Part shown: positions 1 to 64,000 of the stretch, piece after piece
How the letters are laid out: every line of letters starts with the position of its first letter
How positions within the stretch are numbered: position 1 is the stretch's first letter
NCBI GenBank assembly: GCA_002719675.1
Contig: PBID01000003.1
Span: forward strand, 117,948-181,947
Reading direction: 5' to 3'
Origin: Chloroflexota bacterium
GTDB taxonomy: Bacteria > Chloroflexota > Dehalococcoidia > Lucifugimonadales > GCA-2719675
DNA length: 64,000 bases
Notes under the pieces: generated by a model
Database searches by the model: none
Told to the model about the DNA's origin: nothing
What the model saw: only the letters and a program-made list of their open reading frames with translations
Made by a program: the position numbers and the translations under genes

Positions 1-78
1 CAATTCAAGCAATGAAATTCCATTTTGAAATCTTAAGAATTCTAAATCTAAAAAACTATTTAATCGCTTGTTCTTCAA
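1..78 (-). CDS. Prepilin-like protein, N-terminal 26 residues only (runs off the window)
   Basis: A reading frame opens at TTG 78 on the minus strand and stays open to the window edge. A strong ribosome-binding site, AAGGAGGG (86-93), lies 7 bases upstream and overlaps the stop codon of the preceding gene. The visible peptide ends in NGISLLEL, which fits a class III prepilin cleavage site: Gly20 at -1, a hydrophobic +1 residue and Glu at +5. It looks like a second pseudopilin translated directly after the 525-residue prepilin gene. The hydrophobic helix that should follow is outside the window, so the call rests on the leader motif, the ribosome-binding site and the neighbour. Confidence 0.55.
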   Translation of the reverse strand, partial: MKNKRLNSFLDLEFLRFQNGISLLEL

Positions 79-91
79 AAAACATCCCTCC

Positions 92-1669
92 TTATGGGGC
101 AATCATTACGTATATCTCATGATTGCCATCTCTATTAGTCCCAAAAGCAATTTTTGTTCCGTCTGGCGACCACGATGGATAATTATCAACAGCTGCGTTA
201 TTAGTCAAATTTCCTACTACAAACACAGGAGGAACAGTGATCGTAGGATAAATTGAATAATAACTTAAAGGAATTCCGTTAGCATCAACTATTCTAAAAT
301 AATATTTGGTAGCAGATTGGTTGTTAGTGTTATCTTTTATAGCCCAGTCAAACTCCATTTGTCCCTGAATATTAATTGCCACTGGATTTAGTCCCGATTT
401 TTTTTCTTCTTGATAAGTGCCAGAAAGGGTTGAGGTACTTAACAACAAACTCGGAATTACTACTTCATCTTGAACGGATGAATTATTCACTCCAATCCAT
501 GCATCATTGCTTCCAACGTCTCCCAAGTATGTCCATGTACCGGAAATTTCTGTAGCATACTGTAAATTAAAAGCCTGAGTGGTTTTTGACACTAAATTGC
601 CATCAACTTCAAGAGATATCCTTAATCGATATTTTTCTCCATAAACAGTACTAACTCTAGCTGTTCCTTCGCCGGACAAAGCAGTTGCAGGTGTCACAGA
701 ATCAGAATTTTCATACCACCTATAATTTTTCTGAATATAAGAAGTTTGAGGCGACGTTCTCAATGTTGCATACCTCATATATCGATCTAAGTGTGTTCCG
801 TTAATTAGAACCATCCTGAAAAAATATACGGTATCTGGATTTGCCCCATTTTCTTTTATGACCCAATCCCATTCTCCTGTTTCTCCAGCACCTATTTGTT
901 GTTTATTTGCAACAGAAGGATTTTGTTCTTCATAAGACTGGGAAATATTGTTCCCTTCTAAAAGAACTGTCGTATCTCCTGCGTCTTCTGATGAAAAATT
1001 ATTGGACCCTGTCCATACTTTTGAAACAGAACCTATGTCTCCAACCTGAGTCCAGCCATCTTCTGTGTTTGTAGAATATTCTAATTTAAATTGCTGACTA
1101 TCTTTGTTTAAAACCGCTCCAGCTTTAATAGAAATCCTTAATCTTATAACTTTGCCAGGACTCACTTTGGTTAAAATATCATTTTTCTCAGATAAAGCAG
1201 TTGTGGGCGTATAAGAATCGATATTTTCATACCATCTATAGCTATGCTGTGACAAAACAAAAGATTCTGAAGTAGGCTTAAATTTTTTATTAATTAAATA
1301 TGTTGTGATAGAAGCTTGTTGATTGTTTGAAGAATTAACATTAGATGTTATTTTTTGCAACAACCCTTTCTTAATTACCAAGCTAGAAAGGCCAACTTCC
1401 CACCCTTCAGTAGTATCTATATCAACGCTTTGTGGAGGTTCTTTATATTCTTGATTAATAGTAGTATCTATGTTCGATATAGCAACATCCAGAACATCTT
1501 TCTGGTCTTTCATCGAGGTATTCATATTCCACCCAACCGCCATTACCTCAAGAAGCGCAACAACAGCAATTCCCAAAATTAATACTGCAATAATTACTTC
1601 AATTAAAGTAAATCCACTCTCCTGGGATATATTAAGTTCGTTCGGTTTTATGTTTTTATTTGGAGACAC
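92..1669 (-). CDS. Large prepilin-type protein with duplicated ectodomain and one PD40-like repeat
   Basis: This 525-residue protein has a type IV prepilin leader (SGFTLIEV, cleavage after Gly19) followed by a hydrophobic helix at about residues 20-46, so it should be processed by prepilin peptidase and anchored as a (pseudo)pilin. The extracellular part holds two related modules of about 170 residues. Each opens with YRWYEN (residues 144 and 316) and shares the TPxTALS, RLRIS and (D/S)(I/V)GS motifs, so it is an internal tandem duplication. The last 40 residues match one TolB/WD40-like PD40 blade (WSPDGTKIAF). It is much longer than ordinary pseudopilins. The start is GTG 1669. A second prepilin gene follows at the window edge. 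The function is unknown; surface binding or filament-tip adhesion is a guess. Confidence 0.75.
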   Translation of the reverse strand: MSPNKNIKPNELNISQESGFTLIEVIIAVLILGIAVVALLEVMAVGWNMNTSMKDQKDVLDVAISNIDTTINQEYKEPPQSVDIDTTEGWEVGLSSLVIKKGLLQKITSNVNSSNNQQASITTYLINKKFKPTSESFVLSQHSYRWYENIDSYTPTTALSEKNDILTKVSPGKVIRLRISIKAGAVLNKDSQQFKLEYSTNTEDGWTQVGDIGSVSKVWTGSNNFSSEDAGDTTVLLEGNNISQSYEEQNPSVANKQQIGAGETGEWDWVIKENGANPDTVYFFRMVLINGTHLDRYMRYATLRTSPQTSYIQKNYRWYENSDSVTPATALSGEGTARVSTVYGEKYRLRISLEVDGNLVSKTTQAFNLQYATEISGTWTYLGDVGSNDAWIGVNNSSVQDEVVIPSLLLSTSTLSGTYQEEKKSGLNPVAINIQGQMEFDWAIKDNTNNQSATKYYFRIVDANGIPLSYYSIYPTITVPPVFVVGNLTNNAAVDNYPSWSPDGTKIAFGTNRDGNHEIYVMIAP

Positions 1670-1820
1670 TTCTAAGACACTTATCGGAGATGTTAATTAT
1701 TGATTGTTTTTTTTGATTCATTAGAAACAAATTTTGTCGAAGATCATTAGATGGCCATTAATACACATCAATGATATTAAATCAACCGAAAAATAACAAA
1801 CTGATAACTATCAATATTTA

Positions 1821-1850
1821 TTGAATACGCATATCTGAGAATGATAAAAT
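1821..1850 (+). promoter_or_regulatory. Candidate promoter of the nuo operon
   Basis: TTGAAT (1821-1826) and TAAAAT (1845-1850) are separated by 18 bases in the AT-rich gap before nuoA. Transcription would start near 1857, about 30 bases before the ATG. The -10 matches consensus at 5 of 6 positions and the -35 at 4 of 6. This is a pattern match only. Confidence 0.4.
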
Positions 1851-1887
1851 GGTAAATAGTCCTGCTTTCTATTGATTAGGAGATTTG

Positions 1888-2256
1888 ATGCCTCAGGGAT
1901 TTATAACAGACTGGATGATAGTCCTTATCGTTGCCGGAGTTGGTTTGGCAGCAGTCCTTGGTTTATTTTTAGCATCATACATCCTGGCACCCAAAAGAGA
2001 ATCTGCTGATAAAGGCCTCCCTTATGAATGTGGAATTCGTCCTTCTAAATACAATTGGTCACAAGTAAACATTCGTTATTATATCTTCGCAATGCTTTTT
2101 TTAATTTTTGACGTCGAGGCTGTATTCTTGTTTCCCTGGGCAATAATATTTGTTGATTCAATTGCAGCTGTTTTTTATGAAATGATTATTTTTATTGGAA
2201 TTTTATTGTTCGGATTACTTTATGCATGGAAAAGAGGGGCTCTTCAATGGAATTAG
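1888..2256 (+). CDS. nuoA: NADH-quinone oxidoreductase subunit A
   Basis: NuoA is a small three-helix membrane subunit of complex I that helps join the quinone-reducing arm to the proton-pumping arm. The 122-residue protein has the family features: an N-terminal membrane helix, the conserved loop PYECGIRP, and [19 protein letters not shown] leading into the second helix. ATG 1888 is preferred over TTG 1885 because AGGAG at 1878-1882 is then 5 bases upstream. It is the first gene of the nuo run, and its 3' end overlaps nuoB by 10 bases, so the two are probably translationally coupled. Confidence 0.96.
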
Positions 2257-2777
2257 AAAATTTAGGTAAAGGGTATTCCCCAAATTCAGGTAACACTCCA
2301 GCTGACAATATTTTTAACAAAGTTCTGCCAAATGCTGTTACGGCAAAATCTGATCAATTATTCGCCCTAGCCAGAAAGTCTTCTTTATGGACTTTAAGCT
2401 TTGGCTTAGCCTGCTGTGCTATAGAGATGATGAGCACTCATATGTCTCACCATGACCTGGATAGATTTGGGGTAGTGACATGGCCTTCTCCCAGACAAGC
2501 AGACGTTATGATTGTAGCTGGAACAGTAGTAAAAAAAATGGCAGAGCCTATAAAATTATTATACGAACAAATGCCTGACCCTAAGTGGGTTATCGCAATG
2601 GGCGCCTGTGCAACAAATGGCGGGCCTTATTACAAATCATACTCTGTAGTAATGGGAGTCGACCACGTTGTTCCTGTTGACGTATATGTCCCCGGCTGTC
2701 CTCCAAGACCTGAAGCTTTAATGTATGGAATCATGCAGCTACAAGAAAAAATTAAAAACGATGCTAACCAAAGCTAA
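2247..2777 (+). CDS. nuoB: NADH-quinone oxidoreductase subunit B
   Basis: NuoB carries cluster N2, the last iron-sulfur centre before quinone. The four ligand cysteines are visible: the adjacent pair in LACCAIEMM, one in MGACATNGG, and one in [10 protein letters not shown]. The 176-residue length is normal. An in-frame ATG exists 21 bases upstream, but ATG 2247 has AGAGGGG close before it and gives a typical N-terminus, so it is preferred. The start lies inside the end of nuoA. No cluster ligand is missing. Confidence 0.97.
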
Positions 2778-2786
2778 AATATTAGA

Positions 2787-3266
2787 ATGAACGTTGACAC
2801 CGAAAATTCAAAATCTGAACAACTAGCAAAAAGTATATCGTCACATCTAGATCAATTCACACCAACAGTCTCTATAAACAAAGATGAAGTTGAAATTCTA
2901 TCTGATTTGAAAAGTTTTTTGAATATATGTAAGTATTTAAAAACAAATGAAGAATTTCTTTTTGATTATTTAAGATGTGTTTCTGTTGTTGATTACATTG
3001 ATTACCTAGAAGTTAATTATCATATATTTTCAACTAAATACAGATTCAAATCTGTTATTAAACTTCAAATAAGTGCAACGAGTCCTTCTGCCCCCAGCGT
3101 GACTAAAATTTGGCCTGCTGCTAATTGGCATGAAAGAGAAGGATATGATTTGTTTGGAGTACTTTTTATCAACCATCCGAATCTCTCAACTTTATTGTTG
3201 CCCGAAAATTTTGAAGGCTTCCCTGGAAGAAAAAATTTTCCTTTTAACGATTATGATGAATGGTAA
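2787..3266 (+). CDS. nuoC: NADH-quinone oxidoreductase subunit C (30 kDa)
   Basis: This 159-residue peripheral-arm subunit packs against NuoD and NuoB. Its C-terminal half has the family signature: WHEREGYDLFGVLFINHPNL followed by LLPENFEGFPGRKNFPF. The usual PLRKDFP element reads PGRKNFP here, a mild departure. The N-terminal third is variable and acidic. It is a stand-alone NuoC, not a NuoCD fusion. It starts 9 bases after nuoB without an obvious ribosome-binding site, so coupling to upstream translation is likely. Confidence 0.93.
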   Translation: MNVDTENSKSEQLAKSISSHLDQFTPTVSINKDEVEILSDLKSFLNICKYLKTNEEFLFDYLRCVSVVDYIDYLEVNYHIFSTKYRFKSVIKLQISATSPSAPSVTKIWPAANWHEREGYDLFGVLFINHPNLSTLLLPENFEGFPGRKNFPFNDYDEW

Positions 3267-3297
3267 AAAATAATTTGGATATTTTTAGGCTATAAAA

Positions 3298-4449
3298 ATG
3301 GAATTTTCAAACAACTATATAGGAATCAATCCACCACTAGAAAATCTTGAAAATAAAGATTCTCTAGATGTTATTGTTAATATGGGGCCTCAACACCCCA
3401 GTACTCATGGTGTATTCAGGTTGGTTTTGTGGATTGACGGAGAAGTCATTACAAAAGCCGAGCCACATATAGGATACCTCCACAGAGGATCGGAAAAACT
3501 TTGTGAATCTGAACTGTATTCTCAAGTAATTTCATTGTTTGATCGAATCGATTATTTATCAAACTTAAATATGGAACTAGGGTTTTGTGCTGCTGTAGAA
3601 AAATTAATGGAAATAGATATTCCTGATAGAGCTTGGTATATAAGAACAATACTTTGTGAATTAAATAGAATCGCAAGTCATCTTTTGTTTTATGGAGTTT
3701 TCGGATTAGATGCCGGAGCTATGACCCCTATCCTCTACGGATTTAGAGACAGAGAAAAAATCCAAGCCGTTTTTGAATCGGTAACGGGAGCAAGGATGAT
3801 GCATAACTTCATCCGAATTGGAGGAATCAAAGAAGACGTAGGTCCCGACTTTAAAAAAGATGTAGAAAAATTACTGTCAACTCTCAAAACAAGTATCGAT
3901 GAATGCGATGAACTTCTCTCTGGAAATGAAGTTTTTCTTGCCCGAACTAAGGGTGTTGGTGTTATAGAAAAACAGACCGCTTTAGACTTTGGTCTTTCAG
4001 GCCCTACCCTAAGAGGAAGTGGAGTAGCCGAAGACATTAGAATATCGGATCCTTATGGAATTTATGACCGTTTCGATTTTAAAATCCCTGTTGGCAGTAC
4101 TGGTGACTCCTGGGACAGATATTACGTTCGAGTTGAAGAAATGCGACAATCAATAGAAATTATCGAACAAGCCCTAAACCAAATGCCTGAAGGCCCAATA
4201 TTAGGAAATGTAAGAAGGTTAATTAAACCTCCCAAAGGAGAAACATACGTCCGCACTGAAACACCCAGAGGTGATTTTGGTGTGTTTTTAGTCAGCGATG
4301 GTACCGATAAACCCTATAGAGTTAAAGTTCGAGCACCTTCTTTTTCAAATTTACTTGCATTAACAAAGATGCTTGAAAATTCATACGTAGCTGATTCTGT
4401 TGTCATATTGGGATCTTTGGATATAGTTTTGGGAGAAGTAGATCGTTGA
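3298..4449 (+). CDS. nuoD: NADH-quinone oxidoreductase subunit D (49 kDa)
   Basis: NuoD forms the quinone-binding site together with NuoB. The 383-residue protein has the hallmark MGPQHPSTHGVFRLVLW, including the quinone-site His and Thr, then HIGYLHRGSEKL, a central GxTLRGSGV region, and the terminal DIVLGEVDR. Length and order are those of the stand-alone subunit. Its TGA overlaps the TTG start of nuoH. Everything needed for quinone reduction appears intact. Confidence 0.97.
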   Translation: MEFSNNYIGINPPLENLENKDSLDVIVNMGPQHPSTHGVFRLVLWIDGEVITKAEPHIGYLHRGSEKLCESELYSQVISLFDRIDYLSNLNMELGFCAAVEKLMEIDIPDRAWYIRTILCELNRIASHLLFYGVFGLDAGAMTPILYGFRDREKIQAVFESVTGARMMHNFIRIGGIKEDVGPDFKKDVEKLLSTLKTSIDECDELLSGNEVFLARTKGVGVIEKQTALDFGLSGPTLRGSGVAEDIRISDPYGIYDRFDFKIPVGSTGDSWDRYYVRVEEMRQSIEIIEQALNQMPEGPILGNVRRLIKPPKGETYVRTETPRGDFGVFLVSDGTDKPYRVKVRAPSFSNLLALTKMLENSYVADSVVILGSLDIVLGEVDR

Positions 4450-5579
4450 TTCTAGAAATTTTTGATAAATTTTCATATCTGTTTGCCCCTTCTTTTTTGC
4501 TATTGTTTTTAACTATCACAGTGCTGTTTCTCACTTGGCTTGAAAGAAAAACTCTTGCCAAAATACAAATGAGAATGGGGCCAATGTTTGTAGGATTCCA
4601 TGGTACTCTACAACCTATTGCTGATGCAGTTAAATTAGCACTTAAAGAAGATATTATTCCCAGATGGTCAAACAAACAAATTTACTGGTTTGCCCCAATT
4701 GCTGTATTTGTTCCGGCATTTATGATTTGGGTAACCTTACCAATTTCTGACGGCTTTGTCGTCCGCAATCTGGAACTGGGCCTATTTTATATTGTCTCTA
4801 TTTCAGTCTTATCAGTTCTGGGAATGGTTTTAGCCGGATGGAGCTCTGCAAACAAATATGCCTTTCTAGGTGGAGTAAGAGCTGCAGGGCAGCTAATAAG
4901 CTATGAAATTCCTTTTATTATGGCTATTTTAAGTATTGCAATGATTTCAAAATCATTAAATTTAGTTACAATCGTTGAAAATCAATCTTCCTTTCCAAAC
5001 ATTCTTGTTCAACCAATTGGCGCTGTAATATTTTTCTTATCTGGGTTGGCCGAAATCGGAAGAACTCCTTTCGATATACATCACGCAGAATCAGAAGTTG
5101 CCGGCGGGCCTTTCATAGAATATAGCGGTGCACATTGGTCTGTGTTTTTCCTGGCAGAATATATAAACACATTTACAGTCGCAGCATTGGTTGTTCTCCT
5201 GTACTTTGGAGGCTGGAACTGGCCAAAAATGCCATTTGACGGCAACTTACATTCGTTTTTGTCTATTTTATGGTTTTTGTTTAAATGCTATCTAATAGTT
5301 TTGTTGATTTTTTGGATTAGGGGCACGTCTCCTCGGCTAAGAATAGATCAATTAATGTCTTTCTGCTGGAAACTTTTGGCGCCGCTATCATTTATTAATA
5401 TCATCATTACCGGATTTATAATGTACTATAAACTTCCGTGGATAATTTTGAGCCTTTCGTCAGTTTTGCTATTAATAATTGCTCTATACATTATTAGAAA
5501 AAAAACTAACGCGGGTCCTCAGAATACAATTAAATTATATTCAGCCAAAGAGCTACGAGAATCAAATGAAAACCAGTAA
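4446..5579 (+). CDS. nuoH: NADH-quinone oxidoreductase subunit H
   Basis: NuoH is the multi-helix membrane subunit that shapes the quinone tunnel and the first half-channel. The 377-residue protein has ERKTLAKIQMRMGP after the first helix, the amphipathic stretch with DAVKLALKED, the conserved loop EIGRTPFDIHHAESEVAGG, and WIRGTSPRLRIDQLM near the end. The start is TTG 4446, overlapping the nuoD stop (TTGA), which suggests coupled translation. The C-terminal tail of about 35 residues after the last helix is hydrophilic and a little longer than usual. Confidence 0.97.
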   Translation: MILEIFDKFSYLFAPSFLLLFLTITVLFLTWLERKTLAKIQMRMGPMFVGFHGTLQPIADAVKLALKEDIIPRWSNKQIYWFAPIAVFVPAFMIWVTLPISDGFVVRNLELGLFYIVSISVLSVLGMVLAGWSSANKYAFLGGVRAAGQLISYEIPFIMAILSIAMISKSLNLVTIVENQSSFPNILVQPIGAVIFFLSGLAEIGRTPFDIHHAESEVAGGPFIEYSGAHWSVFFLAEYINTFTVAALVVLLYFGGWNWPKMPFDGNLHSFLSILWFLFKCYLIVLLIFWIRGTSPRLRIDQLMSFCWKLLAPLSFINIIITGFIMYYKLPWIILSLSSVLLLIIALYIIRKKTNAGPQNTIKLYSAKELRESNENQ

Positions 5580-5596
5580 AAAGGTCAAAAAATATA

Positions 5597-6112
5597 ATGA
5601 TTAAATTGCTTAAAGGCTTGATGATTACTTTATCTGCTACATTTCGCACCCCAGTTACGGGAGAGTATCCAATTCCAGAGAAAAGAATTCCTGTAAAAAA
5701 TAAATTTATGGGGTTTCCTGCTCTAACTTATGACTTCGAAATTGATGAACCATATTGTACAGGATGTATGGTGTGTATCAGAAATTGCCCAACTGTATGT
5801 ATGTCGGCCAACATGAAAGACAACGAAAAATTTACAGAGAACAAAAGTTCAAGAAAAAAAATAATTGAAAACTTTGAAATAAATCTGGGAAGGTGTATTT
5901 TATGCGGCATATGCGTTGATGTTTGTAATTTTGACGCAATCGAAATGAGTCACGAACATGAACGTAGTAAATTCGAAAGAAACGGCAACAGAGTAGAGCT
6001 TCCTGAGTTAATAGAAATGGGTACTAAATATCAACAAAAAACTAATTGGTCACCAAAGCAAGAAAAAAACCGAGGAACACCTAAAAAACCAAAGGATTCT
6101 CCTGAAAAATAA
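5597..6112 (+). CDS. nuoI: NADH-quinone oxidoreductase subunit I, 2x[4Fe-4S]
   Basis: This ferredoxin-like subunit carries clusters N6a and N6b between the donor side and NuoB. Two CxxCxxCxxxC motifs are present: CTGCMVCIRNC and CILCGICVDVC. The residue after the last Cys of the second motif is Asn instead of the usual Pro. The 171-residue protein ends in a Lys/Pro-rich tail of about 30 residues that is probably disordered. AAAAGG lies upstream of ATG 5597. Because nuoEFG are absent, NuoI is the likely docking surface for an alternative electron donor such as ferredoxin. Confidence 0.94.
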   Translation: MIKLLKGLMITLSATFRTPVTGEYPIPEKRIPVKNKFMGFPALTYDFEIDEPYCTGCMVCIRNCPTVCMSANMKDNEKFTENKSSRKKIIENFEINLGRCILCGICVDVCNFDAIEMSHEHERSKFERNGNRVELPELIEMGTKYQQKTNWSPKQEKNRGTPKKPKDSPEK

Positions 6113-6124
6113 TGGATATTAAAT

Positions 6125-6646
6125 TTGATAGAAAACTCTAGTTTAGCTTCAATAATAATTTTTTACTTACTCGCAATAACTGTTATTGCGAGTGCAATAG
6201 GTGTTGTTACCTCAAAAAATGTTATGTTAGCCTGCCTGTCACTGCTAGCAGTCCTTTTGGGAATTGCAGGGTTATTCATTTTTTTAGCTGCCGAGTTTAT
6301 GGCGCTCGTTCAAATACTAATATATGGAGGAACAGTTGTTACCGTCATTGTATTTGCAATTATTTTAACCAACTTAAAAGATTTTTCTAATTTAAAATCT
6401 ACCAAACAAGCACCATTTGCAATACTTGCATGCATAGCTGCATTAACTTGTTTGATTATTGGAATCGTGAGCTCTCCGGCTCTTCCTGCAAAACTAGAAT
6501 TAAATTATATCTCTTTAACGTTCCTTGGGCGCTATCTTTTTACAGATTGGGCTATTCCTTTCGAACTGGCATCTTTAGTACTTTTAATTGCATTAATAGG
6601 TGCCGTTTTAATGGTGAAAACAAGCAGGGAGGGTGAAAATGATTGA
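6125..6646 (+). CDS. nuoJ: NADH-quinone oxidoreductase subunit J
   Basis: NuoJ is a five-helix membrane subunit next to NuoK and NuoA whose third helix takes part in coupling. The 173-residue protein has the conserved AEFMALVQILIYGGTVVTVI segment. It ends with a short polar tail after a helix containing LIALIGAVLMVK. The start codon is TTG 6125, 12 bases after nuoI. Its end overlaps the start of nuoK by 8 bases, the usual arrangement for this pair. Confidence 0.94.
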   Translation: MIENSSLASIIIFYLLAITVIASAIGVVTSKNVMLACLSLLAVLLGIAGLFIFLAAEFMALVQILIYGGTVVTVIVFAIILTNLKDFSNLKSTKQAPFAILACIAALTCLIIGIVSSPALPAKLELNYISLTFLGRYLFTDWAIPFELASLVLLIALIGAVLMVKTSREGEND

Positions 6647-6956
6647 CCCTATTCATTATCAAATTTTAAGTGCTATTTTATTTTGCATAGGTCTTTATGG
6701 AGCTTTAAGTAGGAAAAGTGCCATACTAATACTGCTCTCTATAGAAATAATGCTAAATGCAGTCAACCTACACTTAATTTCTTTGGCTGCTTTCTCTCAA
6801 TTCTCACAAACACAAGTTGCACTTGGTCAATCTTTAGTAGTGTTTGTAATAACTATTGCGGCTGCAGAATTAGCTCTAGGTGTAGCAATCATTCTAAGAA
6901 TTTACAAAAATAAATCTTCAATAGATACGGATAATTTTAATTTATTAAAATGGTAA
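6639..6956 (+). CDS. nuoK: NADH-quinone oxidoreductase subunit K
   Basis: NuoK is a three-helix proton-channel subunit. The 105-residue protein shows the two buried acidic residues typical of the family: one in LSIEIMLNAVNL and one in ITIAAAELALGVAIIL. ATG 6639 is chosen over GTG 6633 because the purine-rich ribosome-binding site at 6626-6633 is then correctly spaced. It is cotranscribed and overlapping with nuoJ. Confidence 0.94.
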   Translation: MIDPIHYQILSAILFCIGLYGALSRKSAILILLSIEIMLNAVNLHLISLAAFSQFSQTQVALGQSLVVFVITIAAAELALGVAIILRIYKNKSSIDTDNFNLLKW

Positions 6957-6999
6957 CAAAAAATAATTTCTACAGTTTAAAATACAAGGCTAGTAAATT

Positions 7000-8865
7000 A
7001 TGACTAGCTTATTACAAAATGACGGCTTTATCTGGTTAATTCCTTCAATTAGCTTACTCTCTTTTGTACTGTCAGTGCTTAATAAAAATTCTACTTCGAG
7101 AATTTATTTATTTAACCTGCTAGCAGGTCTAACTAATATTTTACTTTTTATAGCTATTTTAATTAATTACCTTGATGTTGGAAAAACATCGACCCAAATT
7201 ACTTGGGCTAAAATTGGAGACACAACTTTAACAATTGGGGCAACTGTTGATGCTCTATCAATTTCTATGATTGGACTAGTATCTGTAGTTACATTCTTAA
7301 TCAAATTATATTCTCTACAATATATGAAAGGTGATTCAAAATTTGGATGGTATTTTGCGTGTATCTCTTTGTTTAGTGCCGCGATGTATGGTGTAGTCCT
7401 TTCTGATAATTTGTTGTTTCTATATGGAGCATGGGAATTGGTTGGGCTAGGATCCTATTTGCTCATAGGTTTTTGGTATGAAAAAAGACCTGCTGCTGAA
7501 GCTGCAAAAAAAGCATTTATCACAACCCGAATTGGAGATGTAGGATTATTGGTTGGGTCGTTAATTTTGTTTAAAATTTCTGGAACATTCAATATTTCAG
7601 AAATTTTCCATGTCGTAACAAACGGAATTGAAACAGAAATGGTTTCAAAATCTACTGTAAGTATAGCCACTATACTAATAGCTTTAGGTGCAATTGGAAA
7701 GTCTGCTCAATTCCCTCTACACGTATGGCTTCCTGATGCAATGGAAGGACCTACTCCTGCAAGCGCACTAATTCATGCTGCAACCATGGTGGCAGCTGGT
7801 GTATTTCTAATTGCTAGGCTATTTCCTATCTTCGAAGTTTCCAATTTTACATTAACTTTTATTGCTTTAGTTGGAATTACTACATTCCTGTTTGCAGGAA
7901 CCTTGGCGCTAGTAATGAAAGACCTTAAACGAATTCTTGCATATTCAACAATCAGTCATCTAGGATTAATGTTTTTATCTCTGGGCTGCGGAAATGTACC
8001 GGGAGCAATATTTCATTTATTAATTCATGGGGCCTCAAAAGCTCTGCTTTTCTTGTGCGCAGGTACGTTTACAAATTTAACATCTAAAGCAACCATATTT
8101 GAAATGTCAGGACTTGTTAAAAAATTAACATTAACATCTTTCTCGTTTTTTATTGGCGCTGCAACTTTAGCGGGCATGCCACCTTTCGGTGGATTCTGGA
8201 GCAAAGACGCTATTTTAGCATCCTCATATTCTTCATTTGGGCTGCCTATGTTAGGGGCTGCCTTGATAGGAACTTTTCTTAGTGCTTTTTATATTACCAG
8301 GATGTCAGTTGTTATTTTCTCAACCCAAAAAAACCTTACTAATAAACCAGATCAAACATCCTTTGGGATGTCTCTTCCTCCATTAATTCTTTCTGTATTG
8401 TCAATTTTATTAATAGGGTTGTTAGTTAGCTGGGGGGATCGATACATCGGATTTTCTACCTTTATCAATGCATCTGGGGAGGCCGGGAAACATCATGTTG
8501 GCATATGGATCCCTGTCATTTCAGCCTTAGTGACTATTTCTTCCGTCATCATTAGCTGGATGGCTTATACAGATAGAATTTCTTTAAAGCCAAATCAAAA
8601 AATACACCGTTTGTTAGAAAACAAATACCACATTGACAATTTATACAATTATCTCGTTTCAAAAATCGTTTTACGTACAAGTAAAATTATAGCTACTTTT
8701 GACAGAATAGTAATCAACGACACAGGTGTAGACGGGTTAGCTTCATTAATACCATTTTCATCTTTGCGGCTTAAACAAATTCAAACTGGAAAAGTTTCAA
8801 CTTATTTAATGTCTATGACGCTTGGATTAATTGCCGCATTATTGTACATAATATTTTTTCATTAA
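7000..8865 (+). CDS. nuoL: NADH-quinone oxidoreductase subunit L
   Basis: This is the distal antiporter-like proton pump, with the long lateral helix. The 621-residue protein has the GLGSYLLIGFWYEKRPAAEA segment, the channel motif PLHVWLPDAMEGPTPASALI, HAATMVAAGVFLIARL, and SHLGLMFLSLG. The helical C-terminal extension reaches the end of the protein, so it is full length. AAGG precedes ATG 7000. The 43-base gap from nuoK is the first sizeable gap in the operon. Confidence 0.96.
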   Translation: MTSLLQNDGFIWLIPSISLLSFVLSVLNKNSTSRIYLFNLLAGLTNILLFIAILINYLDVGKTSTQITWAKIGDTTLTIGATVDALSISMIGLVSVVTFLIKLYSLQYMKGDSKFGWYFACISLFSAAMYGVVLSDNLLFLYGAWELVGLGSYLLIGFWYEKRPAAEAAKKAFITTRIGDVGLLVGSLILFKISGTFNISEIFHVVTNGIETEMVSKSTVSIATILIALGAIGKSAQFPLHVWLPDAMEGPTPASALIHAATMVAAGVFLIARLFPIFEVSNFTLTFIALVGITTFLFAGTLALVMKDLKRILAYSTISHLGLMFLSLGCGNVPGAIFHLLIHGASKALLFLCAGTFTNLTSKATIFEMSGLVKKLTLTSFSFFIGAATLAGMPPFGGFWSKDAILASSYSSFGLPMLGAALIGTFLSAFYITRMSVVIFSTQKNLTNKPDQTSFGMSLPPLILSVLSILLIGLLVSWGDRYIGFSTFINASGEAGKHHVGIWIPVISALVTISSVIISWMAYTDRISLKPNQKIHRLLENKYHIDNLYNYLVSKIVLRTSKIIATFDRIVINDTGVDGLASLIPFSSLRLKQIQTGKVSTYLMSMTLGLIAALLYIIFFH

Positions 8866-8922
8866 AACTCTATACAGGATTATGTTTGTGATTTCTTTAA
8901 AAATAAAATTAGGAAACGAAAA

Positions 8923-10437
8923 ATGTTAGATTCTTTTCTAAATTATTCAAGCATTCTTTTTGTTGCAATACCCGCGGCTGGAGCATTAATACTTCTACTC
9001 ACGCCAAACAATAGCAGGTTAATTAATCCCATCGCACAATTAGTTTCTTTCATCACTATGATTTTATCTATACTTGCATTTATATTTTTTGACCCAGAAA
9101 ATTCCAACTATCAATTCAGACAAACTTTCGAGTGGCTAAACATAGTCTCTATTAACAAAATAATTTCATTAGATTTAGGCGTTGATGGAATTTCGTCATT
9201 TATGGTTATGCTAACTGGAATTGTAATGTTTACTGGGGTTTTGGGTTCAAGTTCAATTACTCATAGAACTAAAGATTTTTTTGTTCTCTATTTTGTTTTG
9301 ATTTCAGGCGTCTTTGGCGTATTTGTGTCAATAGATTTGTTTTTTCTATTTTTCTTTTATGAGCTTGCTGTGGTTCCAATGTATTTATTAATTTCTGTTT
9401 GGGGCTCTTCTTCCGTTTTCAAAAATTTCACCAGAACAAAAGATTACGGAGCGCTCAAATTAACTTTATTCCTTGTTGCTGGAAGTGTTTTGATTTGGGT
9501 TGGGCTTTTATCTATATTTATTGAATCTAATGCTACAAATTTCAGCTTTATAGATATCAAAAATCACGGAGATTTAAGCGCAAAATTTCAGATTTTTATA
9601 TTTCCATTTATCTTAGTCGGGTTTGGTGTTCTCGGAGGATTGTGGCCTTTCCATACTTGGTCACCTGATGGCCATGTAGCTGCCCCTACATCTGTAAGCA
9701 TGGTACACGCTGGTGTTTTAATGAAACTTGGTGCTTATGGATTTCTAAAAATTGGAATATTTTTACTCCCAGAAGGAGCACAAGAATGGATGCCCCTTTT
9801 GTTAACCCTAGGAACAGTGAATGTTTTATATGGCGCCCTTTCAGCTATGGGGCAACAAGACCTCAAATACGTGATTGGATATTCAAGCGTAAGTCATATG
9901 GGATATGTTTTTATGGGAATTGGAACCTTACATCATCTTGGCGTTACAGGATCTGTAATGCAAATGTTTTCCCACGGAATTATGACTGCATTGTTTTTTT
10001 CAACAGTTGGTATTATTTACGAAAAAACTCACAGCCGAGATATCAACATACTGGAAGGGCTTACCAAAAAAATGCCTTTGGTAACCGTTTTTTTTGTGAT
10101 AGCTGGATTCGCCTCTCTAGGGTTACCTAGCTTAAGTGGTTTTGTTTCTGAATTGCTGGTGTTTTTAGGTCTCTTCAAAACATATCCAATATTTGGAGTT
10201 TTGGGAGTAATTGGAGCTGCCATCACAGCAATTTACATTCTTAGACTTATAGCTAAGGTGTTTTTTGGCTCCTTACAAGATAATCAAATTACTTCAACCT
10301 CTGTTGCAATAAAAGATAAAATTTCTTCTGCGATTTTAATAGGTCTTATAATTGCAGTGGGGTCAATTCCATTTCCTTTTATTGCGAAAATAGAAAATAG
10401 TGTTCACAGCTTACTTTTGTTAGGACTTGGATCATGA
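8923..10437 (+). CDS. nuoM: NADH-quinone oxidoreductase subunit M
   Basis: This antiporter-like proton-pumping subunit has 504 residues. Diagnostic segments are FFYELAVVPMYLLISVWG, PFHTWSPDGHVAAPTSVSM with the following VHAGVLMKLGAYG, and SSVSHMGYVFMGIG. These hold the conserved acidic, Lys and His residues of the proton half-channels. AGGAAA lies ahead of ATG 8923. Its TGA overlaps the nuoN ATG (ATGA), so the two are coupled. Confidence 0.96.
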   Translation: MLDSFLNYSSILFVAIPAAGALILLLTPNNSRLINPIAQLVSFITMILSILAFIFFDPENSNYQFRQTFEWLNIVSINKIISLDLGVDGISSFMVMLTGIVMFTGVLGSSSITHRTKDFFVLYFVLISGVFGVFVSIDLFFLFFFYELAVVPMYLLISVWGSSSVFKNFTRTKDYGALKLTLFLVAGSVLIWVGLLSIFIESNATNFSFIDIKNHGDLSAKFQIFIFPFILVGFGVLGGLWPFHTWSPDGHVAAPTSVSMVHAGVLMKLGAYGFLKIGIFLLPEGAQEWMPLLLTLGTVNVLYGALSAMGQQDLKYVIGYSSVSHMGYVFMGIGTLHHLGVTGSVMQMFSHGIMTALFFSTVGIIYEKTHSRDINILEGLTKKMPLVTVFFVIAGFASLGLPSLSGFVSELLVFLGLFKTYPIFGVLGVIGAAITAIYILRLIAKVFFGSLQDNQITSTSVAIKDKISSAILIGLIIAVGSIPFPFIAKIENSVHSLLLLGLGS

Positions 10438-11900
10438 ATATAGAAAACCTATTTCTTTTAATTCCAGATTTCTGTGTGATCATATTAGCATTCATTGTTA
10501 TTTTAATAGATCTTTTCGCCTCAAAAAGAAATGATTTTGTCCTTGCGCTAATATCAGCTGGCGGTTTGATTTTAATAGGCCTTTACATCGCCATTTTTGG
10601 ATTTAACCAAACAGGGTATTTGTATCAAAACACCTTAGTAGTAGACCAATACTCCACATCACTCAAGCTATTATTTGTGTTCTTAGGGGTTATTGCAATT
10701 TTCTCGAGCAAAAATTATCTAACATTAAACTTAAAAAACCCCGGTGAATTTTATGCAATCATACTTTTCACAATCTCTGGCATCATGTTACTTATTTCTT
10801 GTAACGACCTATTAACCGGTTTTATTTGTCTCGAATTAATCTCTTTTGGACTGTATGTTTTGGTCGGGTTTGACAGATTCAACCCAAAGTCTAATGAAGG
10901 ATCTTTAAAATATATTTTGCTAGGCGCATTATCTTCTGCGATTTTAATTTATGGAATCAGTTACATATATGGGCTAACGGGAAGCACAAAATTTGATGTA
11001 ATCCAGGCGTTTTTTGTAAATAATGAAAATGCGGCAAGCTTAAATAGCGCAATTGGATTAGGATTAATAATTGTTGGATTTTCTTTCAAGGTTGCAGCTG
11101 TCCCTTTCCATATGTGGGCTCCTGATATTTATGAAGGGGCACCTCTACCCATCACCGCCTACATTTCTATCGTATCAAAATTAGCAATTTTTGCTTTTCT
11201 TTTACGTTTTGCAATTGTTGCAGGATTGCCTGCAGTTGAATTTTGGCAGCCAATGATTATTTCTATATCTATCATGTCTATGATTTTAGGTAACTTCATG
11301 GCTACTGTTCAATCAGACCTAAAGCGCCTGTTTGCTTATTCAAGCATAGGGCAAACAGGATATTTACTGGCAGGAGTTTCTTTATTATATAGCCCAGACG
11401 GACTTTCTGGCTTTGTGTTAAGCGCCATTGTTTTTCACATGATTAGCTACGCTATATCTGGATACACTGCCTTTTATTCCTTGATTTTAGTCGAAAACAA
11501 TCTAAAATCTACAAAAATTTCAGATTTTATTGGGCTTTCAAATCAGTCCCCGTTACTAGCAATGATCTTTACCTGCTCTTTATTCTCATTAGCTGGATTA
11601 CCTATATTTTCAGGATTCATAAGTAAATTTTATTTATTCAGTTCAATTACTCACCAAGGGTTTATATGGCTGGCTTCCATTGCTGTTTTAGCTAGCCTTG
11701 TTTCCCTTTACTACTATCTGTTGGTAATAAGAAAATTTTACACCCCAAAAACAGAAATTTCTGATCAAAATTTTAACACCTCATCATCATCATTTTTCCT
11801 TCTTTGTCTTTTATTTATTTTAGTAATTCTATTAGGAATTTTCCCTTCATATCTGATAGATTTTTTCCAAACATCACAATTTGTACCTGGAGGAATATAA
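10434..11900 (+). CDS. nuoN: NADH-quinone oxidoreductase subunit N
   Basis: This is the third antiporter-like pump and the last gene of the nuo operon. The 488-residue protein has CLELISFGLYVLVGF, PFHMWAPDIYEGAPLPITAY, and AYSSIGQTGYLLAG, all family hallmarks. Transcription appears to end here: no nuoE, nuoF or nuoG follows, and the next gene, after 136 bases, is an unrelated deacetylase. Nothing resembling a strong terminator was seen in that gap. Confidence 0.95.
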   Translation: MNIENLFLLIPDFCVIILAFIVILIDLFASKRNDFVLALISAGGLILIGLYIAIFGFNQTGYLYQNTLVVDQYSTSLKLLFVFLGVIAIFSSKNYLTLNLKNPGEFYAIILFTISGIMLLISCNDLLTGFICLELISFGLYVLVGFDRFNPKSNEGSLKYILLGALSSAILIYGISYIYGLTGSTKFDVIQAFFVNNENAASLNSAIGLGLIIVGFSFKVAAVPFHMWAPDIYEGAPLPITAYISIVSKLAIFAFLLRFAIVAGLPAVEFWQPMIISISIMSMILGNFMATVQSDLKRLFAYSSIGQTGYLLAGVSLLYSPDGLSGFVLSAIVFHMISYAISGYTAFYSLILVENNLKSTKISDFIGLSNQSPLLAMIFTCSLFSLAGLPIFSGFISKFYLFSSITHQGFIWLASIAVLASLVSLYYYLLVIRKFYTPKTEISDQNFNTSSSSFFLLCLLFILVILLGIFPSYLIDFFQTSQFVPGGI

Positions 11901-12036
11901 TATTTATACTTGGAAATACTAGATTTATAACTTTTGTCTCTGTTAAAATCGAAGTTTGAATCTATGCTACAAATTATATGTATAGTCAATGACAATATTT
12001 TGATCCAAATTAGTTTACGCGTACTAAGGAATTTTT

Positions 12037-12756
12037 ATGAATAAATCTAAAACAACCAAATCTGCGATGGTAGTAGTTGCTCACGCTGATGACGCAGAAT
12101 ATGGATGTTCAGGTTCTGTAGCTAAATTATGTGATGAAGGATACCAAGTTGTATATGTTTTATGTACAGACGGCAGTAAAGGATCCGGAGATCTCACAAT
12201 TAGCTCTAAGGAATTATCTAAAATCCGTGAACAAGAACAAATAGAAGCCGGTAAAGTATTGGGTTTAAAAGATGTTGTTTTTTTAAATTTTGAAGACAGC
12301 GTTTTAGAACCAACTTTAGAATTAAGAAAAGCTATCGCTGCAGAAATTAGAAAGCATAAGCCTGAAATACTAATATGTCCTTATCCCATGAGAAATCTTG
12401 AAGGCCGAGGCTGGGGCGTTGGGCACCCTGACCACATAGCAGCAGGAGAAGCTGCCCTTTCAGCAGTATTTCCTACTGCTCGAGACCACCTAAGTTTTCC
12501 CGATTTGCTAGAAAAAGGTCTTGAGCCACACAATGTCGCAGAAGTTTGGGTTATGGGACACCCAGATCCGGATTTATGGATAGATGTTACAAATTATATA
12601 GATACCTCCATAAATGCCTTGCTCAAACACGACTCTCAAATACCACATTCAAGAGAACAAGTTACTCAATCAATGAAAGAAAGAAGAAGCTTAACGGCTG
12701 TTGGAAGCGGATATGATTTCGCTGAATCATTTCGACGTATCCCTTTCAATAGTTAA
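12037..12756 (+). CDS. PIG-L/LmbE family deacetylase
   Basis: This 239-residue zinc-dependent de-N-acetylase of the PIG-L fold opens the methyl-transfer island. The first metal motif reads AHADDAEYG (usually AHPDDxE, so Pro is Ala, but both Asp and the Glu are kept). The second motif is GHPDHIAAG, giving the His ligand. AAGGAA lies before ATG 12037. Family members remove acetyl groups from sugars, mycothiol or bacillithiol precursors, or chitobiose. The substrate here is unknown. Its place before the corrinoid gene suggests a role in processing an N-acylated or methylated substrate, but that is inference. Confidence 0.85.
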   Translation: MNKSKTTKSAMVVVAHADDAEYGCSGSVAKLCDEGYQVVYVLCTDGSKGSGDLTISSKELSKIREQEQIEAGKVLGLKDVVFLNFEDSVLEPTLELRKAIAAEIRKHKPEILICPYPMRNLEGRGWGVGHPDHIAAGEAALSAVFPTARDHLSFPDLLEKGLEPHNVAEVWVMGHPDPDLWIDVTNYIDTSINALLKHDSQIPHSREQVTQSMKERRSLTAVGSGYDFAESFRRIPFNS

Positions 12757-12803
12757 TTATTTATGTTTTAGAAATTTACATCAAGCGCTCTGGAGAAAAC
12801 TTA

Positions 12804-13538
12804 ATGCCAATCGTAAATGAATTATTGCAACAAGAAATGCAGTATATTACTAAACCTTTCGAATTAAAACATATAGAAGGATTGTTCGAAAATGGCGATG
12901 AGCTTATGCAAGAAATAGCAATCAGTTTGATCAAAGGAAACAATTCCCAAGTAGATGTACTTACCAAAAAAGCTCTCTCCGAGAACTATGCGGCTAATAC
13001 AATTTTAGATGACGGCTTGATTGCGGGAATGGCAGTTGTAGGAATCAAATTTAGAGACAATTTTATATTTGTTCCTGAAGTTTTAATCGCAGCGAGAGCC
13101 ATGAAAGCGGGAATGGCTCATATTGAGCCCATTCTTTCTGCTTCTGGAGTAGAGCCAATTGGAACAGTTATAATGGGGACTGTAAAAGGAGATCTTCACG
13201 ATATCGGAAAAAACCTGTGCATCATGATGTTGCGCGGAGCAGGATTCATAGTTCACGACCTTGGAGTTGACACAGCTCCAGACGAATTCATTGATGCAAT
13301 TGACGAACATCAAGCTGAGGTTCTTGGGATGTCCGCTCTTCTGACAACCACCATGCCTAATATGGGAAGAACCATAGAGGCATTTGAAGATGAAGGAATG
13401 AGAGAACAAGTATTTATAATGGTTGGAGGTGCCCCCGTCACCGAAGAATTTGCGGAAGACATGGGGGCAGATGGCTATGGAAAAGACGCTATTTCATGCG
13501 TTGATCTTGCAAAGTCTTTTTATGAAAGCAAAAAATAA
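12804..13538 (+). CDS. Corrinoid (B12-binding) methyl-carrier protein, MtbC/MttC-like
   Basis: This 244-residue protein carries the methyl group on cobalamin between methyltransferases. It has an N-terminal helical cap (about 1-110) and a Rossmann-like B12 domain. The base-off/His-on motif GDLHDIG is at residues 129-135, with His132 as the lower cobalt ligand. SALLTTTMP and VGGAPVT complete the cobalamin site. GGAG precedes the start. Its partners lie nearby: a RACo-like activase downstream and, on the opposite strand, MtaA-like, pterin-dependent and homocysteine methyltransferases. The methyl donor cannot be told from this protein. Confidence 0.92.
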   Translation: MPIVNELLQQEMQYITKPFELKHIEGLFENGDELMQEIAISLIKGNNSQVDVLTKKALSENYAANTILDDGLIAGMAVVGIKFRDNFIFVPEVLIAARAMKAGMAHIEPILSASGVEPIGTVIMGTVKGDLHDIGKNLCIMMLRGAGFIVHDLGVDTAPDEFIDAIDEHQAEVLGMSALLTTTMPNMGRTIEAFEDEGMREQVFIMVGGAPVTEEFAEDMGADGYGKDAISCVDLAKSFYESKK

Positions 13539-13625
13539 ACTCCTAAACTCTTGGCATTTTGTATTCTAACTGTATTTGGTAAAATATTATTGTATTTGAT
13601 GTTTTAAACCAAGGATGCTTGCAAA

Positions 13626-13865
13626 TTGAAAGAAAAAATAAACAAAGATAAGTTTAAAAAAAGCATCGATAATTTAATGTCAATTTACCAACAAATATCA
13701 GATAGTGCAATTGAGTCTTCAAAATGGAGATGTCCATATAAAAACGCAAACAATTTATGCACTGCTAATTTTGGTTGCAAAAATCAAAAAAAAATCAATC
13801 AACAACCTTTACCTGTATGTACAGGTAGCGACAAATTAGACTATCGTTCCGCTTGGGAATTATAG
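13626..13865 (+). CDS. Small Cys-containing protein between corrinoid protein and activase
   Basis: I do not recognise a family. The 79-residue reading frame starts at TTG 13626 and sits between the corrinoid protein and the RACo-like activase on the same strand. It has a charged N-terminal helix of about 30 residues, then four cysteines in a compact region (WRCPYKNANNLC, FGCKNQ, PVCTG), suggesting a zinc or iron-sulfur site. The coding call rests on an open frame with sensible composition and the tight operon position. The start has no strong ribosome-binding site. A role in maturing or activating the corrinoid protein is a guess. Confidence 0.6.
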   Translation: MKEKINKDKFKKSIDNLMSIYQQISDSAIESSKWRCPYKNANNLCTANFGCKNQKKINQQPLPVCTGSDKLDYRSAWEL

Positions 13866-13896
13866 AAAATATAATCCATACACTAAAATTTTTAAA

Positions 13897-15537
13897 ATGA
13901 GTCATTTAAAATTTCAAGGTAAAATTTTACCTTTAGAACTTGATAAAACTATATTCGATTATGCAGACGCTCTTAAAGTTAGAGTTCCAACTTCTTGTGG
14001 CAGAAGCGGGGAGTGCCATGAATGTATCGTTGAAATTAAAGAAGGACAAAAATCTTTAAATAAAAACACTGATGCAGAAAAATTCTTGCAAAATCCATCA
14101 TATCGACTTGCATGTCAAGCTAAACTAACAAATACAGATTGTTCCGTCGAGTTCGAGGTTCTACGGCGACAACCAAAAATCCTGACACAATCTTCTGTTA
14201 GCAGAAAAATTCCCTTAGACAAAATCATTACAAAAAAAGATAAAAATATAATTAGAAACAACAAGGTTTTAGACAAATTCAAAGGTTGTATTTATGGGCT
14301 AGCTATAGACGCCGGGACAACTACAATTGTAATGAACCTTATAGACCTTGAGACCAATGAAACAGTTACTACGGCAAGCTTCGAAAACCCCCAAAGGTTT
14401 GGAGGCAGCGACATTATGAACAGAATTTCTTACGATACGGGTAATTTTTCAGGAGAACTCCAGTCTGTTTTATTGTCTGCAATAAATTTTGAAATAGGAG
14501 AAATGGCTAAATCTCAATCGTTTCACAGAAGACAGATTTATGATGTCGTTATTGTCGGAAACACCACCATGAGAGATATCTTGTTTGGAATAAATTCTTT
14601 TTCAATCGGACAAAGACCATACAAATCGTTAATTCAAACAGAATTTGAAAAAGGTCTCCGTTCAACAACTTCAATTAACATCCTGGCAAAAAACTTAGGG
14701 CTCAGAATATTTCCAGAAGCTAATGTCTACAGTGGCCCTTTAATAGGTTGCCATATCGGCACTGATGTTACCGCCGGGCTCCTTGCAACTGGTATGGACC
14801 AAAGAGATGAAGTGTCAATGCTAGTGGACATTGGAACAAACACTGAAGTTGTTGTAGGGAACAAAAACAAAATGCTGGCTGCATCATGCCCGGCCGGTCC
14901 AGCTTTTGAGGGCGGAGAAATTACGTTCGGAATGCCCGGCTATGACGGAGCAGTTGAAACTTTCAAAATTGAAAAAAATTCTCCTGTGATTAAAACAATT
15001 AACAACGAAAATGTTGAAGGAATATGTGGCTCAGGCTTGATAGACCTCCTTGCTGAATTAAAAAAAACTGAAATAATTAATCACCTGGGCGCATTTCAAG
15101 GCCCATCAGACAAATATTTTTTTACAAAATCTCCCGACATGTATATTTCTGCACCTGACATAAGTGCTCTAGCTCAAGCAAAATCAGCCAATTATTGTGG
15201 ACAATGGATCGCATTAAGAGAATATGGTGTTTCGCCCGCCAATCTAGATAATTTGTTTTTGGCCGGTGGCTTCGCAAATTATATTAATGTAGAAAACGCT
15301 ATTAATATTGGCTTTATTGCAAATTCACCGCTGTCAAAAATTTCCAAAGTTGGAAATACAGCGTTAGAAGGAGCCACATTAATGTTAGTTTCAAAAAAAA
15401 TGCGAAATATTGCAGAAGATATTGTGAAGAAAATTCAGCATGTGGAGCTTGAAACTGCTCCTGATTTCTTCGAAATATTTGTAGACGGCTGTATGTTTCA
15501 ACCTATGTCACAAAATCCTTCTACGGCTACAAATTAA
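13897..15537 (+). CDS. Corrinoid activation protein (RACo/RamA-like, 2Fe-2S + ASKHA ATPase)
   Basis: This 546-residue reductive activator returns inactive Co(II) corrinoid to the active Co(I) state using ATP. The N-terminal ferredoxin domain has a plant-type [2Fe-2S] set at Cys34, Cys40, Cys43 and Cys73. A linker is followed by the ASKHA-type (DUF4445) domain with AIDAGTTTIVMNLI, VDIGTNTEVVVG, GPAFEGGEITFGMPG and LAGGFANYI. Family length is about 540-640. It ends 4 bases inside the convergent Gfo/Idh gene. It is the natural partner of the corrinoid protein two genes upstream. Confidence 0.9.
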   Translation: MSHLKFQGKILPLELDKTIFDYADALKVRVPTSCGRSGECHECIVEIKEGQKSLNKNTDAEKFLQNPSYRLACQAKLTNTDCSVEFEVLRRQPKILTQSSVSRKIPLDKIITKKDKNIIRNNKVLDKFKGCIYGLAIDAGTTTIVMNLIDLETNETVTTASFENPQRFGGSDIMNRISYDTGNFSGELQSVLLSAINFEIGEMAKSQSFHRRQIYDVVIVGNTTMRDILFGINSFSIGQRPYKSLIQTEFEKGLRSTTSINILAKNLGLRIFPEANVYSGPLIGCHIGTDVTAGLLATGMDQRDEVSMLVDIGTNTEVVVGNKNKMLAASCPAGPAFEGGEITFGMPGYDGAVETFKIEKNSPVIKTINNENVEGICGSGLIDLLAELKKTEIINHLGAFQGPSDKYFFTKSPDMYISAPDISALAQAKSANYCGQWIALREYGVSPANLDNLFLAGGFANYINVENAINIGFIANSPLSKISKVGNTALEGATLMLVSKKMRNIAEDIVKKIQHVELETAPDFFEIFVDGCMFQPMSQNPSTATN

Positions 15538-16751
15538 TCGAGCTTTTTTTCTTCTTCAACCCAATCTTTATATTCTCTTGGCATTTTTTCGGGATAATCA
15601 AGATTGTTTTCATATCGCCACCTTGCCAGTGGATGGTCTCTTTTAATTGGAGGTAACGAAATTTGAGCTTTATAAGCCGCAGATTCAAATATTCCAAACA
15701 TAATCTCCATCACATGTCGCCCTTCTGCTCCGCTAGACTCATGCTCTCGACCCTCATCCAGCGCATTTATATACTCATCGACGAAACAATAGTCATCTGC
15801 CGTAGAAAAAGTATCTCCTGTGTTAAATTTAACTGGGTCATAATGTGACGGGTATTTTGGAGAAATAGATTCCCACAAACCAACTTCAGGCTGTTCTTCA
15901 TGAAGCAAGCTTCTTAAATGTCCATCATTTTCTGTCAGTGGCAAATAATGAGGAGATCTAAGTAGCCAAATTCCAAAATTTCTATGCCAATAAATCCGTC
16001 CCTTAGTTCCATAAATCTCCATTACAGATGCAGGCATTTGAACTTCCGAAAATCGATGGTGCAATAAAGTTGCAGTTACTCCTTGGTCAAAAACCATAGT
16101 TGCAGTAATTTTTTCTCCCGTGATCAATCCCATTCCGCGAGGAGATTCAAAAACATCTTTTGGTTCGATTTGTCTTCCGTTTCTAGTTGCAGTTGCAACT
16201 ACAGACCGACAATGCCCGGTTAACCTAAGAATATAAGAAATCAGATGGGTTCCAATGTTTAAAAGGCCATATCCCCCATAATAACCTTTTCCTGAAGCAT
16301 ATATATGTCTAATATCACCAATTTCTCCTTTTTGAATTGTTTCACATATAGCGTCAAGTGCTCCACCGCTTCTACTTTGATGATGAACAGCTATTTTTGT
16401 TCCTTGTGTCTTAGCCATAGAAATTAAAATATCTGCCTCTTCTAAGTACATACAAAAAGGCTTTTCGACCTCTATATTCACTCCTTTATCAATTACCCTG
16501 CGAGCAATTTGGTAATGAGAATCCGTCATAACGGGTATAGCAACTATGTCTGGAGAAACTTCATCAATCATTTTCTCAAAATCTGTATATCTGTTTTTTA
16601 CCTTAAGTTTTTCGCCTAAGCTATTCAATGCATTCTGATTAACATCACAAAGGCCTACTAATTCAACCCTAGGATGAAAGTTATATGCTTCTGCTGTATC
16701 AGTTCCCCTGTTTCCGCAACCTATCACAGCAACTTTGTATGTTTTTTTCAT
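15534..16751 (-). CDS. Gfo/Idh/MocA family oxidoreductase
   Basis: This 405-residue NAD(P)-dependent dehydrogenase has an N-terminal Rossmann fold (VIGCGNRGTDTAEA), the EKP motif in EVEKPFCMYLEEAD, and the C-terminal alpha/beta substrate domain. Family members act on sugars, cyclitols or related polyols. It stands alone on the minus strand between the two methyl-transfer blocks, with its start facing the ABC-transporter pseudogene. The substrate is unknown. It is longer than the roughly 340-residue minimum of the family because of an extended C-terminus. Confidence 0.88.
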   Translation of the reverse strand: MKKTYKVAVIGCGNRGTDTAEAYNFHPRVELVGLCDVNQNALNSLGEKLKVKNRYTDFEKMIDEVSPDIVAIPVMTDSHYQIARRVIDKGVNIEVEKPFCMYLEEADILISMAKTQGTKIAVHHQSRSGGALDAICETIQKGEIGDIRHIYASGKGYYGGYGLLNIGTHLISYILRLTGHCRSVVATATRNGRQIEPKDVFESPRGMGLITGEKITATMVFDQGVTATLLHHRFSEVQMPASVMEIYGTKGRIYWHRNFGIWLLRSPHYLPLTENDGHLRSLLHEEQPEVGLWESISPKYPSHYDPVKFNTGDTFSTADDYCFVDEYINALDEGREHESSGAEGRHVMEIMFGIFESAAYKAQISLPPIKRDHPLARWRYENNLDYPEKMPREYKDWVEEEKKLD

Positions 16752-16873
16752 GATGTTTCCTGTATTACAGTTTTTAAATATATGTAAGTCAAAATTCTAT
16801 AGCATCAAACATGTTTTTGCATCTCAAAATTATGTTACCCTCTACAACATCAACATTCAATTGGGATATATAC

Positions 16874-17390
16874 ATGAACCAAAAGAAAGATTTGTTAGCC
16901 CTAGAAATTGAATCTTTAAGATTCAGCTATAAAGTTCATTCCATATTAAATGGTATAAATTTGAACATTTCCAGAGGAGAAATTTTTGGCATTCTGGGGG
17001 CCAACGGTGCTGGCAAAACGACCCTGATGAAATTAATCACCGGCCAATTAAGTCCCCAAAAAGGAACAATAAAAATATTTGGAAAGCCTGCCTCTGAATC
17101 AAAACATTCAATTGGATATATGCCTCAAAAACACTCTCTATATCAAGAATTATCTCTTGAAGACAATTTAAATTTTTTTATCAGGAATTTTTATTCCAAT
17201 TAGTGAAATGCCTCAGGTTTTACAACTAATATCTGAAATCTTACCACTAAAGCATGCTGTTTTTTCATTGTCACAAATAATGCTTCATGACAAAAGTCTT
17301 AACAATATCTTGCCGCAATTATTTGCATTGCTTGGCTTTGCTGTCGTTTGTTTGGCCGCAGGAACAGCAACTATAAAAAATCGAAGTTGA
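16874..17390 (+). pseudogene. ABC transporter remnant: ATPase 5' end joined to permease 3' end by deletion
   Basis: From ATG 16874 the frame encodes the first ~108 residues of an ABC-2 type exporter ATPase: Walker A is GANGAGKTT and the Q-loop region is IGYMPQKHSLY, running to SLEDNLNFF. Near 17170-17183, in a run of T, the ATPase frame fails and a different frame reads the end of an ABC-2 permease: FLSGIFIPISEMPQ, then LPLKHAV and a final membrane helix, ending at 17390. Signature motif, Walker B and most of the permease are missing. The simplest reading is one large deletion that removed the ATPase 3' end and the permease 5' end of a former operon. Confidence 0.8.
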
Positions 17391-17484
17391 TTCATTTTTG
17401 CCTGTCGGCTATTTATAAAAAATTAGCACAGCCCAAAAGAATAATTTATAATTAATCTTAAAATATTAATATTAGGAGATATTA

Positions 17485-18474
17485 GTGCCAAAACGAATTC
17501 TCATCACTGATTATGTGTGGCCAAACGTTGATCCAGAAAAAAGAATTCTGAATCAAATCAACGCAGATGTTATTGTTGCACCCGACCCAAGTGAAAAAAC
17601 TTTAATAAATCTTTCGAAAGATGTTGATGGAATTTTAACCTGTTTTGCTAAAGTCACCGAGAATGTAGTTGAAGCCGCAAAAAATTGTGTTGTAATTGGA
17701 CGGTACGGGGTTGGCACTGATAACATTTCGGTAGAAACTGCTACAAACTTAGGGGTCATTGTTACTTACGTACCAGATTATTGTACAGAAGAAGTTTCCG
17801 ACCATACTATAGGGTTGATTCTATCCTGGAATAGAAAAATCACATTTCACAACAAGGATACAAAAGAGTTTGGGTGGGGTAATGCTGGGCTAGGAATGAG
17901 AATTATGCGGCTTTCTGAAAAAACGTTGGGCATTATAGGGTTCGGCAGGATTGGACGATCAGTTGCTCGTAAAGCAAAAGCATTCGGAATGAATGTTGCT
18001 GTCTATTCTCCATCATTACAAGACGCCCAGGCTAAAGAAAGCGGGGTTAATAAAGTTTCTTTAGAAACTTTATTAAAAACATCTCATTTTGTTTCACTAC
18101 ACACACCCTTGAATGAAAAAACCCAAGGAATGATAGGTGAAAAAGAAATAAGCCTAATGAGAAGCGACGCGATCCTGATCAACTGTGCAAGAGGCGGACT
18201 AATACACGAAGAAAGCCTTTTTAAGGCCCTCACCAAAAACTATATTGCGGGAGCTGCGCTAGATGTCATGGAAGACTTACAACCAGCTATCGACAATAAA
18301 ATTATTCAGCTGGAAAACACCTTGATCACCCCACACACAGCTTTTTTCTCTCAAGAATCTGTTTTAGAACTACAAGAGAAAGCCGCAACTTCAGTTGCCC
18401 AAGTACTTCAAAGGAAAATGCCTGAAAATGTATACAATAAATCCGTTTTACCTCATGCTAGAGTGAAAATATAA
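17485..18474 (+). CDS. D-isomer 2-hydroxyacid dehydrogenase (SerA-like)
   Basis: This 329-residue NAD-dependent dehydrogenase belongs to the phosphoglycerate-dehydrogenase superfamily. The NAD site is GIIGFGRIGRSVARKAK. The catalytic Arg lies in INCARGGLI, Glu in the segment before AGAALDVME, and His in LITPHTAFFS. It lacks the ACT domain of full-length SerA, so it may act on another 2-hydroxyacid. The start is GTG 17485 with AGGAG at 17474-17478. Its stop is adjacent to the end of the convergent methyltransferase operon. Confidence 0.88.
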   Translation: MPKRILITDYVWPNVDPEKRILNQINADVIVAPDPSEKTLINLSKDVDGILTCFAKVTENVVEAAKNCVVIGRYGVGTDNISVETATNLGVIVTYVPDYCTEEVSDHTIGLILSWNRKITFHNKDTKEFGWGNAGLGMRIMRLSEKTLGIIGFGRIGRSVARKAKAFGMNVAVYSPSLQDAQAKESGVNKVSLETLLKTSHFVSLHTPLNEKTQGMIGEKEISLMRSDAILINCARGGLIHEESLFKALTKNYIAGAALDVMEDLQPAIDNKIIQLENTLITPHTAFFSQESVLELQEKAATSVAQVLQRKMPENVYNKSVLPHARVKI

Positions 18475-19497
18475 CTATCCTAAAAGTCCATCTCTAAACG
18501 CTTGTAAATATTTCATGCAAAAATCATCTTTGCCTAAAAGCATATCTGCTGCATATTGGACTGCTTGACCTTGTGGCTCAAAATCATTAAATGTATAAAT
18601 TTTATTTTGAATAGGATCAATTATTCCGCTATCTATTCCGCTATTAATGCTTAAGGCAATAAAAACTTTATTGATTAACTGCCTCTTTGGCAAACCAAAA
18701 GAAACATTGCTTAACCCTCCAGTAATATGAACCTCTGGGCCATACTCTTTTCTTATTAAATTTACGGCATCAAAATAATGATTGCCAAAGTTAGGGTCCA
18801 CAGAAATTGGGAAAACAAGCGCATCAATATAAACATCTTTTAAAGGGATTCCGTTTCTGGAAATAATATCCATGATTTTATTAACATTGGACAGCCTTTC
18901 TGGTGCATTTGAAGGCATTCCGTCTTCCCCTGCAGCAGTAGCAATAACTTTAGCATTATGCTCCACAACAATGTCTATGGTCTCTGGGCGTTCAAGTGCT
19001 AAGGAATTTATCATTGGGGCGCCCGCTTTGTCTGTATAAACCTCAAGTCCCTCTGAAATTATTTCTGAATTAGAAGAATCAATACTAATGGGAGCCGTTG
19101 AAGCTCCCTCTACAACCTGAACTAGCCATTTCATAGCTTGTTTTTGAACATCAAGCTTGTATGAAATCTCATCCACATTCAAATCCAAAAACTTTGAATT
19201 TGCTTTTATTTGCTTTTCAACTTCTTTAACAATATACCTCCGCCCAACTTCAGATTCCTCGCTATTTCCATTTATCCCATTACTGACAGCTATCATGAAA
19301 TGTTTAATCTGCCCCTGTTGGTATGGTTGAGTTTGCGTGTACCATTCAGGAATTTTTAAAAATCGTTGATTGCCTTCAATATCAACAAAAGGAACTCCTT
19401 CAACTCCGTCTTGGACTTGAATTCTTTTACCATTTCGTTTAAGGGATCTTGTTGTATGGATATTTTCTCCTATAACAACAAAATCATTTTTGTTCAT
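18475..19497 (-). CDS. Pterin-binding (DHPS-like) methyltetrahydrofolate:corrinoid methyltransferase
   Basis: This 340-residue protein of the dihydropteroate-synthase-like methyltransferase group (AcsE, MtgA, MetH pterin domain) moves methyl groups between a corrinoid and tetrahydrofolate. Typical segments are KFLDLNVDE, PISIDSSNSEII, INSLALERPE, TGGLSNVSFGLPKRQLIN and GIDSGIIDP. It is the last gene of the minus-strand block and overlaps the MtaA-like gene by 14 bases, so the two are probably coupled. With the corrinoid protein on the other strand it would connect an unknown methyl donor to folate one-carbon metabolism. Confidence 0.87.
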   Translation of the reverse strand: MNKNDFVVIGENIHTTRSLKRNGKRIQVQDGVEGVPFVDIEGNQRFLKIPEWYTQTQPYQQGQIKHFMIAVSNGINGNSEESEVGRRYIVKEVEKQIKANSKFLDLNVDEISYKLDVQKQAMKWLVQVVEGASTAPISIDSSNSEIISEGLEVYTDKAGAPMINSLALERPETIDIVVEHNAKVIATAAGEDGMPSNAPERLSNVNKIMDIISRNGIPLKDVYIDALVFPISVDPNFGNHYFDAVNLIRKEYGPEVHITGGLSNVSFGLPKRQLINKVFIALSINSGIDSGIIDPIQNKIYTFNDFEPQGQAVQYAADMLLGKDDFCMKYLQAFRDGLLG

Positions 19498-20518
19498 TCT
19501 GAAGTTCCCATTGTTTTACAGCCCGTGGAATTTCAAGTAAATTTTCTAATTTGGTTGCCAGGGGAATTGCACATTCAGGAGCAATCATCTCTATCCCTGC
19601 ATCCATACACCTAAACACCTCTTCTCGAACTTCTTGTGGGCCTTTACTATATAAAGTTTCAGGATTGTTAATATTTCCTATTAATTTTATTTTTCCATTT
19701 ACAATTTCTGCTGCTTTTTGTGGGTCGTTTTTTGAATCAAAGTGCATAGCGGCCATTTTTGATTCTGCTATAAAACCCAGTCTATCCAAGGTGTTTCCAC
19801 ATATATGTAATATTATAGGAACTTTTAGCCTTTCAGCCATTTCTTGGTGGATCTCTAACAAAAATCTTTGATAATACTCTCCGCTTACCAAATCTCCTGT
19901 AGCATGATCTGGAAATGTCAAAACATCCGCTCCTGAGTCTATTTGAGCCTGGCCATAAAGAACAGAAATTTCTTTTAAAGCATTTAAACAATCCATGGTT
20001 GCCGAAGGATCGTCTATCGACATCAAAAGAAATTTTTCAACACCAAAAACGTGATAAGCTAGGGTCCATGGCCCCATTGTTTTACCTATAATTGCAGCTT
20101 CTTTCCCGTATTCTTTCTTTAAAATCTCGATAGATTTAGTTATAGCTTTAGTATCTCTATGTTCCAAGAAATTATTTGGTATTTTTACATCTTTAGCAGT
20201 ATCCCAAATGGGATTAGTCATTCTTACTGTGGGCCAATTGTCTTTTTGCTCCCATTGAATATCACAACCCAAAGCTGCAGACTCCTGTATGATTGAAAAA
20301 TACGGAGAAATAGAATCAAACCCTAATTCGGTATATCCTGTCGCGGCTAATTCTGCGTTTAAATTCGGATCTTGGCAAGCAGCAGGGAAAGGCGCCCCAA
20401 CCAAATCCATCAGTTCGACAGTCGCAATATTTGTTGGATTTGCTACCGGAGTTCTATCCACAGGCAAGCCTGCCAGCGCATTTAAGACCCTGTCTCTTGG
20501 TTTCATTTCTTTAGTCAT
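19484..20518 (-). CDS. MtaA/CmuA-like zinc methyltransferase (uroporphyrinogen decarboxylase superfamily)
   Basis: This 344-residue protein has the UroD fold but a methyltransferase zinc site. With the start used here the ligands are His238 and Cys240 (LHICGN) and Cys316 (APECAIPL), the HxC...C pattern that MtaA/MtbA-type enzymes use to activate a thiol acceptor. Start ATG 20518 is chosen because AGGAG (20526-20530) is then 7 bases upstream; the ATG at 20524 would be too close. It sits between an unknown protein and the pterin-dependent methyltransferase. Probable role: demethylation of the corrinoid protein toward a thiol, or direct use of a small methylated substrate. True uroporphyrinogen decarboxylase is unlikely. 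Confidence 0.85.
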   Translation of the reverse strand: MTKEMKPRDRVLNALAGLPVDRTPVANPTNIATVELMDLVGAPFPAACQDPNLNAELAATGYTELGFDSISPYFSIIQESAALGCDIQWEQKDNWPTVRMTNPIWDTAKDVKIPNNFLEHRDTKAITKSIEILKKEYGKEAAIIGKTMGPWTLAYHVFGVEKFLLMSIDDPSATMDCLNALKEISVLYGQAQIDSGADVLTFPDHATGDLVSGEYYQRFLLEIHQEMAERLKVPIILHICGNTLDRLGFIAESKMAAMHFDSKNDPQKAAEIVNGKIKLIGNINNPETLYSKGPQEVREEVFRCMDAGIEMIAPECAIPLATKLENLLEIPRAVKQWELQNEQK

Positions 20519-20542
20519 AAACATACTCCTAAATTATCATTT

Positions 20543-21238
20543 TTAAACAGGTGGAGAAAAGCCCAAAGTGCCAGTTGTCATTTGTCCCCTCATAGCATCT
20601 GCTTCAAGTTCATCTTCTACCCCTCTGACATTCCTCGCAATAGGTAATAACATTTGAAAAAGCTTATCGTGTCTCGTTTTGCAACTAAAATACATACTTC
20701 CATCTGAAGATTGTTCTAAACTACCATATCTCATTAAACCCTTGGTTATTGCCCTAAATCTAGAATTTTGATTTTCTGCTTCTCCTTGTGCGGTTAATTT
20801 ATACTCCCATCCGTTTGGTCCTTTTTGGCTTATAGCTCCAAGCATTAAGTCGCTTCTTAGGTCCTTGACAGGATATTCAGGATGTTTATATTCTACAGGC
20901 TTTTCAACCGCTAATCTCAAAAGAAATTTCAAAAGACTGGTATGTTTTTCTCCACACTCAAAAACTAGCTTGTTTTTATCTGTTGTAGACGTAGATAATT
21001 CGCCTAAATCAATCAATCTTTCTTTAATCTGTTGTATTCTAGAAGCAGCTTTTTCCCCCTTGGTAAATGTCCAGACAGTCATCATTTCGTTTTTTTCATA
21101 TAACCCAACACTGATATCTTCACAAAATTTATCAATTGATATCAAATGTATGCATTTTCCTATCTTTTCTAAAATGGGCAAAACCTTACCTTTTAGCAAT
21201 CGTGGATCATCAAGTTGATTTTTTTGCTCCATTAGCAT
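20543..21238 (-). CDS. Conserved-looking protein of unknown function in methyltransferase operon
   Basis: I do not recognise this 231-residue protein. It is soluble with mixed charge, no signal peptide and no membrane helix. It contains several aromatic/charged blocks (WTFTKGEKAASRIQ, PNGWEYKLTAQG) and two scattered Cys. It lies between the homocysteine methyltransferase and the MtaA-like gene with gaps of 11 and 24 bases, so it is almost certainly cotranscribed. TGGAG is just upstream of ATG 21238; an alternative ATG lies 6 bases downstream. An accessory or regulatory role in the methyl-transfer pathway follows from position only. Confidence 0.75.
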   Translation of the reverse strand: MLMEQKNQLDDPRLLKGKVLPILEKIGKCIHLISIDKFCEDISVGLYEKNEMMTVWTFTKGEKAASRIQQIKERLIDLGELSTSTTDKNKLVFECGEKHTSLLKFLLRLAVEKPVEYKHPEYPVKDLRSDLMLGAISQKGPNGWEYKLTAQGEAENQNSRFRAITKGLMRYGSLEQSSDGSMYFSCKTRHDKLFQMLLPIARNVRGVEDELEADAMRGQMTTGTLGFSPPV

Positions 21239-21249
21239 TTACTCCAAAC

Positions 21250-22137
21250 CTAATTTTTTATTACTTTTACAATCTCTCGGATGTGTTCAGCCGTTGTACC
21301 GCAGCACCCTCCAATAATATCTACACCAACTTCTTGTAATTTTTTAAAGCGAGACTTCATATATTCTGGAGTCTCTGGATAAATTATATTTCCTTTTTCC
21401 ATTCCCGGAATTCCGGCATTTGAATGTATCAACATTGGCAAATCTGTAGTTTTTCGAATCATTTCAGCAATATGAATCATATTGTCGATTCCATTTCCGC
21501 AATTAGCCCCAACAACATTTGCTCCCGTGGCTTCCAGTTCCTTTGTAGCTTGTTCTGGAGTAACCCCTGTCATTGTAAAAAAACCACGGGGGCCTAGGGT
21601 AAATGTCATAGTTGCCATAACAAAAACATTCAAGCTTTTTGCTGCTTCAACTGCAACTTGGGCTTCATCTAAAGCAAACATTGTTTCTACTAAAACAGCA
21701 TCAACTCCACCGGCTTTCATTCCTTCTATTTGTTCAATAAAAACATCTTTCATTTGTTCCCTGCTGACAGAACCCAAGGGCTCTATAAATTCTCCAGTTG
21801 GGCCGATAGACCCAATCACATATTTAGAGGAGTCCCCGGCAGTCGCTTTCTTAGCATTTTCTGCAGCAGCTTTGTTTACACCAAAGACGTCTCCTCCTTG
21901 ATTGTATTTTGTTAACATAAATCGGTTTCCCCCAAACGTATTTGTTAAAACCATGTCAGATCCTGCGTCAAAATATTCTTTTGACATTTGTGTAATAAGC
22001 TTAGGCTTAGATAAATTAAATAATTCCGGAGAATCTCCAGGAATTAAACCATGCTCTTGTAGCCACGTTCCTGTTGCACCGTCAGAAACCAATGTTTCTT
22101 TCGTTAATATTCTGTCTTCAAATGAAATTTTTGCCAT
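21250..22137 (-). CDS. Homocysteine S-methyltransferase family protein
   Basis: This 295-residue zinc-dependent methyltransferase has the BHMT/MetH N-terminal barrel fold. DGATGTWLQEHG marks the N-terminus, TNTFGGNR the substrate region, and the zinc cysteines lie in GANCGNG and GGCCGT. It would pass a methyl group from the corrinoid protein or a methylated compound to homocysteine, giving methionine. As a single-domain protein it lacks MetH's own cobalamin and activation domains, so the separate corrinoid protein nearby is a plausible partner. It follows the 'virulence factor' gene with a 12-base gap. Confidence 0.87.
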   Translation of the reverse strand: MAKISFEDRILTKETLVSDGATGTWLQEHGLIPGDSPELFNLSKPKLITQMSKEYFDAGSDMVLTNTFGGNRFMLTKYNQGGDVFGVNKAAAENAKKATAGDSSKYVIGSIGPTGEFIEPLGSVSREQMKDVFIEQIEGMKAGGVDAVLVETMFALDEAQVAVEAAKSLNVFVMATMTFTLGPRGFFTMTGVTPEQATKELEATGANVVGANCGNGIDNMIHIAEMIRKTTDLPMLIHSNAGIPGMEKGNIIYPETPEYMKSRFKKLQEVGVDIIGGCCGTTAEHIREIVKVIKN

Positions 22138-22149
22138 CTCGTTATATTT

Positions 22150-22488
22150 TTATCCAATCCAGTGGTCCGTTCCCCCAGGGAGAGGGTTTCTGGTGCCATC
22201 TTTATTCATTTTAAGTATAAGTTGAGTGAAGTTTTTTGGGTAATTTTCCTCTATAGTTTTTGCCAACTTTTTGGAAACATCGTCTGCGCTTCCCTTAATC
22301 TTTTTATAATCTCCCCACTGCCATCCATCAAGATATTGGTCGGTCCCAAAACTTCCGTCTTGCATGGCAATTGAATCTATTCCTTGCTGAAATCTCTCTT
22401 GAAGCAAAACAGAAAATTCGTTCCGGCCATCTCTTGCTTGCACTTGTGATGGAACCTCTTTCCAATATAAAATTCTAACTTCAGCCAT
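22150..22488 (-). CDS. 'Virulence factor' family protein (PF13769-like)
   Basis: This 112-residue protein resembles the misnamed 'virulence factor' family: VRILYWKEVPSQV, then LLQERFQQGIDSIAM, and a central Trp/Asp region. From memory, homologues are often encoded beside corrinoid- and folate-dependent methyltransferases, as here; the biochemical role is not known. ATG 22488 is preferred over a start 21 bases upstream because AAGGGA lies correctly before it. It is the first gene of the minus-strand methyltransferase block, with a perfect -10 hexamer upstream at 22525-22530. Confidence 0.7.
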   Translation of the reverse strand: MAEVRILYWKEVPSQVQARDGRNEFSVLLQERFQQGIDSIAMQDGSFGTDQYLDGWQWGDYKKIKGSADDVSKKLAKTIEENYPKNFTQLILKMNKDGTRNPLPGGTDHWIG

Positions 22489-22524
22489 ATTATTTCCCTT
22501 CAAACACAAACATTTTGTCTCTAC

Positions 22525-22554
22525 ATTATAAACTTCATAAAACTAAAGGTCTAA
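22525..22554 (-). promoter_or_regulatory. Candidate promoter of the methyltransferase operon
   Basis: Read on the minus strand, a perfect TATAAT lies at 22530-22525, about 37 bases before the first gene's ATG. The -35 region around 22549-22554 is poor, so activator dependence is possible. Pattern match only. Confidence 0.4.
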
Positions 22555-22595
22555 CTTATTTTATAACAATGTTTTTTTGTGTAATATTTTCTAAA

Positions 22596-22624
22596 TTGAC
22601 CGAAAAAATTTTGAATGCTACACT
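22596..22624 (+). promoter_or_regulatory. Candidate promoter of the amidase gene
   Basis: TTGACC (22596-22601) and TACACT (22619-22624) are separated by 17 bases. They match consensus at 5 and 4 of 6 positions and lie about 45 bases before the amidase TTG start. It is divergent from the methyltransferase-operon promoter in the same gap. Confidence 0.5.
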
Positions 22625-22669
22625 CAACAGCCAATAGTTTGATTTTTTGAATCTAGAGGAAATAATTAT

Positions 22670-24094
22670 TTGCTTAACACTAACTTAGCTTTTAGCTCAA
22701 TTTCTGACTTAAAAAAACTTATTCACAACAAGGAGATATCTCCTGTTGAACTAGTAAACATGTTTGTTGAAAGGATTCAAAAATATAACCCAAAACTTAA
22801 TGCGTTTCTTGCGGTTTCTGCTGAAAAAGCTTTAATTGCGGCAAAAAAAACAGAATCTGCTATTTTGCAAAACCAACCTATAGGCCCCCTGGGAGGAATT
22901 CCAATTTCTGTTAAAGACCTAGAGCTAACTGAGGGAATCACAACAACTATGGGTTCCCTAGTGTTTAAAGACAGAATACCTTCTGAAAATTCAATCGTTG
23001 TAGAAAGACTACTCGCTGCCGGAGCAATAATTTTGGGAAAAACAAATACTCCCGAATTTGGGTTTCTTGGTCATACAAAAAATCGTCTCGGAGACGATTG
23101 CAGAAACCCCTGGAACCCTGAGCTCTCAGCGGGAGGCTCAAGTGGTGGTGCAGCTTCAGCTGTCGCCGCAGGGCTCTGTACTATTTCTACAGGTAGTGAC
23201 GGAGGGGGATCAACCCGAATTCCAGCAAGTTTTTGTGGAGTTTATGGCATCAAGCCAACCCAAGGCCTAGTTCCTAATTTTTTCGGAGCATCATCAACTC
23301 CTGTAGTCAATCTTTTTTCTCAAGCAGGCCCAATAACTAGATCGGTTGATGACGCTGAGGTTATGTTGAAAATAATTTCTGGCTTCGATAAACGAGACCC
23401 AAATTCAATCGCAAAAACTCCTAAAGAATATTTTTCGACCGAGTCTTCGCCTATAAAAAATCTTCATTTTGGTTGGGCAACAAGTTTTGATAATTCCCCT
23501 GTTTCTAAAGACGTCAAAATTAAAGTCCTCGAAGCTATAAAAATATTTGAAAATTTAGGTGCAGCTGGCGAGGAAGTGGAAATTAATGTGGGGGAGCTCT
23601 TTGAAGATTTTTGGGGCATGTTTTCTGCATGTGCATATGCAAGGCTGGGCCTGATTTTAGAAAAAACACCCCATCTTTTAACTGATTATGCAAAAGAATC
23701 TCTTGAATATGGAAGAAATTTTTCCGGATCTCAATTTGCTCAAGCTTTAGGAAAAGCAAAAATTGTTAAAAATAAATTTGCTTCTATCTTTGCTAAAAAA
23801 GATTTTATTGTAACTCCTACTATGGCGGTTACTGCTTTTCCTGTTAGCAGGCCGCCTAACATCATCAACGGCCAACAGGTTAATAAATTCTGGGGAGCAT
23901 TCCCGTTTACTTATCCTGTCAACGTAGCTGGTCTCCCGGCAGTTAGTATACCTTGCGGATTTTCTGATGAAGGATTGCCTGTTGGTTTACAAATTATCGG
24001 AAATTATGGCTCAGAGACAGACCTCTTAAATATCTCAAGAGCGTTTGAGAATAGCTGTGAATATTTATCTCAACATCCTCCTCGTTTTAAATAA
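22670..24094 (+). CDS. Amidase (amidase-signature family)
   Basis: This 474-residue hydrolase has the Ser-cisSer-Lys triad. Lys82 lies in ISVKDLELTEG, the cis-Ser at about 157 in AGGSSGGAASA, and the nucleophile Ser181 in GSDGGGSTRIPA. It would hydrolyse a carboxamide in the cytoplasm. It is related to GatA, but no gatB or gatC is adjacent and the C-terminal region looks like a stand-alone amidase. The start is TTG 22670 with GAGGAAA about 9 bases upstream. The natural substrate is unknown. The next gene on the same strand is an MDR dehydrogenase after 94 bases. Confidence 0.88.
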   Translation: MLNTNLAFSSISDLKKLIHNKEISPVELVNMFVERIQKYNPKLNAFLAVSAEKALIAAKKTESAILQNQPIGPLGGIPISVKDLELTEGITTTMGSLVFKDRIPSENSIVVERLLAAGAIILGKTNTPEFGFLGHTKNRLGDDCRNPWNPELSAGGSSGGAASAVAAGLCTISTGSDGGGSTRIPASFCGVYGIKPTQGLVPNFFGASSTPVVNLFSQAGPITRSVDDAEVMLKIISGFDKRDPNSIAKTPKEYFSTESSPIKNLHFGWATSFDNSPVSKDVKIKVLEAIKIFENLGAAGEEVEINVGELFEDFWGMFSACAYARLGLILEKTPHLLTDYAKESLEYGRNFSGSQFAQALGKAKIVKNKFASIFAKKDFIVTPTMAVTAFPVSRPPNIINGQQVNKFWGAFPFTYPVNVAGLPAVSIPCGFSDEGLPVGLQIIGNYGSETDLLNISRAFENSCEYLSQHPPRFK

Positions 24095-24188
24095 TCGCTT
24101 TATTGAAAATAATTTCAAGTTTTCCTTGTGTTGATGTCTGGAATATTGTATAAATGTTAGAACAATTTCTTGTCAAAAGGTGACCTAA

Positions 24189-25175
24189 ATGATACCTAAA
24201 ACCATGTCTGTAATGAGAACTATCGCTCCTCAAAAACTCGGATTGTTTCAAGAAAAAATTCCTGAGATTAAAAATAACCAATGCCTCATAAGGCTAGAAA
24301 GGTGGTCTGTGTGCGGTAGTGATATCAAATCTGGGTGGGATCACAAAAAAAACACTCGAGGTTATCCAATCTGCCATGAATTAGCAGGAACAATTATTGA
24401 AACTAAATCAGAAAAATTTAACGTTGGGCAACGCGTAATTGCATTGCCATCTCCAATAGATATCGGAGGGTTATGTGAATTTATGGTGGGAATCCCTGAG
24501 TACATGGCCAAAATCCCTAACGAAGGAGATTTATCATCATGGGTCACGTGTCAGCCGGCCGGGACTGTTTTATATTCTTGCCAACAAATCGGAACAATCA
24601 TTGGAAAAAAAGTGTTGATTTTGGGACAAGGAGGAATTGGCCTCTCTTTTGCTGCAATTTTTGCTAGATCGGGTGCTTCGCAAATTATTTGCTCAGATCC
24701 TATCGATGACCGATTAAGCTTTTCAAAAAAGGTAGGCGCAACCCACGTCATTAATCCCTCTAAAGCTTCAATTGACGATGCTGTTGCCGAAATCACTGAT
24801 GGATCTATGGCAGATATCGTAATTGAAGCTGCCGGCTACGAACAAACTTTAAATGATGCTTTTCGCTTGGTGAAACAATACGGCAAAGTAATAATTTTTG
24901 GCATGGTTCGTGACGGAAACAATCCTTCCACGTTAACTTCAATTGCAACTCACTATCTTCTACAAAATTGCCCAACAATAATTCCTACTGTTGGGGGGCG
25001 AAGTGCGGATCCAATTGCCCACATTCAAGCAATGGTAGACCTTAAAGAAAGAGGATGGTGGGACCCAGGGGAACTAATTACTCACCAATTACCATTTTCT
25101 AAAGCACAACAAGCCTACGAAATGTATGCTTCGCGAAAAAATGGCGTCGTGAAAATAGTTTTGCATGATGATTAA
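24189..25175 (+). CDS. Zinc-type MDR dehydrogenase without the structural-zinc lobe
   Basis: This 328-residue medium-chain dehydrogenase/reductase binds catalytic zinc through CGSDIKSGW and YPICHELAG. The NAD(P) site is LGQGGIGLSFAAI. The cysteine-rich loop that normally binds the structural zinc is missing: after GQRVIALPSP the chain goes straight to GGLCEFMVG with only one Cys. This explains the shorter length (about 350 is usual). AAAGGTG precedes ATG 24189. The substrate is unknown, probably an alcohol or polyol. Confidence 0.85.
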   Translation: MIPKTMSVMRTIAPQKLGLFQEKIPEIKNNQCLIRLERWSVCGSDIKSGWDHKKNTRGYPICHELAGTIIETKSEKFNVGQRVIALPSPIDIGGLCEFMVGIPEYMAKIPNEGDLSSWVTCQPAGTVLYSCQQIGTIIGKKVLILGQGGIGLSFAAIFARSGASQIICSDPIDDRLSFSKKVGATHVINPSKASIDDAVAEITDGSMADIVIEAAGYEQTLNDAFRLVKQYGKVIIFGMVRDGNNPSTLTSIATHYLLQNCPTIIPTVGGRSADPIAHIQAMVDLKERGWWDPGELITHQLPFSKAQQAYEMYASRKNGVVKIVLHDD

Positions 25176-25451
25176 TGCTGGATTCGAAAATTATTTTTTG
25201 AATGATTTAATTAAAAAAGCATCCTTTAAAAGGGGCGTTTAATTCATGTAATTTAGTTCTGTTGTTTTGTACGATCGGTGTTGATGAGGCAAATCCAAAA
25301 TCCAACAAATCCTTGCCTGTGTCTTTAATTAAATTTTCTTGAAATTTTGATATTTTTATTGCTTGACTCTATTGTCATACAGTGCTCATGAAGTTGTACA
25401 ATTCACCAGTGATTTCCCACATTGTTTCAAGAAATTTCAGGGAGGTAATTC

Positions 25452-26813
25452 TTGGCAACAGTTATTGACGCTAGTTCTCTATGGCAATCAGTTCTTGGAG
25501 ACCTTCAGGTCCGCATAAATAGACCAAGCTATGACACATGGCTTAGCGACACTCATGGTTTACGCCATGGCAACGGTCAGCTAATAGTTGAGACTCCTAA
25601 TTCTTTTGTTTGCAGCATGCTAGAAAAAAGAATGTATTCAATGATTGCTGAAGCTGTTGAGCGTGTTTTTGGAGAGCCTTTAGAAATTATTTTTAAGATT
25701 GCTTCACTGGAAAATAGTGTCGCTATTGATGAAGGCCCTAGTCATATACCTGAAATCATTCCTGGCAATAAAGTTGCTGCCTCTGCTAGTCCATCAAACA
25801 ATGGTATTATTCGCAGATATACTTTTGATTCTTTTATATTGGGGAAATCCAATGAACTTGCATATGCAGCGTCTCAAGCGGTTTCTTCCAACCCGGGAAA
25901 CACGTATAATCCTCTTTTCATTTACGCAAAAGTTGGCTTAGGCAAAACACATTTATTACATGCGATTGGAAACGAACTACTTTCTGCTGGAAAAAATATT
26001 CACTACACAACTACTGAAGAATTTACGAATGAATATATAGACGCGATAAGAAGTGGAAAAACCGAAAATTTTAGAAACAGATATCGTCACGTTGACACTC
26101 TGCTATTAGATGATATTCAATTTCTTATTGGCAAAGAACAAACTCAAGAAGGTTTTTTCCACACTTTTAACACTCTTCATTTATCCGGCCGCCAACTAGT
26201 AATCAGTAGCGACAGGCCGCCAAAAGAATTAACGCTTTTGGAAGACCGAATTCAGTCACGACTACAAGGGGGGCTAACAGTTGATATACAACCCCCAGAT
26301 TACGAAACCAGACTTCTAATATTAAAAGAAAAAGCGTCCAAAACTGGATTTGTTTTTACTGAAGAAATTTTAGAATTTCTTTCAGAGAGGCTGTATAACA
26401 ACATTAGAGAACTTGAGGGCACTTTAAATCGCGTTGGGGCCTATGCACAACTACTTAACGAAGGCATCTCTCTAGAGCTTGCAAAACGTGTTATTTCTGA
26501 CACTACAAACAAAAAAACTAACTCCAAAGTATCTGATCAAAAAATACTTCATTCCGTATCAAATTATTTCAATTTAGGTGAATCGGAAATAATTGGCAAA
26601 AAAAGAGACAGTAAAACTGCACTTGTAAGACAAATATGTATGTATTTAATGAGAGAAGAAGCTGAGTTATCATATACAAGTATCGGGGCTATTTTAGGAA
26701 ATAGAGATCATACTACAATTGCTCACGCTTGGAAAAAAATCCGCACCCTTTTAAATGAAGACACCAAGGTAAGAAGAGATATAATTAACATCGTACAATC
26801 GATATACTCCTAA
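25452..26813 (+). CDS. dnaA: Chromosomal replication initiator protein DnaA
   Basis: DnaA binds DnaA boxes at oriC and opens the duplex. The 453-residue protein has the N-terminal helicase-loading domain (SLWQSVLGDLQVRI), an AAA+ domain with Walker A GLGKTHLLHAIGNE, Walker B LLLDDIQFL and an arginine-finger region (DRIQSRLQGG), and the DNA-binding domain IV signature IGAILGNRDHTTIAHAW. The start is TTG 25452 with AGGGAGG at 25439-25445. The 276-base upstream gap holds a TTGACT at 25363 but no convincing -10. The DnaA-box cluster lies immediately downstream. Confidence 0.97.
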   Translation: MATVIDASSLWQSVLGDLQVRINRPSYDTWLSDTHGLRHGNGQLIVETPNSFVCSMLEKRMYSMIAEAVERVFGEPLEIIFKIASLENSVAIDEGPSHIPEIIPGNKVAASASPSNNGIIRRYTFDSFILGKSNELAYAASQAVSSNPGNTYNPLFIYAKVGLGKTHLLHAIGNELLSAGKNIHYTTTEEFTNEYIDAIRSGKTENFRNRYRHVDTLLLDDIQFLIGKEQTQEGFFHTFNTLHLSGRQLVISSDRPPKELTLLEDRIQSRLQGGLTVDIQPPDYETRLLILKEKASKTGFVFTEEILEFLSERLYNNIRELEGTLNRVGAYAQLLNEGISLELAKRVISDTTNKKTNSKVSDQKILHSVSNYFNLGESEIIGKKRDSKTALVRQICMYLMREEAELSYTSIGAILGNRDHTTIAHAWKKIRTLLNEDTKVRRDIINIVQSIYS

Positions 26814-27056
26814 CACCCCCCTATATCTATCCACTGTGGATAACTCGATTGTTTATGTGGATAACTTGTATAATTTGTGAATAACTTTTTTGAAATATTC
26901 TTATCCACTTTTTATTCACATTAAATTCAATATATATCCCTATGTTTTTTGGAAAACCATTTTGTTATTTATGGGCACTCAGAGGTAAATAAAGTTTTTA
27001 CACATTATTAACACCCTTAATGATATTATTATTATATTAGATATTAGGAATTTAAT
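26814..27056 (+). other. oriC: Probable replication origin (oriC) with DnaA-box cluster
   Basis: The gap between dnaA and obg holds two exact DnaA boxes on the minus strand (TGTGGATAA at 26835-26843 and 26856-26864). There is a one-mismatch copy TGTGAATAA (26876-26884) in the same orientation, and two boxes in the opposite orientation: TTATCCACT (26901-26909) and TTATTCACA (26912-26920). The first box is also part of a 15-base palindrome centred on CACTGTG. The next 130 bases are very AT-rich and could serve as the unwinding element. Position next to dnaA and the change of strand composition here support an origin. Confidence 0.85.
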
Positions 27057-28319
27057 ATGTTATATAAAATTACAATCAGTGTTAGTTCTGGGCATGGTGG
27101 TAATGGAATTGTTAATGGAAGGAAAGAAAAGTTTATTCCTTACGGAGGTCCAGATGGTGGTAATGGGGGAGATGGAGGAAGTATTTACTTTTTATTTGAT
27201 AAAAGAGAAAGTAGTATTTCAAAGTTTATAACATCTAGAAAATATAAGGCTAAAAATGGCGAAAATGGCAGCAAGAGAAATCGTCATGGAAAATCAGGGA
27301 AAGATATTATTTTAAAAATACCCCCTGAAACAAAAATCACAAACCTAGATACAAAAACAGTGTTAGTAGAAGAGGGCGTTGATGGCCAAATGGCTTTAGT
27401 AGCCAAAGGTGGTCGAGGGGGCAGAGGGAACGCAGAATTTGTATCACCTACCAATCAATTTCCTTTACTTTCAGAATCTGGAGAAAGGGGAGTAAAAGTT
27501 CACCTACAGCTTGAATTAAAAATACTTGCAGAGGTGGGCATAATTGGATGCCCAAATGCAGGGAAATCATCATTGTTAACTCAAATTAGCAACGCAAAAC
27601 CCAAAATTGCTAACTACCCATTTACCACACTGGAACCTCAAGTGGGGGTGGCAACACACCAAGACAATGAAATCACAGCGGTTGAAATACCAGGTTTATT
27701 AGAAAATGCTCACAAAGGGACAGGTCTTGGAACTGAGTTTTTGCGACATTTACAAAAAACAAAGATTTTATTACATCTTGTAAACGGAGAATCTGACGAT
27801 CTTGTAAGCGATTATCAATTAATTAGAAACGAAATAAAAGCATATCAAAAAAACTTGATTAACAAACAAGAAATAGTGGTTGTAACTAAAGGCGATCTAC
27901 CTCAAACACAGGAGAAAGCTAAAACTTTAGAAACAAATATTGCCGAGGGGTCTATTTGGGGGGGCGTGATATCAACTTTTATTAACATGAGAATAACTGA
28001 TGTTTTAAATCAAATTTTAATATTAAAAAATCACAACTATAATCAAGAACATCAAAGTTTGAACACGAAGCTAGAAGTAATTTATGCCCCAAAGGTTGGT
28101 GAGGCTAACAAAATTGTCAAAGAAAAAGAAGGAACTTATAAGGTTGAGTATGAGGCAGCTAAAAGAGTTGCAAAAATGATAGACAAGAGCGATCTTTTGG
28201 CATGGGCTCAGTTTTTAGAATATATTAGAACAATTGGCGCTCAAGCTGCACTTGTGAATTCTGGGGCCAAACAGGGGGATACAATCGTGGCCGGAGAAAT
28301 TTCGTGGACAATGGAGTAA
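27057..28319 (+). CDS. obg: GTPase Obg/CgtA
   Basis: This is a ribosome-associated GTPase of 420 residues. It has the glycine-rich Obg fold (about 1-158, ending near GGRGGRGNAEF), the G domain with P-loop GCPNAGKSS, and the C-terminal OCT domain (YKVEYEAAKRVAKM onward). Two G motifs differ from the usual form: G3 reads EIPGLLENA in place of DIPGLIEGA, and G4 reads TKGD in place of NKxD. It lies directly after oriC and overlaps nadD by 16 bases. Confidence 0.93.
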   Translation: MLYKITISVSSGHGGNGIVNGRKEKFIPYGGPDGGNGGDGGSIYFLFDKRESSISKFITSRKYKAKNGENGSKRNRHGKSGKDIILKIPPETKITNLDTKTVLVEEGVDGQMALVAKGGRGGRGNAEFVSPTNQFPLLSESGERGVKVHLQLELKILAEVGIIGCPNAGKSSLLTQISNAKPKIANYPFTTLEPQVGVATHQDNEITAVEIPGLLENAHKGTGLGTEFLRHLQKTKILLHLVNGESDDLVSDYQLIRNEIKAYQKNLINKQEIVVVTKGDLPQTQEKAKTLETNIAEGSIWGGVISTFINMRITDVLNQILILKNHNYNQEHQSLNTKLEVIYAPKVGEANKIVKEKEGTYKVEYEAAKRVAKMIDKSDLLAWAQFLEYIRTIGAQAALVNSGAKQGDTIVAGEISWTME

Positions 28320-28924
28320 AAATTGGACTTTTAGGGGGCACTTTTGATCCGATTCATTTAGGGCATATGTACTTGGCAAAACAAGCCAAAAATATATTAG
28401 GTTTGGAAAAAGTGCTTTTTATTCCCGCCGGAGATCCCTGGATGAAAAATGATAAAATTTTGAGCGCCCCAAAACACAGGTTAAAAATGACACATTTAGC
28501 CTTACAAAACAACAGGGACTTTCATGTTGATGATTTGGAAATCACAAGAAAAGGAACATCGTATACAATAGATACCATAATAGAACTCAAGGATAGATTT
28601 GATCCCGGAACTGATTTTTATTTGATTATGGGCGAAGACGCTGTTAATCAAATAAATTTTTGGAAAGACCCGAATAAAATAATGACAATGGTTAAGCTGG
28701 TAGTTATGAGGCGTTTTCAAGAAAAATCATTAGCTTTAGAAATCGATAAAAATATAGAATTTATATGGATTAAAAATTCAGAAATGTTTCGAGAGATCAG
28801 CAGCTCCAAAATTAGAAAAAAAATCAAAGAAAGAAAGTCTGTTAGAAAATTTGTTCACCGAGATGTTGAAAGATATATTCGCGATAAGGAATTATATAGA
28901 AATTTGGATAAAAAAGATGATTGA
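28304..28924 (+). CDS. nadD: Nicotinate-nucleotide adenylyltransferase
   Basis: This enzyme joins nicotinate mononucleotide and ATP to nicotinate adenine dinucleotide in NAD synthesis. The 206-residue protein has the nucleotidyltransferase motif GGTFDPIHLGHM and the second phosphate-binding motif EISSSKIRKKI. The start is GTG 28304, inside the end of obg, with GGAG at 28293-28296. The obg-nadD pair is common in bacteria. Its 3' end overlaps the pyrE start by 8 bases. Confidence 0.94.
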   Translation: MDNGVKIGLLGGTFDPIHLGHMYLAKQAKNILGLEKVLFIPAGDPWMKNDKILSAPKHRLKMTHLALQNNRDFHVDDLEITRKGTSYTIDTIIELKDRFDPGTDFYLIMGEDAVNQINFWKDPNKIMTMVKLVVMRRFQEKSLALEIDKNIEFIWIKNSEMFREISSSKIRKKIKERKSVRKFVHRDVERYIRDKELYRNLDKKDD

Positions 28925-29474
28925 TAAAAAGAAAAGAATTTTGGAAATTGCAGTACAAAAGAAAGCTCTGGAATTTGGAAACTTTACCCTAACCAGTGGA
29001 GAAACAAGTTCATACTATTTTGACGGAAGGAAGCTTACACTTGACCCTGAAGCTAGCTACTTGATTTCCGAAATATTTTTACCAGTAGTGGTTGCGTCAG
29101 GGGCAAAATTTATTGGAGGTCCAACAGTAGGTGCTGACCCTATTGTGGGGTCAATGATATCTCTTAGCTTTAAAAACAAAACGCCTATTTCGGGTCTGAT
29201 TATTCGAAAAGAAACTAAGTCTCACGGACAACAAAACTTAATTGAAGGGAGTCCCGTTCGAGGTGAATCTGTGATTATAGTAGATGACACCTGTAGTACG
29301 GGGGGCAGTTTAATCCATTCTATTGCTGCCGTTGAAAAACTTGGCTGTTCAGTTAATACGGTTTTATGTATTTTGGACAGGAACATGGGCGGAAGTGACA
29401 AAATTAAAGCATCTGGTTACAAATTTTCCTCTATTTTTTCAACAAATTCAAGCGGAGAATTAAATATTAACTAA
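28917..29474 (+). CDS. pyrE: Orotate phosphoribosyltransferase
   Basis: PyrE makes OMP from orotate and PRPP in pyrimidine synthesis. The N-terminus FTLTSGETSSYYFDGR and the PRPP loop VIIVDDTCSTGGSL are diagnostic. An upstream in-frame start exists at 28851, but ATG 28917 gives the normal 185-residue length and the usual N-terminus (MIDKKKRILEIA), and overlaps nadD by only 8 bases, so it is preferred. It belongs to the obg-nadD-pyrE-phosphatase run. Confidence 0.93.
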   Translation: MIDKKKRILEIAVQKKALEFGNFTLTSGETSSYYFDGRKLTLDPEASYLISEIFLPVVVASGAKFIGGPTVGADPIVGSMISLSFKNKTPISGLIIRKETKSHGQQNLIEGSPVRGESVIIVDDTCSTGGSLIHSIAAVEKLGCSVNTVLCILDRNMGGSDKIKASGYKFSSIFSTNSSGELNIN

Positions 29475-29491
29475 AAGGAAATAAGATTAAG

Positions 29492-30169
29492 ATGCGTATA
29501 ATTTTTGTTAGACATGGGGAATCTGAAGGAAATCTGCAGGGTAAAATTCAAGGAAGGGAGGATTATTGTTTATCTCCTTCTGGCGTCAGGCAAGCAAAAA
29601 AACTTAAAAATTATTTTTCCAACCAAAAGCTTGTAATTTCTCACTTATATTCTAGCCCTCTCAAAAGGGCTTTTGAAACCGCAAAAATTTTAAGTGAACT
29701 TTGGGAAATCGAAATAAAAGCTGAACCAGGGTTGCAAGAGTACGACATGGGGCGATTATCAGGGGCTGATAAAGAGACTCTTGAAGAAAAAATTCCTGAA
29801 ACAAAGAAATATAGAGTCGAACCAGCAGACGAATATTTTGATAGAATTCAGTCGAAAAATTTATTAGGAGTAGAATCTGCTTTTGAAGCAAGAGAGAGGG
29901 CCACTAGAACTCTAGATGCTTTTTTTCAAAAACATGATGATGATAATGTGATTTTGTGTGTTTCCCACGGGGGAATTATGCAACGATTTGTTGAAATAGT
30001 TTTAGGAACTAACCGGATGTGGAAAATAGAAATTAGAAACACTGCAATATTTGATTTTGATCTACAAAGCCAGTCTCATAAAGCAATGGAATCAGGGAAC
30101 TTTAGGGATAATATTATTGTGAATAAAATAAATTCATTTAACGATGATGTGCATCTTATGAAAAGCTGA
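29492..30169 (+). CDS. Histidine phosphatase family protein
   Basis: This 225-residue enzyme of the phosphoglycerate-mutase/phosphatase fold forms a phospho-His intermediate at His8 in VRHGESEGN. SSPLKRAFETAK and CVSHGGIMQRF supply the remaining phosphate-pocket residues. It could be a phosphatase of the CobC/PhoE type; alpha-ribazole phosphatase is one option in an organism that uses corrinoids, but nothing in the sequence proves it. AAGGAAA lies upstream. It is placed between pyrE and mfd on the same strand. Confidence 0.85.
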   Translation: MRIIFVRHGESEGNLQGKIQGREDYCLSPSGVRQAKKLKNYFSNQKLVISHLYSSPLKRAFETAKILSELWEIEIKAEPGLQEYDMGRLSGADKETLEEKIPETKKYRVEPADEYFDRIQSKNLLGVESAFEARERATRTLDAFFQKHDDDNVILCVSHGGIMQRFVEIVLGTNRMWKIEIRNTAIFDFDLQSQSHKAMESGNFRDNIIVNKINSFNDDVHLMKS

Positions 30170-30222
30170 CCAAAAGTTTTTCAAAAACCATATAAATGAT
30201 TGTTTTAATTTGAGATAAAAAT

Positions 30223-33200
30223 ATGTTAATAAACGAACTGATGAAAGAGTTTTCACAACTTCCCGAGTTATTGGATGTAGAGCAAAGCCTTCAATCAGTT
30301 AATAAAAAAACCAAAATTCAAGCTTCTACGACGGCGATTCCGTTATTAATCTCTAATATCTGGAAAAAAGAAAAAGAAAGAATGCTTGTGATTGTTCCAG
30401 AAGAATCTGAAGCCCGAAACCTTTCAGAGCAGTTGAAGTTTTGGAGCTTAAACACAGAGGATGTTTATCATTATCCATCTAATGATGCCTTGCCATATCA
30501 AGAAGGAGATTCTGATATTGAGGCAACCCATCAAAGGGTTAATACATTGTTTAGAAGCCAGGAAGAAAAAAATCAAGTTTTAGTAATTGCTTCTATTGGC
30601 GCCGTTTTGCAAAAAACTATTTCTCCAATAATTTTGAAAGATATGAAAAATTATATAGAAATTCAGCAAGAATTTAGGCAAAAAGAACAGATTGGAAAAT
30701 GGACAAGTAGTGGATATATATTTCAACCGTTTGTTAAAAACCCCGGTGAATTTAGCATTAGAGGAGGAATTATAGATATTTTTCCTGTTGGAAGTTCTGC
30801 TCCTTTCAGGATTGAGCTTTGGGGAGATTTTGTTGATAGTATTCGCACATTTGACCCAGAATCTCAACGGTCTGTTGAAGAGAAAAATTGTTTTATAGTT
30901 CCTCCGGCACAAGAAATCATTGTTGACCAAATGTTTAAGAAAAAAATTCACGACCTGTTTGATAATTTAAATTTCAAAAATTGTAAAAAAGAAATCGAGG
31001 AAAAAATCTTAAAAGGGCTTCAGGATTTATCAGACTTAAACGACAGGCATCTTGAAGAGATGATTTCGGGAAATTTGAAAAACGGAAATATACTAGATTA
31101 TTTTTCAAAAAATTCAACTGTTATTTCAATTAAGTCATCGCAAATTCAATCAAAAGCTTTTAACAGTGAAAAAAAAGATCAAGGAATTAGAAATTCTCTA
31201 GAATCAAGAGGGAAGATTCCAGGTGGAATTTTGTCAAGAATAAGTAGTTGGATAGATATCGAAGAAAAAATTCAATCTGCAAACAAAAGAATTGAGATTG
31301 ACTCCTATTTAAACCTTGAAGAAGGCTTTAATCCGTATATTAAAATTTTTTCTTCAATGCCCAATTCATACAATGGTGATTTGCAGCGATTTTCTCAAGA
31401 CATCGTGAATGCAGCTGAAATCAACTCTGAAGTGTATATTTTTACATCTGCCCCAAACAGAATTAAAGAATCGCTAAGTACAAAATTTTTAGGAGAACGC
31501 ATTCATATTATTGACAACAATTCAAATGTAATTAATAGAGGGGTAGCGTTTCAAAATAGAGACAAACAAATATTTGTTTATTCTGATTTGGAAATTTTTG
31601 GAATTTTAAAAAACTCCTCTTTTTCCAAAAAGAATAAATACAAGCAAAAAATTGTTTTAAACTCATTAAGGCCGGGGGATTATGTGGTACACATTGAATA
31701 TGGGATTGGAAAATTTATTGGTACCCAAATCAAAAAAGACGGAAAGAAGTCTGAGAGGGAGTATCTAATAATCCAATATGCAGGAACTGATCAATTATTA
31801 GTTCCCGTGGAACATCTTGAACGATTGACCCCCTATGTTTTTCCATCTGACAGACCCCCAAAACTAACAGGGCTAGGAACTTCGGAGTGGAATCGTAATA
31901 AAAAAAGAGCTGAAGCTGCAACAGTTGAGATGGCTGCCGAATTACTTGAAACGCAGGCTTCTAGAGAGCTTGCCGAAAGTGTTCCATGTAAACCAGACGA
32001 CTCTTGGGAACAAGAGCTTGAGATAGGTTTTCCTTATACACAAACGCCTGACCAAACAGAAGCAATTAAGCAAGTCAAAGAAGATATGCAAAAGACCAGG
32101 CCTATGGATAGATTGGTGTGTGGTGATGTAGGATATGGAAAAACAGAAGTTGCCCTAAGAGCGGCTTTTAAGGCCGCTGTTAACCTAAAACAAGTCGCAA
32201 TCTTAGTTCCAACCACAACTTTAGCCCAGCAGCATTTTAATACGTTTCATCAAAGGCTTAAGCCATATCCAATTGTTGTTGATGTAATCTCAAGGCTCAA
32301 GTCATCTTCTGAGCAAGAAAAAACATTGAAGGGATTAAAGGACGGAAAGATTGATATTTGCATTGGGACACATAGGATGCTTCAAAAAGATGTTCAGTTT
32401 GAAAATTTGGGGCTTTTGGTAATTGATGAAGAGCAAAAATTTGGTGTTGCTCAAAAAGAAAGGCTAAAACAAGTTAGAAAAGAGATTGATGTTTTAGCAC
32501 TAACAGCAACGCCAATACCTAGAACCCTTCATATGTCATTGGCTGGCGTGAAAGACATGAGCACAGTCGAGACTCCGCCCGAAGAAAGGCTTCCTATAAA
32601 AACATATATAGCTTCTTATGGAAACACGATCATTACTGACGCTATAAAAAACGAAATAGATAGAGGGGGCCAGGTTTTTTATATACATAACAGGATTTCT
32701 AGTATTGAAAAAATGGCATTACAGATAAAGGAATCTATTCCTGAAGCAAACGTGTTAGTTGCTCACGGAAGGATGGCCGACACCGAACTTTCTGAAGCTG
32801 TTTCTGCGTTTACCGAAGGTGCAGTTGATGTTTTGGTATGTACCACAATTGTTGAATCTGGATTGGATATTCCAAATGCTAATACTATAATTATCAACCG
32901 AGCTGATACATTTGGGTTGTCTCAATTATATCAGCTGAGAGGGCGGATTGGACGGAGTTCTAGGAGAGGATACATGTACCTTCTGGTTCCTGAATCAAAG
33001 TCTATTTCAGAAATTGCAGACCGAAGATTAGAAACAATGGAGGCTATAACCCAATTGAGTGCAGGGTTTGGGGTGGCAATGAAGGACTTAGAAATTCGAG
33101 GAGCAGGGAATGTACTAGGCGCAGAACAAAGCGGGCATATAAGTGCTATAGGCTTTGACTTATATAATAAAATGTTAAAAGAAGCTGTTGAAGGGTTGCG

Positions 33201-33690
33201 TGCTCAAAGCCAAAAAGCCCAAGTTAATATCTCTGCCCCAGCTCCATTGGTATCTATTGCAATTCCTGCACATATTCCGAGTGATTATATTTCAAATCTT
33301 TCTGCAAGGTTAGATTTTTATAAGGAAATTGAAATGGCAGAGACTTTTAAACAATTAAAGAATATTTCGGCAAGTTTAAGGGATCGGTTTGGAGCATTGC
33401 CAGAACCTATAAATAATTTAATATATATCAAAAAAGTAAGTTTAATTGGCCAAAAACTTGGAATAGAGAGCATACAAAAGCAACAAGGAATGATTTTGAT
33501 AATGTTTAATTCTGAAATTGGGACATTAGCCAACAGGTTAAAAAAATATTTACAAAAAAACATTAAGATTGGACACAGACAATTAACAGTATATCTACCA
33601 CCACGTTCAGGGGGGGATATAAAATTGTTTATAGATAATGTTTTAAATCAGCTAGAACAGTTTAGAAAAAGTATAGAAATAAACATTTAG
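30223..33690 (+). CDS. mfd: Transcription-repair coupling factor Mfd
   Basis: Mfd removes RNA polymerase stalled at lesions and recruits UvrA. The 1155-residue protein has the UvrB-like N-terminal module (YPSNDALPYQEGDSD, GGIIDIFPVG), the RNA polymerase interaction domain (RPGDYVVHIEYGIGKF), the RecG-like translocase with Walker A GDVGYGKTE and DEEQ box VIDEEQKFGV, TATPIPRTLHMSL, QLRGRIGRS, and the C-terminal domain. Length is normal. The uvrA gene lies 3 kb downstream. Its end overlaps a convergent HAD gene by 4 bases. Confidence 0.97.
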   Translation: MLINELMKEFSQLPELLDVEQSLQSVNKKTKIQASTTAIPLLISNIWKKEKERMLVIVPEESEARNLSEQLKFWSLNTEDVYHYPSNDALPYQEGDSDIEATHQRVNTLFRSQEEKNQVLVIASIGAVLQKTISPIILKDMKNYIEIQQEFRQKEQIGKWTSSGYIFQPFVKNPGEFSIRGGIIDIFPVGSSAPFRIELWGDFVDSIRTFDPESQRSVEEKNCFIVPPAQEIIVDQMFKKKIHDLFDNLNFKNCKKEIEEKILKGLQDLSDLNDRHLEEMISGNLKNGNILDYFSKNSTVISIKSSQIQSKAFNSEKKDQGIRNSLESRGKIPGGILSRISSWIDIEEKIQSANKRIEIDSYLNLEEGFNPYIKIFSSMPNSYNGDLQRFSQDIVNAAEINSEVYIFTSAPNRIKESLSTKFLGERIHIIDNNSNVINRGVAFQNRDKQIFVYSDLEIFGILKNSSFSKKNKYKQKIVLNSLRPGDYVVHIEYGIGKFIGTQIKKDGKKSEREYLIIQYAGTDQLLVPVEHLERLTPYVFPSDRPPKLTGLGTSEWNRNKKRAEAATVEMAAELLETQASRELAESVPCKPDDSWEQELEIGFPYTQTPDQTEAIKQVKEDMQKTRPMDRLVCGDVGYGKTEVALRAAFKAAVNLKQVAILVPTTTLAQQHFNTFHQRLKPYPIVVDVISRLKSSSEQEKTLKGLKDGKIDICIGTHRMLQKDVQFENLGLLVIDEEQKFGVAQKERLKQVRKEIDVLALTATPIPRTLHMSLAGVKDMSTVETPPEERLPIKTYIASYGNTIITDAIKNEIDRGGQVFYIHNRISSIEKMALQIKESIPEANVLVAHGRMADTELSEAVSAFTEGAVDVLVCTTIVESGLDIPNANTIIINRADTFGLSQLYQLRGRIGRSSRRGYMYLLVPESKSISEIADRRLETMEAITQLSAGFGVAMKDLEIRGAGNVLGAEQSGHISAIGFDLYNKMLKEAVEGLRAQSQKAQVNISAPAPLVSIAIPAHIPSDYISNLSARLDFYKEIEMAETFKQLKNISASLRDRFGALPEPINNLIYIKKVSLIGQKLGIESIQKQQGMILIMFNSEIGTLANRLKKYLQKNIKIGHRQLTVYLPPRSGGDIKLFIDNVLNQLEQFRKSIEINI

Positions 33691-34376
33691 ATTTTCAGGT
33701 TTTTTAAAGAAGAAATTTTTTGGCAACGAGTAAAATTTTTGTGAAAATTATTTCTGTCTAATAAAACAGGTCGGATTCCAGAAAATTCAGCGCCGTTAAC
33801 ATCAGAGAATATTTGGTCTCCAACATGAATTGCATTTTCAGGAGAGCTTTGAGATTGTTTTAATGCGTAATGAAATATTCCGGGGTTGGGTTTTTCAAAT
33901 CCCGCTTCTTTAGATGTCACAGCGACGTCAACCTTTTCTGAAAGCCCCAACGACTGAACTAAAAACCTGCCTGACTCATTGAGGTTTGAGATTAAACCAA
34001 TTGTAATTTTGAGCTTTTTAATTTTCTCGAAGCAAGGAAGTACATCTTCGTACAATTCTAGTTTTCTGGGAGTATTTCTAACAAGTTTGAAAATTTCTAA
34101 TGCAATAGAATTTTCAACTTGGATTCCGTTGGCAAGTAATATTTCTTGTTGGTATTTAGTAAAAAATACATCTTGTTGGTTTTGATTCATTTTCCGCAAC
34201 GGAAAGGTAGCATTTTGTTCAGACATTAAATTGTCTGCCTTCTTATACCCTAAGTTGACGTTTTCATTGATCAAGTTGATTCCAAAATTTTCACAAGCTG
34301 CAGATTGAATTTTAAATTTTGATGGAGAGAAATGCGCTATAGTGCCATAAACATCAAAAAAAACAGACTTAATCAT
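33687..34376 (-). CDS. HAD-superfamily hydrolase
   Basis: This 229-residue phosphatase-like protein has all four HAD motifs: nucleophile Asp8 in FFDVYGT, motif II GLISNLN, motif III Lys in GFEKPNPGIF, and motif IV HVGDQIFSDVNGA. The cap is the helical C1 type. The substrate is unknown; related enzymes hydrolyse small phosphomonoesters or haloacids, and motif I (DVYGT) fits the YjjG/haloacid-dehalogenase-like group. It is on its own on the minus strand between mfd and an AIR-synthase relative. Confidence 0.87.
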   Translation of the reverse strand: MIKSVFFDVYGTIAHFSPSKFKIQSAACENFGINLINENVNLGYKKADNLMSEQNATFPLRKMNQNQQDVFFTKYQQEILLANGIQVENSIALEIFKLVRNTPRKLELYEDVLPCFEKIKKLKITIGLISNLNESGRFLVQSLGLSEKVDVAVTSKEAGFEKPNPGIFHYALKQSQSSPENAIHVGDQIFSDVNGAEFSGIRPVLLDRNNFHKNFTRCQKISSLKNLKI

Positions 34377-34440
34377 AATGGCGATATGATAGCATTTTGG
34401 GAAACAAATAAAAATATATCGTATTCAAAGAGAACAACTT

Positions 34441-35469
34441 ATGGGACTAAAAGCAGGAAAACTGCCAATTGAGTTATTAAAAAAAGTACTTAAATCTGCT
34501 TCTGTTTCTGATGCAAGCGTAATTTTGGGGCCAAAAGTTGGAGAAGATTCTGCAATTATTGATTTCGGAAATCGATTTTTAGTTATAGCGTCTGACCCAG
34601 TCACCTTCACGACAGAAAATGCAGGATGGTACATGGTTCATATAAATGCGAATGACTTGTATGTAACAGGGGCAACCCCCAAGTGGCTTATGGCAACATT
34701 ATTGTTACCGATAGATAGTACGGAACGTCAGGTTGAAAAAGCTTTTTTTCAGCTTAAAGAAGCCTGCAAAGAAGTTGGAGTTTCTCTAATAGGTGGGCAC
34801 ACTGAAGTTACTGAGGGAATTTCAAAAATCATATTTTCTGGAACAATGATTGGTGAGGTTGATAAAAACAAGGCGATTTTATCTTCTGGTGCATTAGAGG
34901 GAGATGGCATTGTATTAACACGAGGAATTGCTATAGAGGGAACTGCTATTTTGGCACATGAAGCAGAGAAACAAATTTTAGCTCGGGGAATTGCCAAAGA
35001 AACGATTTCAAAAGCTAAAAAGCTTTTAACTAGTCCGGGAATTAGCGTAAAAGAAGATGTCAAAATAGCTTTGTCTGGTTTTGAGGTGAATTCTATGCAC
35101 GACCCTACAGAAGGGGGTATCAGTTCAGCTCTGACTGAAATTGCACTGGCCGCGAATGTAGGATTTCAAATTGATCAAAATTTGATTCCAGTTTTACCTG
35201 AATGTACAGAGATTACCAAGGCTTTGTCAATTGAACCCATGGGGCTGATTTCTTCGGGAGCCTTAATAGTCACGCTGCCAGATGAGCAAGCAAAACGATT
35301 AGTCTTTAAGTATAAATCTCAGGGAATAGACGCAGCTGTTATTGGAAAAATTTTACCCCAGAAAGATGGCTGTAAAATAAAAACAAATTCAGGAGAAACC
35401 CAAAGCATGGCTTTGTTTGAAAGAGATGAGCTCGCCAGGTATTTTTCAGAGAATAGCGATGTTTCTTAA
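34441..35469 (+). CDS. AIR synthase-related protein (PurM/HypE-like ATPase fold)
   Basis: This 342-residue member of the PurM/HypE/SelD/ThiL superfamily has an N-terminal ATP-binding half with GEDSAIIDFG and MVHINANDLYVTGATP, GGHTEVTEGI, and a C-terminal half with MHDPTEGGISSAL. It most resembles HypE-like proteins but lacks the C-terminal PRIC-type Cys needed for hydrogenase maturation (it ends in NSDVS), and no hyp genes are nearby. It presumably uses ATP to activate an oxygen- or sulfur-containing small molecule; the reaction is unknown. Confidence 0.82.
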   Translation: MGLKAGKLPIELLKKVLKSASVSDASVILGPKVGEDSAIIDFGNRFLVIASDPVTFTTENAGWYMVHINANDLYVTGATPKWLMATLLLPIDSTERQVEKAFFQLKEACKEVGVSLIGGHTEVTEGISKIIFSGTMIGEVDKNKAILSSGALEGDGIVLTRGIAIEGTAILAHEAEKQILARGIAKETISKAKKLLTSPGISVKEDVKIALSGFEVNSMHDPTEGGISSALTEIALAANVGFQIDQNLIPVLPECTEITKALSIEPMGLISSGALIVTLPDEQAKRLVFKYKSQGIDAAVIGKILPQKDGCKIKTNSGETQSMALFERDELARYFSENSDVS

Positions 35470-35477
35470 AAATTTAT

Positions 35478-35912
35478 CTAAGGATTTTCTATGTTTGATT
35501 TCAAGGCTTTAAGTTGGTTTTTATCTTGAAGTCTAATTGCCCAGGCGATTAATGGTTGCCAGATTTTTTTGAAACCGATAACTTGTACCTTGCAAGTTAA
35601 AGATATGGTGGTTTTTGAAGATTCTTTTTCAAGTTGATATTCGTACCTACAAAAAGTTCCCGCAGTATTAAAGCCTGTTACAAATAAATTTGGAGCTACC
35701 AAGTCCAATATTTCCATTTGAACGTTACCTTCTCCGTTTTTAAACCTTCTTGTTTCAATGTACTTTGACCCTTTAGCTATGGCAACATCAGGGTCTATTT
35801 TAATTTCTAAAACACCAGGCATCCAATTTTTGAAATTACTTAGATTTGTTAGGCGGTCAAATACTAATTCTATAGGGCTATTGATTGTTTCTGATGTTGA
35901 AAATCCGGACAT
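35478..35912 (-). CDS. SRPBCC (START-like) family protein
   Basis: This 144-residue protein has the helix-grip pattern of polyketide-cyclase/SRPBCC proteins: an N-terminal strand with TINSPIELVFDRLTNLSNFK, the typical NWMPGV turn, beta strands, and a long C-terminal amphipathic helix. Such proteins bind hydrophobic ligands or help cyclise aromatic intermediates; the ligand is unknown. No catalytic motif defines it further. It is followed on the same strand, upstream, by a small protein of unknown function. Confidence 0.72.
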   Translation of the reverse strand: MSGFSTSETINSPIELVFDRLTNLSNFKNWMPGVLEIKIDPDVAIAKGSKYIETRRFKNGEGNVQMEILDLVAPNLFVTGFNTAGTFCRYEYQLEKESSKTTISLTCKVQVIGFKKIWQPLIAWAIRLQDKNQLKALKSNIENP

Positions 35913-35962
35913 TAAATTAACTTAATCGCCTAAGGGTTAAAATGAAAAACAAAAAAACTCTA

Positions 35963-36400
35963 CTAGTTTTGGTCCGACCAAATGGTATGATATTTTTCAC
36001 TTACTATAGCATTTTTAAGTTCAGTTGCTTGTAGTGTTTCAAGTGAGTGAATTGCTGAATCTAGCTCTTGCATAGTATTAGGAAAGCTTCCTTGTGAACA
36101 CCTTTGTTCGATTTTTTCCCATACACCTGATGATTTTAAGCTTTGAACAAACCCAAACCAAGGAATTAAAGACATTTTCTTTATTTTGGGGAAGCCAGAA
36201 CGAAATCGACGATAGGATTTTACCAAATGGGCTGACGGCGAGGCAACTGGCAGAAGGCGGATAATAGGTGCTGACGAATCGTTAAAACGAGGGTCCACTA
36301 CTAGCGCTTTGCCCAGTGTGGGGAAGTGCAAAACAAGTAAATCAGAGTCTTCGATTATTTGCATTAACTCACCAATGTCAGAAACGAAATTCTCGTCCAC
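35963..36400 (-). CDS. Protein of unknown function
   Basis: No family is recognised. GTG 36400 is chosen because AAAGGT is 6 bases upstream; a longer frame from TTG 36445 has no ribosome-binding site. The resulting 145-residue protein has an acidic N-terminus, a beta-rich centre (DLLVLHFPTLGKALVVDPRF), a basic segment with KSYRRFRSGFPKIKK, and a helical C-terminus. It has no signal peptide or clear membrane helix. It may share a transcript with the SRPBCC gene (50-base gap). Confidence 0.6.
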   Translation of the reverse strand: MDENFVSDIGELMQIIEDSDLLVLHFPTLGKALVVDPRFNDSSAPIIRLLPVASPSAHLVKSYRRFRSGFPKIKKMSLIPWFGFVQSLKSSGVWEKIEQRCSQGSFPNTMQELDSAIHSLETLQATELKNAIVSEKYHTIWSDQN

Positions 36401-36591
36401 TTCATTACCTTTCTGCAGATACAGGAAGAATAAATTTCTTGCCAAGTAAAAATTTTACCGTATTAAAACTATAGTCTTCTTAGCATCTTGAAGTCAAAGA
36501 AGCAGCGCAGTAATATGAGAAAATTATGACAATTTTTATTTGTTCACAAATAATTTATTAATTCGCATAAAAACAGACACTATTTAAGATC

Positions 36592-36620
36592 TTGATTATT
36601 GTTAACAACTAAAATAATAA
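36592..36620 (+). promoter_or_regulatory. Candidate uvrA promoter
   Basis: TTGATT (36592-36597) and TAATAA (36615-36620) are separated by 17 bases, ending 35 bases before the uvrA ATG. I saw no obvious LexA-type box in the gap. Pattern match only. Confidence 0.4.
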
Positions 36621-36654
36621 GACGTTTATACATAAGGAAGTTCATAATATAGAA

Positions 36655-39516
36655 ATGGCAAAAAAGATCCTGCAAAAAATTATTGTTAAAGGTGCAAGAG
36701 AACACAACCTTAATAATATAAATATAGATATTCCTAGAAATCAACTTGTGGTAATTACTGGTGTCTCTGGATCTGGCAAAAGCTCTTTGGCTTTTGACAC
36801 AATTTATGCGGAAGGTCAGCGGCGATACGTTGAGTCACTGTCTGCTTATGCTCGGCAGTTTTTGGGAAGAGTTGACAAGCCAGATGTTGATTATATTGGA
36901 GGATTATCGCCTGCAATATCTGTGGACCAAAAGGGTGTTTCAAGAAATCCTAGATCTACTGTGGGAACAGTTACGGAAATATATGATTATTTGCGATTAT
37001 TGTATTCTAGAATAGGCAAGCCCCATTGCTATATTTGTGGTGAATTAGTTTCGAAACAAACGGTGCAACAAATAGTCGACTCAGTCATGCAAATCAAAAA
37101 AGGCTCAAAAACACAAATATTAGCACCAGTGGTGCGTCATAAAAAAGGAGAACATAAAGATATTTTTTCAAAAATGTCTTCTGCAGGTTTTGTTAGGGCT
37201 AGAATTAATGGAAGCGTCATGGAAATTTCAGAGTCAATAAAATTAGAGAAACAGAAATGGCATGACATAGAGATTATTGTAGATAGAATCATTATCAATA
37301 AATCAATGGATAAAACTCGCGTTGCCGATTCAGTCGAGACAGCATTAAAAATAGGAAAAGGAGTAGTTATAGTTTCTGAAGAAGGCGGGAGCGATTTGCT
37401 TTTTTCTGAAAACCTTTCTTGTACAAAATGTGAAGTTAACCTACAGGAACTTCAGCCCAGGTCATTTAGCTTCAACAGCCCTTCTGGAGCTTGTGAATTG
37501 TGCGCAGGCTTGGGAATTAAAACGCAAGTAGATCCAAGTTTGGTTTTGCCAGATTTAAATCTTTCTTTTAGAGAGGGCGCTATTAAGCCATGGTCAGGAA
37601 GTGGCATTTCTTGGTATTTTAGGCAAATTAAACGACTATCTTCTAGATATGGATTTTCAGTCGATGTTCCGGTAAGGGAAATTTCAGAAAATTTGGTTGA
37701 AATTATTATGTTCGGAGACAGGAAGCAGCTTCAGGCAGATGAAAATGTTATGCAAAGACGTTGGAGAGGAAGGCGCAGGGCAGGGTTTGAGGGAGTTATA
37801 ACAAATCTTCAAAGAAGGTATAAAGAAACAAGCTCAGGTCGAGTCAGGACTTATATAGAGAAATATATGAGTTCTCAAAAATGTGAAGGATGTAATGGAC
37901 AAAGACTTAAACCAGAAGCTTTATCTGTGAAAATTAACTCTAACAATATTATTGATATTACAAATAAATCAATATTAGAGTCATTAGAATGGGTTGAAGA
38001 AATTGGGTCAACAAAACCCGAAACTAAAGATTCTAAAAAATCATTAAATTCAAGGGATTTGGTTATATCAGATCAAATTATAAAAGAAATTCAAGGAAGG
38101 TTAGCTTTTTTAAATAACATAGGCTTAGGTTATCTTTCTTTAGGAAGGCAGGCGTCGACATTGAGTGGAGGCGAAGCACAGAGGATTCGTTTAGCAACCC
38201 AAATTGGATCAGGGTTAGTGGGAGTCTTGTATGTTTGCGATGAACCTTCAATAGGCTTGCACTCTGAAGACGGAATCAAATTAATTAAAACGTTAAAAAA
38301 TTTACGAGATCTTGGCAATACAGTAATTGTTGTTGAACATGATGAAGAAATTATTCGAGCAGCAGATCATATTGTTGATATTGGCCCAGGTGCAGGAATG
38401 TATGGAGGAGAGGTTGTTGGGCAAGGCTCGGTGTCTCAGCTAAGTAAATCTAAAAAATCCACGACAGGCCAATATTTAAATGGTTCTTTAAGCATTTCAA
38501 CTCCTAAATCTAGAAGGAAAGGTAATGGAAATAGCATAATTATTAAGGGAGCCAAAGAAAATAACTTAAAGAACATAGATTTAAAAATTCCCCTTGGAAA
38601 GCTTGTGTGTGTTACTGGTGTATCTGGATCTGGGAAAAGCTCTTTAATTAACCAGGTTTTATATCAATCTGTATCAAATAAATTGCTTGGCAATAAAGAA
38701 GATTTAACAAATTCTGAAGGCGTTTTTAATCTAGAATATTTAGATAAGGTTATAAAAATTGACCAGTCTCCTATTGGAAGAACACCTCGATCAAATCCGG
38801 CGACATACACGGGGGCATTTACTCCCATCAGAGAGCTGTTTGCAGCTGTTCCTGAAGCAAGAATAAGGGGATATAAACCTGGCCGATTTTCATTCAATGT
38901 AAAAGGGGGAAGATGCGAGGCGTGTTCGGGAGATGGTCATATCAAAATTGAAATGCAATTTTTGCCAGACGTGAATGTTCCGTGTGAAATATGCGATGGA
39001 GCACGATATGGCAGGGAGGCAACTGAGATACTTTGGAAAAACAAAAATATTGTTGATGTGCTTGAAATGACAGTATATGAAGCAGCTGATTTTTTTAGCA
39101 ATGTTCCAAGAATAAAAACAAAGCTTGAAACGATGAAAGATGTTGGGTTGGGGTATGTTAAATTAGGACAACCGGCTACAACTTTAAGCGGAGGAGAAGC
39201 GCAGAGAATCAAACTTTCATCTGAGCTTGCCAAGTCTGCCACTGGTAAAACTTTATATATTTTAGATGAACCTACAACGGGGTTGTCTTTTTCTGATTGT
39301 GCAAATTTATTAAAGGTTTTGCATCGATTAGTTGATTCGGGGAATACGGTTGTTTTGATTGAACATCATTTAGACATGATTAGAAATGGTGACTGGGTGA
39401 TTGATTTAGGCCCAGGCGCAGGAGAAGAGGGGGGAGAAATAGTTGTTCAGGGAACCCCAGAAGACATCATTAAATCAGAGAAATCAATCACAGGTAAGCA
39501 TATTAAACAAAGCTAA
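36655..39516 (+). CDS. uvrA: Excinuclease ABC subunit A
   Basis: UvrA recognises damage in nucleotide-excision repair and loads UvrB. The 953-residue protein has two ABC ATPase modules: Walker A GVSGSGKSSLAFDTIYAEGQ and GVSGSGKSSLINQVL, and signatures LSGGEAQRIRLATQIG and LSGGEAQRIKLSSEL. The zinc-binding regions are present: CTKC plus CELC, and CEACSGDG plus CEICDGARY. The damage-sensing region ESLSAYARQFLGRVDKP is intact. The Walker B region reads LYVCDEPSIGLH. Length and order are normal. It ends 4 bases inside the convergent aminotransferase gene. Confidence 0.97.
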   Translation: MAKKILQKIIVKGAREHNLNNINIDIPRNQLVVITGVSGSGKSSLAFDTIYAEGQRRYVESLSAYARQFLGRVDKPDVDYIGGLSPAISVDQKGVSRNPRSTVGTVTEIYDYLRLLYSRIGKPHCYICGELVSKQTVQQIVDSVMQIKKGSKTQILAPVVRHKKGEHKDIFSKMSSAGFVRARINGSVMEISESIKLEKQKWHDIEIIVDRIIINKSMDKTRVADSVETALKIGKGVVIVSEEGGSDLLFSENLSCTKCEVNLQELQPRSFSFNSPSGACELCAGLGIKTQVDPSLVLPDLNLSFREGAIKPWSGSGISWYFRQIKRLSSRYGFSVDVPVREISENLVEIIMFGDRKQLQADENVMQRRWRGRRRAGFEGVITNLQRRYKETSSGRVRTYIEKYMSSQKCEGCNGQRLKPEALSVKINSNNIIDITNKSILESLEWVEEIGSTKPETKDSKKSLNSRDLVISDQIIKEIQGRLAFLNNIGLGYLSLGRQASTLSGGEAQRIRLATQIGSGLVGVLYVCDEPSIGLHSEDGIKLIKTLKNLRDLGNTVIVVEHDEEIIRAADHIVDIGPGAGMYGGEVVGQGSVSQLSKSKKSTTGQYLNGSLSISTPKSRRKGNGNSIIIKGAKENNLKNIDLKIPLGKLVCVTGVSGSGKSSLINQVLYQSVSNKLLGNKEDLTNSEGVFNLEYLDKVIKIDQSPIGRTPRSNPATYTGAFTPIRELFAAVPEARIRGYKPGRFSFNVKGGRCEACSGDGHIKIEMQFLPDVNVPCEICDGARYGREATEILWKNKNIVDVLEMTVYEAADFFSNVPRIKTKLETMKDVGLGYVKLGQPATTLSGGEAQRIKLSSELAKSATGKTLYILDEPTTGLSFSDCANLLKVLHRLVDSGNTVVLIEHHLDMIRNGDWVIDLGPGAGEEGGEIVVQGTPEDIIKSEKSITGKHIKQS

Positions 39517-40436
39517 TAAGAACAAGGGGTACACCACTTTAAGTATGTGGGGTCTTGTCCACGTATAGCTTTTGAGTAGATACCTTGAATCTGTTTAGTT
39601 ATTGGGCCTACTGATCCGGACCCAATAGTCCTGTTGTCAACTTCTCCTACTGCCGTCACATGGGCAGCTGTTCCTGTTAAAAACATTTCGTCAGCCAAAT
39701 ATATTTCGCTTCGATTTATATGTCGCTCAATAACTGGAAGGTTTAGATCGTTTTGCGCAATAGTTTTTATAGAGTCACGAGTTATTCCTGTTAAGATGTT
39801 GTCTCCAAGTGCAGGGGTGTGAAGTTCGTTATTTATTACTAAAAATAAATTTTCTCCAGACCCTTCAGACACAACCCCGTTTGCGTTTAGTAGAATTGCT
39901 TCATCAAAACCTGCAAGGACAGCTTCAGTCTTGGCAAGGATACTATTAACATAATTCCCTGAAACTTTTATTCTAGGGGGTACATTTGTATCTTCCATCC
40001 TTCTCCAGGAAGAAGTTGTGCATCGAATTGTGCCTTCAGAATCTAAGTAAGCACCAAAAGGAATAACTATTAAATTGAAATCATCTTCTATTTCATGGAG
40101 TTTTAAGTTTGCAACTAATTCTTCACTTTTGTAAGCAATCGGACGGATATAAACATCTTGTTCATGTTTAGTTTCTTTTAGTAAATTGATTGTAATGTCG
40201 CAAAGCTCATCTACAGAATAAGGAATCTCCATCATCATAATTTTGCAACCCTGAAGGAGTCTTTGATAATGCTCTCTTAGTTTAAATACGTATAATTTTT
40301 GATCAGCATCGTTCCAGTTGCCGCGAACTCCCTCAAATATTGCAGTTCCATAATGTAATGCGTGAGTCATAATACTTATTTTTGCTTCAGAAATAGGTAC
40401 AATTTTACCTCGAAAATAAGCTAGAGATTTTGGCAT
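39513..40436 (-). CDS. ilvE: Branched-chain amino acid aminotransferase
   Basis: This is a fold-type IV PLP enzyme that interconverts branched-chain amino acids and their 2-oxoacids. The 307-residue protein has HALHYGTAIFEGVR near the N-terminus, the PLP Lys in PPRIKVSGNYVNS, and the cofactor-binding NGVVSEGSGENLFLV. The terminal region has FLTGTAAHVTAVGEVD. It is an isolated gene on the minus strand, divergent from a very small basic-protein gene. D-amino-acid or 4-amino-4-deoxychorismate enzymes are related but fit less well. Confidence 0.9.
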   Translation of the reverse strand: MPKSLAYFRGKIVPISEAKISIMTHALHYGTAIFEGVRGNWNDADQKLYVFKLREHYQRLLQGCKIMMMEIPYSVDELCDITINLLKETKHEQDVYIRPIAYKSEELVANLKLHEIEDDFNLIVIPFGAYLDSEGTIRCTTSSWRRMEDTNVPPRIKVSGNYVNSILAKTEAVLAGFDEAILLNANGVVSEGSGENLFLVINNELHTPALGDNILTGITRDSIKTIAQNDLNLPVIERHINRSEIYLADEMFLTGTAAHVTAVGEVDNRTIGSGSVGPITKQIQGIYSKAIRGQDPTYLKWCTPCSY

Positions 40437-40596
40437 TTTTGACTCCCTTAATTAAAATTTATGTGAACATTAGACATGTTACCTATATTGTTTAGGGTAA
40501 ATCAAGACATATTTTTCTTAATTTACTACAAAAGGGTTTTGCATAACTGCGATTAAATAATGTAAAGTAAAATAACATTTTAAGGAAGTAGATATC

Positions 40597-40740
40597 ATGC
40601 CAAAAGGACATGCTCAAAAAAGAGAGCGTAAAAAACCCAAAAAAGGGAATCAGAAAATTTCTGAAGTAATTACTGAGCAACAGGTTATACCCGACGTTCA
40701 AGTTATCAAGAAAAAACGTAAAACCGAGGAAGAATTTTAA
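40597..40740 (+). CDS. Very small Lys/Arg-rich protein (47 residues)
   Basis: An open frame of 47 residues begins at ATG 40597 with AGGAAG at 40583-40588, an ideal spacing. A possible promoter lies upstream: TTGCAT (40539) and TAAAGT (40563) with an 18-base spacer. The protein begins MPKGHAQKRERKKPKKGN, has a short central non-basic stretch, and ends in another basic and acidic cluster. It looks disordered and could bind nucleic acid or the ribosome. I do not recognise a named family. Its last 4 bases overlap the convergent gene at 40737. Confidence 0.6.
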   Translation: MPKGHAQKRERKKPKKGNQKISEVITEQQVIPDVQVIKKKRKTEEEF

Positions 40741-41180
40741 TTTGCCGAACCTTTTCTAGTCTTTTGCCTAGATTTATATTTAGATTTAGGTTCGTCGAAG
40801 ATGATTCCGTAATCCTTGTCCTCTAATAGAATTTTCTCTATTAGATCGATTGAAATGTCGCGAGGATAAGGGCCAGACTCAAGTGTGTTGGAAAGAAAGT
40901 TTTTGATTTCTGTGGCAGATATTGGTTTATTATTGTTTGCAATAATCGACCTAAAAATTGCCTCTTTAATAGGCGTGTCTGGCAATAAGTAATCTGGCAT
41001 TTGAGAGCAACACTCAATAATTCGGGTTATATGTTCTTGTGCCTCAATCAATCCGCCAGAACCCTCAGGCTCAGACTGCTTGTCTTGATAGCATTTTCTG
41101 TTTGCGATTAAAGACTTGATTGATTTGTGAGTAAAGATGTTTTGTTCTACATCAATTTTATATTTTTTAGTTTTAGCCAT
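40737..41180 (-). CDS. Protein of unknown function
   Basis: No family is recognised. This is a 147-residue soluble protein with a basic N-terminus (MAKTKKYKID), a predicted helical core and a basic tail (KSKYKSRQKTRKG). The central PDTPIKEAIFRSII and ISATEIKNFLSNTL segments suggest a small winged-helix-like or helical bundle, but this is not certain. It is placed after moeA on the same strand with a 40-base gap, so it may be cotranscribed. Confidence 0.6.
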   Translation of the reverse strand: MAKTKKYKIDVEQNIFTHKSIKSLIANRKCYQDKQSEPEGSGGLIEAQEHITRIIECCSQMPDYLLPDTPIKEAIFRSIIANNNKPISATEIKNFLSNTLESGPYPRDISIDLIEKILLEDKDYGIIFDEPKSKYKSRQKTRKGSAN

Positions 41181-41220
41181 TTAGAATCTCGTTTAATAGT
41201 AATATTAATATGATAACTTT

Positions 41221-42555
41221 TTAATGAGAGTCTTGCAAACTTTGATCCATTTCAAGTTCATTCCAGTCCAACATCTGAACGTCTATGACTTCTCCTGGAT
41301 TTTTAGCAGGAATGTTTTCTGGGCAAATTGCTAATCCGTTTGCTACAGACATTGAGGATAAGACATTTGATGCTTGTGAACCCGAAAGCCTTGCATGGAA
41401 CTCGCCGTTTTTATTAGATACCAATACTCGGGCATAGACTCTCCGGCCATCTGTGTTTTCAATTTTGTTTTCCAAGACGGCTTTAATTATAGGGATGTCC
41501 ATTGTTTTACGCCCCATCATTTTATATATAGCAGGTCGAACAAATTGATGGAAGGCAACAAGGGAGCTGACAGGGTTTCCCGGAAGCCCGATATGAGGAA
41601 GGGGGCTTTGCCCATTTCTTTTCAGAGATCCAAAAGCAAGAGGTTTCCCTGGTTTCATATTCACTGACCAAAGTTTGATTTTTCCGTTTTTGGACAAAAA
41701 ATCTTTAACTATGTCGTAGTCCCCTTTAGACACTCCTGCAGAAGTGATTAACATATCTGAAGGAAATGCTTCTTGAAGTTTTTCTTCGAGGCTTTCCATC
41801 GAATCTTGAGCAATTCCTAATATTAAAGGAATGCCGCCAGCCTGTATGATTGATGAGTAAAGAGAGTAACTGTTGCTATCAAAAATTTTGCCAGGAGAAA
41901 ATTTTTCACCCGGATGTAATAATTCATTTCCAGTTGAAAGTATTGCAACTTTTGGCCTTCGAAAAACTTCAATGAAATCTAGGCCTATAGAGGCGCACAG
42001 CCCGATATCAGCTGGCTTCAAAATTGTTCCTCTTGTTAAAATTTTTGTATTTTTTTTAACATCTTCTCCTTGCGGTCGAATATTGTCGTTGATTGAAGGG
42101 GAATCATGAATTTCTATGTTGTAATTTTCCCTTGCGTTTTGGCTTAGGTTTAGCATGTTTTCATTTGTAAGTTCGAAAGGTATTATTGCTGAAGTATTCC
42201 AAGGTACTGGAGCTCCAGTCATAATCCTTGCAGAATGTCCGCTCTCAAGTTGAAAGTCAGCCGTTTCACCAGCAAAAACTCGATGTGACACCTTTAGTTT
42301 TACAGGAGTGGTTTTTGAGGCAGAAATTACGTCAGAATGGATTACAGCATACCCGTCTACCGAGGAATTAGGAAATGGAGGTATATCAATGGGGCTTTTT
42401 ATATCTTTTGATAGAACTTGTCCCAATGATTCAATTAAAGGTTTTTTTTCAGGAGTTAACGTGTCAACAGATTGCAAAATAATAGACTTTGTTTCTTCAA
42501 CACTATGTAGTGGGCCATGTTGGTGTAGATTGTGTTTTTGTTCGATTGAAGACAT
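41221..42555 (-). CDS. moeA: Molybdopterin molybdenumtransferase MoeA
   Basis: MoeA inserts molybdate into molybdopterin in the last step of molybdenum-cofactor synthesis. The 444-residue protein has the MoeA N-terminal domain (PPFPNSSVDGYAV), the MogA-like catalytic domain with AILSTGNELLHPGE and ITSAGVSKGDYD, SVNMKPGKPLAFG, LPGNPVSSLVAFHQFVRP, and the C-terminal domain IV. The length is slightly above the usual 400-410 because of an N-terminal extension rich in His and Glu. No molybdoenzyme is encoded in this window. Confidence 0.94.
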   Translation of the reverse strand: MSSIEQKHNLHQHGPLHSVEETKSIILQSVDTLTPEKKPLIESLGQVLSKDIKSPIDIPPFPNSSVDGYAVIHSDVISASKTTPVKLKVSHRVFAGETADFQLESGHSARIMTGAPVPWNTSAIIPFELTNENMLNLSQNARENYNIEIHDSPSINDNIRPQGEDVKKNTKILTRGTILKPADIGLCASIGLDFIEVFRRPKVAILSTGNELLHPGEKFSPGKIFDSNSYSLYSSIIQAGGIPLILGIAQDSMESLEEKLQEAFPSDMLITSAGVSKGDYDIVKDFLSKNGKIKLWSVNMKPGKPLAFGSLKRNGQSPLPHIGLPGNPVSSLVAFHQFVRPAIYKMMGRKTMDIPIIKAVLENKIENTDGRRVYARVLVSNKNGEFHARLSGSQASNVLSSMSVANGLAICPENIPAKNPGEVIDVQMLDWNELEMDQSLQDSH

Positions 42556-42581
42556 AGATTTCTCCGGTCAGAAGATGTAAA

Positions 42582-45017
42582 TTATTTGTCGCGAAAATCT
42601 ACATCTAGGGTTTTTTTCAAGTTCAATAAAATCGTTTTAATTTCATTTGACACTTCGTTTGCGGTCAGAGTTTTAGAAGTAGACTGAAAAACAATTTTAT
42701 AAGTAATTGATTTTTTTTGATTGTCAGAACCTTGCTTGTAGATATCTATGGGAATGCACTTTGTTGCAAGCTTGGATGCAAGGATAATTGATTCAATTTT
42801 TTCTGAAGGTATGTCTGCGCCTGCTAATACCGTTAAATCTCTTTCTGAAGTTGGAAAGGTAGCGAAGGGCTTGAACGCTATTTTGTTCTGGGATCTTGAA
42901 TATATTGTATTTAAGTCTAACTCAAACAAAAGAGTGTTTGTTTCATTAATTTCAAACGAAGACAATATATGGCCTGAAATTTTACCAACCTTTCCGATCT
43001 TTGTTTCCTCAATTAAGATGTCAGCAGATTGACCTTGAATTAATAAGGAATCCTCTGAAGGTATGTATTTGACTTCTAATTTAAGCTTAGAAAGAACACC
43101 TTCTAGAATTCCTTTAATATCATAAAAATCTAATTTGCGATTTTTGGTATTTGTCCATCCTTCCGAAGAGCTGTTTCCTGAAATTAACCCAACAGCTACT
43201 TCATTTTGAATTGGCAATGAGCCAGGTTTGTTGATAAAAGTTCTTCCAATTTCAAAAATTTTCACAGGCCCTTCTTTAAGAAAATTTTGATTGGATGATA
43301 AGGTTTCCAGAATACCCACCATTAAATTTGTTCTAAGAGTTTTCGTTTCAGAATTTAGTGGATTTGCAATATTTACGAAATTTTGGGAGTCTTCTGAAGA
43401 AACAGATGAAAGAAGAGATTCATTTTTTAAAGAATATGTAATTACTTCTTGCATTCCGAATTCTACACAGGCATCTCGTACTTGCTCTCTAAGATGAAGA
43501 GGTATATTAGGGATGTATTCAGGAATGGAGCCGGAAATATTTGATGTTGGAAATTGATCGTATCCCAAAATCCTTGCAATTTCTTCAATTAAATCTTCTT
43601 GAATTTTTATATCAGACCGCCAATTAGGAATAGAAATTTTTGCAGTCCAGTCATTTGAGAAGCTGGGCTGGCTTTTAGGGTTACTTTGAAACCCGAGTTT
43701 GTGAAGGACAGAGAGGGCTTCTTCTTGAGAAACTTTCACACCTAGTAGTTTTTCGATTTCGGATCCATCAATTTGCAAAGACATGGAAGCTAATTGAGCT
43801 CCAGGAGCATCAATTATTTTTCCGCAGGATACATTTTGGTTTGATATCTTTTGTATTAAATGTATTGCTCTTTTTAGAGCTTTAGAAGCAAGGGCTTCGT
43901 TTGGGTTTCGTTCAAAGCGGTAAGATGCGTCTGTCCTCAGCTTGAGGCCGGACGCTGTTTTTCTAATACTAGTAGGGTTGAAATTTGCTGACTCTAATAA
44001 TATGCGAGTTGTGTTTTGCGTCACAGATGAATTTAATCCTCCAATAATGCCTGCCAACGCTACAGGGTTTTTAGAATCTGCTATAACAAGCATTGATGGA
44101 TTTAATTCGATGGATTCGTTGTCTAAAGTTAACAATGTTTCTTTGTTTTTTGCTGGCCTAACTTCTATTTTTGAATCTTGGATTTTATTTAAATCAAAAG
44201 CGTGTAAAGGCTGCCCTGTTTCATACATAACGTAATTTGTCACATCAACAATATTATTTATTGACCTATGACCCATTTTTGCAAGCGCAGATTTAAGCCA
44301 GGTGGGTGATGGTCCTACAGTTACGTTTTCAACAACAGCCCCACAATATCTTTTGCACAAATCCAAAGATTCAATATGTATTTCTACAGGGCTAGATTTT
44401 GAAACAGCTGAATTTTCTTTATAACTTATTTCAGGATCAGAAAGCTTTTTGTTTGTAATAGCGGCTACTTCTCTTGCAACACCTATGATTGATAGGCAAT
44501 CTGGCCTGTTTGGAGTGATGCTTAAATCTAAAATAGTGTCAGAAAAAATGCCCTGAAGTGATGATCCTGGTTCTAGGTTTTTATCAAGGATAAGAATATT
44601 TTCGTGGCCTAGTCCTATTCCTAGTTCTAATTCAGAACAAATCATTCCAGGGGAGCTGATTCCTCTAATAACAGAAGCTTTGAGCTTTTGAAATTTTCCT
44701 GACTTTTGGTTGAATAGAGTTGCCCCTGGTTTCGCAAATACAATTTTAATTCCTGGCGATAAATTTGTGGCGCCACATACTACGTCCACGGTTTCTGAAG
44801 GGCTTAGCCTGATCTTTGGAAGTAATAATCTGTCAGCGTTTGGGTGTTGGTTGATTTCTAATATTTCACCGACCACAATTTGATCTGAATTAAAATTTTC
44901 ACCGAAACGGTCAATTGACTCAACCTCAAGTCCTACCATTGTTAATAAATGTGCCAAATTTTCAGGTGACACTGTGATGTCGACGTATTTTTGTAGCCAA
45001 GAGAGAGGAGTTAGCAT
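42582..45017 (-). CDS. pheT: Phenylalanine--tRNA ligase beta subunit
   Basis: This is the large subunit of the heterotetrameric PheRS. The 811-residue protein starts MLTPLSWLQKYVDI, has the EMAP-like tRNA-binding domain (GEILEINQHPNADRL), B3/B4 editing domain, B5 domain, catalytic-like core (FEIGRTF) and the C-terminal anticodon-binding FDX-ACB domain (FPTSERDLTVLAG). ATG 45017 is preferred over TTG 45026 because AAAGG is then correctly spaced. It follows pheS on the same strand with a 73-base gap. Confidence 0.96.
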   Translation of the reverse strand: MLTPLSWLQKYVDITVSPENLAHLLTMVGLEVESIDRFGENFNSDQIVVGEILEINQHPNADRLLLPKIRLSPSETVDVVCGATNLSPGIKIVFAKPGATLFNQKSGKFQKLKASVIRGISSPGMICSELELGIGLGHENILILDKNLEPGSSLQGIFSDTILDLSITPNRPDCLSIIGVAREVAAITNKKLSDPEISYKENSAVSKSSPVEIHIESLDLCKRYCGAVVENVTVGPSPTWLKSALAKMGHRSINNIVDVTNYVMYETGQPLHAFDLNKIQDSKIEVRPAKNKETLLTLDNESIELNPSMLVIADSKNPVALAGIIGGLNSSVTQNTTRILLESANFNPTSIRKTASGLKLRTDASYRFERNPNEALASKALKRAIHLIQKISNQNVSCGKIIDAPGAQLASMSLQIDGSEIEKLLGVKVSQEEALSVLHKLGFQSNPKSQPSFSNDWTAKISIPNWRSDIKIQEDLIEEIARILGYDQFPTSNISGSIPEYIPNIPLHLREQVRDACVEFGMQEVITYSLKNESLLSSVSSEDSQNFVNIANPLNSETKTLRTNLMVGILETLSSNQNFLKEGPVKIFEIGRTFINKPGSLPIQNEVAVGLISGNSSSEGWTNTKNRKLDFYDIKGILEGVLSKLKLEVKYIPSEDSLLIQGQSADILIEETKIGKVGKISGHILSSFEINETNTLLFELDLNTIYSRSQNKIAFKPFATFPTSERDLTVLAGADIPSEKIESIILASKLATKCIPIDIYKQGSDNQKKSITYKIVFQSTSKTLTANEVSNEIKTILLNLKKTLDVDFRDK

Positions 45018-45090
45018 ACAGAGCAAACCTTTTTGAAATTTGTATTTTGCTTAGTTTTTGTTTTTTTTAAGTAAATCATAAAAATCATCA

Positions 45091-46131
45091 TTAAAATTGT
45101 GACAAAAATCTTAAGTCGTTAGCGTAAAAGTTTCGTATATCATCGATTTCATATTTAAGCATTGCAATTCGTTCTACTCCCATTCCAAATGCAAATCCTT
45201 TGTATTTGTCAGGGTCGTAATTTACCCCTTTAAACACATTTGGGTGAACCATTCCGGCACCTAATATTTCAATCCAGCCTGTATGGCTGCATATTGAACA
45301 TCCTTTGCCAGAACATTTAAAGCAATCAATAGACATATCGACACCTGGTTCAACAAAAGGGAAATAATCACAACGAAATCTTACTTGGCGATCTCGGCCA
45401 AAAATTCTTTTTGCAAATTCATACAAGGTGCCTTTTAGATCTGCGAACGAAATGTCAGCATCAACTGCAAGGCCTTCAATCTGAGTTAATTGCCATTCAT
45501 GAGTAGCGTCGGTTGCTTCGTATCGATAACATTTTCCTGGTATGATAACTCGAATTGGAGGACTTGAAGCCTCCATGATCCTTGCCTGCATAGGGGAAGT
45601 ATGGGTTCTAAGTAAAAGCGGTTCTGAATTAGTATGTTCGTCTTTTTCTACCCATAAAGTGTCCCACATATCTCGTGCTGGATGATCTTGTGGGATATTT
45701 AACATGTCAAAGTTATATTTCCCCCATTCTACTTCGGGGCCTTCTTCTATTTGAAAGCCTAGAGAAACAAAGACCGAAGATATTTCTCGGATAGTTTGGG
45801 TAATTATATGAAGTTTTCCTCCAGTCGTAGGTCTTCCTGGAAGAGAAATGTCGAGAGAATCATTGGAATTGGAAGAGTCATTTGCCAAAAGCTGTTTTTG
45901 TTTAATGCCAAATGCATCTTGAAGTCTGATTTTTCCTTGATTTGCTGCGCTACCAGCAGCCTTGCGTTCTTCTGCGGGTAAGGAGCTGATAGATTTCAAA
46001 ATCGAAGTTATAACACCTTGCCTTCCAAGTGTGTTCACCCTCCATTCTTCCAGGTTTTCAGCTGTACCTATCTTGTTTAGAGCAGATAACTGTTCAGAAA
46101 TAATCTTTTCAGTTTCGTTTGTTGCTTTCAT
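45091..46131 (-). CDS. pheS: Phenylalanine--tRNA ligase alpha subunit
   Basis: This is the catalytic subunit of PheRS. The class II motifs are visible: motif 1 region GFQIEEGPEVE, motif 2 GKCYRYEATDATHEWQ, and motif 3 GFAFGMGVERIAML. The C-terminal half also has an unusual cysteine cluster, CFKCSGKGCSICSHTGW, that resembles a small zinc knuckle. The 346-residue length is normal from ATG 46131; an upstream TTG would add 20 residues without a good ribosome-binding site. The order pheS-pheT is standard. Confidence 0.95.
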   Translation of the reverse strand: MKATNETEKIISEQLSALNKIGTAENLEEWRVNTLGRQGVITSILKSISSLPAEERKAAGSAANQGKIRLQDAFGIKQKQLLANDSSNSNDSLDISLPGRPTTGGKLHIITQTIREISSVFVSLGFQIEEGPEVEWGKYNFDMLNIPQDHPARDMWDTLWVEKDEHTNSEPLLLRTHTSPMQARIMEASSPPIRVIIPGKCYRYEATDATHEWQLTQIEGLAVDADISFADLKGTLYEFAKRIFGRDRQVRFRCDYFPFVEPGVDMSIDCFKCSGKGCSICSHTGWIEILGAGMVHPNVFKGVNYDPDKYKGFAFGMGVERIAMLKYEIDDIRNFYANDLRFLSQF

Positions 46132-46261
46132 GTCGAAAAATAAGCTCCCTCTTAGTGATTCATTATAGATACCATGTTGAAAGAGGGTCAAGGAATTAGA
46201 AGTATCTTATTCGTAGGACTTATAAGTATTCGATAGCTACACTAGGGTAGTAGACATGTTT

Positions 46262-46313
46262 TTAGCAGGAGGGTGCCTTAGATTTAATAAACAGGCACAT
46301 ACCCTCCTGCTAA
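46262..46313. repeat. Long perfect inverted repeat (13-base arms)
   Basis: TTAGCAGGAGGGT (46262-46274) and its exact reverse complement (46301-46313) flank a 26-base loop that can add a further GCC/GGC pairing. The gap separates two minus-strand genes: the membrane protein upstream and pheS downstream. No U-run follows the stem in the minus direction (the bases read AAAAAC), so a standard intrinsic terminator is not supported. An mRNA-stabilising 3' stem or a protein-binding site is possible. Confidence 0.65.
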
Positions 46314-46334
46314 TGTTTAATTCTTAGTCTTAAG

Positions 46335-47018
46335 TTAGTCTTTTGCTATTTTTAAGCCAACTGACACAGACCAAATTGTAATTAACAAAAAGCCAATGCC
46401 TGTAATTTGGTTTCCTGCTTCGATGCTAACAACAGGATTGACAATCAAAATTCCAACTAGGCCGACAATTCCGGTTATGATAGCTAACCATCCAACAGGA
46501 ATAAAAGAAATTGCACCCTTAAAATCAATGTTTCTATATGCTAGGCCGATCAAAAGCCATCCAGTGAAACATAGAAGGCCTCCAACAATTCCGGCGCCTA
46601 CGCTAGCAGCCTGAGTGTATCCACCAGCGACTGCAATAGCTCCAGCTGTAGCGGTGTCTCCGCCAGCACCAGCTGCTACAAACTTTTCACCCATAGCAGT
46701 TAATGCAGTGCCACCAGCTAGGCTTACTATAAAAATTACAACACCAACAGTTACGCAAAATGTTCCTAAAGTTTCACATGTGCTTTTAGCTTTGCCTTCA
46801 AGGCTTCTTAGTCCAGCTACATGGACAGTTAAGCCAACTCCAATCAAAACAATTTGAATTGACTCCATCAATCCAGCACTAGCTGCGCTGTTTGTAAGAA
46901 TAGTTTTGATGTCATCAACCTCAGTGTTAAAGCCTATGCTAAGTTGCCATAGGATGTATCCTATAAAAGCTGCAACAACACCGATTGATAATGTTAATCC
47001 CGTGCCTTTTGAATCCAT
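46335..47018 (-). CDS. Polytopic membrane protein of unknown function, probably highly expressed
   Basis: I do not recognise a family. The 227-residue protein has about six hydrophobic segments, rich in Gly, Ala, Ile and Val, joined by short loops. One Gly/Ala/Thr-rich loop (GAGGDTATAGAIAVAGG) lies near the middle. The start is ATG 47018 with AAAGGAA 7 bases upstream. A near-consensus promoter (TTGACA, 17 bases, TATCTT) precedes it. By eye, its codon use and GC are richer than those of neighbouring genes, which suits an abundant protein. A long inverted repeat follows the gene. Confidence 0.8.
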   Translation of the reverse strand: MDSKGTGLTLSIGVVAAFIGYILWQLSIGFNTEVDDIKTILTNSAASAGLMESIQIVLIGVGLTVHVAGLRSLEGKAKSTCETLGTFCVTVGVVIFIVSLAGGTALTAMGEKFVAAGAGGDTATAGAIAVAGGYTQAASVGAGIVGGLLCFTGWLLIGLAYRNIDFKGAISFIPVGWLAIITGIVGLVGILIVNPVVSIEAGNQITGIGFLLITIWSVSVGLKIAKD

Positions 47019-47052
47019 AATAAAATTCCTTTCGATCAATATACGTATGGAT

Positions 47053-47081
47053 AAGATATATATAGTTTCAGTTGTTGTCAA
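47053..47081 (-). promoter_or_regulatory. Strong candidate promoter for the 227-residue membrane protein
   Basis: Read on the minus strand, TTGACA (47081-47076) matches the -35 consensus exactly. TATCTT (47058-47053) lies after a 17-base spacer. The transcription start would be near 47046, leaving a short leader with a good ribosome-binding site. It is the best consensus promoter I saw in the window. Confidence 0.6.
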
Positions 47082-47236
47082 ATGATTTCATATTTCCTAG
47101 AAATCAATCGATAAGCTTAGTGTTTTGGATAATAGTGATGGTTTTAATACAAATTTCTGGAAATATGAATGGATATTGTTATACTAATTTATGTCGAAAT
47201 TATGATGCAACAGTCCTTTAAAAAGGAAAAGAAAAA

Positions 47237-48355
47237 ATGCTTGAAAGATTTAAAGCTGATCAAAATGAAATGGTTTTTGTTGAGAGTAAATCGTTAAAGA
47301 AAATCTCAAAAGAGATTTTGGTCAAAGAAGGAATGAGGCCAAGTTTTGCAGCTTCGGTATCAGAAGCTTTGGTAGCTGCCGATATGAGAGGGGCCGACAC
47401 ACACGGAGCATCTAATTTGATTCAGCCATATGTGGATTGGATTAGAAATAAGAAAACAAATCCCGACCCTATATTGAGGAAGGTTCAAGATTTTGCTGCG
47501 ATCGCGAATTTTGATGCTGATAATGGACTTGTTACCGGCTTTGGTAAAGAAGCAATGAATATTGCTGTCGATAAAGCAAAAAAGTTTGGTGTAGGCGTAG
47601 TTACTATCAAGAACGCAGGTCATTCAGGAGCTATTGGAACTCATGCAATGCATGCAGTTGAGAAAGATATGATCGGAATGGTTATGACTGCGGTAAACCC
47701 TATAGTTGTTCCTACATTTGGCGCAGAGCAGCGCTTAGGGACTAATCCAATTGCAGTTGCTGCGCCTGCTAAAAACGAAGCTGATTTTTTGTTTGACGTG
47801 GCAACTAGTACTATTGCAGGAGGCAAAGCAAAATTAGTTGAATTAGCTGGGAAAAAACTGGGGGCTTATACAATTGCAGAACCAAATGGAGAGCCAATTA
47901 AAGATGAGGTTTCCTTGCCTGACATGACATTTGAGGATGTTCTGTTCTTGCCATTTGGCGGCACAAGGGATTCTGGTTCTCACAAAGGCTATGGGTTTGC
48001 AATGATAGCTGAAATCATGAGTGGTATTTTGTCTGGGTGTGAGTCATTGATGATCAATAATAGCAGAGATGATCCTAGGGGTGCTTTAAACAGTCATTTT
48101 TTTGCTGCTTTTAATATCGCAGCATTTGGGGATGTTGAAAAATTTAAAACTAACATGGATCAAATGCTAATAAAGCTTAAAGAAACAAAGCCAAGCCCAG
48201 GGAATAACAGGGTAATATATCCCGGCTTACTTGAGAGAGAAGAAGAGATATTTAGAATAAAAAATGGAATTCCTATACACAAAAATTTAGTTGAATGGCT
48301 AGATTCATTATCTAAACAATATGGCATAGAAAAAATACACCGGAGAAGAGGGTAG
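47237..48355 (+). CDS. Malate/L-lactate/ureidoglycolate dehydrogenase family (LDH2/MDH2) protein
   Basis: This 372-residue NAD(P)-dependent oxidoreductase has the distinctive LDH2 fold. The catalytic His lies in GADTHGASNL. VTIKNAGHSGAIGTHAMHAV and LGTNPIAVAAPA are family motifs, and the GGTRDSGSHKGYGFAMIAEI segment is typical. AAGGAA lies 9 bases before ATG 47237. An extended -10 element (TG, one base, TATACT at 47180-47185) is upstream. The substrate (malate, lactate, ureidoglycolate or another 2-hydroxyacid) cannot be assigned. Confidence 0.9.
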   Translation: MLERFKADQNEMVFVESKSLKKISKEILVKEGMRPSFAASVSEALVAADMRGADTHGASNLIQPYVDWIRNKKTNPDPILRKVQDFAAIANFDADNGLVTGFGKEAMNIAVDKAKKFGVGVVTIKNAGHSGAIGTHAMHAVEKDMIGMVMTAVNPIVVPTFGAEQRLGTNPIAVAAPAKNEADFLFDVATSTIAGGKAKLVELAGKKLGAYTIAEPNGEPIKDEVSLPDMTFEDVLFLPFGGTRDSGSHKGYGFAMIAEIMSGILSGCESLMINNSRDDPRGALNSHFFAAFNIAAFGDVEKFKTNMDQMLIKLKETKPSPGNNRVIYPGLLEREEEIFRIKNGIPIHKNLVEWLDSLSKQYGIEKIHRRRG

Positions 48356-48380
48356 AGCAAGTAACTTTGGGTTTAGTTTT

Positions 48381-49418
48381 TCATACAGGATCGGCTGGCT
48401 TGATGTAAGAAACTTGTATTGTTTCTTTAGAAGATAATTCGGCTTGAAAGTTTTTTAGGGTAAACAAATCGGTGGATTTTTTTGAAATATATGCCAGGCC
48501 GTAGTATGATCCATTGCTAGGGTTTTTTGACAGTGAAGTTAAAACACCAAATGGCTTCCCTTCTATATATAAATTGCTTGGGAGGGCCTTACTAATTTCA
48601 GAGGATTTAAATTCAATTAAACATAGTGTATTTTGGACTTTTTTATATGTGTCTAGTCTAGCTATAACTTCTTGGCCAACATAACATCCTTTATTGAAGC
48701 TGATGGAGTTAATGAGATTACCTTCAAGAGGGTTATATTTATCAGTGAGTTCTTTTCCAAATTCAGGTATTCCGCTAGAGACTCTAAACGCTTCGATTGT
48801 TTCAGGTTTTACAAATTGAAAATCGAAGCTTTCGGCAGTTTTTGTGAAGGAATCATCTAGTATTTTTTTGCTAGTTATATTTCCCATAATGACAAATGCG
48901 GGTTGCTTCATAAAATCAGTTCTTATTATCTTGAAGTTATTATTATTAATTGAGGCTTCAAGGACAGTAAACGGAGATATGAAGGAGGGTAGCTTGGTAA
49001 ATAATTTGCCCAGCAAAACTTGAGATTTAGGTCCTGAAATTTTATACATACATTTATTTTCAGTAACCTTTTTAACCTCTACATCTTCGCTAAATGTAAA
49101 AAATTCGATATGCTCCATTACTTTAGATTCATTATTCAGGGATGTAAATGCGATCAAATGATTTTCTGTTCGAAAAATTTGCAACACATCCAAAATCTTT
49201 CCTTTGTTGGACGTGATGACAGTTTGAATACCCTGATTTACCTGTAAATCTTCAAGATTATTAGTGGATAGTCTGTTTAACAGATCTAAAGAATCGCTTC
49301 CAAAAAACTTTAGTATTCCATATGTGGGAAAATCAATGATTCCCGCGGACTCAGAGAGGGCTATATATTCTTTCAAAGAATAATTTTTTATTTCAGAAAT
49401 GGTTTTTTGTAAGGACAT
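48381..49418 (-). CDS. ygfZ: YgfZ/GcvT-like folate-binding protein
   Basis: This 345-residue protein of the GcvT fold supports iron-sulfur cluster assembly with folate as cofactor. The YgfZ signature KGCYVGQEVIARLDTYKKV is present, with the functional Cys, and LSTNNLEDL plus TSNKGKILDVLQIFR appear in the N-terminal half. It is encoded 43 bases after the A-type iron-sulfur carrier gene on the same strand. This supports an iron-sulfur role over glycine cleavage, since no gcvH or gcvP is present. Confidence 0.87.
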   Translation of the reverse strand: MSLQKTISEIKNYSLKEYIALSESAGIIDFPTYGILKFFGSDSLDLLNRLSTNNLEDLQVNQGIQTVITSNKGKILDVLQIFRTENHLIAFTSLNNESKVMEHIEFFTFSEDVEVKKVTENKCMYKISGPKSQVLLGKLFTKLPSFISPFTVLEASINNNNFKIIRTDFMKQPAFVIMGNITSKKILDDSFTKTAESFDFQFVKPETIEAFRVSSGIPEFGKELTDKYNPLEGNLINSISFNKGCYVGQEVIARLDTYKKVQNTLCLIEFKSSEISKALPSNLYIEGKPFGVLTSLSKNPSNGSYYGLAYISKKSTDLFTLKNFQAELSSKETIQVSYIKPADPV

Positions 49419-49461
49419 ACCAGAAGACCTTTATACACGGTTTATTAAATAGTAAAAACCG

Positions 49462-49818
49462 CTATACGCTAAACGAAGTGCCGCAACCACAACTGGTTTT
49501 AGCATTTGGGTTATTGAAGACAAAACCCTTGCCGTTTAGTCCCCCTGAATACTCTAATTGAGTTCCTGCGAGAAAAACATAAGATTTTTTATCAACAAAA
49601 ATAGACATACCGTGTTCATTGATTATTTTATCGTCAGGCATTGGTTCGTCAACTAGGTCGAGAGAATAAGTCAGGCCTGAACAACCGCCACCTTTCACAG
49701 AAACCCTGATATGTGCATCAGGTTTACCTGCTTCACTTGCAAACGACCGGACATGTGTAACAGCTTCCTTAGAAATGGAGATTGTTAACGGTTTTGGTTG
49801 TTTTTTACTAGATACCAA
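49462..49818 (-). CDS. A-type iron-sulfur carrier protein (IscA/ErpA family)
   Basis: This 118-residue protein delivers iron-sulfur clusters to apo-proteins. The three conserved ligands are visible: Cys in GGGCSGLTYSLDLVD and the C-terminal TSCGCGTSFSV pair. A short polar N-terminal extension precedes the domain. The start is TTG 49818 with AAGGT upstream. It lies ahead of the YgfZ-like gene in a two-gene unit, and its targets probably include complex I and the 2Fe-2S corrinoid activase. Confidence 0.92.
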   Translation of the reverse strand: MVSSKKQPKPLTISISKEAVTHVRSFASEAGKPDAHIRVSVKGGGCSGLTYSLDLVDEPMPDDKIINEHGMSIFVDKKSYVFLAGTQLEYSGGLNGKGFVFNNPNAKTSCGCGTSFSV

Positions 49819-49976
49819 AGCTTTACCTTAATGTGTTGAAATAAGTGTAAATTATCCAATGTATATAAATTTTATGCAATCATCGAAGTTAATGTCAACA
49901 TAATGTACGTTGTTTAGGAATGAATTAATTGAATAAAAAATTGTCTTAGTATGTTAGAATTGTTTCCTAACAAAAT

Positions 49977-50330
49977 GGGGACGCGTGGATTCGACAGGAG
50001 GATCTTGTACTGGATTGCAAGTCGAGGACCATCTACCTCGTAAAAAGATGGAAAAACTTAAACGGCAACTCACAAGAAGTAGCCCTAGCCGCTTAAATAG
50101 CAGCTACGTTCATCTGTTTCTCTCCTCGAAGGAATAGAATGAGCGCCGTAAATCGAGGCGCTGTCTAGTTGATGTCAATTGGACTAGGCTTAAGACTTTA
50201 TTGACTGGCTGTCACGTACAACTTCGCTGGGAGGTGTGGTGATAGTGAGACTGAAATCCAGATAAGCTTGTAGCATATCTTGATGCAAGACCTTTTGGAC
50301 GGGGAGTTCGACTCTCCCCCGTCTCCACCA
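49977..50330 (+). ncRNA. ssrA: Transfer-messenger RNA (tmRNA)
   Basis: The 354-base RNA has the one-piece tmRNA plan. The 5' end GGGGACG pairs with CGTCTCC at the 3' end to form the acceptor stem, followed by a discriminator A and an encoded CCA. The T-arm has a GGGAG/CTCCC stem and the loop TTCGACT. The tag frame runs from GGC (50064) to TAA (50094-50096) and encodes GNSQEVALAA, ending in the usual ALAA proteolysis signal. The resume codon appears to be Gly, not the common Ala. An extended -10 element (TG, one base, TAGAAT, 49952-49960) lies just upstream. Confidence 0.96.
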
Positions 50331-50375
50331 ATTTGCTATTTATAAAGAAGAATAAAATCTTTTAAGGTGGACGCT

Positions 50376-51671
50376 TTGTCTTTAATAAAATTTGCACATG
50401 CATCAGATCTTCATTTGGGGGCTCCATTTTCAGGCATATCTAAAACAGAAGATTCTGACATTAAGGATAAGTTAGTCAAGGCTACGTATTTAGCATATGA
50501 CAATTTAATTTCAAAGTGTATTGATAATGATGTTGACGCATTGATACTTTCTGGTGACATTTTTGATCTTGCTGATCACAATTATTTAGCACAGCAAAAA
50601 TTTAAACAAGGCGTTGAGAAATTAGATTCATTTAGTATTAAAGTGTTTGCTTGTAGAGGAAATCACGACCCGTTAGACGGATGGGATCCCAAATTGATAA
50701 TGCCCAAAAACTATAAAGAGTTTGGCCCCAAGGTGGAAAGTTTTCCTGTTTTTGAAGATGAACCTAATAAAGTGGTTGTTCACGGTGTTAGTTATCCCAC
50801 CCGGGAGGTTTTAGTCAATCTAGTTGAAAAAGAGTTTTCGCAATCAAAGATTAATAAGAAATTTTTCAATATTGGAGTGTTGCATGCTAATGTTGGAAAC
50901 AATTCGGAGCACGCCCAGTATTCTCCGTGCTCAATATCGGATTTGTCTGATACAGGACATGATTATTGGGCACTAGGCCATATACATAAAAGGCAGATTT
51001 TGAAAGAAAGAAATCCTGCAATAGTTTATTCTGGAAACACACAATCAAGACACCGAAATGAACCAGGAGAGAAAGGATTTTATATTATTGATGTTGATGA
51101 AAATAAAGAAATTAACATGCAGTTTGAAGCGGTTGATGTAGTTAGATTCGTTGATTTATCAGTTAGTATTCAAGGGGCTCAATCAATTGAAGGTTTATGT
51201 AGAAAAATAGATGAATTAATCATGAGTCAATACAGGAAATCTTCATCAATAGATCTGGTATTAAATATTATTATAACTGGCTCAGGTGTTCTTCACGAAG
51301 ATTTTGCTAAAGGCCGTTATAAAAAAGAAGAGATACTTCAAATAATTAACGAAAACTGGGCAAACAAAACTCCGTTTGTGTGGTGTGGAAATTTGATATT
51401 AGAAACCAGTCGTGAAATTAACAGAGAAGAATTGAAAAAAAGAGATGATTTTGTGGGGAACTTTTTGTTAGAAGTTGATATTTGGAAAAATAATCCTCAA
51501 AAACAAGAAGACATTTTAGAAATAATCCAAGAAGAATTATATAAAAACAACAAATTTTCGAAATATCTTGCAGGTAGTTTTTTTAAAGATTTGAATATTG
51601 AAGAATTAATTAATCATGCAGACAGATTAAGCCTTTCAAAATTGTTAAGAGAGGCCCCTGATGAAGATTAA
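50376..51671 (+). CDS. DNA repair exonuclease, SbcD/Mre11-like (YhaO-like)
   Basis: This 431-residue metallophosphoesterase has the metal-binding motifs HASDLHLGAPF, LSGDIFDLADHNY, CRGNHDP and ALGHIHKRQIL in order, and a C-terminal helical region. Start TTG 50376 is chosen because AAGGTGG (50364-50370) is then 5 bases upstream; GTG 50367 lies inside that site. It overlaps the next gene, an SMC/Rad50-like ATPase, by 11 bases, so the two form a translationally coupled nuclease-ATPase pair that probably processes DNA ends. Confidence 0.9.
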   Translation: MSLIKFAHASDLHLGAPFSGISKTEDSDIKDKLVKATYLAYDNLISKCIDNDVDALILSGDIFDLADHNYLAQQKFKQGVEKLDSFSIKVFACRGNHDPLDGWDPKLIMPKNYKEFGPKVESFPVFEDEPNKVVVHGVSYPTREVLVNLVEKEFSQSKINKKFFNIGVLHANVGNNSEHAQYSPCSISDLSDTGHDYWALGHIHKRQILKERNPAIVYSGNTQSRHRNEPGEKGFYIIDVDENKEINMQFEAVDVVRFVDLSVSIQGAQSIEGLCRKIDELIMSQYRKSSSIDLVLNIIITGSGVLHEDFAKGRYKKEEILQIINENWANKTPFVWCGNLILETSREINREELKKRDDFVGNFLLEVDIWKNNPQKQEDILEIIQEELYKNNKFSKYLAGSFFKDLNIEELINHADRLSLSKLLREAPDED

Positions 51672-54273
51672 AACAATATTTATCGATGGATTTGGAGAAC
51701 AAAACGAAAAACTTTTTTCTTTGGACAAGCCAATATCAATTTTTAAAGGCTCTAATGAAGCGGGAAAAACTACGGTGTTAGAGTTTATTAGGACAATTTT
51801 GTTTGGGTTTGATAAAAGAAAGACTAGGAAATCCGAATGGTTTAAACCTTTACGCGGCGGCCGGCATGGAGGCCACATTGTTATTGAAAAAAAAGACGGT
51901 TCGGTATTTCGAATACAACGATATCAAGATAGAAAAGAGAATGTTTCAGTTTTAAATGATAGAGGCCAGGATTTGGGGGAAAATATATTACAGCAAATCA
52001 TTGGCGGAATTGACAGAGAAGCTTTCGAACAAAAATATGCATTTGGGATATATGATTTAGGAAACACGGATGATTTTGATGTTAATCAAAAATTGTATGA
52101 TGCTGGCCTGGGAGCTGAACTTGGGGCAACTTTGACTGAATTTGAAAAAGACAAAAAGGAGTTGCTTGAATTAGGCAAAGGAACTAGAAACAGATTCTAC
52201 CAAGCAGCGGAGACTCTTGATGGAATAGAAAATCAAATTAAAGAAATTGTTTTAAAATCTAAAGATTATTCAAAACATCAAGACAGCAAAAAAGATTTGC
52301 TTGAGGAAGTAAGTGTAATTAGTAAAAAAATTCAAGAATTGCAACAACTGCAGAAGATAAAGACGAACTTAAAGCAAGCATTTCCTGTTTGGAAGAAATT
52401 ACAGCTTTCGAAGTATAAAGCCAAAGAACTTGAGGTGTACAAAAATTTCCCACGTGATGGTAAAGAGAAGTTAAGTGAAATAGAAAATCAAATTAAATCT
52501 GCTGTCGAAAGCTTTGATGAGGAGAACAAAAAATTTCTTAAACATGAAAAGGTTTATTCTGAATTAATTATTAATCAAGAGCTCTTGGATGACGAAGAAA
52601 ACATATTAAATTTAAGGAATGATTTAATAGGGTTTTCTTCTTTAGTAGATCAAGAATTACCACAACAACAGAAGGGTAGAGAAAAGGAAGAGAATGAATT
52701 ACAAGTGAAAATAAAAGAATTGTCAAACGATTGGGTTGAAGACGATTTAATTTCATTTGATACATCTCTTACAATGATCGCAGAAGTTGAAAAATTTGCA
52801 AAAGATCGCCAAGAGCTCAGTGATTATACTCAAAAGACAGGGATCAAGAAATATTCAGCTTTGATTCAAGGCATAGCATTAGGTGTTTCAAGCTTGGGGT
52901 TGTTTTTTGAAAATATATTTGAAAGATTTATCTCATTATCTATGGGTGCAATTGCGATATTATTATGGAATTTATGGATTTCAAAGGAGCCTTTAGGCGA
53001 AAAAAGTAATTTGAAAGAAGTCGAATTTAACTCTAAATGGGAAGAATTCAAAATAAAATATAATTTTCCATCACCAGCATCCCCAGAGGGTGCTTTAAAA
53101 TTTTTAGAAAAAGTTCAACAAGCTAAGATCATTCAATCTTATTTAAAACTGACTAGAGAGAGGGCGAATGATACTCAATTAAAAATATCACGCTTTAGAG
53201 GCCAAGTAGATGTTCTAGCAAAAAAACATTGTTTTACTTTTACCAATAATAACAAACAAGTCCAGGAATATATTGCAATAGCAAAAAGAATTATTGATAA
53301 ATTTGATGAGGAAAAAGAGAAAATTTTATCTAGAGAAAAACAAGAAGAATTCTTACATGATACTAAACAGCGAAGACAAAAACATGAAAGTGCTTTAAAA
53401 AATCTTAATGAAAATTTAAAAAATCTTTTTGAAAACGTAGGATGTGACTCTAAGCTGGAGTTTGAAGTCCACGCAAAAAACGCGGAAGATTTTGAAGATT
53501 TTCAGAACGATGTAAAGGGAAAAGAAGAAAATATTTTCGTATTAGCGGTGGCAGTTTCAAAAACATTAGAAAGTTTTCAGACAGAGTTATCAAGATTTGT
53601 TCCAGAAGAGATTGATGCTGAATTGAATGACATGTCTGTGGGACTGGCGCAACTTGAGGATAAGAAAGAAGAATTACTACAGGGAATAGGTTCAATCAAC
53701 GAGATGTTAAAGCAAATTGAAGCCAAAAATAACATTGAGGCTTTGCAACTAGATAGATCTTTTTATATTAAGGAACTTAAAGACCATGCGTTAGGGTGGT
53801 GTCAATTAAGAATAGCAGAGAAAATATTGAGAGATGTTCAAACAAAATATCAAGAGGAAAAACAACCTGCTGTACTCAAGTTTGCGGAGAGGTATTTCAA
53901 AAAAATTACTTCTGGCAAGTATACAAAAATATATGTAGATACTGCGGAGGCAAATGATTCTCCAGTTAAGGTGTTACAAGAAAATGCTTTAATTAAAACG
54001 CCAGATCTATTAAGTGGCGGAACAAAAGATCAACTGTTTTTATCAATGAGGTTGGGGGAAATTATGAACCATGCAAAATCTTCAAACATAGAATCTTTAC
54101 CTGTAATTTTTGATGACATTTTGGTTAATTCAGATCTCGAAAGATCTAGTAAAATTATTGATACTCTTTCAGAAGTGTCTGAAGAAAACCAAATAATATA
54201 TTTCACCTTTAACCCTGTTGTAGTTGAAGGTTTTTCTAAACTTGGCAGCCAGTGCGAAATAATAGAATTATAG
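51661..54273 (+). CDS. SbcC/Rad50-like AAA ATPase (YhaN-like) with mid-protein hydrophobic hairpin
   Basis: This 870-residue partner of the upstream nuclease has Walker A GSNEAGKTTVLEFIR near the N-terminus, then GRHGGHIVIEKK. Two long coiled-coil regions follow. The C-terminal half has signature LLSGGTKDQLFLSMRL and Walker B LPVIFDDILVNSD. In the middle (about residues 400-445) lie two hydrophobic segments, GIALGVSSLGLFF and SMGAIAILLWNLW, that could form a membrane hairpin, a feature reported for YhaN-type proteins. No zinc-hook CxxC was seen, unlike true SbcC/Rad50. It may tether DNA-end processing to the membrane. Confidence 0.87.
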   Translation: MKIKTIFIDGFGEQNEKLFSLDKPISIFKGSNEAGKTTVLEFIRTILFGFDKRKTRKSEWFKPLRGGRHGGHIVIEKKDGSVFRIQRYQDRKENVSVLNDRGQDLGENILQQIIGGIDREAFEQKYAFGIYDLGNTDDFDVNQKLYDAGLGAELGATLTEFEKDKKELLELGKGTRNRFYQAAETLDGIENQIKEIVLKSKDYSKHQDSKKDLLEEVSVISKKIQELQQLQKIKTNLKQAFPVWKKLQLSKYKAKELEVYKNFPRDGKEKLSEIENQIKSAVESFDEENKKFLKHEKVYSELIINQELLDDEENILNLRNDLIGFSSLVDQELPQQQKGREKEENELQVKIKELSNDWVEDDLISFDTSLTMIAEVEKFAKDRQELSDYTQKTGIKKYSALIQGIALGVSSLGLFFENIFERFISLSMGAIAILLWNLWISKEPLGEKSNLKEVEFNSKWEEFKIKYNFPSPASPEGALKFLEKVQQAKIIQSYLKLTRERANDTQLKISRFRGQVDVLAKKHCFTFTNNNKQVQEYIAIAKRIIDKFDEEKEKILSREKQEEFLHDTKQRRQKHESALKNLNENLKNLFENVGCDSKLEFEVHAKNAEDFEDFQNDVKGKEENIFVLAVAVSKTLESFQTELSRFVPEEIDAELNDMSVGLAQLEDKKEELLQGIGSINEMLKQIEAKNNIEALQLDRSFYIKELKDHALGWCQLRIAEKILRDVQTKYQEEKQPAVLKFAERYFKKITSGKYTKIYVDTAEANDSPVKVLQENALIKTPDLLSGGTKDQLFLSMRLGEIMNHAKSSNIESLPVIFDDILVNSDLERSSKIIDTLSEVSEENQIIYFTFNPVVVEGFSKLGSQCEIIEL

Positions 54274-54285
54274 AATTGTAATTTG

Positions 54286-55167
54286 ATGGTTAATAATTTT
54301 AAGAACTTTTTTTCATTTGGCAGTTTAATGTTATTGATTAAAGGGTTTGCTATTGGATCAGCAAATATAATCCCAGGCTTATCAGGGGGAACAATTGCCT
54401 TTGTGACGGGGATTTATGAAAGATTATTGTTGTCCATCAATTTACTTTATAGTCGAAAAGTTTTAAGTATGGCATTTCGGCTTCGATTTAAGGAGTTATT
54501 TGATGCTATTGATATTAAATTTTTATTTTTGATTTTAGTCGGGACTTTGGGAGGGATTTTTTTAACAGCAAAATATATAGAGCTGTTATTAGAAAAATTC
54601 CCTTTATTATTTTTTTCTTTTTTGTTTGGGTTAATGTTGGGGGCGGCTTTACTTCTTGGGAAAGAAGAAAAAGTTTGGGATAGGGAAACTTTTTTTCATT
54701 TGATAGCCGGCTGTTTCTTAGGGTTTGCTTTAACTATAGTATTTCCTGAAATTCAATCAGAAAGTATGTTTTTGGTTTTGGGAAGCGGGATTCTTGTTGC
54801 TGGTGCTATGATTTTGCCAGGAATTTCAGGGAGTTATATTTTACTAATTACAGGAAATTATGAAAGAATGATTTCTGCGATAAACATATTTGATTTAGAG
54901 GTTTTATCAATTTTTGCCCTAGGGTTTGTTGGGGGCATTATATTATTTGCCAGGATTATTAAGCGCTTTATTGAACAATCTAGAAAAAAAACATTTTCTT
55001 TACTTGTTGGCGTTGTATTAGGATCATTGAAGAGCCTTTGGCCTGGTTATGTTATTCCTGATATTGTATTGGGCAGCAATGATATATTGGCAATGTCAAT
55101 TTTGATTCTTGGGGGCTTTGTTGTTGCTTTGGGAATCCCCTTAGTTGCCAGTATTACTAAGAAATAA
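54286..55167 (+). CDS. DUF368-family membrane protein (possible undecaprenyl-phosphate translocase)
   Basis: This 293-residue polytopic membrane protein has the DUF368 signature: IGSANIIPGLSGGTIAFVTG near the N-terminus and its inverted counterpart GAMILPGISGSYILLITG in the second half. These reflect an internal inverted repeat. Some DUF368 proteins have been shown to flip undecaprenyl phosphate for reuse in envelope synthesis; that role here is by family analogy. ATG 54286 is preferred over TTG 54283, though neither has a clear ribosome-binding site. A structured RNA candidate follows. Confidence 0.88.
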   Translation: MVNNFKNFFSFGSLMLLIKGFAIGSANIIPGLSGGTIAFVTGIYERLLLSINLLYSRKVLSMAFRLRFKELFDAIDIKFLFLILVGTLGGIFLTAKYIELLLEKFPLLFFSFLFGLMLGAALLLGKEEKVWDRETFFHLIAGCFLGFALTIVFPEIQSESMFLVLGSGILVAGAMILPGISGSYILLITGNYERMISAINIFDLEVLSIFALGFVGGIILFARIIKRFIEQSRKKTFSLLVGVVLGSLKSLWPGYVIPDIVLGSNDILAMSILILGGFVVALGIPLVASITKK

Positions 55168-55373
55168 GGGTAAACTAATGTGCGAGACTGGCCGACCCTG
55201 CTCTATAAGGTACTGATTAAGGTTGTTTTGTCCATCAGTCCCTTAAGAGGGGCTGTCTGGGAATATTACTTCTCCTGACAAACGTGCTTTGGGGCCCCAT
55301 AGACTCTTGGGTTGAGCGGTCTGTACGAGTAATAAATACTCGGCAGGGCGGCCGTCGCTATATCAGTTTACCT
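55168..55373 (+). ncRNA. Unidentified structured RNA candidate
   Basis: About 205 bases directly after the DUF368 gene are GC-rich against an AT-rich genome and fold into a closed multi-branch structure. The ends pair: GGTAAACT (55169-55176) with AGTTTACC (55365-55372), GCGA (55182) with TCGC (55355), GGCCG (55190) with CGGCC (55349), and CCCTG (55196) with CAGGG (55344). Inside are four hairpins: 55201-55250 (CTCT/AGAG, TAAGG/CCTTA, ACTGAT/ATCAGT), 55248-55298 (GGGGC/GCCCC, TGTC/GACA), about 55302-55324 (AGAC/GTCT), and 55326-55342 (CGAGTA/TACTCG). No open frame fits. I saw no RNase P, SRP, tmRNA or riboswitch signature. 6S RNA is the closest alternative but not supported by a clear central bubble. 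Confidence 0.65.
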
Positions 55374-55407
55374 CGTGCCATACATTAATTTCAAAATTTG
55401 TCCTCTT

Positions 55408-55478
55408 TTGTGCCATTTTATGTGGCACAATATAAATTATGTGGGTATAATTGTTTTGGCACATATTTTTTTGTGCCA
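55408..55478 (+). promoter_or_regulatory. Promoter bracketed by two TGTGCCA inverted repeats (probable operators)
   Basis: A perfect TATAAT (55446-55451) lies between two inverted repeats of the same 7-base word. The upstream one is TTGTGCCA-N7-TGGCACAA (55408-55430), covering the -35 region. The downstream one is TGGCACA-N8-TGTGCCA (55457-55478), starting at the expected transcription start. A fifth half-site, CGTGCCAT, lies at 55374-55381. The layout fits repression by a dimeric regulator. The controlled gene is the DUF5343-like gene at 55535, which would have a leader of about 77 bases. Confidence 0.7.
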
Positions 55479-55534
55479 TTTAACAAAAGTGGCTTGGTTA
55501 CTTTAGAAATACAAGGTTTTTGAGGGACTAAATT

Positions 55535-56230
55535 ATGGAAACACCGCCATATATTTCTTTCAACACATTTAAAACTTTACTTTATTGGCTTGAAAAAGAA
55601 GGGGTGCCCCTAAGAATTGATAGATCTTTTTGGAAGGAAAAATTTAGTGGCGCAAATGGAAGTAAATTAATGGGAGCCCTAAGGTTTTTGGGCTTACTAG
55701 ATGGAGATAAACCGACTAAAGAATTAGAGATTTTAGTAAATTCCAGCTTGGGAGATGAAAGAAGTCAAATATTTGTTAATATTTTAACAAAGTCTTATAG
55801 AAACATTCCTTTTGAAGAGTTAGCTAGAGCTACACCAAACATGATAAAGGAGTGGTTCAGAGTTTATCCTATTGATGGACATACCTTAAGAAAAGCTACA
55901 ACTTTTTTTATAAATGCAGCCAGAGAAGCCCAGATTCCAATGTCAAATTCAATAATTAAAATGACAAAATCTAGACGAATTAATTCACAACAACAAATCA
56001 AAAGTCTTAATGCAGCCTCCGAAGAAATTGCGACTATCAATAAGAGAATCCCGGCTGTTAATAAGCTTCAAGACGGTGAAACATTAAGGAATAGTACGAC
56101 AATTCCTTTGTCAAACGGAGGTACAGTTGTGGTTGATGTTGCGGTGAATCTGTTTAGCCTTTCGGAAGAGGACAGGTCTTTTGTTTTTTCTATAGTTGAT
56201 TTAGCAAAAAGCTACACGTCTTCCAAATAA
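55535..56230 (+). CDS. DUF5343-like protein
   Basis: This 231-residue protein resembles the DUF5343 family: the N-terminus METPPYISFNTFKTLLYWLE, a winged-helix-like region through FWKEKFSGANGSKLMGALRF, and a C-terminal strand-helix unit with LSNGGTVVVDVAVNLFSLSE. It has no membrane segment. The family function is not known to me. Its N-terminal half could bind DNA, and its own promoter carries paired inverted repeats, so autoregulation is a reasonable hypothesis. ATG 55535 is preceded by a weak GAGGGA element. Confidence 0.6.
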   Translation: METPPYISFNTFKTLLYWLEKEGVPLRIDRSFWKEKFSGANGSKLMGALRFLGLLDGDKPTKELEILVNSSLGDERSQIFVNILTKSYRNIPFEELARATPNMIKEWFRVYPIDGHTLRKATTFFINAAREAQIPMSNSIIKMTKSRRINSQQQIKSLNAASEEIATINKRIPAVNKLQDGETLRNSTTIPLSNGGTVVVDVAVNLFSLSEEDRSFVFSIVDLAKSYTSSK

Positions 56231-56271
56231 AATTATAAAATCTAAAAATTAATATTGCTGAGGAGTAAATA

Positions 56272-57402
56272 ATGTCCAAAAAGTATAGAGTTGGAATAAT
56301 AGGAACAGGAAGGATGGGCGGATTGATCGAAGATGAAATTTCTGCAAATAGTTTTATGAGTCCATATGGTCATTACTCTGCATATTCCAGTATAGAGCAG
56401 ACTGAAGTTGTTGCAATTGCTAATAGAAGCGAAGGAAGGCTTCAAAAATTTTCTAACAGATTTGGAATTAAAAACACATATCTAGATTATAAAGAAATGA
56501 TTCAAAAAGAAGATTTAGATATTGTTAGTGTAACAACACCTTCTCATGCTAGGGCTTTGCCTATAATATTTGCTGCAGAAAATGGGGTGAGAGGTATTTA
56601 TGCCGAAAAAGGTTTATGTTCTTCTCTCGCAGAGGCTGATGATATTTATCGCGCGATAAAAAGTAATAAAGTTGCTTTTAATTGGGGAGCAATGAGACGG
56701 CATCACGATGGATATTTGAAATTAAAAAAAGCAATCAGCGAAGGAGAAATTGGTACGCCAATGTATGTAATGGTGTTTGCTTTGACAGATTTAATTAAAC
56801 ACCATCCCCATACCTTAGATACTGTTGCTGCTCTTATTGGAGATCCTAGGCCTTTATGGGTAGAAGGGAGTTTTTTATCTAAAGAGGAATTGATTTCCAA
56901 AATGGGAGGCGATGAATCAAAGTTAAGTAAGATCAGCCCAAAAGCGTATCCTAAATATGATCCTCAGAGCAAGAAATTTTTACCCCCTCCTGGAGAAGAA
57001 ATTGCAGATCCTATGGTTGGGTTTTATAGAGTTGGGTATGAAAATGGAATTGAGGCTGTATTTGTTCCAATTCCAAATATGTTTGATTTTGAAGTGTATG
57101 GTTCAGCAGGCAGGGTATATTCTTGGGATAATGGTGAAGCCATGCATATTAGGAAGGCAAGATGGGACAACTCAGTAGATATAGAAAACGTCAAAATTTT
57201 CTCTAAAGGTGACGGCCCTACAGTTTCCACAATTAATGAAATCTTGAAAGAGATAGAATTTGGTGAAAAAACAACAGGAAATATAGATGTAACTATGCAA
57301 ACAGTTGAAATTCAATTTGCTTTAGCTCAATCGCATTTAAATGGAGGGGCTAGAGTTGAAATTCCCTTGCAAGACAGGTCAATTTTGGTTCCCGGAGGTT
57401 GA
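56272..57402 (+). CDS. Gfo/Idh/MocA family oxidoreductase
   Basis: This 376-residue NAD(P)-dependent dehydrogenase has the Rossmann motif GIIGTGRMGGLIEDE and an N-terminal domain with VTTPSHARALPII. The usual EKP motif reads AEKGLCSSLAEAD: the catalytic Lys is kept, the Pro is Gly. The C-terminal domain contains a proline-rich stretch (FLPPPGEEIADPM). AGGAG is upstream of ATG 56272. It converges on the E1/E2 dehydrogenase operon with a single-base gap. The substrate is unknown; sugar or cyclitol oxidation is typical. Confidence 0.87.
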   Translation: MSKKYRVGIIGTGRMGGLIEDEISANSFMSPYGHYSAYSSIEQTEVVAIANRSEGRLQKFSNRFGIKNTYLDYKEMIQKEDLDIVSVTTPSHARALPIIFAAENGVRGIYAEKGLCSSLAEADDIYRAIKSNKVAFNWGAMRRHHDGYLKLKKAISEGEIGTPMYVMVFALTDLIKHHPHTLDTVAALIGDPRPLWVEGSFLSKEELISKMGGDESKLSKISPKAYPKYDPQSKKFLPPPGEEIADPMVGFYRVGYENGIEAVFVPIPNMFDFEVYGSAGRVYSWDNGEAMHIRKARWDNSVDIENVKIFSKGDGPTVSTINEILKEIEFGEKTTGNIDVTMQTVEIQFALAQSHLNGGARVEIPLQDRSILVPGG

Positions 57403-57403
57403 T

Positions 57404-58024
57404 TTATTTGCCACAGAAGTCAATGAAAGATTCAAAAATACGATCAAATTGTCTTGGCAATTCGCCTTTTTTTTCTGGATTGAACTGAACACCCAAGATC
57501 CATTTGTGGTTGGGGCTTTCTATAGCTTCAATAAATCCGTCTTCTACAGAGTAGGCAGACTCTAGTAGAGAATTTGCCTTGTTTGCGGGCTTGATTCCTA
57601 TTTGATGATTGCTATTTACTTTAACAAACCCTCCAGAACCAATAATCGATGTCAATTTACTTCCTACTGTAATATATATTTGATGAAAATTGGATTCTTG
57701 ATCTAGAGAAAAGTGTTTTTGGTCAACTTTTTGAAAAGATCCCCCGAAGGCTAAATTTAATGCGATCATTCCTTGCCCGATAGCTAAAATAGGGATATTT
57801 GATTTTGCTGAAGAGAGAATGAGATCTTGGAGGTTTTGATCTGAAAGCAACTTTATATCCATTGGTCCTAATATTAAGCCACTGTAATCTTTTGTTATTT
57901 TTTTGGGGATTGTACCTTTAGCGGAGGTTATGTGGTTAGGGACAGCTCCCATATCGTCAATTTGGCCTGAAATGGACTGTTCTTCATCATTTGATATCAC
58001 GATTATTTTTATAGGCGTGTTCAT
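57404..58024 (-). CDS. Class I glutamine amidotransferase-like protein lacking catalytic Cys and His
   Basis: This 206-residue protein has the PuuD/peptidase C26-type amidotransferase fold but appears catalytically dead. The nucleophile elbow, normally GIC(R/Q)G, reads AIGQGM with the Cys codon replaced by GGG (Gly). The catalytic His of the HPE motif is Asn (GVQFNPEK). The surrounding family features remain: ALNLAFGGSFQ, VNSNHQ, and VEDGFIEAIE. It is the last gene of the E1alpha-E1beta-E2 operon and overlaps the E2 gene by 4 bases. A regulatory or ligand-binding role is inferred from its intact fold and tight coupling. Confidence 0.8.
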   Translation of the reverse strand: MNTPIKIIVISNDEEQSISGQIDDMGAVPNHITSAKGTIPKKITKDYSGLILGPMDIKLLSDQNLQDLILSSAKSNIPILAIGQGMIALNLAFGGSFQKVDQKHFSLDQESNFHQIYITVGSKLTSIIGSGGFVKVNSNHQIGIKPANKANSLLESAYSVEDGFIEAIESPNHKWILGVQFNPEKKGELPRQFDRIFESFIDFCGK

Positions 58025-59184
58025 TGAAGGAATTTATTTGGATTTTCTATTGATTGTTTTAGCCTTCGAATAAACAATGCAGCGTCAGCGCCATCGATAA
58101 TTTGATGGTCTACAGTTAAACTAGCTACTAACATTTCTCTAATGACAATTTGGCCTTTAATTACCACGGGTTTTTCTACAGATCTTCCGATCCCTAATAT
58201 GGCAGATTGGCCTGCATTTAAAATTGGGGTAAATCCGTCAACTACACCAAGTGCACTGATAGTAAAAGTTCCTTCAGAAATTTCGTCAGAAGACAATTTG
58301 CCGGTTCTAGCTTTTTCAACCAGTTTATCGGTAGAATTTGAGATTTCTAAAATGGTGAGGCCCTCAACATTTTGTATTACCGGAACAATTAGCCCTTCTT
58401 TTAATGCTACAGCAATTCCAATATTTACATTTTCGTGTTTTGTAAGAAGGTTATTTTGGAAAGTTGAGTTTATTTTTGGAACACTTTTTATCGCTAACGA
58501 AGATGCTTTGATAAATATATGATTTAAACCAACTTTAATATTATTTTCTTTTGACAAATTTTTTCTAAAAGATTGAGTTTCAGTCACATCTAATTCAATA
58601 AAAAAAGATAATTGTGCGGTGTCTGATAGGCTCGATTTCATGTGGCTTGCAATTGATTTTCGAATTCCCGTAAGAGGTTCACCACTAGATTGATCAACAG
58701 GAAGGTTTTCTGAAAAAGTTCTAACATCAGATTCAGTTATTCGGCCTCTTGGGCCAGTGCCTTTTATCAATGAAATGTCAACGTTTAAATTTTTTGCAAG
58801 TTTGCGTGCTCCTGGAGTTGAAGGAATAATGTCAGATTTCTGGTTGTTTTTTGCAGGAATACTTGGCTGTTGGGATTCTTGTAAGGGGCTATTGTCTTGG
58901 TTTTCACTTGTTAAGGAAGGTTGCGTTTCTGGTTCTGGGACAGGTTCATTTTCTGATAATATATATCCTATTACTCCATCTACTTCAACAGAAACACCTG
59001 CGTTGTGAACTATATGCAATATACCCGAATTGGTAGCTTCGAGTTCATAGTTTAGTTTTTCAGTTTCAATTTCAGCAATTATCTCTCCGGGATCAATGGA
59101 GTCTCCAGAATTTTTTTTCCAAGAATTAATCACACCTTCTGACATAACCATTCCTAATTTTGGCATAACTATTGGTGTTGCCAT
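58021..59184 (-). CDS. 2-oxoacid/acetoin dehydrogenase E2 (dihydrolipoamide acyltransferase)
   Basis: This 387-residue E2 core has one N-terminal lipoyl domain with the lipoylated Lys43 in EIETEKLNYELEA, a Pro/Gln/Ser-rich linker, a peripheral-subunit-binding domain (TPGARKLAKNLNVD to GRITESDVRTF), and the catalytic domain with DHQIIDGADAALF, including the active-site His and Asp. It accepts the acyl group from E1 and passes it to CoA. No E3 (dihydrolipoamide dehydrogenase) is in the window. It overlaps the pseudo-amidotransferase gene and follows E1beta with a 9-base gap. Confidence 0.92.
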   Translation of the reverse strand: MATPIVMPKLGMVMSEGVINSWKKNSGDSIDPGEIIAEIETEKLNYELEATNSGILHIVHNAGVSVEVDGVIGYILSENEPVPEPETQPSLTSENQDNSPLQESQQPSIPAKNNQKSDIIPSTPGARKLAKNLNVDISLIKGTGPRGRITESDVRTFSENLPVDQSSGEPLTGIRKSIASHMKSSLSDTAQLSFFIELDVTETQSFRKNLSKENNIKVGLNHIFIKASSLAIKSVPKINSTFQNNLLTKHENVNIGIAVALKEGLIVPVIQNVEGLTILEISNSTDKLVEKARTGKLSSDEISEGTFTISALGVVDGFTPILNAGQSAILGIGRSVEKPVVIKGQIVIREMLVASLTVDHQIIDGADAALFIRRLKQSIENPNKFLQ

Positions 59185-59193
59185 TGTTAACTC

Positions 59194-60261
59194 CTATTCC
59201 AAAATACTAATTGCAGCTTCTATGACTTTTTCTTTTGATGGAAGATATTCCATTTCTAAAGGAAGGCTATAGGGGACAAGTGTATGAGGGGCAGTAATTC
59301 TAATTGGAGGGGAATCTAAGTAATCAAATGCTTCCTCAGCAACCAGAGCAGAAATGTCGCTTGCAATACTACAGCGGGGATAATCTTCGTCTACAATTAC
59401 GACGTTTCTTGTTTTCATGACAGATTTAATTATTGTTTCATTGTCCATAGGGGATAGGGATAACAGGTCAATTACTTCTACGGAATAACCTTTTTTTTGT
59501 AATTCTACTGCTGCTTCTTTGCAGACCAAGGTTGTATAGCTTATCCCAATTAAAGTGATGTCATTCCCTTCTACAGGAACTAATGCTTTTCCTATTGGTA
59601 TTTCATAAGAATTTTCGGGAACAATTGATCCGAAACCAATTCCTTTGCCCATTTCAGGTTTTACAGTCCTGCCCATTAATAATTTATGATTGAAAACTAT
59701 TACAGGATCGTCGTCTCGGATTGCGGCTGTCATTAATCCTTTAGCTGTATAGGGGTCAGATGGGCTGACGCATTTCAATCCCGGAAAGTGTGTGAAAACA
59801 GAATATAATGTTTCGGAATGTTGTGCCGCAGAAGCAGTTCCTGCACCAGTACTAGTGATAATGGTTATTGGTATTTTTACTTTTCCTCCAAACATGTAAT
59901 GCATTTTTGCTGCATTATTTACTATTTGATCGCCACACACACCAAAAAAACCTACAAACATTAAGTCAACTATTGGCCGCATACCTGTAGCGGCAGCGCC
60001 AACACCGGCACCTATGAAACCAGCTTCGGAAATAGGAGTGTCTCTTACCCTGTCTTCTCCAAATTTGCCTATAAGCCCTTTGGTTAGCCGAAATACTCCG
60101 CCCCATGCATCTTGTTTTCCTAAATCAGCCCTTCCTGCGCCTCCTGCGATATCTTCTCCCATTATGAACACATCAGGGTCATTAGCCATTTCATATTCTA
60201 TTGCTTCGTTAACCGCCTGGACATAAGTTATTTGCCTTGAGTTTTCCTGAGACTGAGTCAT
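59194..60261 (-). CDS. 2-oxoacid/acetoin dehydrogenase E1 component, beta subunit
   Basis: This 355-residue beta subunit has the transketolase-like fold: the N-terminus YVQAVNEAIEYEMANDPDVF, MGEDIAGGAGRADLG, the TPP-binding Glu region DTPISEAGFIGAGVGAA, and the C-terminal domain with VDEDYPRCSIASDI. The acidic N-terminus and long loop resemble acetoin and branched-chain type E1beta more than pyruvate enzymes, but substrate choice is not certain. It lies between E1alpha (15-base gap) and E2. Confidence 0.91.
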   Translation of the reverse strand: MTQSQENSRQITYVQAVNEAIEYEMANDPDVFIMGEDIAGGAGRADLGKQDAWGGVFRLTKGLIGKFGEDRVRDTPISEAGFIGAGVGAAATGMRPIVDLMFVGFFGVCGDQIVNNAAKMHYMFGGKVKIPITIITSTGAGTASAAQHSETLYSVFTHFPGLKCVSPSDPYTAKGLMTAAIRDDDPVIVFNHKLLMGRTVKPEMGKGIGFGSIVPENSYEIPIGKALVPVEGNDITLIGISYTTLVCKEAAVELQKKGYSVEVIDLLSLSPMDNETIIKSVMKTRNVVIVDEDYPRCSIASDISALVAEEAFDYLDSPPIRITAPHTLVPYSLPLEMEYLPSKEKVIEAAISILE

Positions 60262-60276
60262 TGAACTACCTTCTAT

Positions 60277-61263
60277 TTATTCATATTTTACATAAACTTC
60301 AGTATGAAGTTCTTCTAGATTTGGGAACGGGCTTTCATCCGCAAATTTTACGGATTCAGCAACAGCAATGTTAGCTTTTTCATCCATTCCAGAAATTTCT
60401 TCTTCGTCTGAAAACCCCATATCTATCAAATATGATTTCATTCTATCGATACAATCTTTTGATTTATAAAGAGCTTCTTCTTCTTCAGTTCTGTATGTTA
60501 AAGGAGGGTCAGCACCGAAATGACCTTGGTATCTGTAAGTCATAGCTTCAATTAGCGTAGGGCCTTCCCCGTTTCTGGCTTTTTGAATTGCAACTTTGGA
60601 GGCATTATACATCTCTACTACCGATTGCCCGTCAACATTAATTCCTGGCATATCAAATCCGGGGGCTCTTTTAGCCACTGATTGCCCTGCCATTGAATAC
60701 TCAAAAGGAGTAGCTTCGGCATATCTGTTATTTTCGCAGACAAATATTACAGGGAGTTTCCATATAGAAGCAAGGTTCATTGACTCGTAGAGTACCCCTT
60801 GGCCTACAGCTCCATCTCCAAAGAAAACTACGCTAACATTTTGAGAGCCTTTTAGCTTAGATGTTAATGCAGCCCCTACAGCAACAGGAATGTTAGACCC
60901 AACAACCCCATTTGCTCCAAGCATTCCTTTATTGATGTCTGCTATGTGCATTGTTCCACCTTTGCCTTTGTTGGTTCCTGTAGATTTACCTAATAATTCT
61001 GCCATCATTTCGTTTAAATTCACGCCTTTCGCAATGCAATGGTGGTGGCTTCTGTGGGTTCCTAATATTTGGTCTCCGTCTTTTAGATGTGCGCAAATAC
61101 CTGTTGGTACAGCTTCTTGCCCAATAGAGGAATGCATTCCTCTCAACTTACCTTGGTCTGCTTGGCGACGGCATTCAGCTTCAAACATTCTGGTTGTTGT
61201 CATTGTCTGATACATCCAAAGAGCCGTTTGTTTATCTATTCCTGTTTCTTTAGACTTAGCCAT
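60277..61263 (-). CDS. 2-oxoacid/acetoin dehydrogenase E1 component, alpha subunit
   Basis: This 328-residue TPP-binding alpha subunit is the first gene of the operon. The TPP motif runs from GDGAVGQGVLYESMNLAS to CENNRYAEATPFEYS. HRSHHHCIAKG is the phosphorylation-loop-like region, and MTYRYQGHFGADP is typical near the C-terminus. The NNRYAEATP variant and overall length fit the AcoA-like group. With E1beta and E2 it would oxidatively decarboxylate or cleave a 2-oxoacid or acetoin to acyl-CoA; E3 must come from elsewhere in the genome. Confidence 0.91.
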   Translation of the reverse strand: MAKSKETGIDKQTALWMYQTMTTTRMFEAECRRQADQGKLRGMHSSIGQEAVPTGICAHLKDGDQILGTHRSHHHCIAKGVNLNEMMAELLGKSTGTNKGKGGTMHIADINKGMLGANGVVGSNIPVAVGAALTSKLKGSQNVSVVFFGDGAVGQGVLYESMNLASIWKLPVIFVCENNRYAEATPFEYSMAGQSVAKRAPGFDMPGINVDGQSVVEMYNASKVAIQKARNGEGPTLIEAMTYRYQGHFGADPPLTYRTEEEEALYKSKDCIDRMKSYLIDMGFSDEEEISGMDEKANIAVAESVKFADESPFPNLEELHTEVYVKYE

Positions 61264-61431
61264 TTAGGTTGTCTCCCATCTTGTATTATCAATGCATTTT
61301 ACATTAAAGGTATATCAAGCCACGAATATCATACCATAAGGGATTAATCAATAGGAAAAACGATAGTTATATAGTTGCAATCTTTAGCAAAATTACAGCA
61401 AAATATTGGAAAGATTCCAAAGGATATTTAA

Positions 61432-62667
61432 ATGGATGTATTGATCAAGGGAGCAAAACTAATTGATGGGACGGGAGATTCGCCGAGCTTAAATTCTTTT
61501 GTGCTTGTCAGAGACAAAAAGATTATAGATATAGGGTCGCAAAAAAAACTACCCAAACACCTTGAGAAATTTCGCGTTTTAGATTTCCCAAACGGGACTA
61601 TTTTGCCAGGATTGATTGAGACTCATTCACATATGCATTGCACTGGAAACAAGGAATCTTTAGAAAGAATGTTGTTAGATTCTGAAGAAACTTTAATTAT
61701 GCGGTCGGTTAAGGCTATGAGAGAGTCTTTGTTGTCTGGAGTGACTACTATGAGAGATTTGGGAAGCAGAAATCGCGTTGCATTTTCTATCAAAGAAGCA
61801 ATTGTTAATGGAATTATTGACGGGCCTAGAATTTTAGTAGCTGGAACCCCTATTACCACAACAGCAGGTCATTGTTACTTTTTTGGGACCGAAGCTAATT
61901 CTCAAGAGGAAATATTACACGCAGTTAGAAGACAGGTTAAGTTGGGCGCAGATTGCATAAAAATTATGTCTACAGGTGGTAATTTTACACCCAGAAGTAA
62001 TCCGAGAAGGGCGCAGTTTTCTCTACAACTTCTACAAGATGCTGTAGATGATGCTCATAGATTGGAAGTTCCTGTTGCGTCACATTGCCACGGAACGGAA
62101 GGAATTGTAAATTCTGTAAGTGCAGGAGTAGATAATTTAATTCATTGTTCTTGGATTTCATCAAACCCTTCTGAAGGATATGATTATAGAGAAGATGTTG
62201 TTGATGAAATTGCTGACAAGGGCATATTCGTTGATCCCACTATTGCCTTGGGACATCTGAGGCAAATAGATGACCCTGAGGCAGATGTTTTTCAACCAGG
62301 GGGAGTGTTCTACGATTTAGATGCCAGATATGAAATGTTACGTGATATGTGGGAAAAAGGAGTCAGGTTTATTTCTGGACTTGATGCAGGAATGTATATG
62401 GGGGAATTTGGAACCCATTACAATTCTGTTTTGGTGATGATTGAGAAAATGGGTGTTTCGCCGATTGATGCAATCAAGTGTGTCACAAAAAATTCAGCTG
62501 AATGTTTGGGAATATTGCAGGAAACAGGTACATTGGAGAAAGGTAAATCCGCAGATTTAATTGTACTAAGTGATGACTTTGAGAAAAATCCAGATTCTTT
62601 GCAAAAAGTAGATACAGTTATCAATAAAGGTGAAATTGTTAAAGAAAATCAAATTCCATTAATTTAA
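61432..62667 (+). CDS. Amidohydrolase family protein (imidazolonepropionase/prolidase-like)
   Basis: This 411-residue metal-dependent hydrolase has the binuclear-type site: HxH in ETHSHMHCTG, the probable carboxylated Lys in ADCIKIMSTGG, His in VASHCHGTEG, a further His in LIHCSWIS, and Asp in ISGLDAGMY. It resembles the cytoplasmic group that includes imidazolonepropionase and Xaa-Pro dipeptidases. It is followed by a Gfo/Idh gene with a 30-base gap, so the two probably share a pathway for degrading an unknown cyclic amide, peptide or sugar derivative. Confidence 0.88.
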   Translation: MDVLIKGAKLIDGTGDSPSLNSFVLVRDKKIIDIGSQKKLPKHLEKFRVLDFPNGTILPGLIETHSHMHCTGNKESLERMLLDSEETLIMRSVKAMRESLLSGVTTMRDLGSRNRVAFSIKEAIVNGIIDGPRILVAGTPITTTAGHCYFFGTEANSQEEILHAVRRQVKLGADCIKIMSTGGNFTPRSNPRRAQFSLQLLQDAVDDAHRLEVPVASHCHGTEGIVNSVSAGVDNLIHCSWISSNPSEGYDYREDVVDEIADKGIFVDPTIALGHLRQIDDPEADVFQPGGVFYDLDARYEMLRDMWEKGVRFISGLDAGMYMGEFGTHYNSVLVMIEKMGVSPIDAIKCVTKNSAECLGILQETGTLEKGKSADLIVLSDDFEKNPDSLQKVDTVINKGEIVKENQIPLI

Positions 62668-62697
62668 AACCAATTTATTTGAATGAAGGAGCTTCTT

Positions 62698-63780
62698 ATG
62701 AATGATAGAAATTATAATTTTGGACAGGTGGGATATAGAGGAAGGGGAAAGGGTCTTGCGTCTTTTGTTGAAGACGCAAAGGATGCGAAATTAGTTGCCG
62801 TAGCAGATTTAGTAGGTGAGAATTTAGAAGATGCTAAATCTTTGTACAGTAATATTAATGTTTATTCTAGTCATTTAGAAATGATTGAAGCTGAAAATTT
62901 AGATGTTTTAATCATTGCAACAGCTCCGAAATTTAGATTGCCTATCGTAACTGATGCAGCTCAAAAAGGAGTTAAGGCAATTTATATGGAAAAGCCTATT
63001 GCTAATACTCTTGCAGAAGCAGATAAAATGATTTCTTTGTGCAAGGAAAATGGAGTTGAATTATCAATTGGGCATCAAAGAAGATGGAATCCAAATTATG
63101 TAAATATTAAAAATGCTATAAAAAATGGAGATTTAGGTACTGTAACTCACGGAGTGTCCTATTGGACTGCTGGGAGAATTGGTGCAAATGGAACACATTT
63201 TTTGGACATGATTAATTTTGTGCTTGACGATGAACCAGTTAGAATAAGCGGAACTGCACAATTTGGGATGAATAAAGAGGCAGATTTTAATGAAAAATTA
63301 AATGAATGGATGGAAAAAGATCCAGGAGTCAGTGGATTTATAGATTATTCTAAAGGTACAAGGGTCTGGATACATTGTTTTAATGATGTGATTACACCTC
63401 ATACACATATGTTTTGCGGGACTAAGGGGAGAATAGATGTTTTTGAAGGAACAGGAAAAATGGACATTTTATATAGAGCTAGCGATAAAAACAGCACTGA
63501 TATGAGAGGCGTTCATGAAGTTGAGTCTAAAGAATTCCCTATAACCAACACTGAAGGGAAACCTGAAATAATGGTTTCATATGGGTATCAAGAATTAATT
63601 GAAGTAATTTCTGAAGGAAAAACAAATTCTTCTACAGGAGAAGATGGACGGAAAGCCCTTGAAATGATTGTTGCGTTTCAGCTTTCTTCTGAAAATGGAG
63701 GAAGGCCTGTTACTTTGCCATTACCAGAAAGTTGTTTCAATTATGAGGTTGGTTATCACCCGAATCCATCAGGTAAATAA
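62698..63780 (+). CDS. Gfo/Idh/MocA family oxidoreductase
   Basis: This 360-residue member has an atypical nucleotide-binding loop (GQVGYRGRGKGLASF in place of GxGxxG) and an intact EKP motif in MEKPIANTLAEADKM. SIGHQRRWNPNYVNIKNAI is the usual linker to the substrate domain. ATG 62698 is preferred because AAGGAG (62686-62691) is 6 bases upstream; an ATG 15 bases earlier lies before that site. It is probably cotranscribed with the amidohydrolase. The substrate is unknown. Confidence 0.87.
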   Translation: MNDRNYNFGQVGYRGRGKGLASFVEDAKDAKLVAVADLVGENLEDAKSLYSNINVYSSHLEMIEAENLDVLIIATAPKFRLPIVTDAAQKGVKAIYMEKPIANTLAEADKMISLCKENGVELSIGHQRRWNPNYVNIKNAIKNGDLGTVTHGVSYWTAGRIGANGTHFLDMINFVLDDEPVRISGTAQFGMNKEADFNEKLNEWMEKDPGVSGFIDYSKGTRVWIHCFNDVITPHTHMFCGTKGRIDVFEGTGKMDILYRASDKNSTDMRGVHEVESKEFPITNTEGKPEIMVSYGYQELIEVISEGKTNSSTGEDGRKALEMIVAFQLSSENGGRPVTLPLPESCFNYEVGYHPNPSGK

Positions 63781-63849
63781 TTCATGACGTTGAATTGTTA
63801 AAATTTACTTTAATTCGAATAAAAAATGTTTTTATAATTGAAATCAGTA

Positions 63850-63878
63850 TTGACCTTAGGGTTAACTCAGTGTAGCCT
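63850..63878 (+). promoter_or_regulatory. Candidate promoter of the last Gfo/Idh gene
   Basis: TTGACC (63850-63855) and TAGCCT (63873-63878) are separated by 17 bases, 36 bases before the ATG at 63915. The -35 matches 5 of 6 positions; the -10 is weak. Confidence 0.3.
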
Positions 63879-63914
63879 CGTTGAAAATTTTGATTTCAAA
63901 AATAGGAGATAATA

Positions 63915-64000
63915 ATGGCAAATGGCAAACTTAGAGCTGGAGTAATTGGATTAGGCTTAGGCTCGAATCATGCGTACGCTTATAATCAGTCATCCCAATA
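63915..64000 (+). CDS. Gfo/Idh/MocA family oxidoreductase, N-terminal fragment (runs off the window)
   Basis: A frame opens at ATG 63915 with AGGAG at 63904-63908 and stays open to the window end. The visible 28 residues begin MANGKLRAGVIGLGLGSNHA, the first strand and glycine-rich loop of an NAD(P)-binding Rossmann fold, as in Gfo/Idh/MocA dehydrogenases. It is the third gene in the run after the amidohydrolase and the complete Gfo/Idh gene. The rest lies outside the window. Confidence 0.7.
   Translation, partial: MANGKLRAGVIGLGLGSNHAYAYNQSSQ

Follow-up and report, generated by a model that had tools for sequence, protein, structure and literature searches.

A candidate regulator-linked small RNA encoded divergently from a DUF5343-like gene in SAR202 Chloroflexota

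Regulator-linked small RNAs and the SAR202 locus

Small RNAs of the RsaE and LhrC types in Firmicutes carry a C-rich seed, UCCC, and OxyS pairs with fhlA via two sites, forming a kissing complex. The OxyS-fhlA interaction is covered in PMC2946933, and OxyR-OxyS, GcvA-GcvB, and SgrR-SgrS are enterobacterial pairs in which the small RNA (sRNA) is divergent from the adjacent regulator gene (PMC4423775). The SAR202 locus described here resembles these three pairs in two ways: an RNA gene and the gene for a putative regulator are read in opposite directions from a single short control region, and accessible parts of the RNA are complementary to the leader of an mRNA. Unlike them, it is found in a Chloroflexota host, its RNA is unrelated in sequence, the complementarity is very long, no terminator is recognized, and the partner is a DUF5343-like protein whose role as a regulator is putative. 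A conserved single-stranded C-rich stretch between hairpins is shared with RsaE and LhrC, but the motif is CCCCAAAGC instead of UCCC, there is no homology, and pairing with ribosome-binding sites is a feature of the RsaE and LhrC types. The RNA is also comparable to 6S, tmRNA, RNase P, and SRP RNA as a structured, stand-alone bacterial RNA but differs from them in having no Rfam match.

SAR202 bacteria, most of them uncultured, are abundant deep-ocean organisms, and an open-access literature search with partial coverage turned up no publication on their small RNAs. The GC-rich segment analyzed here is a genuine structured RNA, and it is strongly conserved. It most likely represents a new RNA family with a mechanism of a known kind, that of a regulator-linked sRNA. 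Judged from the sequence, with a probability of roughly 0.6, it would be a stand-alone sRNA of ~180 nucleotides (nt), encoded on the minus strand divergently from the DUF5343-like gene and acting in trans on a dehydratase-like mRNA. The locus lies in a window (the whole stretch of DNA analyzed, 64,000 nt) and has the following features:

54283-55167: DUF368/undecaprenyl-phosphate-translocase-like (PopT-like) gene, preceding the GC-rich segment
55168-55373: GC-rich segment, in the intergenic region that follows the DUF368/PopT-like stop codon and precedes the 231-amino-acid (231-aa) gene
55365..55394, minus strand: divergent RNA promoter from a consensus scan, with -35 TTGAAA (55394-55389), an 18-nt spacer containing TGGCAC, and -10 TAAACT (55370-55365)
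55410..55451, plus strand: putative operator palindrome, TTGTGCCA...TGGCACAA, overlapping the -35 box of the TGGCAC-17-TATAAT promoter
55535..56230, plus strand: 231-aa DUF5343-like gene, the constant neighbor of the RNA and a candidate regulator

Structure, strand, and promoter of the RNA

An earlier sequence-only reading had described the segment as noncoding and much richer in GC than its surroundings, and both descriptions hold. No open reading frame of at least 60 aa occurs between the DUF368/PopT-like stop (55167) and position 55535, where the 231-aa gene begins, and GC content is ~0.45 to 0.465 in 200-bp windows of the segment versus roughly 0.29 to 0.37 in the flanks (0.51 for 55180-55375). 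The plus strand folds with a minimum free energy (MFE) of -86.3 kcal/mol (z score of -4.3), which none of 200 shuffles equaled. The long end-to-end helix with four hairpins proposed in that reading is present in this plus-strand fold, but its outermost pairs, GUAAACU/AGUUUAC, have lost their 5' side in the sister genome G001 (locus L002), and their 3' half (AGUUUAC) coincides with the divergent promoter's -10 box. Minus-strand folding gives z scores of -5.7 to -5.9 (-5.66 for the RNA at 55180..55358). When relatives from three further SAR202 families (loci L067, L068, and L069) are included, folding energy gives a mixed strand signal: the RNAs of the window, L002, and L068 favor plus, and those of L067 and L069 favor minus.

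Among Rfam 15 covariance models, only tmRNA exceeded its gathering threshold in the window, and permissive E values on both strands of the locus, the sister locus, and two relatives yielded chance-type matches only. The previous exclusion of RNase P, SRP RNA, tmRNA, and known riboswitches is borne out by this lack of a match, by the strong conservation, and by the presence of the RNase P and SRP RNAs elsewhere in the genome, on contig C16. The 6S family, named as the first to test, finds no support; the Rfam 6S model gave no match, and the fold is multibranched. The tmRNA gene lies at 49977-50330 (tag GNSQEVALAA), and an ARAGORN call of tRNA-Thr inside its 3' part is probably spurious.

The RNA is very probably transcribed from the minus strand, rather than from the plus strand implied previously, since the promoter, the predicted start site, and the complementary target all point there. 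No Rho-independent terminator was recognized at its 3' end in a scan of the locus. The predicted parts of the minus-strand RNA, from its 5' end, are as follows:

55180..55358, minus strand: RNA, with a predicted 5' end at 55358 (base 1 of the closing helix) and a 3' end at or somewhat past 55180
55343..55358, minus strand: 5' strand of closing helix P1, pairing with 55182-55199 in the MFE and centroid folds; P1 is kept in L002
55326..55342, minus strand: hairpin HP-I (CGAGUAUUUAUUACUCG), in the MFE and centroid folds
55303..55317, minus strand: hairpin HP-II (GCUCAACCCAAGAGU), whose loop belongs to pairing block C
55299..55326, minus strand: pairing block C, complementary to a leader that precedes a threonine/serine-dehydratase-like gene
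55286..55294, minus strand: single-stranded linker CCCCAAAGC (unpaired probability of 0.87), common to the other families (CCCC(C)AA.., +62 to +70)
55268..55287, minus strand: pairing block B (GCACGUUUGUCAGGAGAAGU), with complementarity to the dehydratase-like leader given for block C
55249..55298, minus strand: hairpin HP-III with an outer GGGGC/GCCCC stem, from folding
55206..55246, minus strand: extra hairpin A, present only in members of the GCA-2719675 genus
55182..55199, minus strand: 3' strand of closing helix P1, in the MFE and centroid folds

The minus-strand control block consists of GGAC, TTGAAA, 17 to 18 nt, and TAAACT, TAAAAT, or TAATTT, and the spacer holds a TGGCA(C/T) half-site at a near-constant position. 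This layout is repeated in most of 30 loci, usually with a spacer of 17 to 18 nt. About 7 bases past the -10 box lies base 1 of the closing helix in the GCA-2719675 genus; in L067, L068, and L069, a 5' hairpin starts at this point. By sequence, the RNA has a conserved promoter and start position of its own, and its transcription is predicted. As a general pattern, the stretch 55389-55451 of the window, like 30 related loci (L065-L098), carries GGAC-N5-TTGAAA-17/18-(T/G)ANAAT, and the block is kept across families with its spacer half-site and the palindrome over the opposite -35 box, the half-site shifting from TGGCAC to TTTGGAAC.

Conservation of the RNA, its neighbor, and the control region

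In the sister genome, the RNA occupies the same place, and 55180-55358 matches at 169 of 176 aligned positions (96% identity), with 5 gapped, in a within-genus comparison that comprises the window genome (G000) and one other, closely related genome (G001). The coding sequences of the neighbors match at 521 of 761 positions (68%) for the DUF368 gene and at 589 of 696 for the 231-aa gene. The noncoding segment is more conserved than both flanking genes and is therefore very likely under selection. A covariance model built from the two genus members, searched against 250 genomes of the order, matched those two alone.

Homologues of the 231-aa protein led to the relatives in three further SAR202 families (L067, L068, and L069; 46 to 50% identity). 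There, the region upstream of the homologue, divergent to gyrA, contains the same control block together with a hairpin of high GC content and a motif of the CUUUGGGG type (read on the plus strand). From the predicted start, these relatives form HP-I and HP-II, followed by a single-stranded CCCC(C)AA linker and then HP-III, with the MFE structure close to the centroid, and all five RNAs have the linker at +62 to +70. A sequence profile from L067, L068, and L069 alone gave a single match in the 64-kb window with both strands searched, to the minus-strand RNA and its promoter (E = 5e-4, a score that includes the promoter contribution). The match is colinear through the linker, and the sister genome was matched likewise. 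When HP-I of the three relatives is aligned by start, pairs 5 (C-G/U-A/U-A) and 6 (A-U/G-C/G-C) show two-sided changes, and pair 3 (G-U/G-C/G-U) alternates on one side; covariation support is thin because the diverse relatives number just three.

The sequence-only reading had placed the RNA after a DUF368 gene, but the gene that always accompanies it is the divergent DUF5343-like one, in two gene contexts, adjacent to gyrA or not. Protein and RNA genes diverge from a shared control region in all four families, a layout like that of regulator-sRNA pairs with the protein as the putative regulator. The 231-aa protein scores 14.0 bits against Pfam DUF5343 (PF17278; E = 0.062), under the gathering score of 27. 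Its structure model is poor (pLDDT of 48), and a fold search with that model as the query gave no match. Its plus-strand promoter, TGGCAC-17-TATAAT, is conserved and of good form in a consensus scan, in agreement with the earlier view that a separate downstream promoter argues against the RNA being the leader of the next gene. The putative operator palindrome is conserved in L002 and similar in L067-L069. Additional TTTTGTGCCA/TGGCACA copies occur downstream of the -10 box of the 231-aa gene (55450-55490), with one more in the sister genome, and two more GTGCCA/TGGCAC sites lie directly upstream of gyrA in genome G003 (L067, ~2620-2665), where the DUF5343-like regulator might act on gyrA.

The RNA appears, from the sequences compared, to span four families of one order and was not seen outside that order in the class sample. 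A class-level protein search recovered three more distant homologues of the 231-aa protein with no RNA seen upstream. Family f28, a sister family, retains the control block alongside more distant homologues and shows no such RNA, and the promoter layout of the RNA-bearing families precedes a ParB-like gene in both f28 loci tested. That f28 gene, divergent from the DUF5343-like gene at the place of the RNA elsewhere, matches HTH_ParB with E values of 4e-10 and 8e-9 (L070:2076-3062 and L071:459-1322). Among gyrA upstream regions of other families, the RNA was found solely where the DUF5343-like gene co-occurs, and phage and plasmid collections gave no match to it. Searches of viral and genome collections with the pattern CTTGGGTTGAGCNGTCTG returned, besides the sister genome, chance-like matches lacking the second block, and matches at L137 and L004 were rejected as both lie inside coding sequence.

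Complementarity to a dehydratase leader and competing explanations

In both G000 and G001, the stretch between a gene for a 323/324-aa protein and a threonine/serine-dehydratase-like (PALP) gene resembles two parts of the plus strand of the segment and is thus complementary to the minus-strand RNA. The two genes are co-oriented, which would place the complementary stretch within their mRNA if they are cotranscribed, and it ends roughly 25 to 30 nt before the dehydratase start codon. The 323/324-aa protein (L005:528-1499 and L007:1572-2546, minus strand) occurs upstream of the dehydratase gene in both genus members, has no Pfam family, and has one weak match only elsewhere.

The complementarity comprises two blocks, of about 24 to 27 and 18 to 19 bp, in both genus members. 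Pairing energies are -37.9 (G000) and -43.6 (G001) kcal/mol for block C and -31.2 (G000) and -28.8 (G001) kcal/mol for block B. When 12,794 stretches of 30 nt from the window were scanned, the mean was -13.8 (standard deviation of 4.3) and the best unrelated stretch reached -31.6, against -40.2 (block C) and -37.0 for the two blocks; full-length prediction had yielded unrealistic end-to-end duplexes, and 30-nt windows were used instead. Accessibility of the pairing blocks is 0.63 to 0.66 versus an RNA average of 0.42, except for the GGAGA end of block B, which is paired. As computed, the RNA has an accessible region whose complementarity to an mRNA leader exceeds chance and is conserved in two close genomes. 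Blocks C and B are close together in both genomes and have the same 5'-3' order on the RNA and the leader, so a single continuous duplex cannot form and the contacts would be separate, of a kissing type or with two RNA copies. No target was identified in the other three families.

The same resemblance was initially taken as a permuted paralogue on the plus strand, a lead dropped for the antisense reading and retained as a rival. In that case a plus-strand structured RNA would have a shorter, order-swapped relative in the dehydratase leader, perhaps as a common protein- or ligand-binding motif. The more stable plus-strand fold in the GCA-2719675 genus and the ability of hairpin C to form in L005 as well are consistent with this explanation, which is nevertheless unlikely: the plus side has no conserved promoter (DUF368 coding sequence precedes it in one case and the gyrA upstream region in others), a plus-strand transcript would enter the operator, the leader folds no better than shuffles (z scores of +1.25 and +1.10), and the profile from the other families matches the minus strand with its promoter. 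Slightly less probable still is a minus-strand stand-alone RNA bound by a protein, e.g., its DUF5343-like partner, with the leader complementarity as a duplication relic. Constant linkage to the 231-aa gene, the lack of a target in three families, and the noncontiguous order of the complementary blocks would fit such an RNA, but both blocks are kept in the two genomes, are largely accessible, and pair at -29 to -44 kcal/mol. A role in cis, as a leader or attenuator, is highly improbable, as the RNA is oriented toward gyrA in L067-L069 but gyrA lies elsewhere in the GCA-2719675 genus (L112 and L114) with no codirectional gene after the RNA, gyrA upstream regions checked in other families lack it, and the 231-aa gene is served by a promoter of its own and by a control block that f28 keeps without the RNA.

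Under the preferred reading of a trans-acting minus-strand sRNA, the DUF5343-like protein would bind the TGTGCCA/TGGCACA sites of the shared control region and control both its own gene and the divergent RNA of ~180 nt. The two blocks of the RNA would then base-pair with the leader just upstream of the PALP gene, and pairing may change translation or stability of the dehydratase mRNA, in either direction. A more specific version is tentative: in part of SAR202, the RNA may have replaced an f28-type ParB-like gene under the same promoter and may regulate the dehydratase mRNA through two long, same-order contacts of the kissing type. The locus would also offer an example of a single control region that serves a protein gene in one family and an RNA in related families. 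This candidate sRNA, for which a target and a neighbor protein are named and a start base is predicted, provides a directly testable entry to RNA regulation in SAR202.
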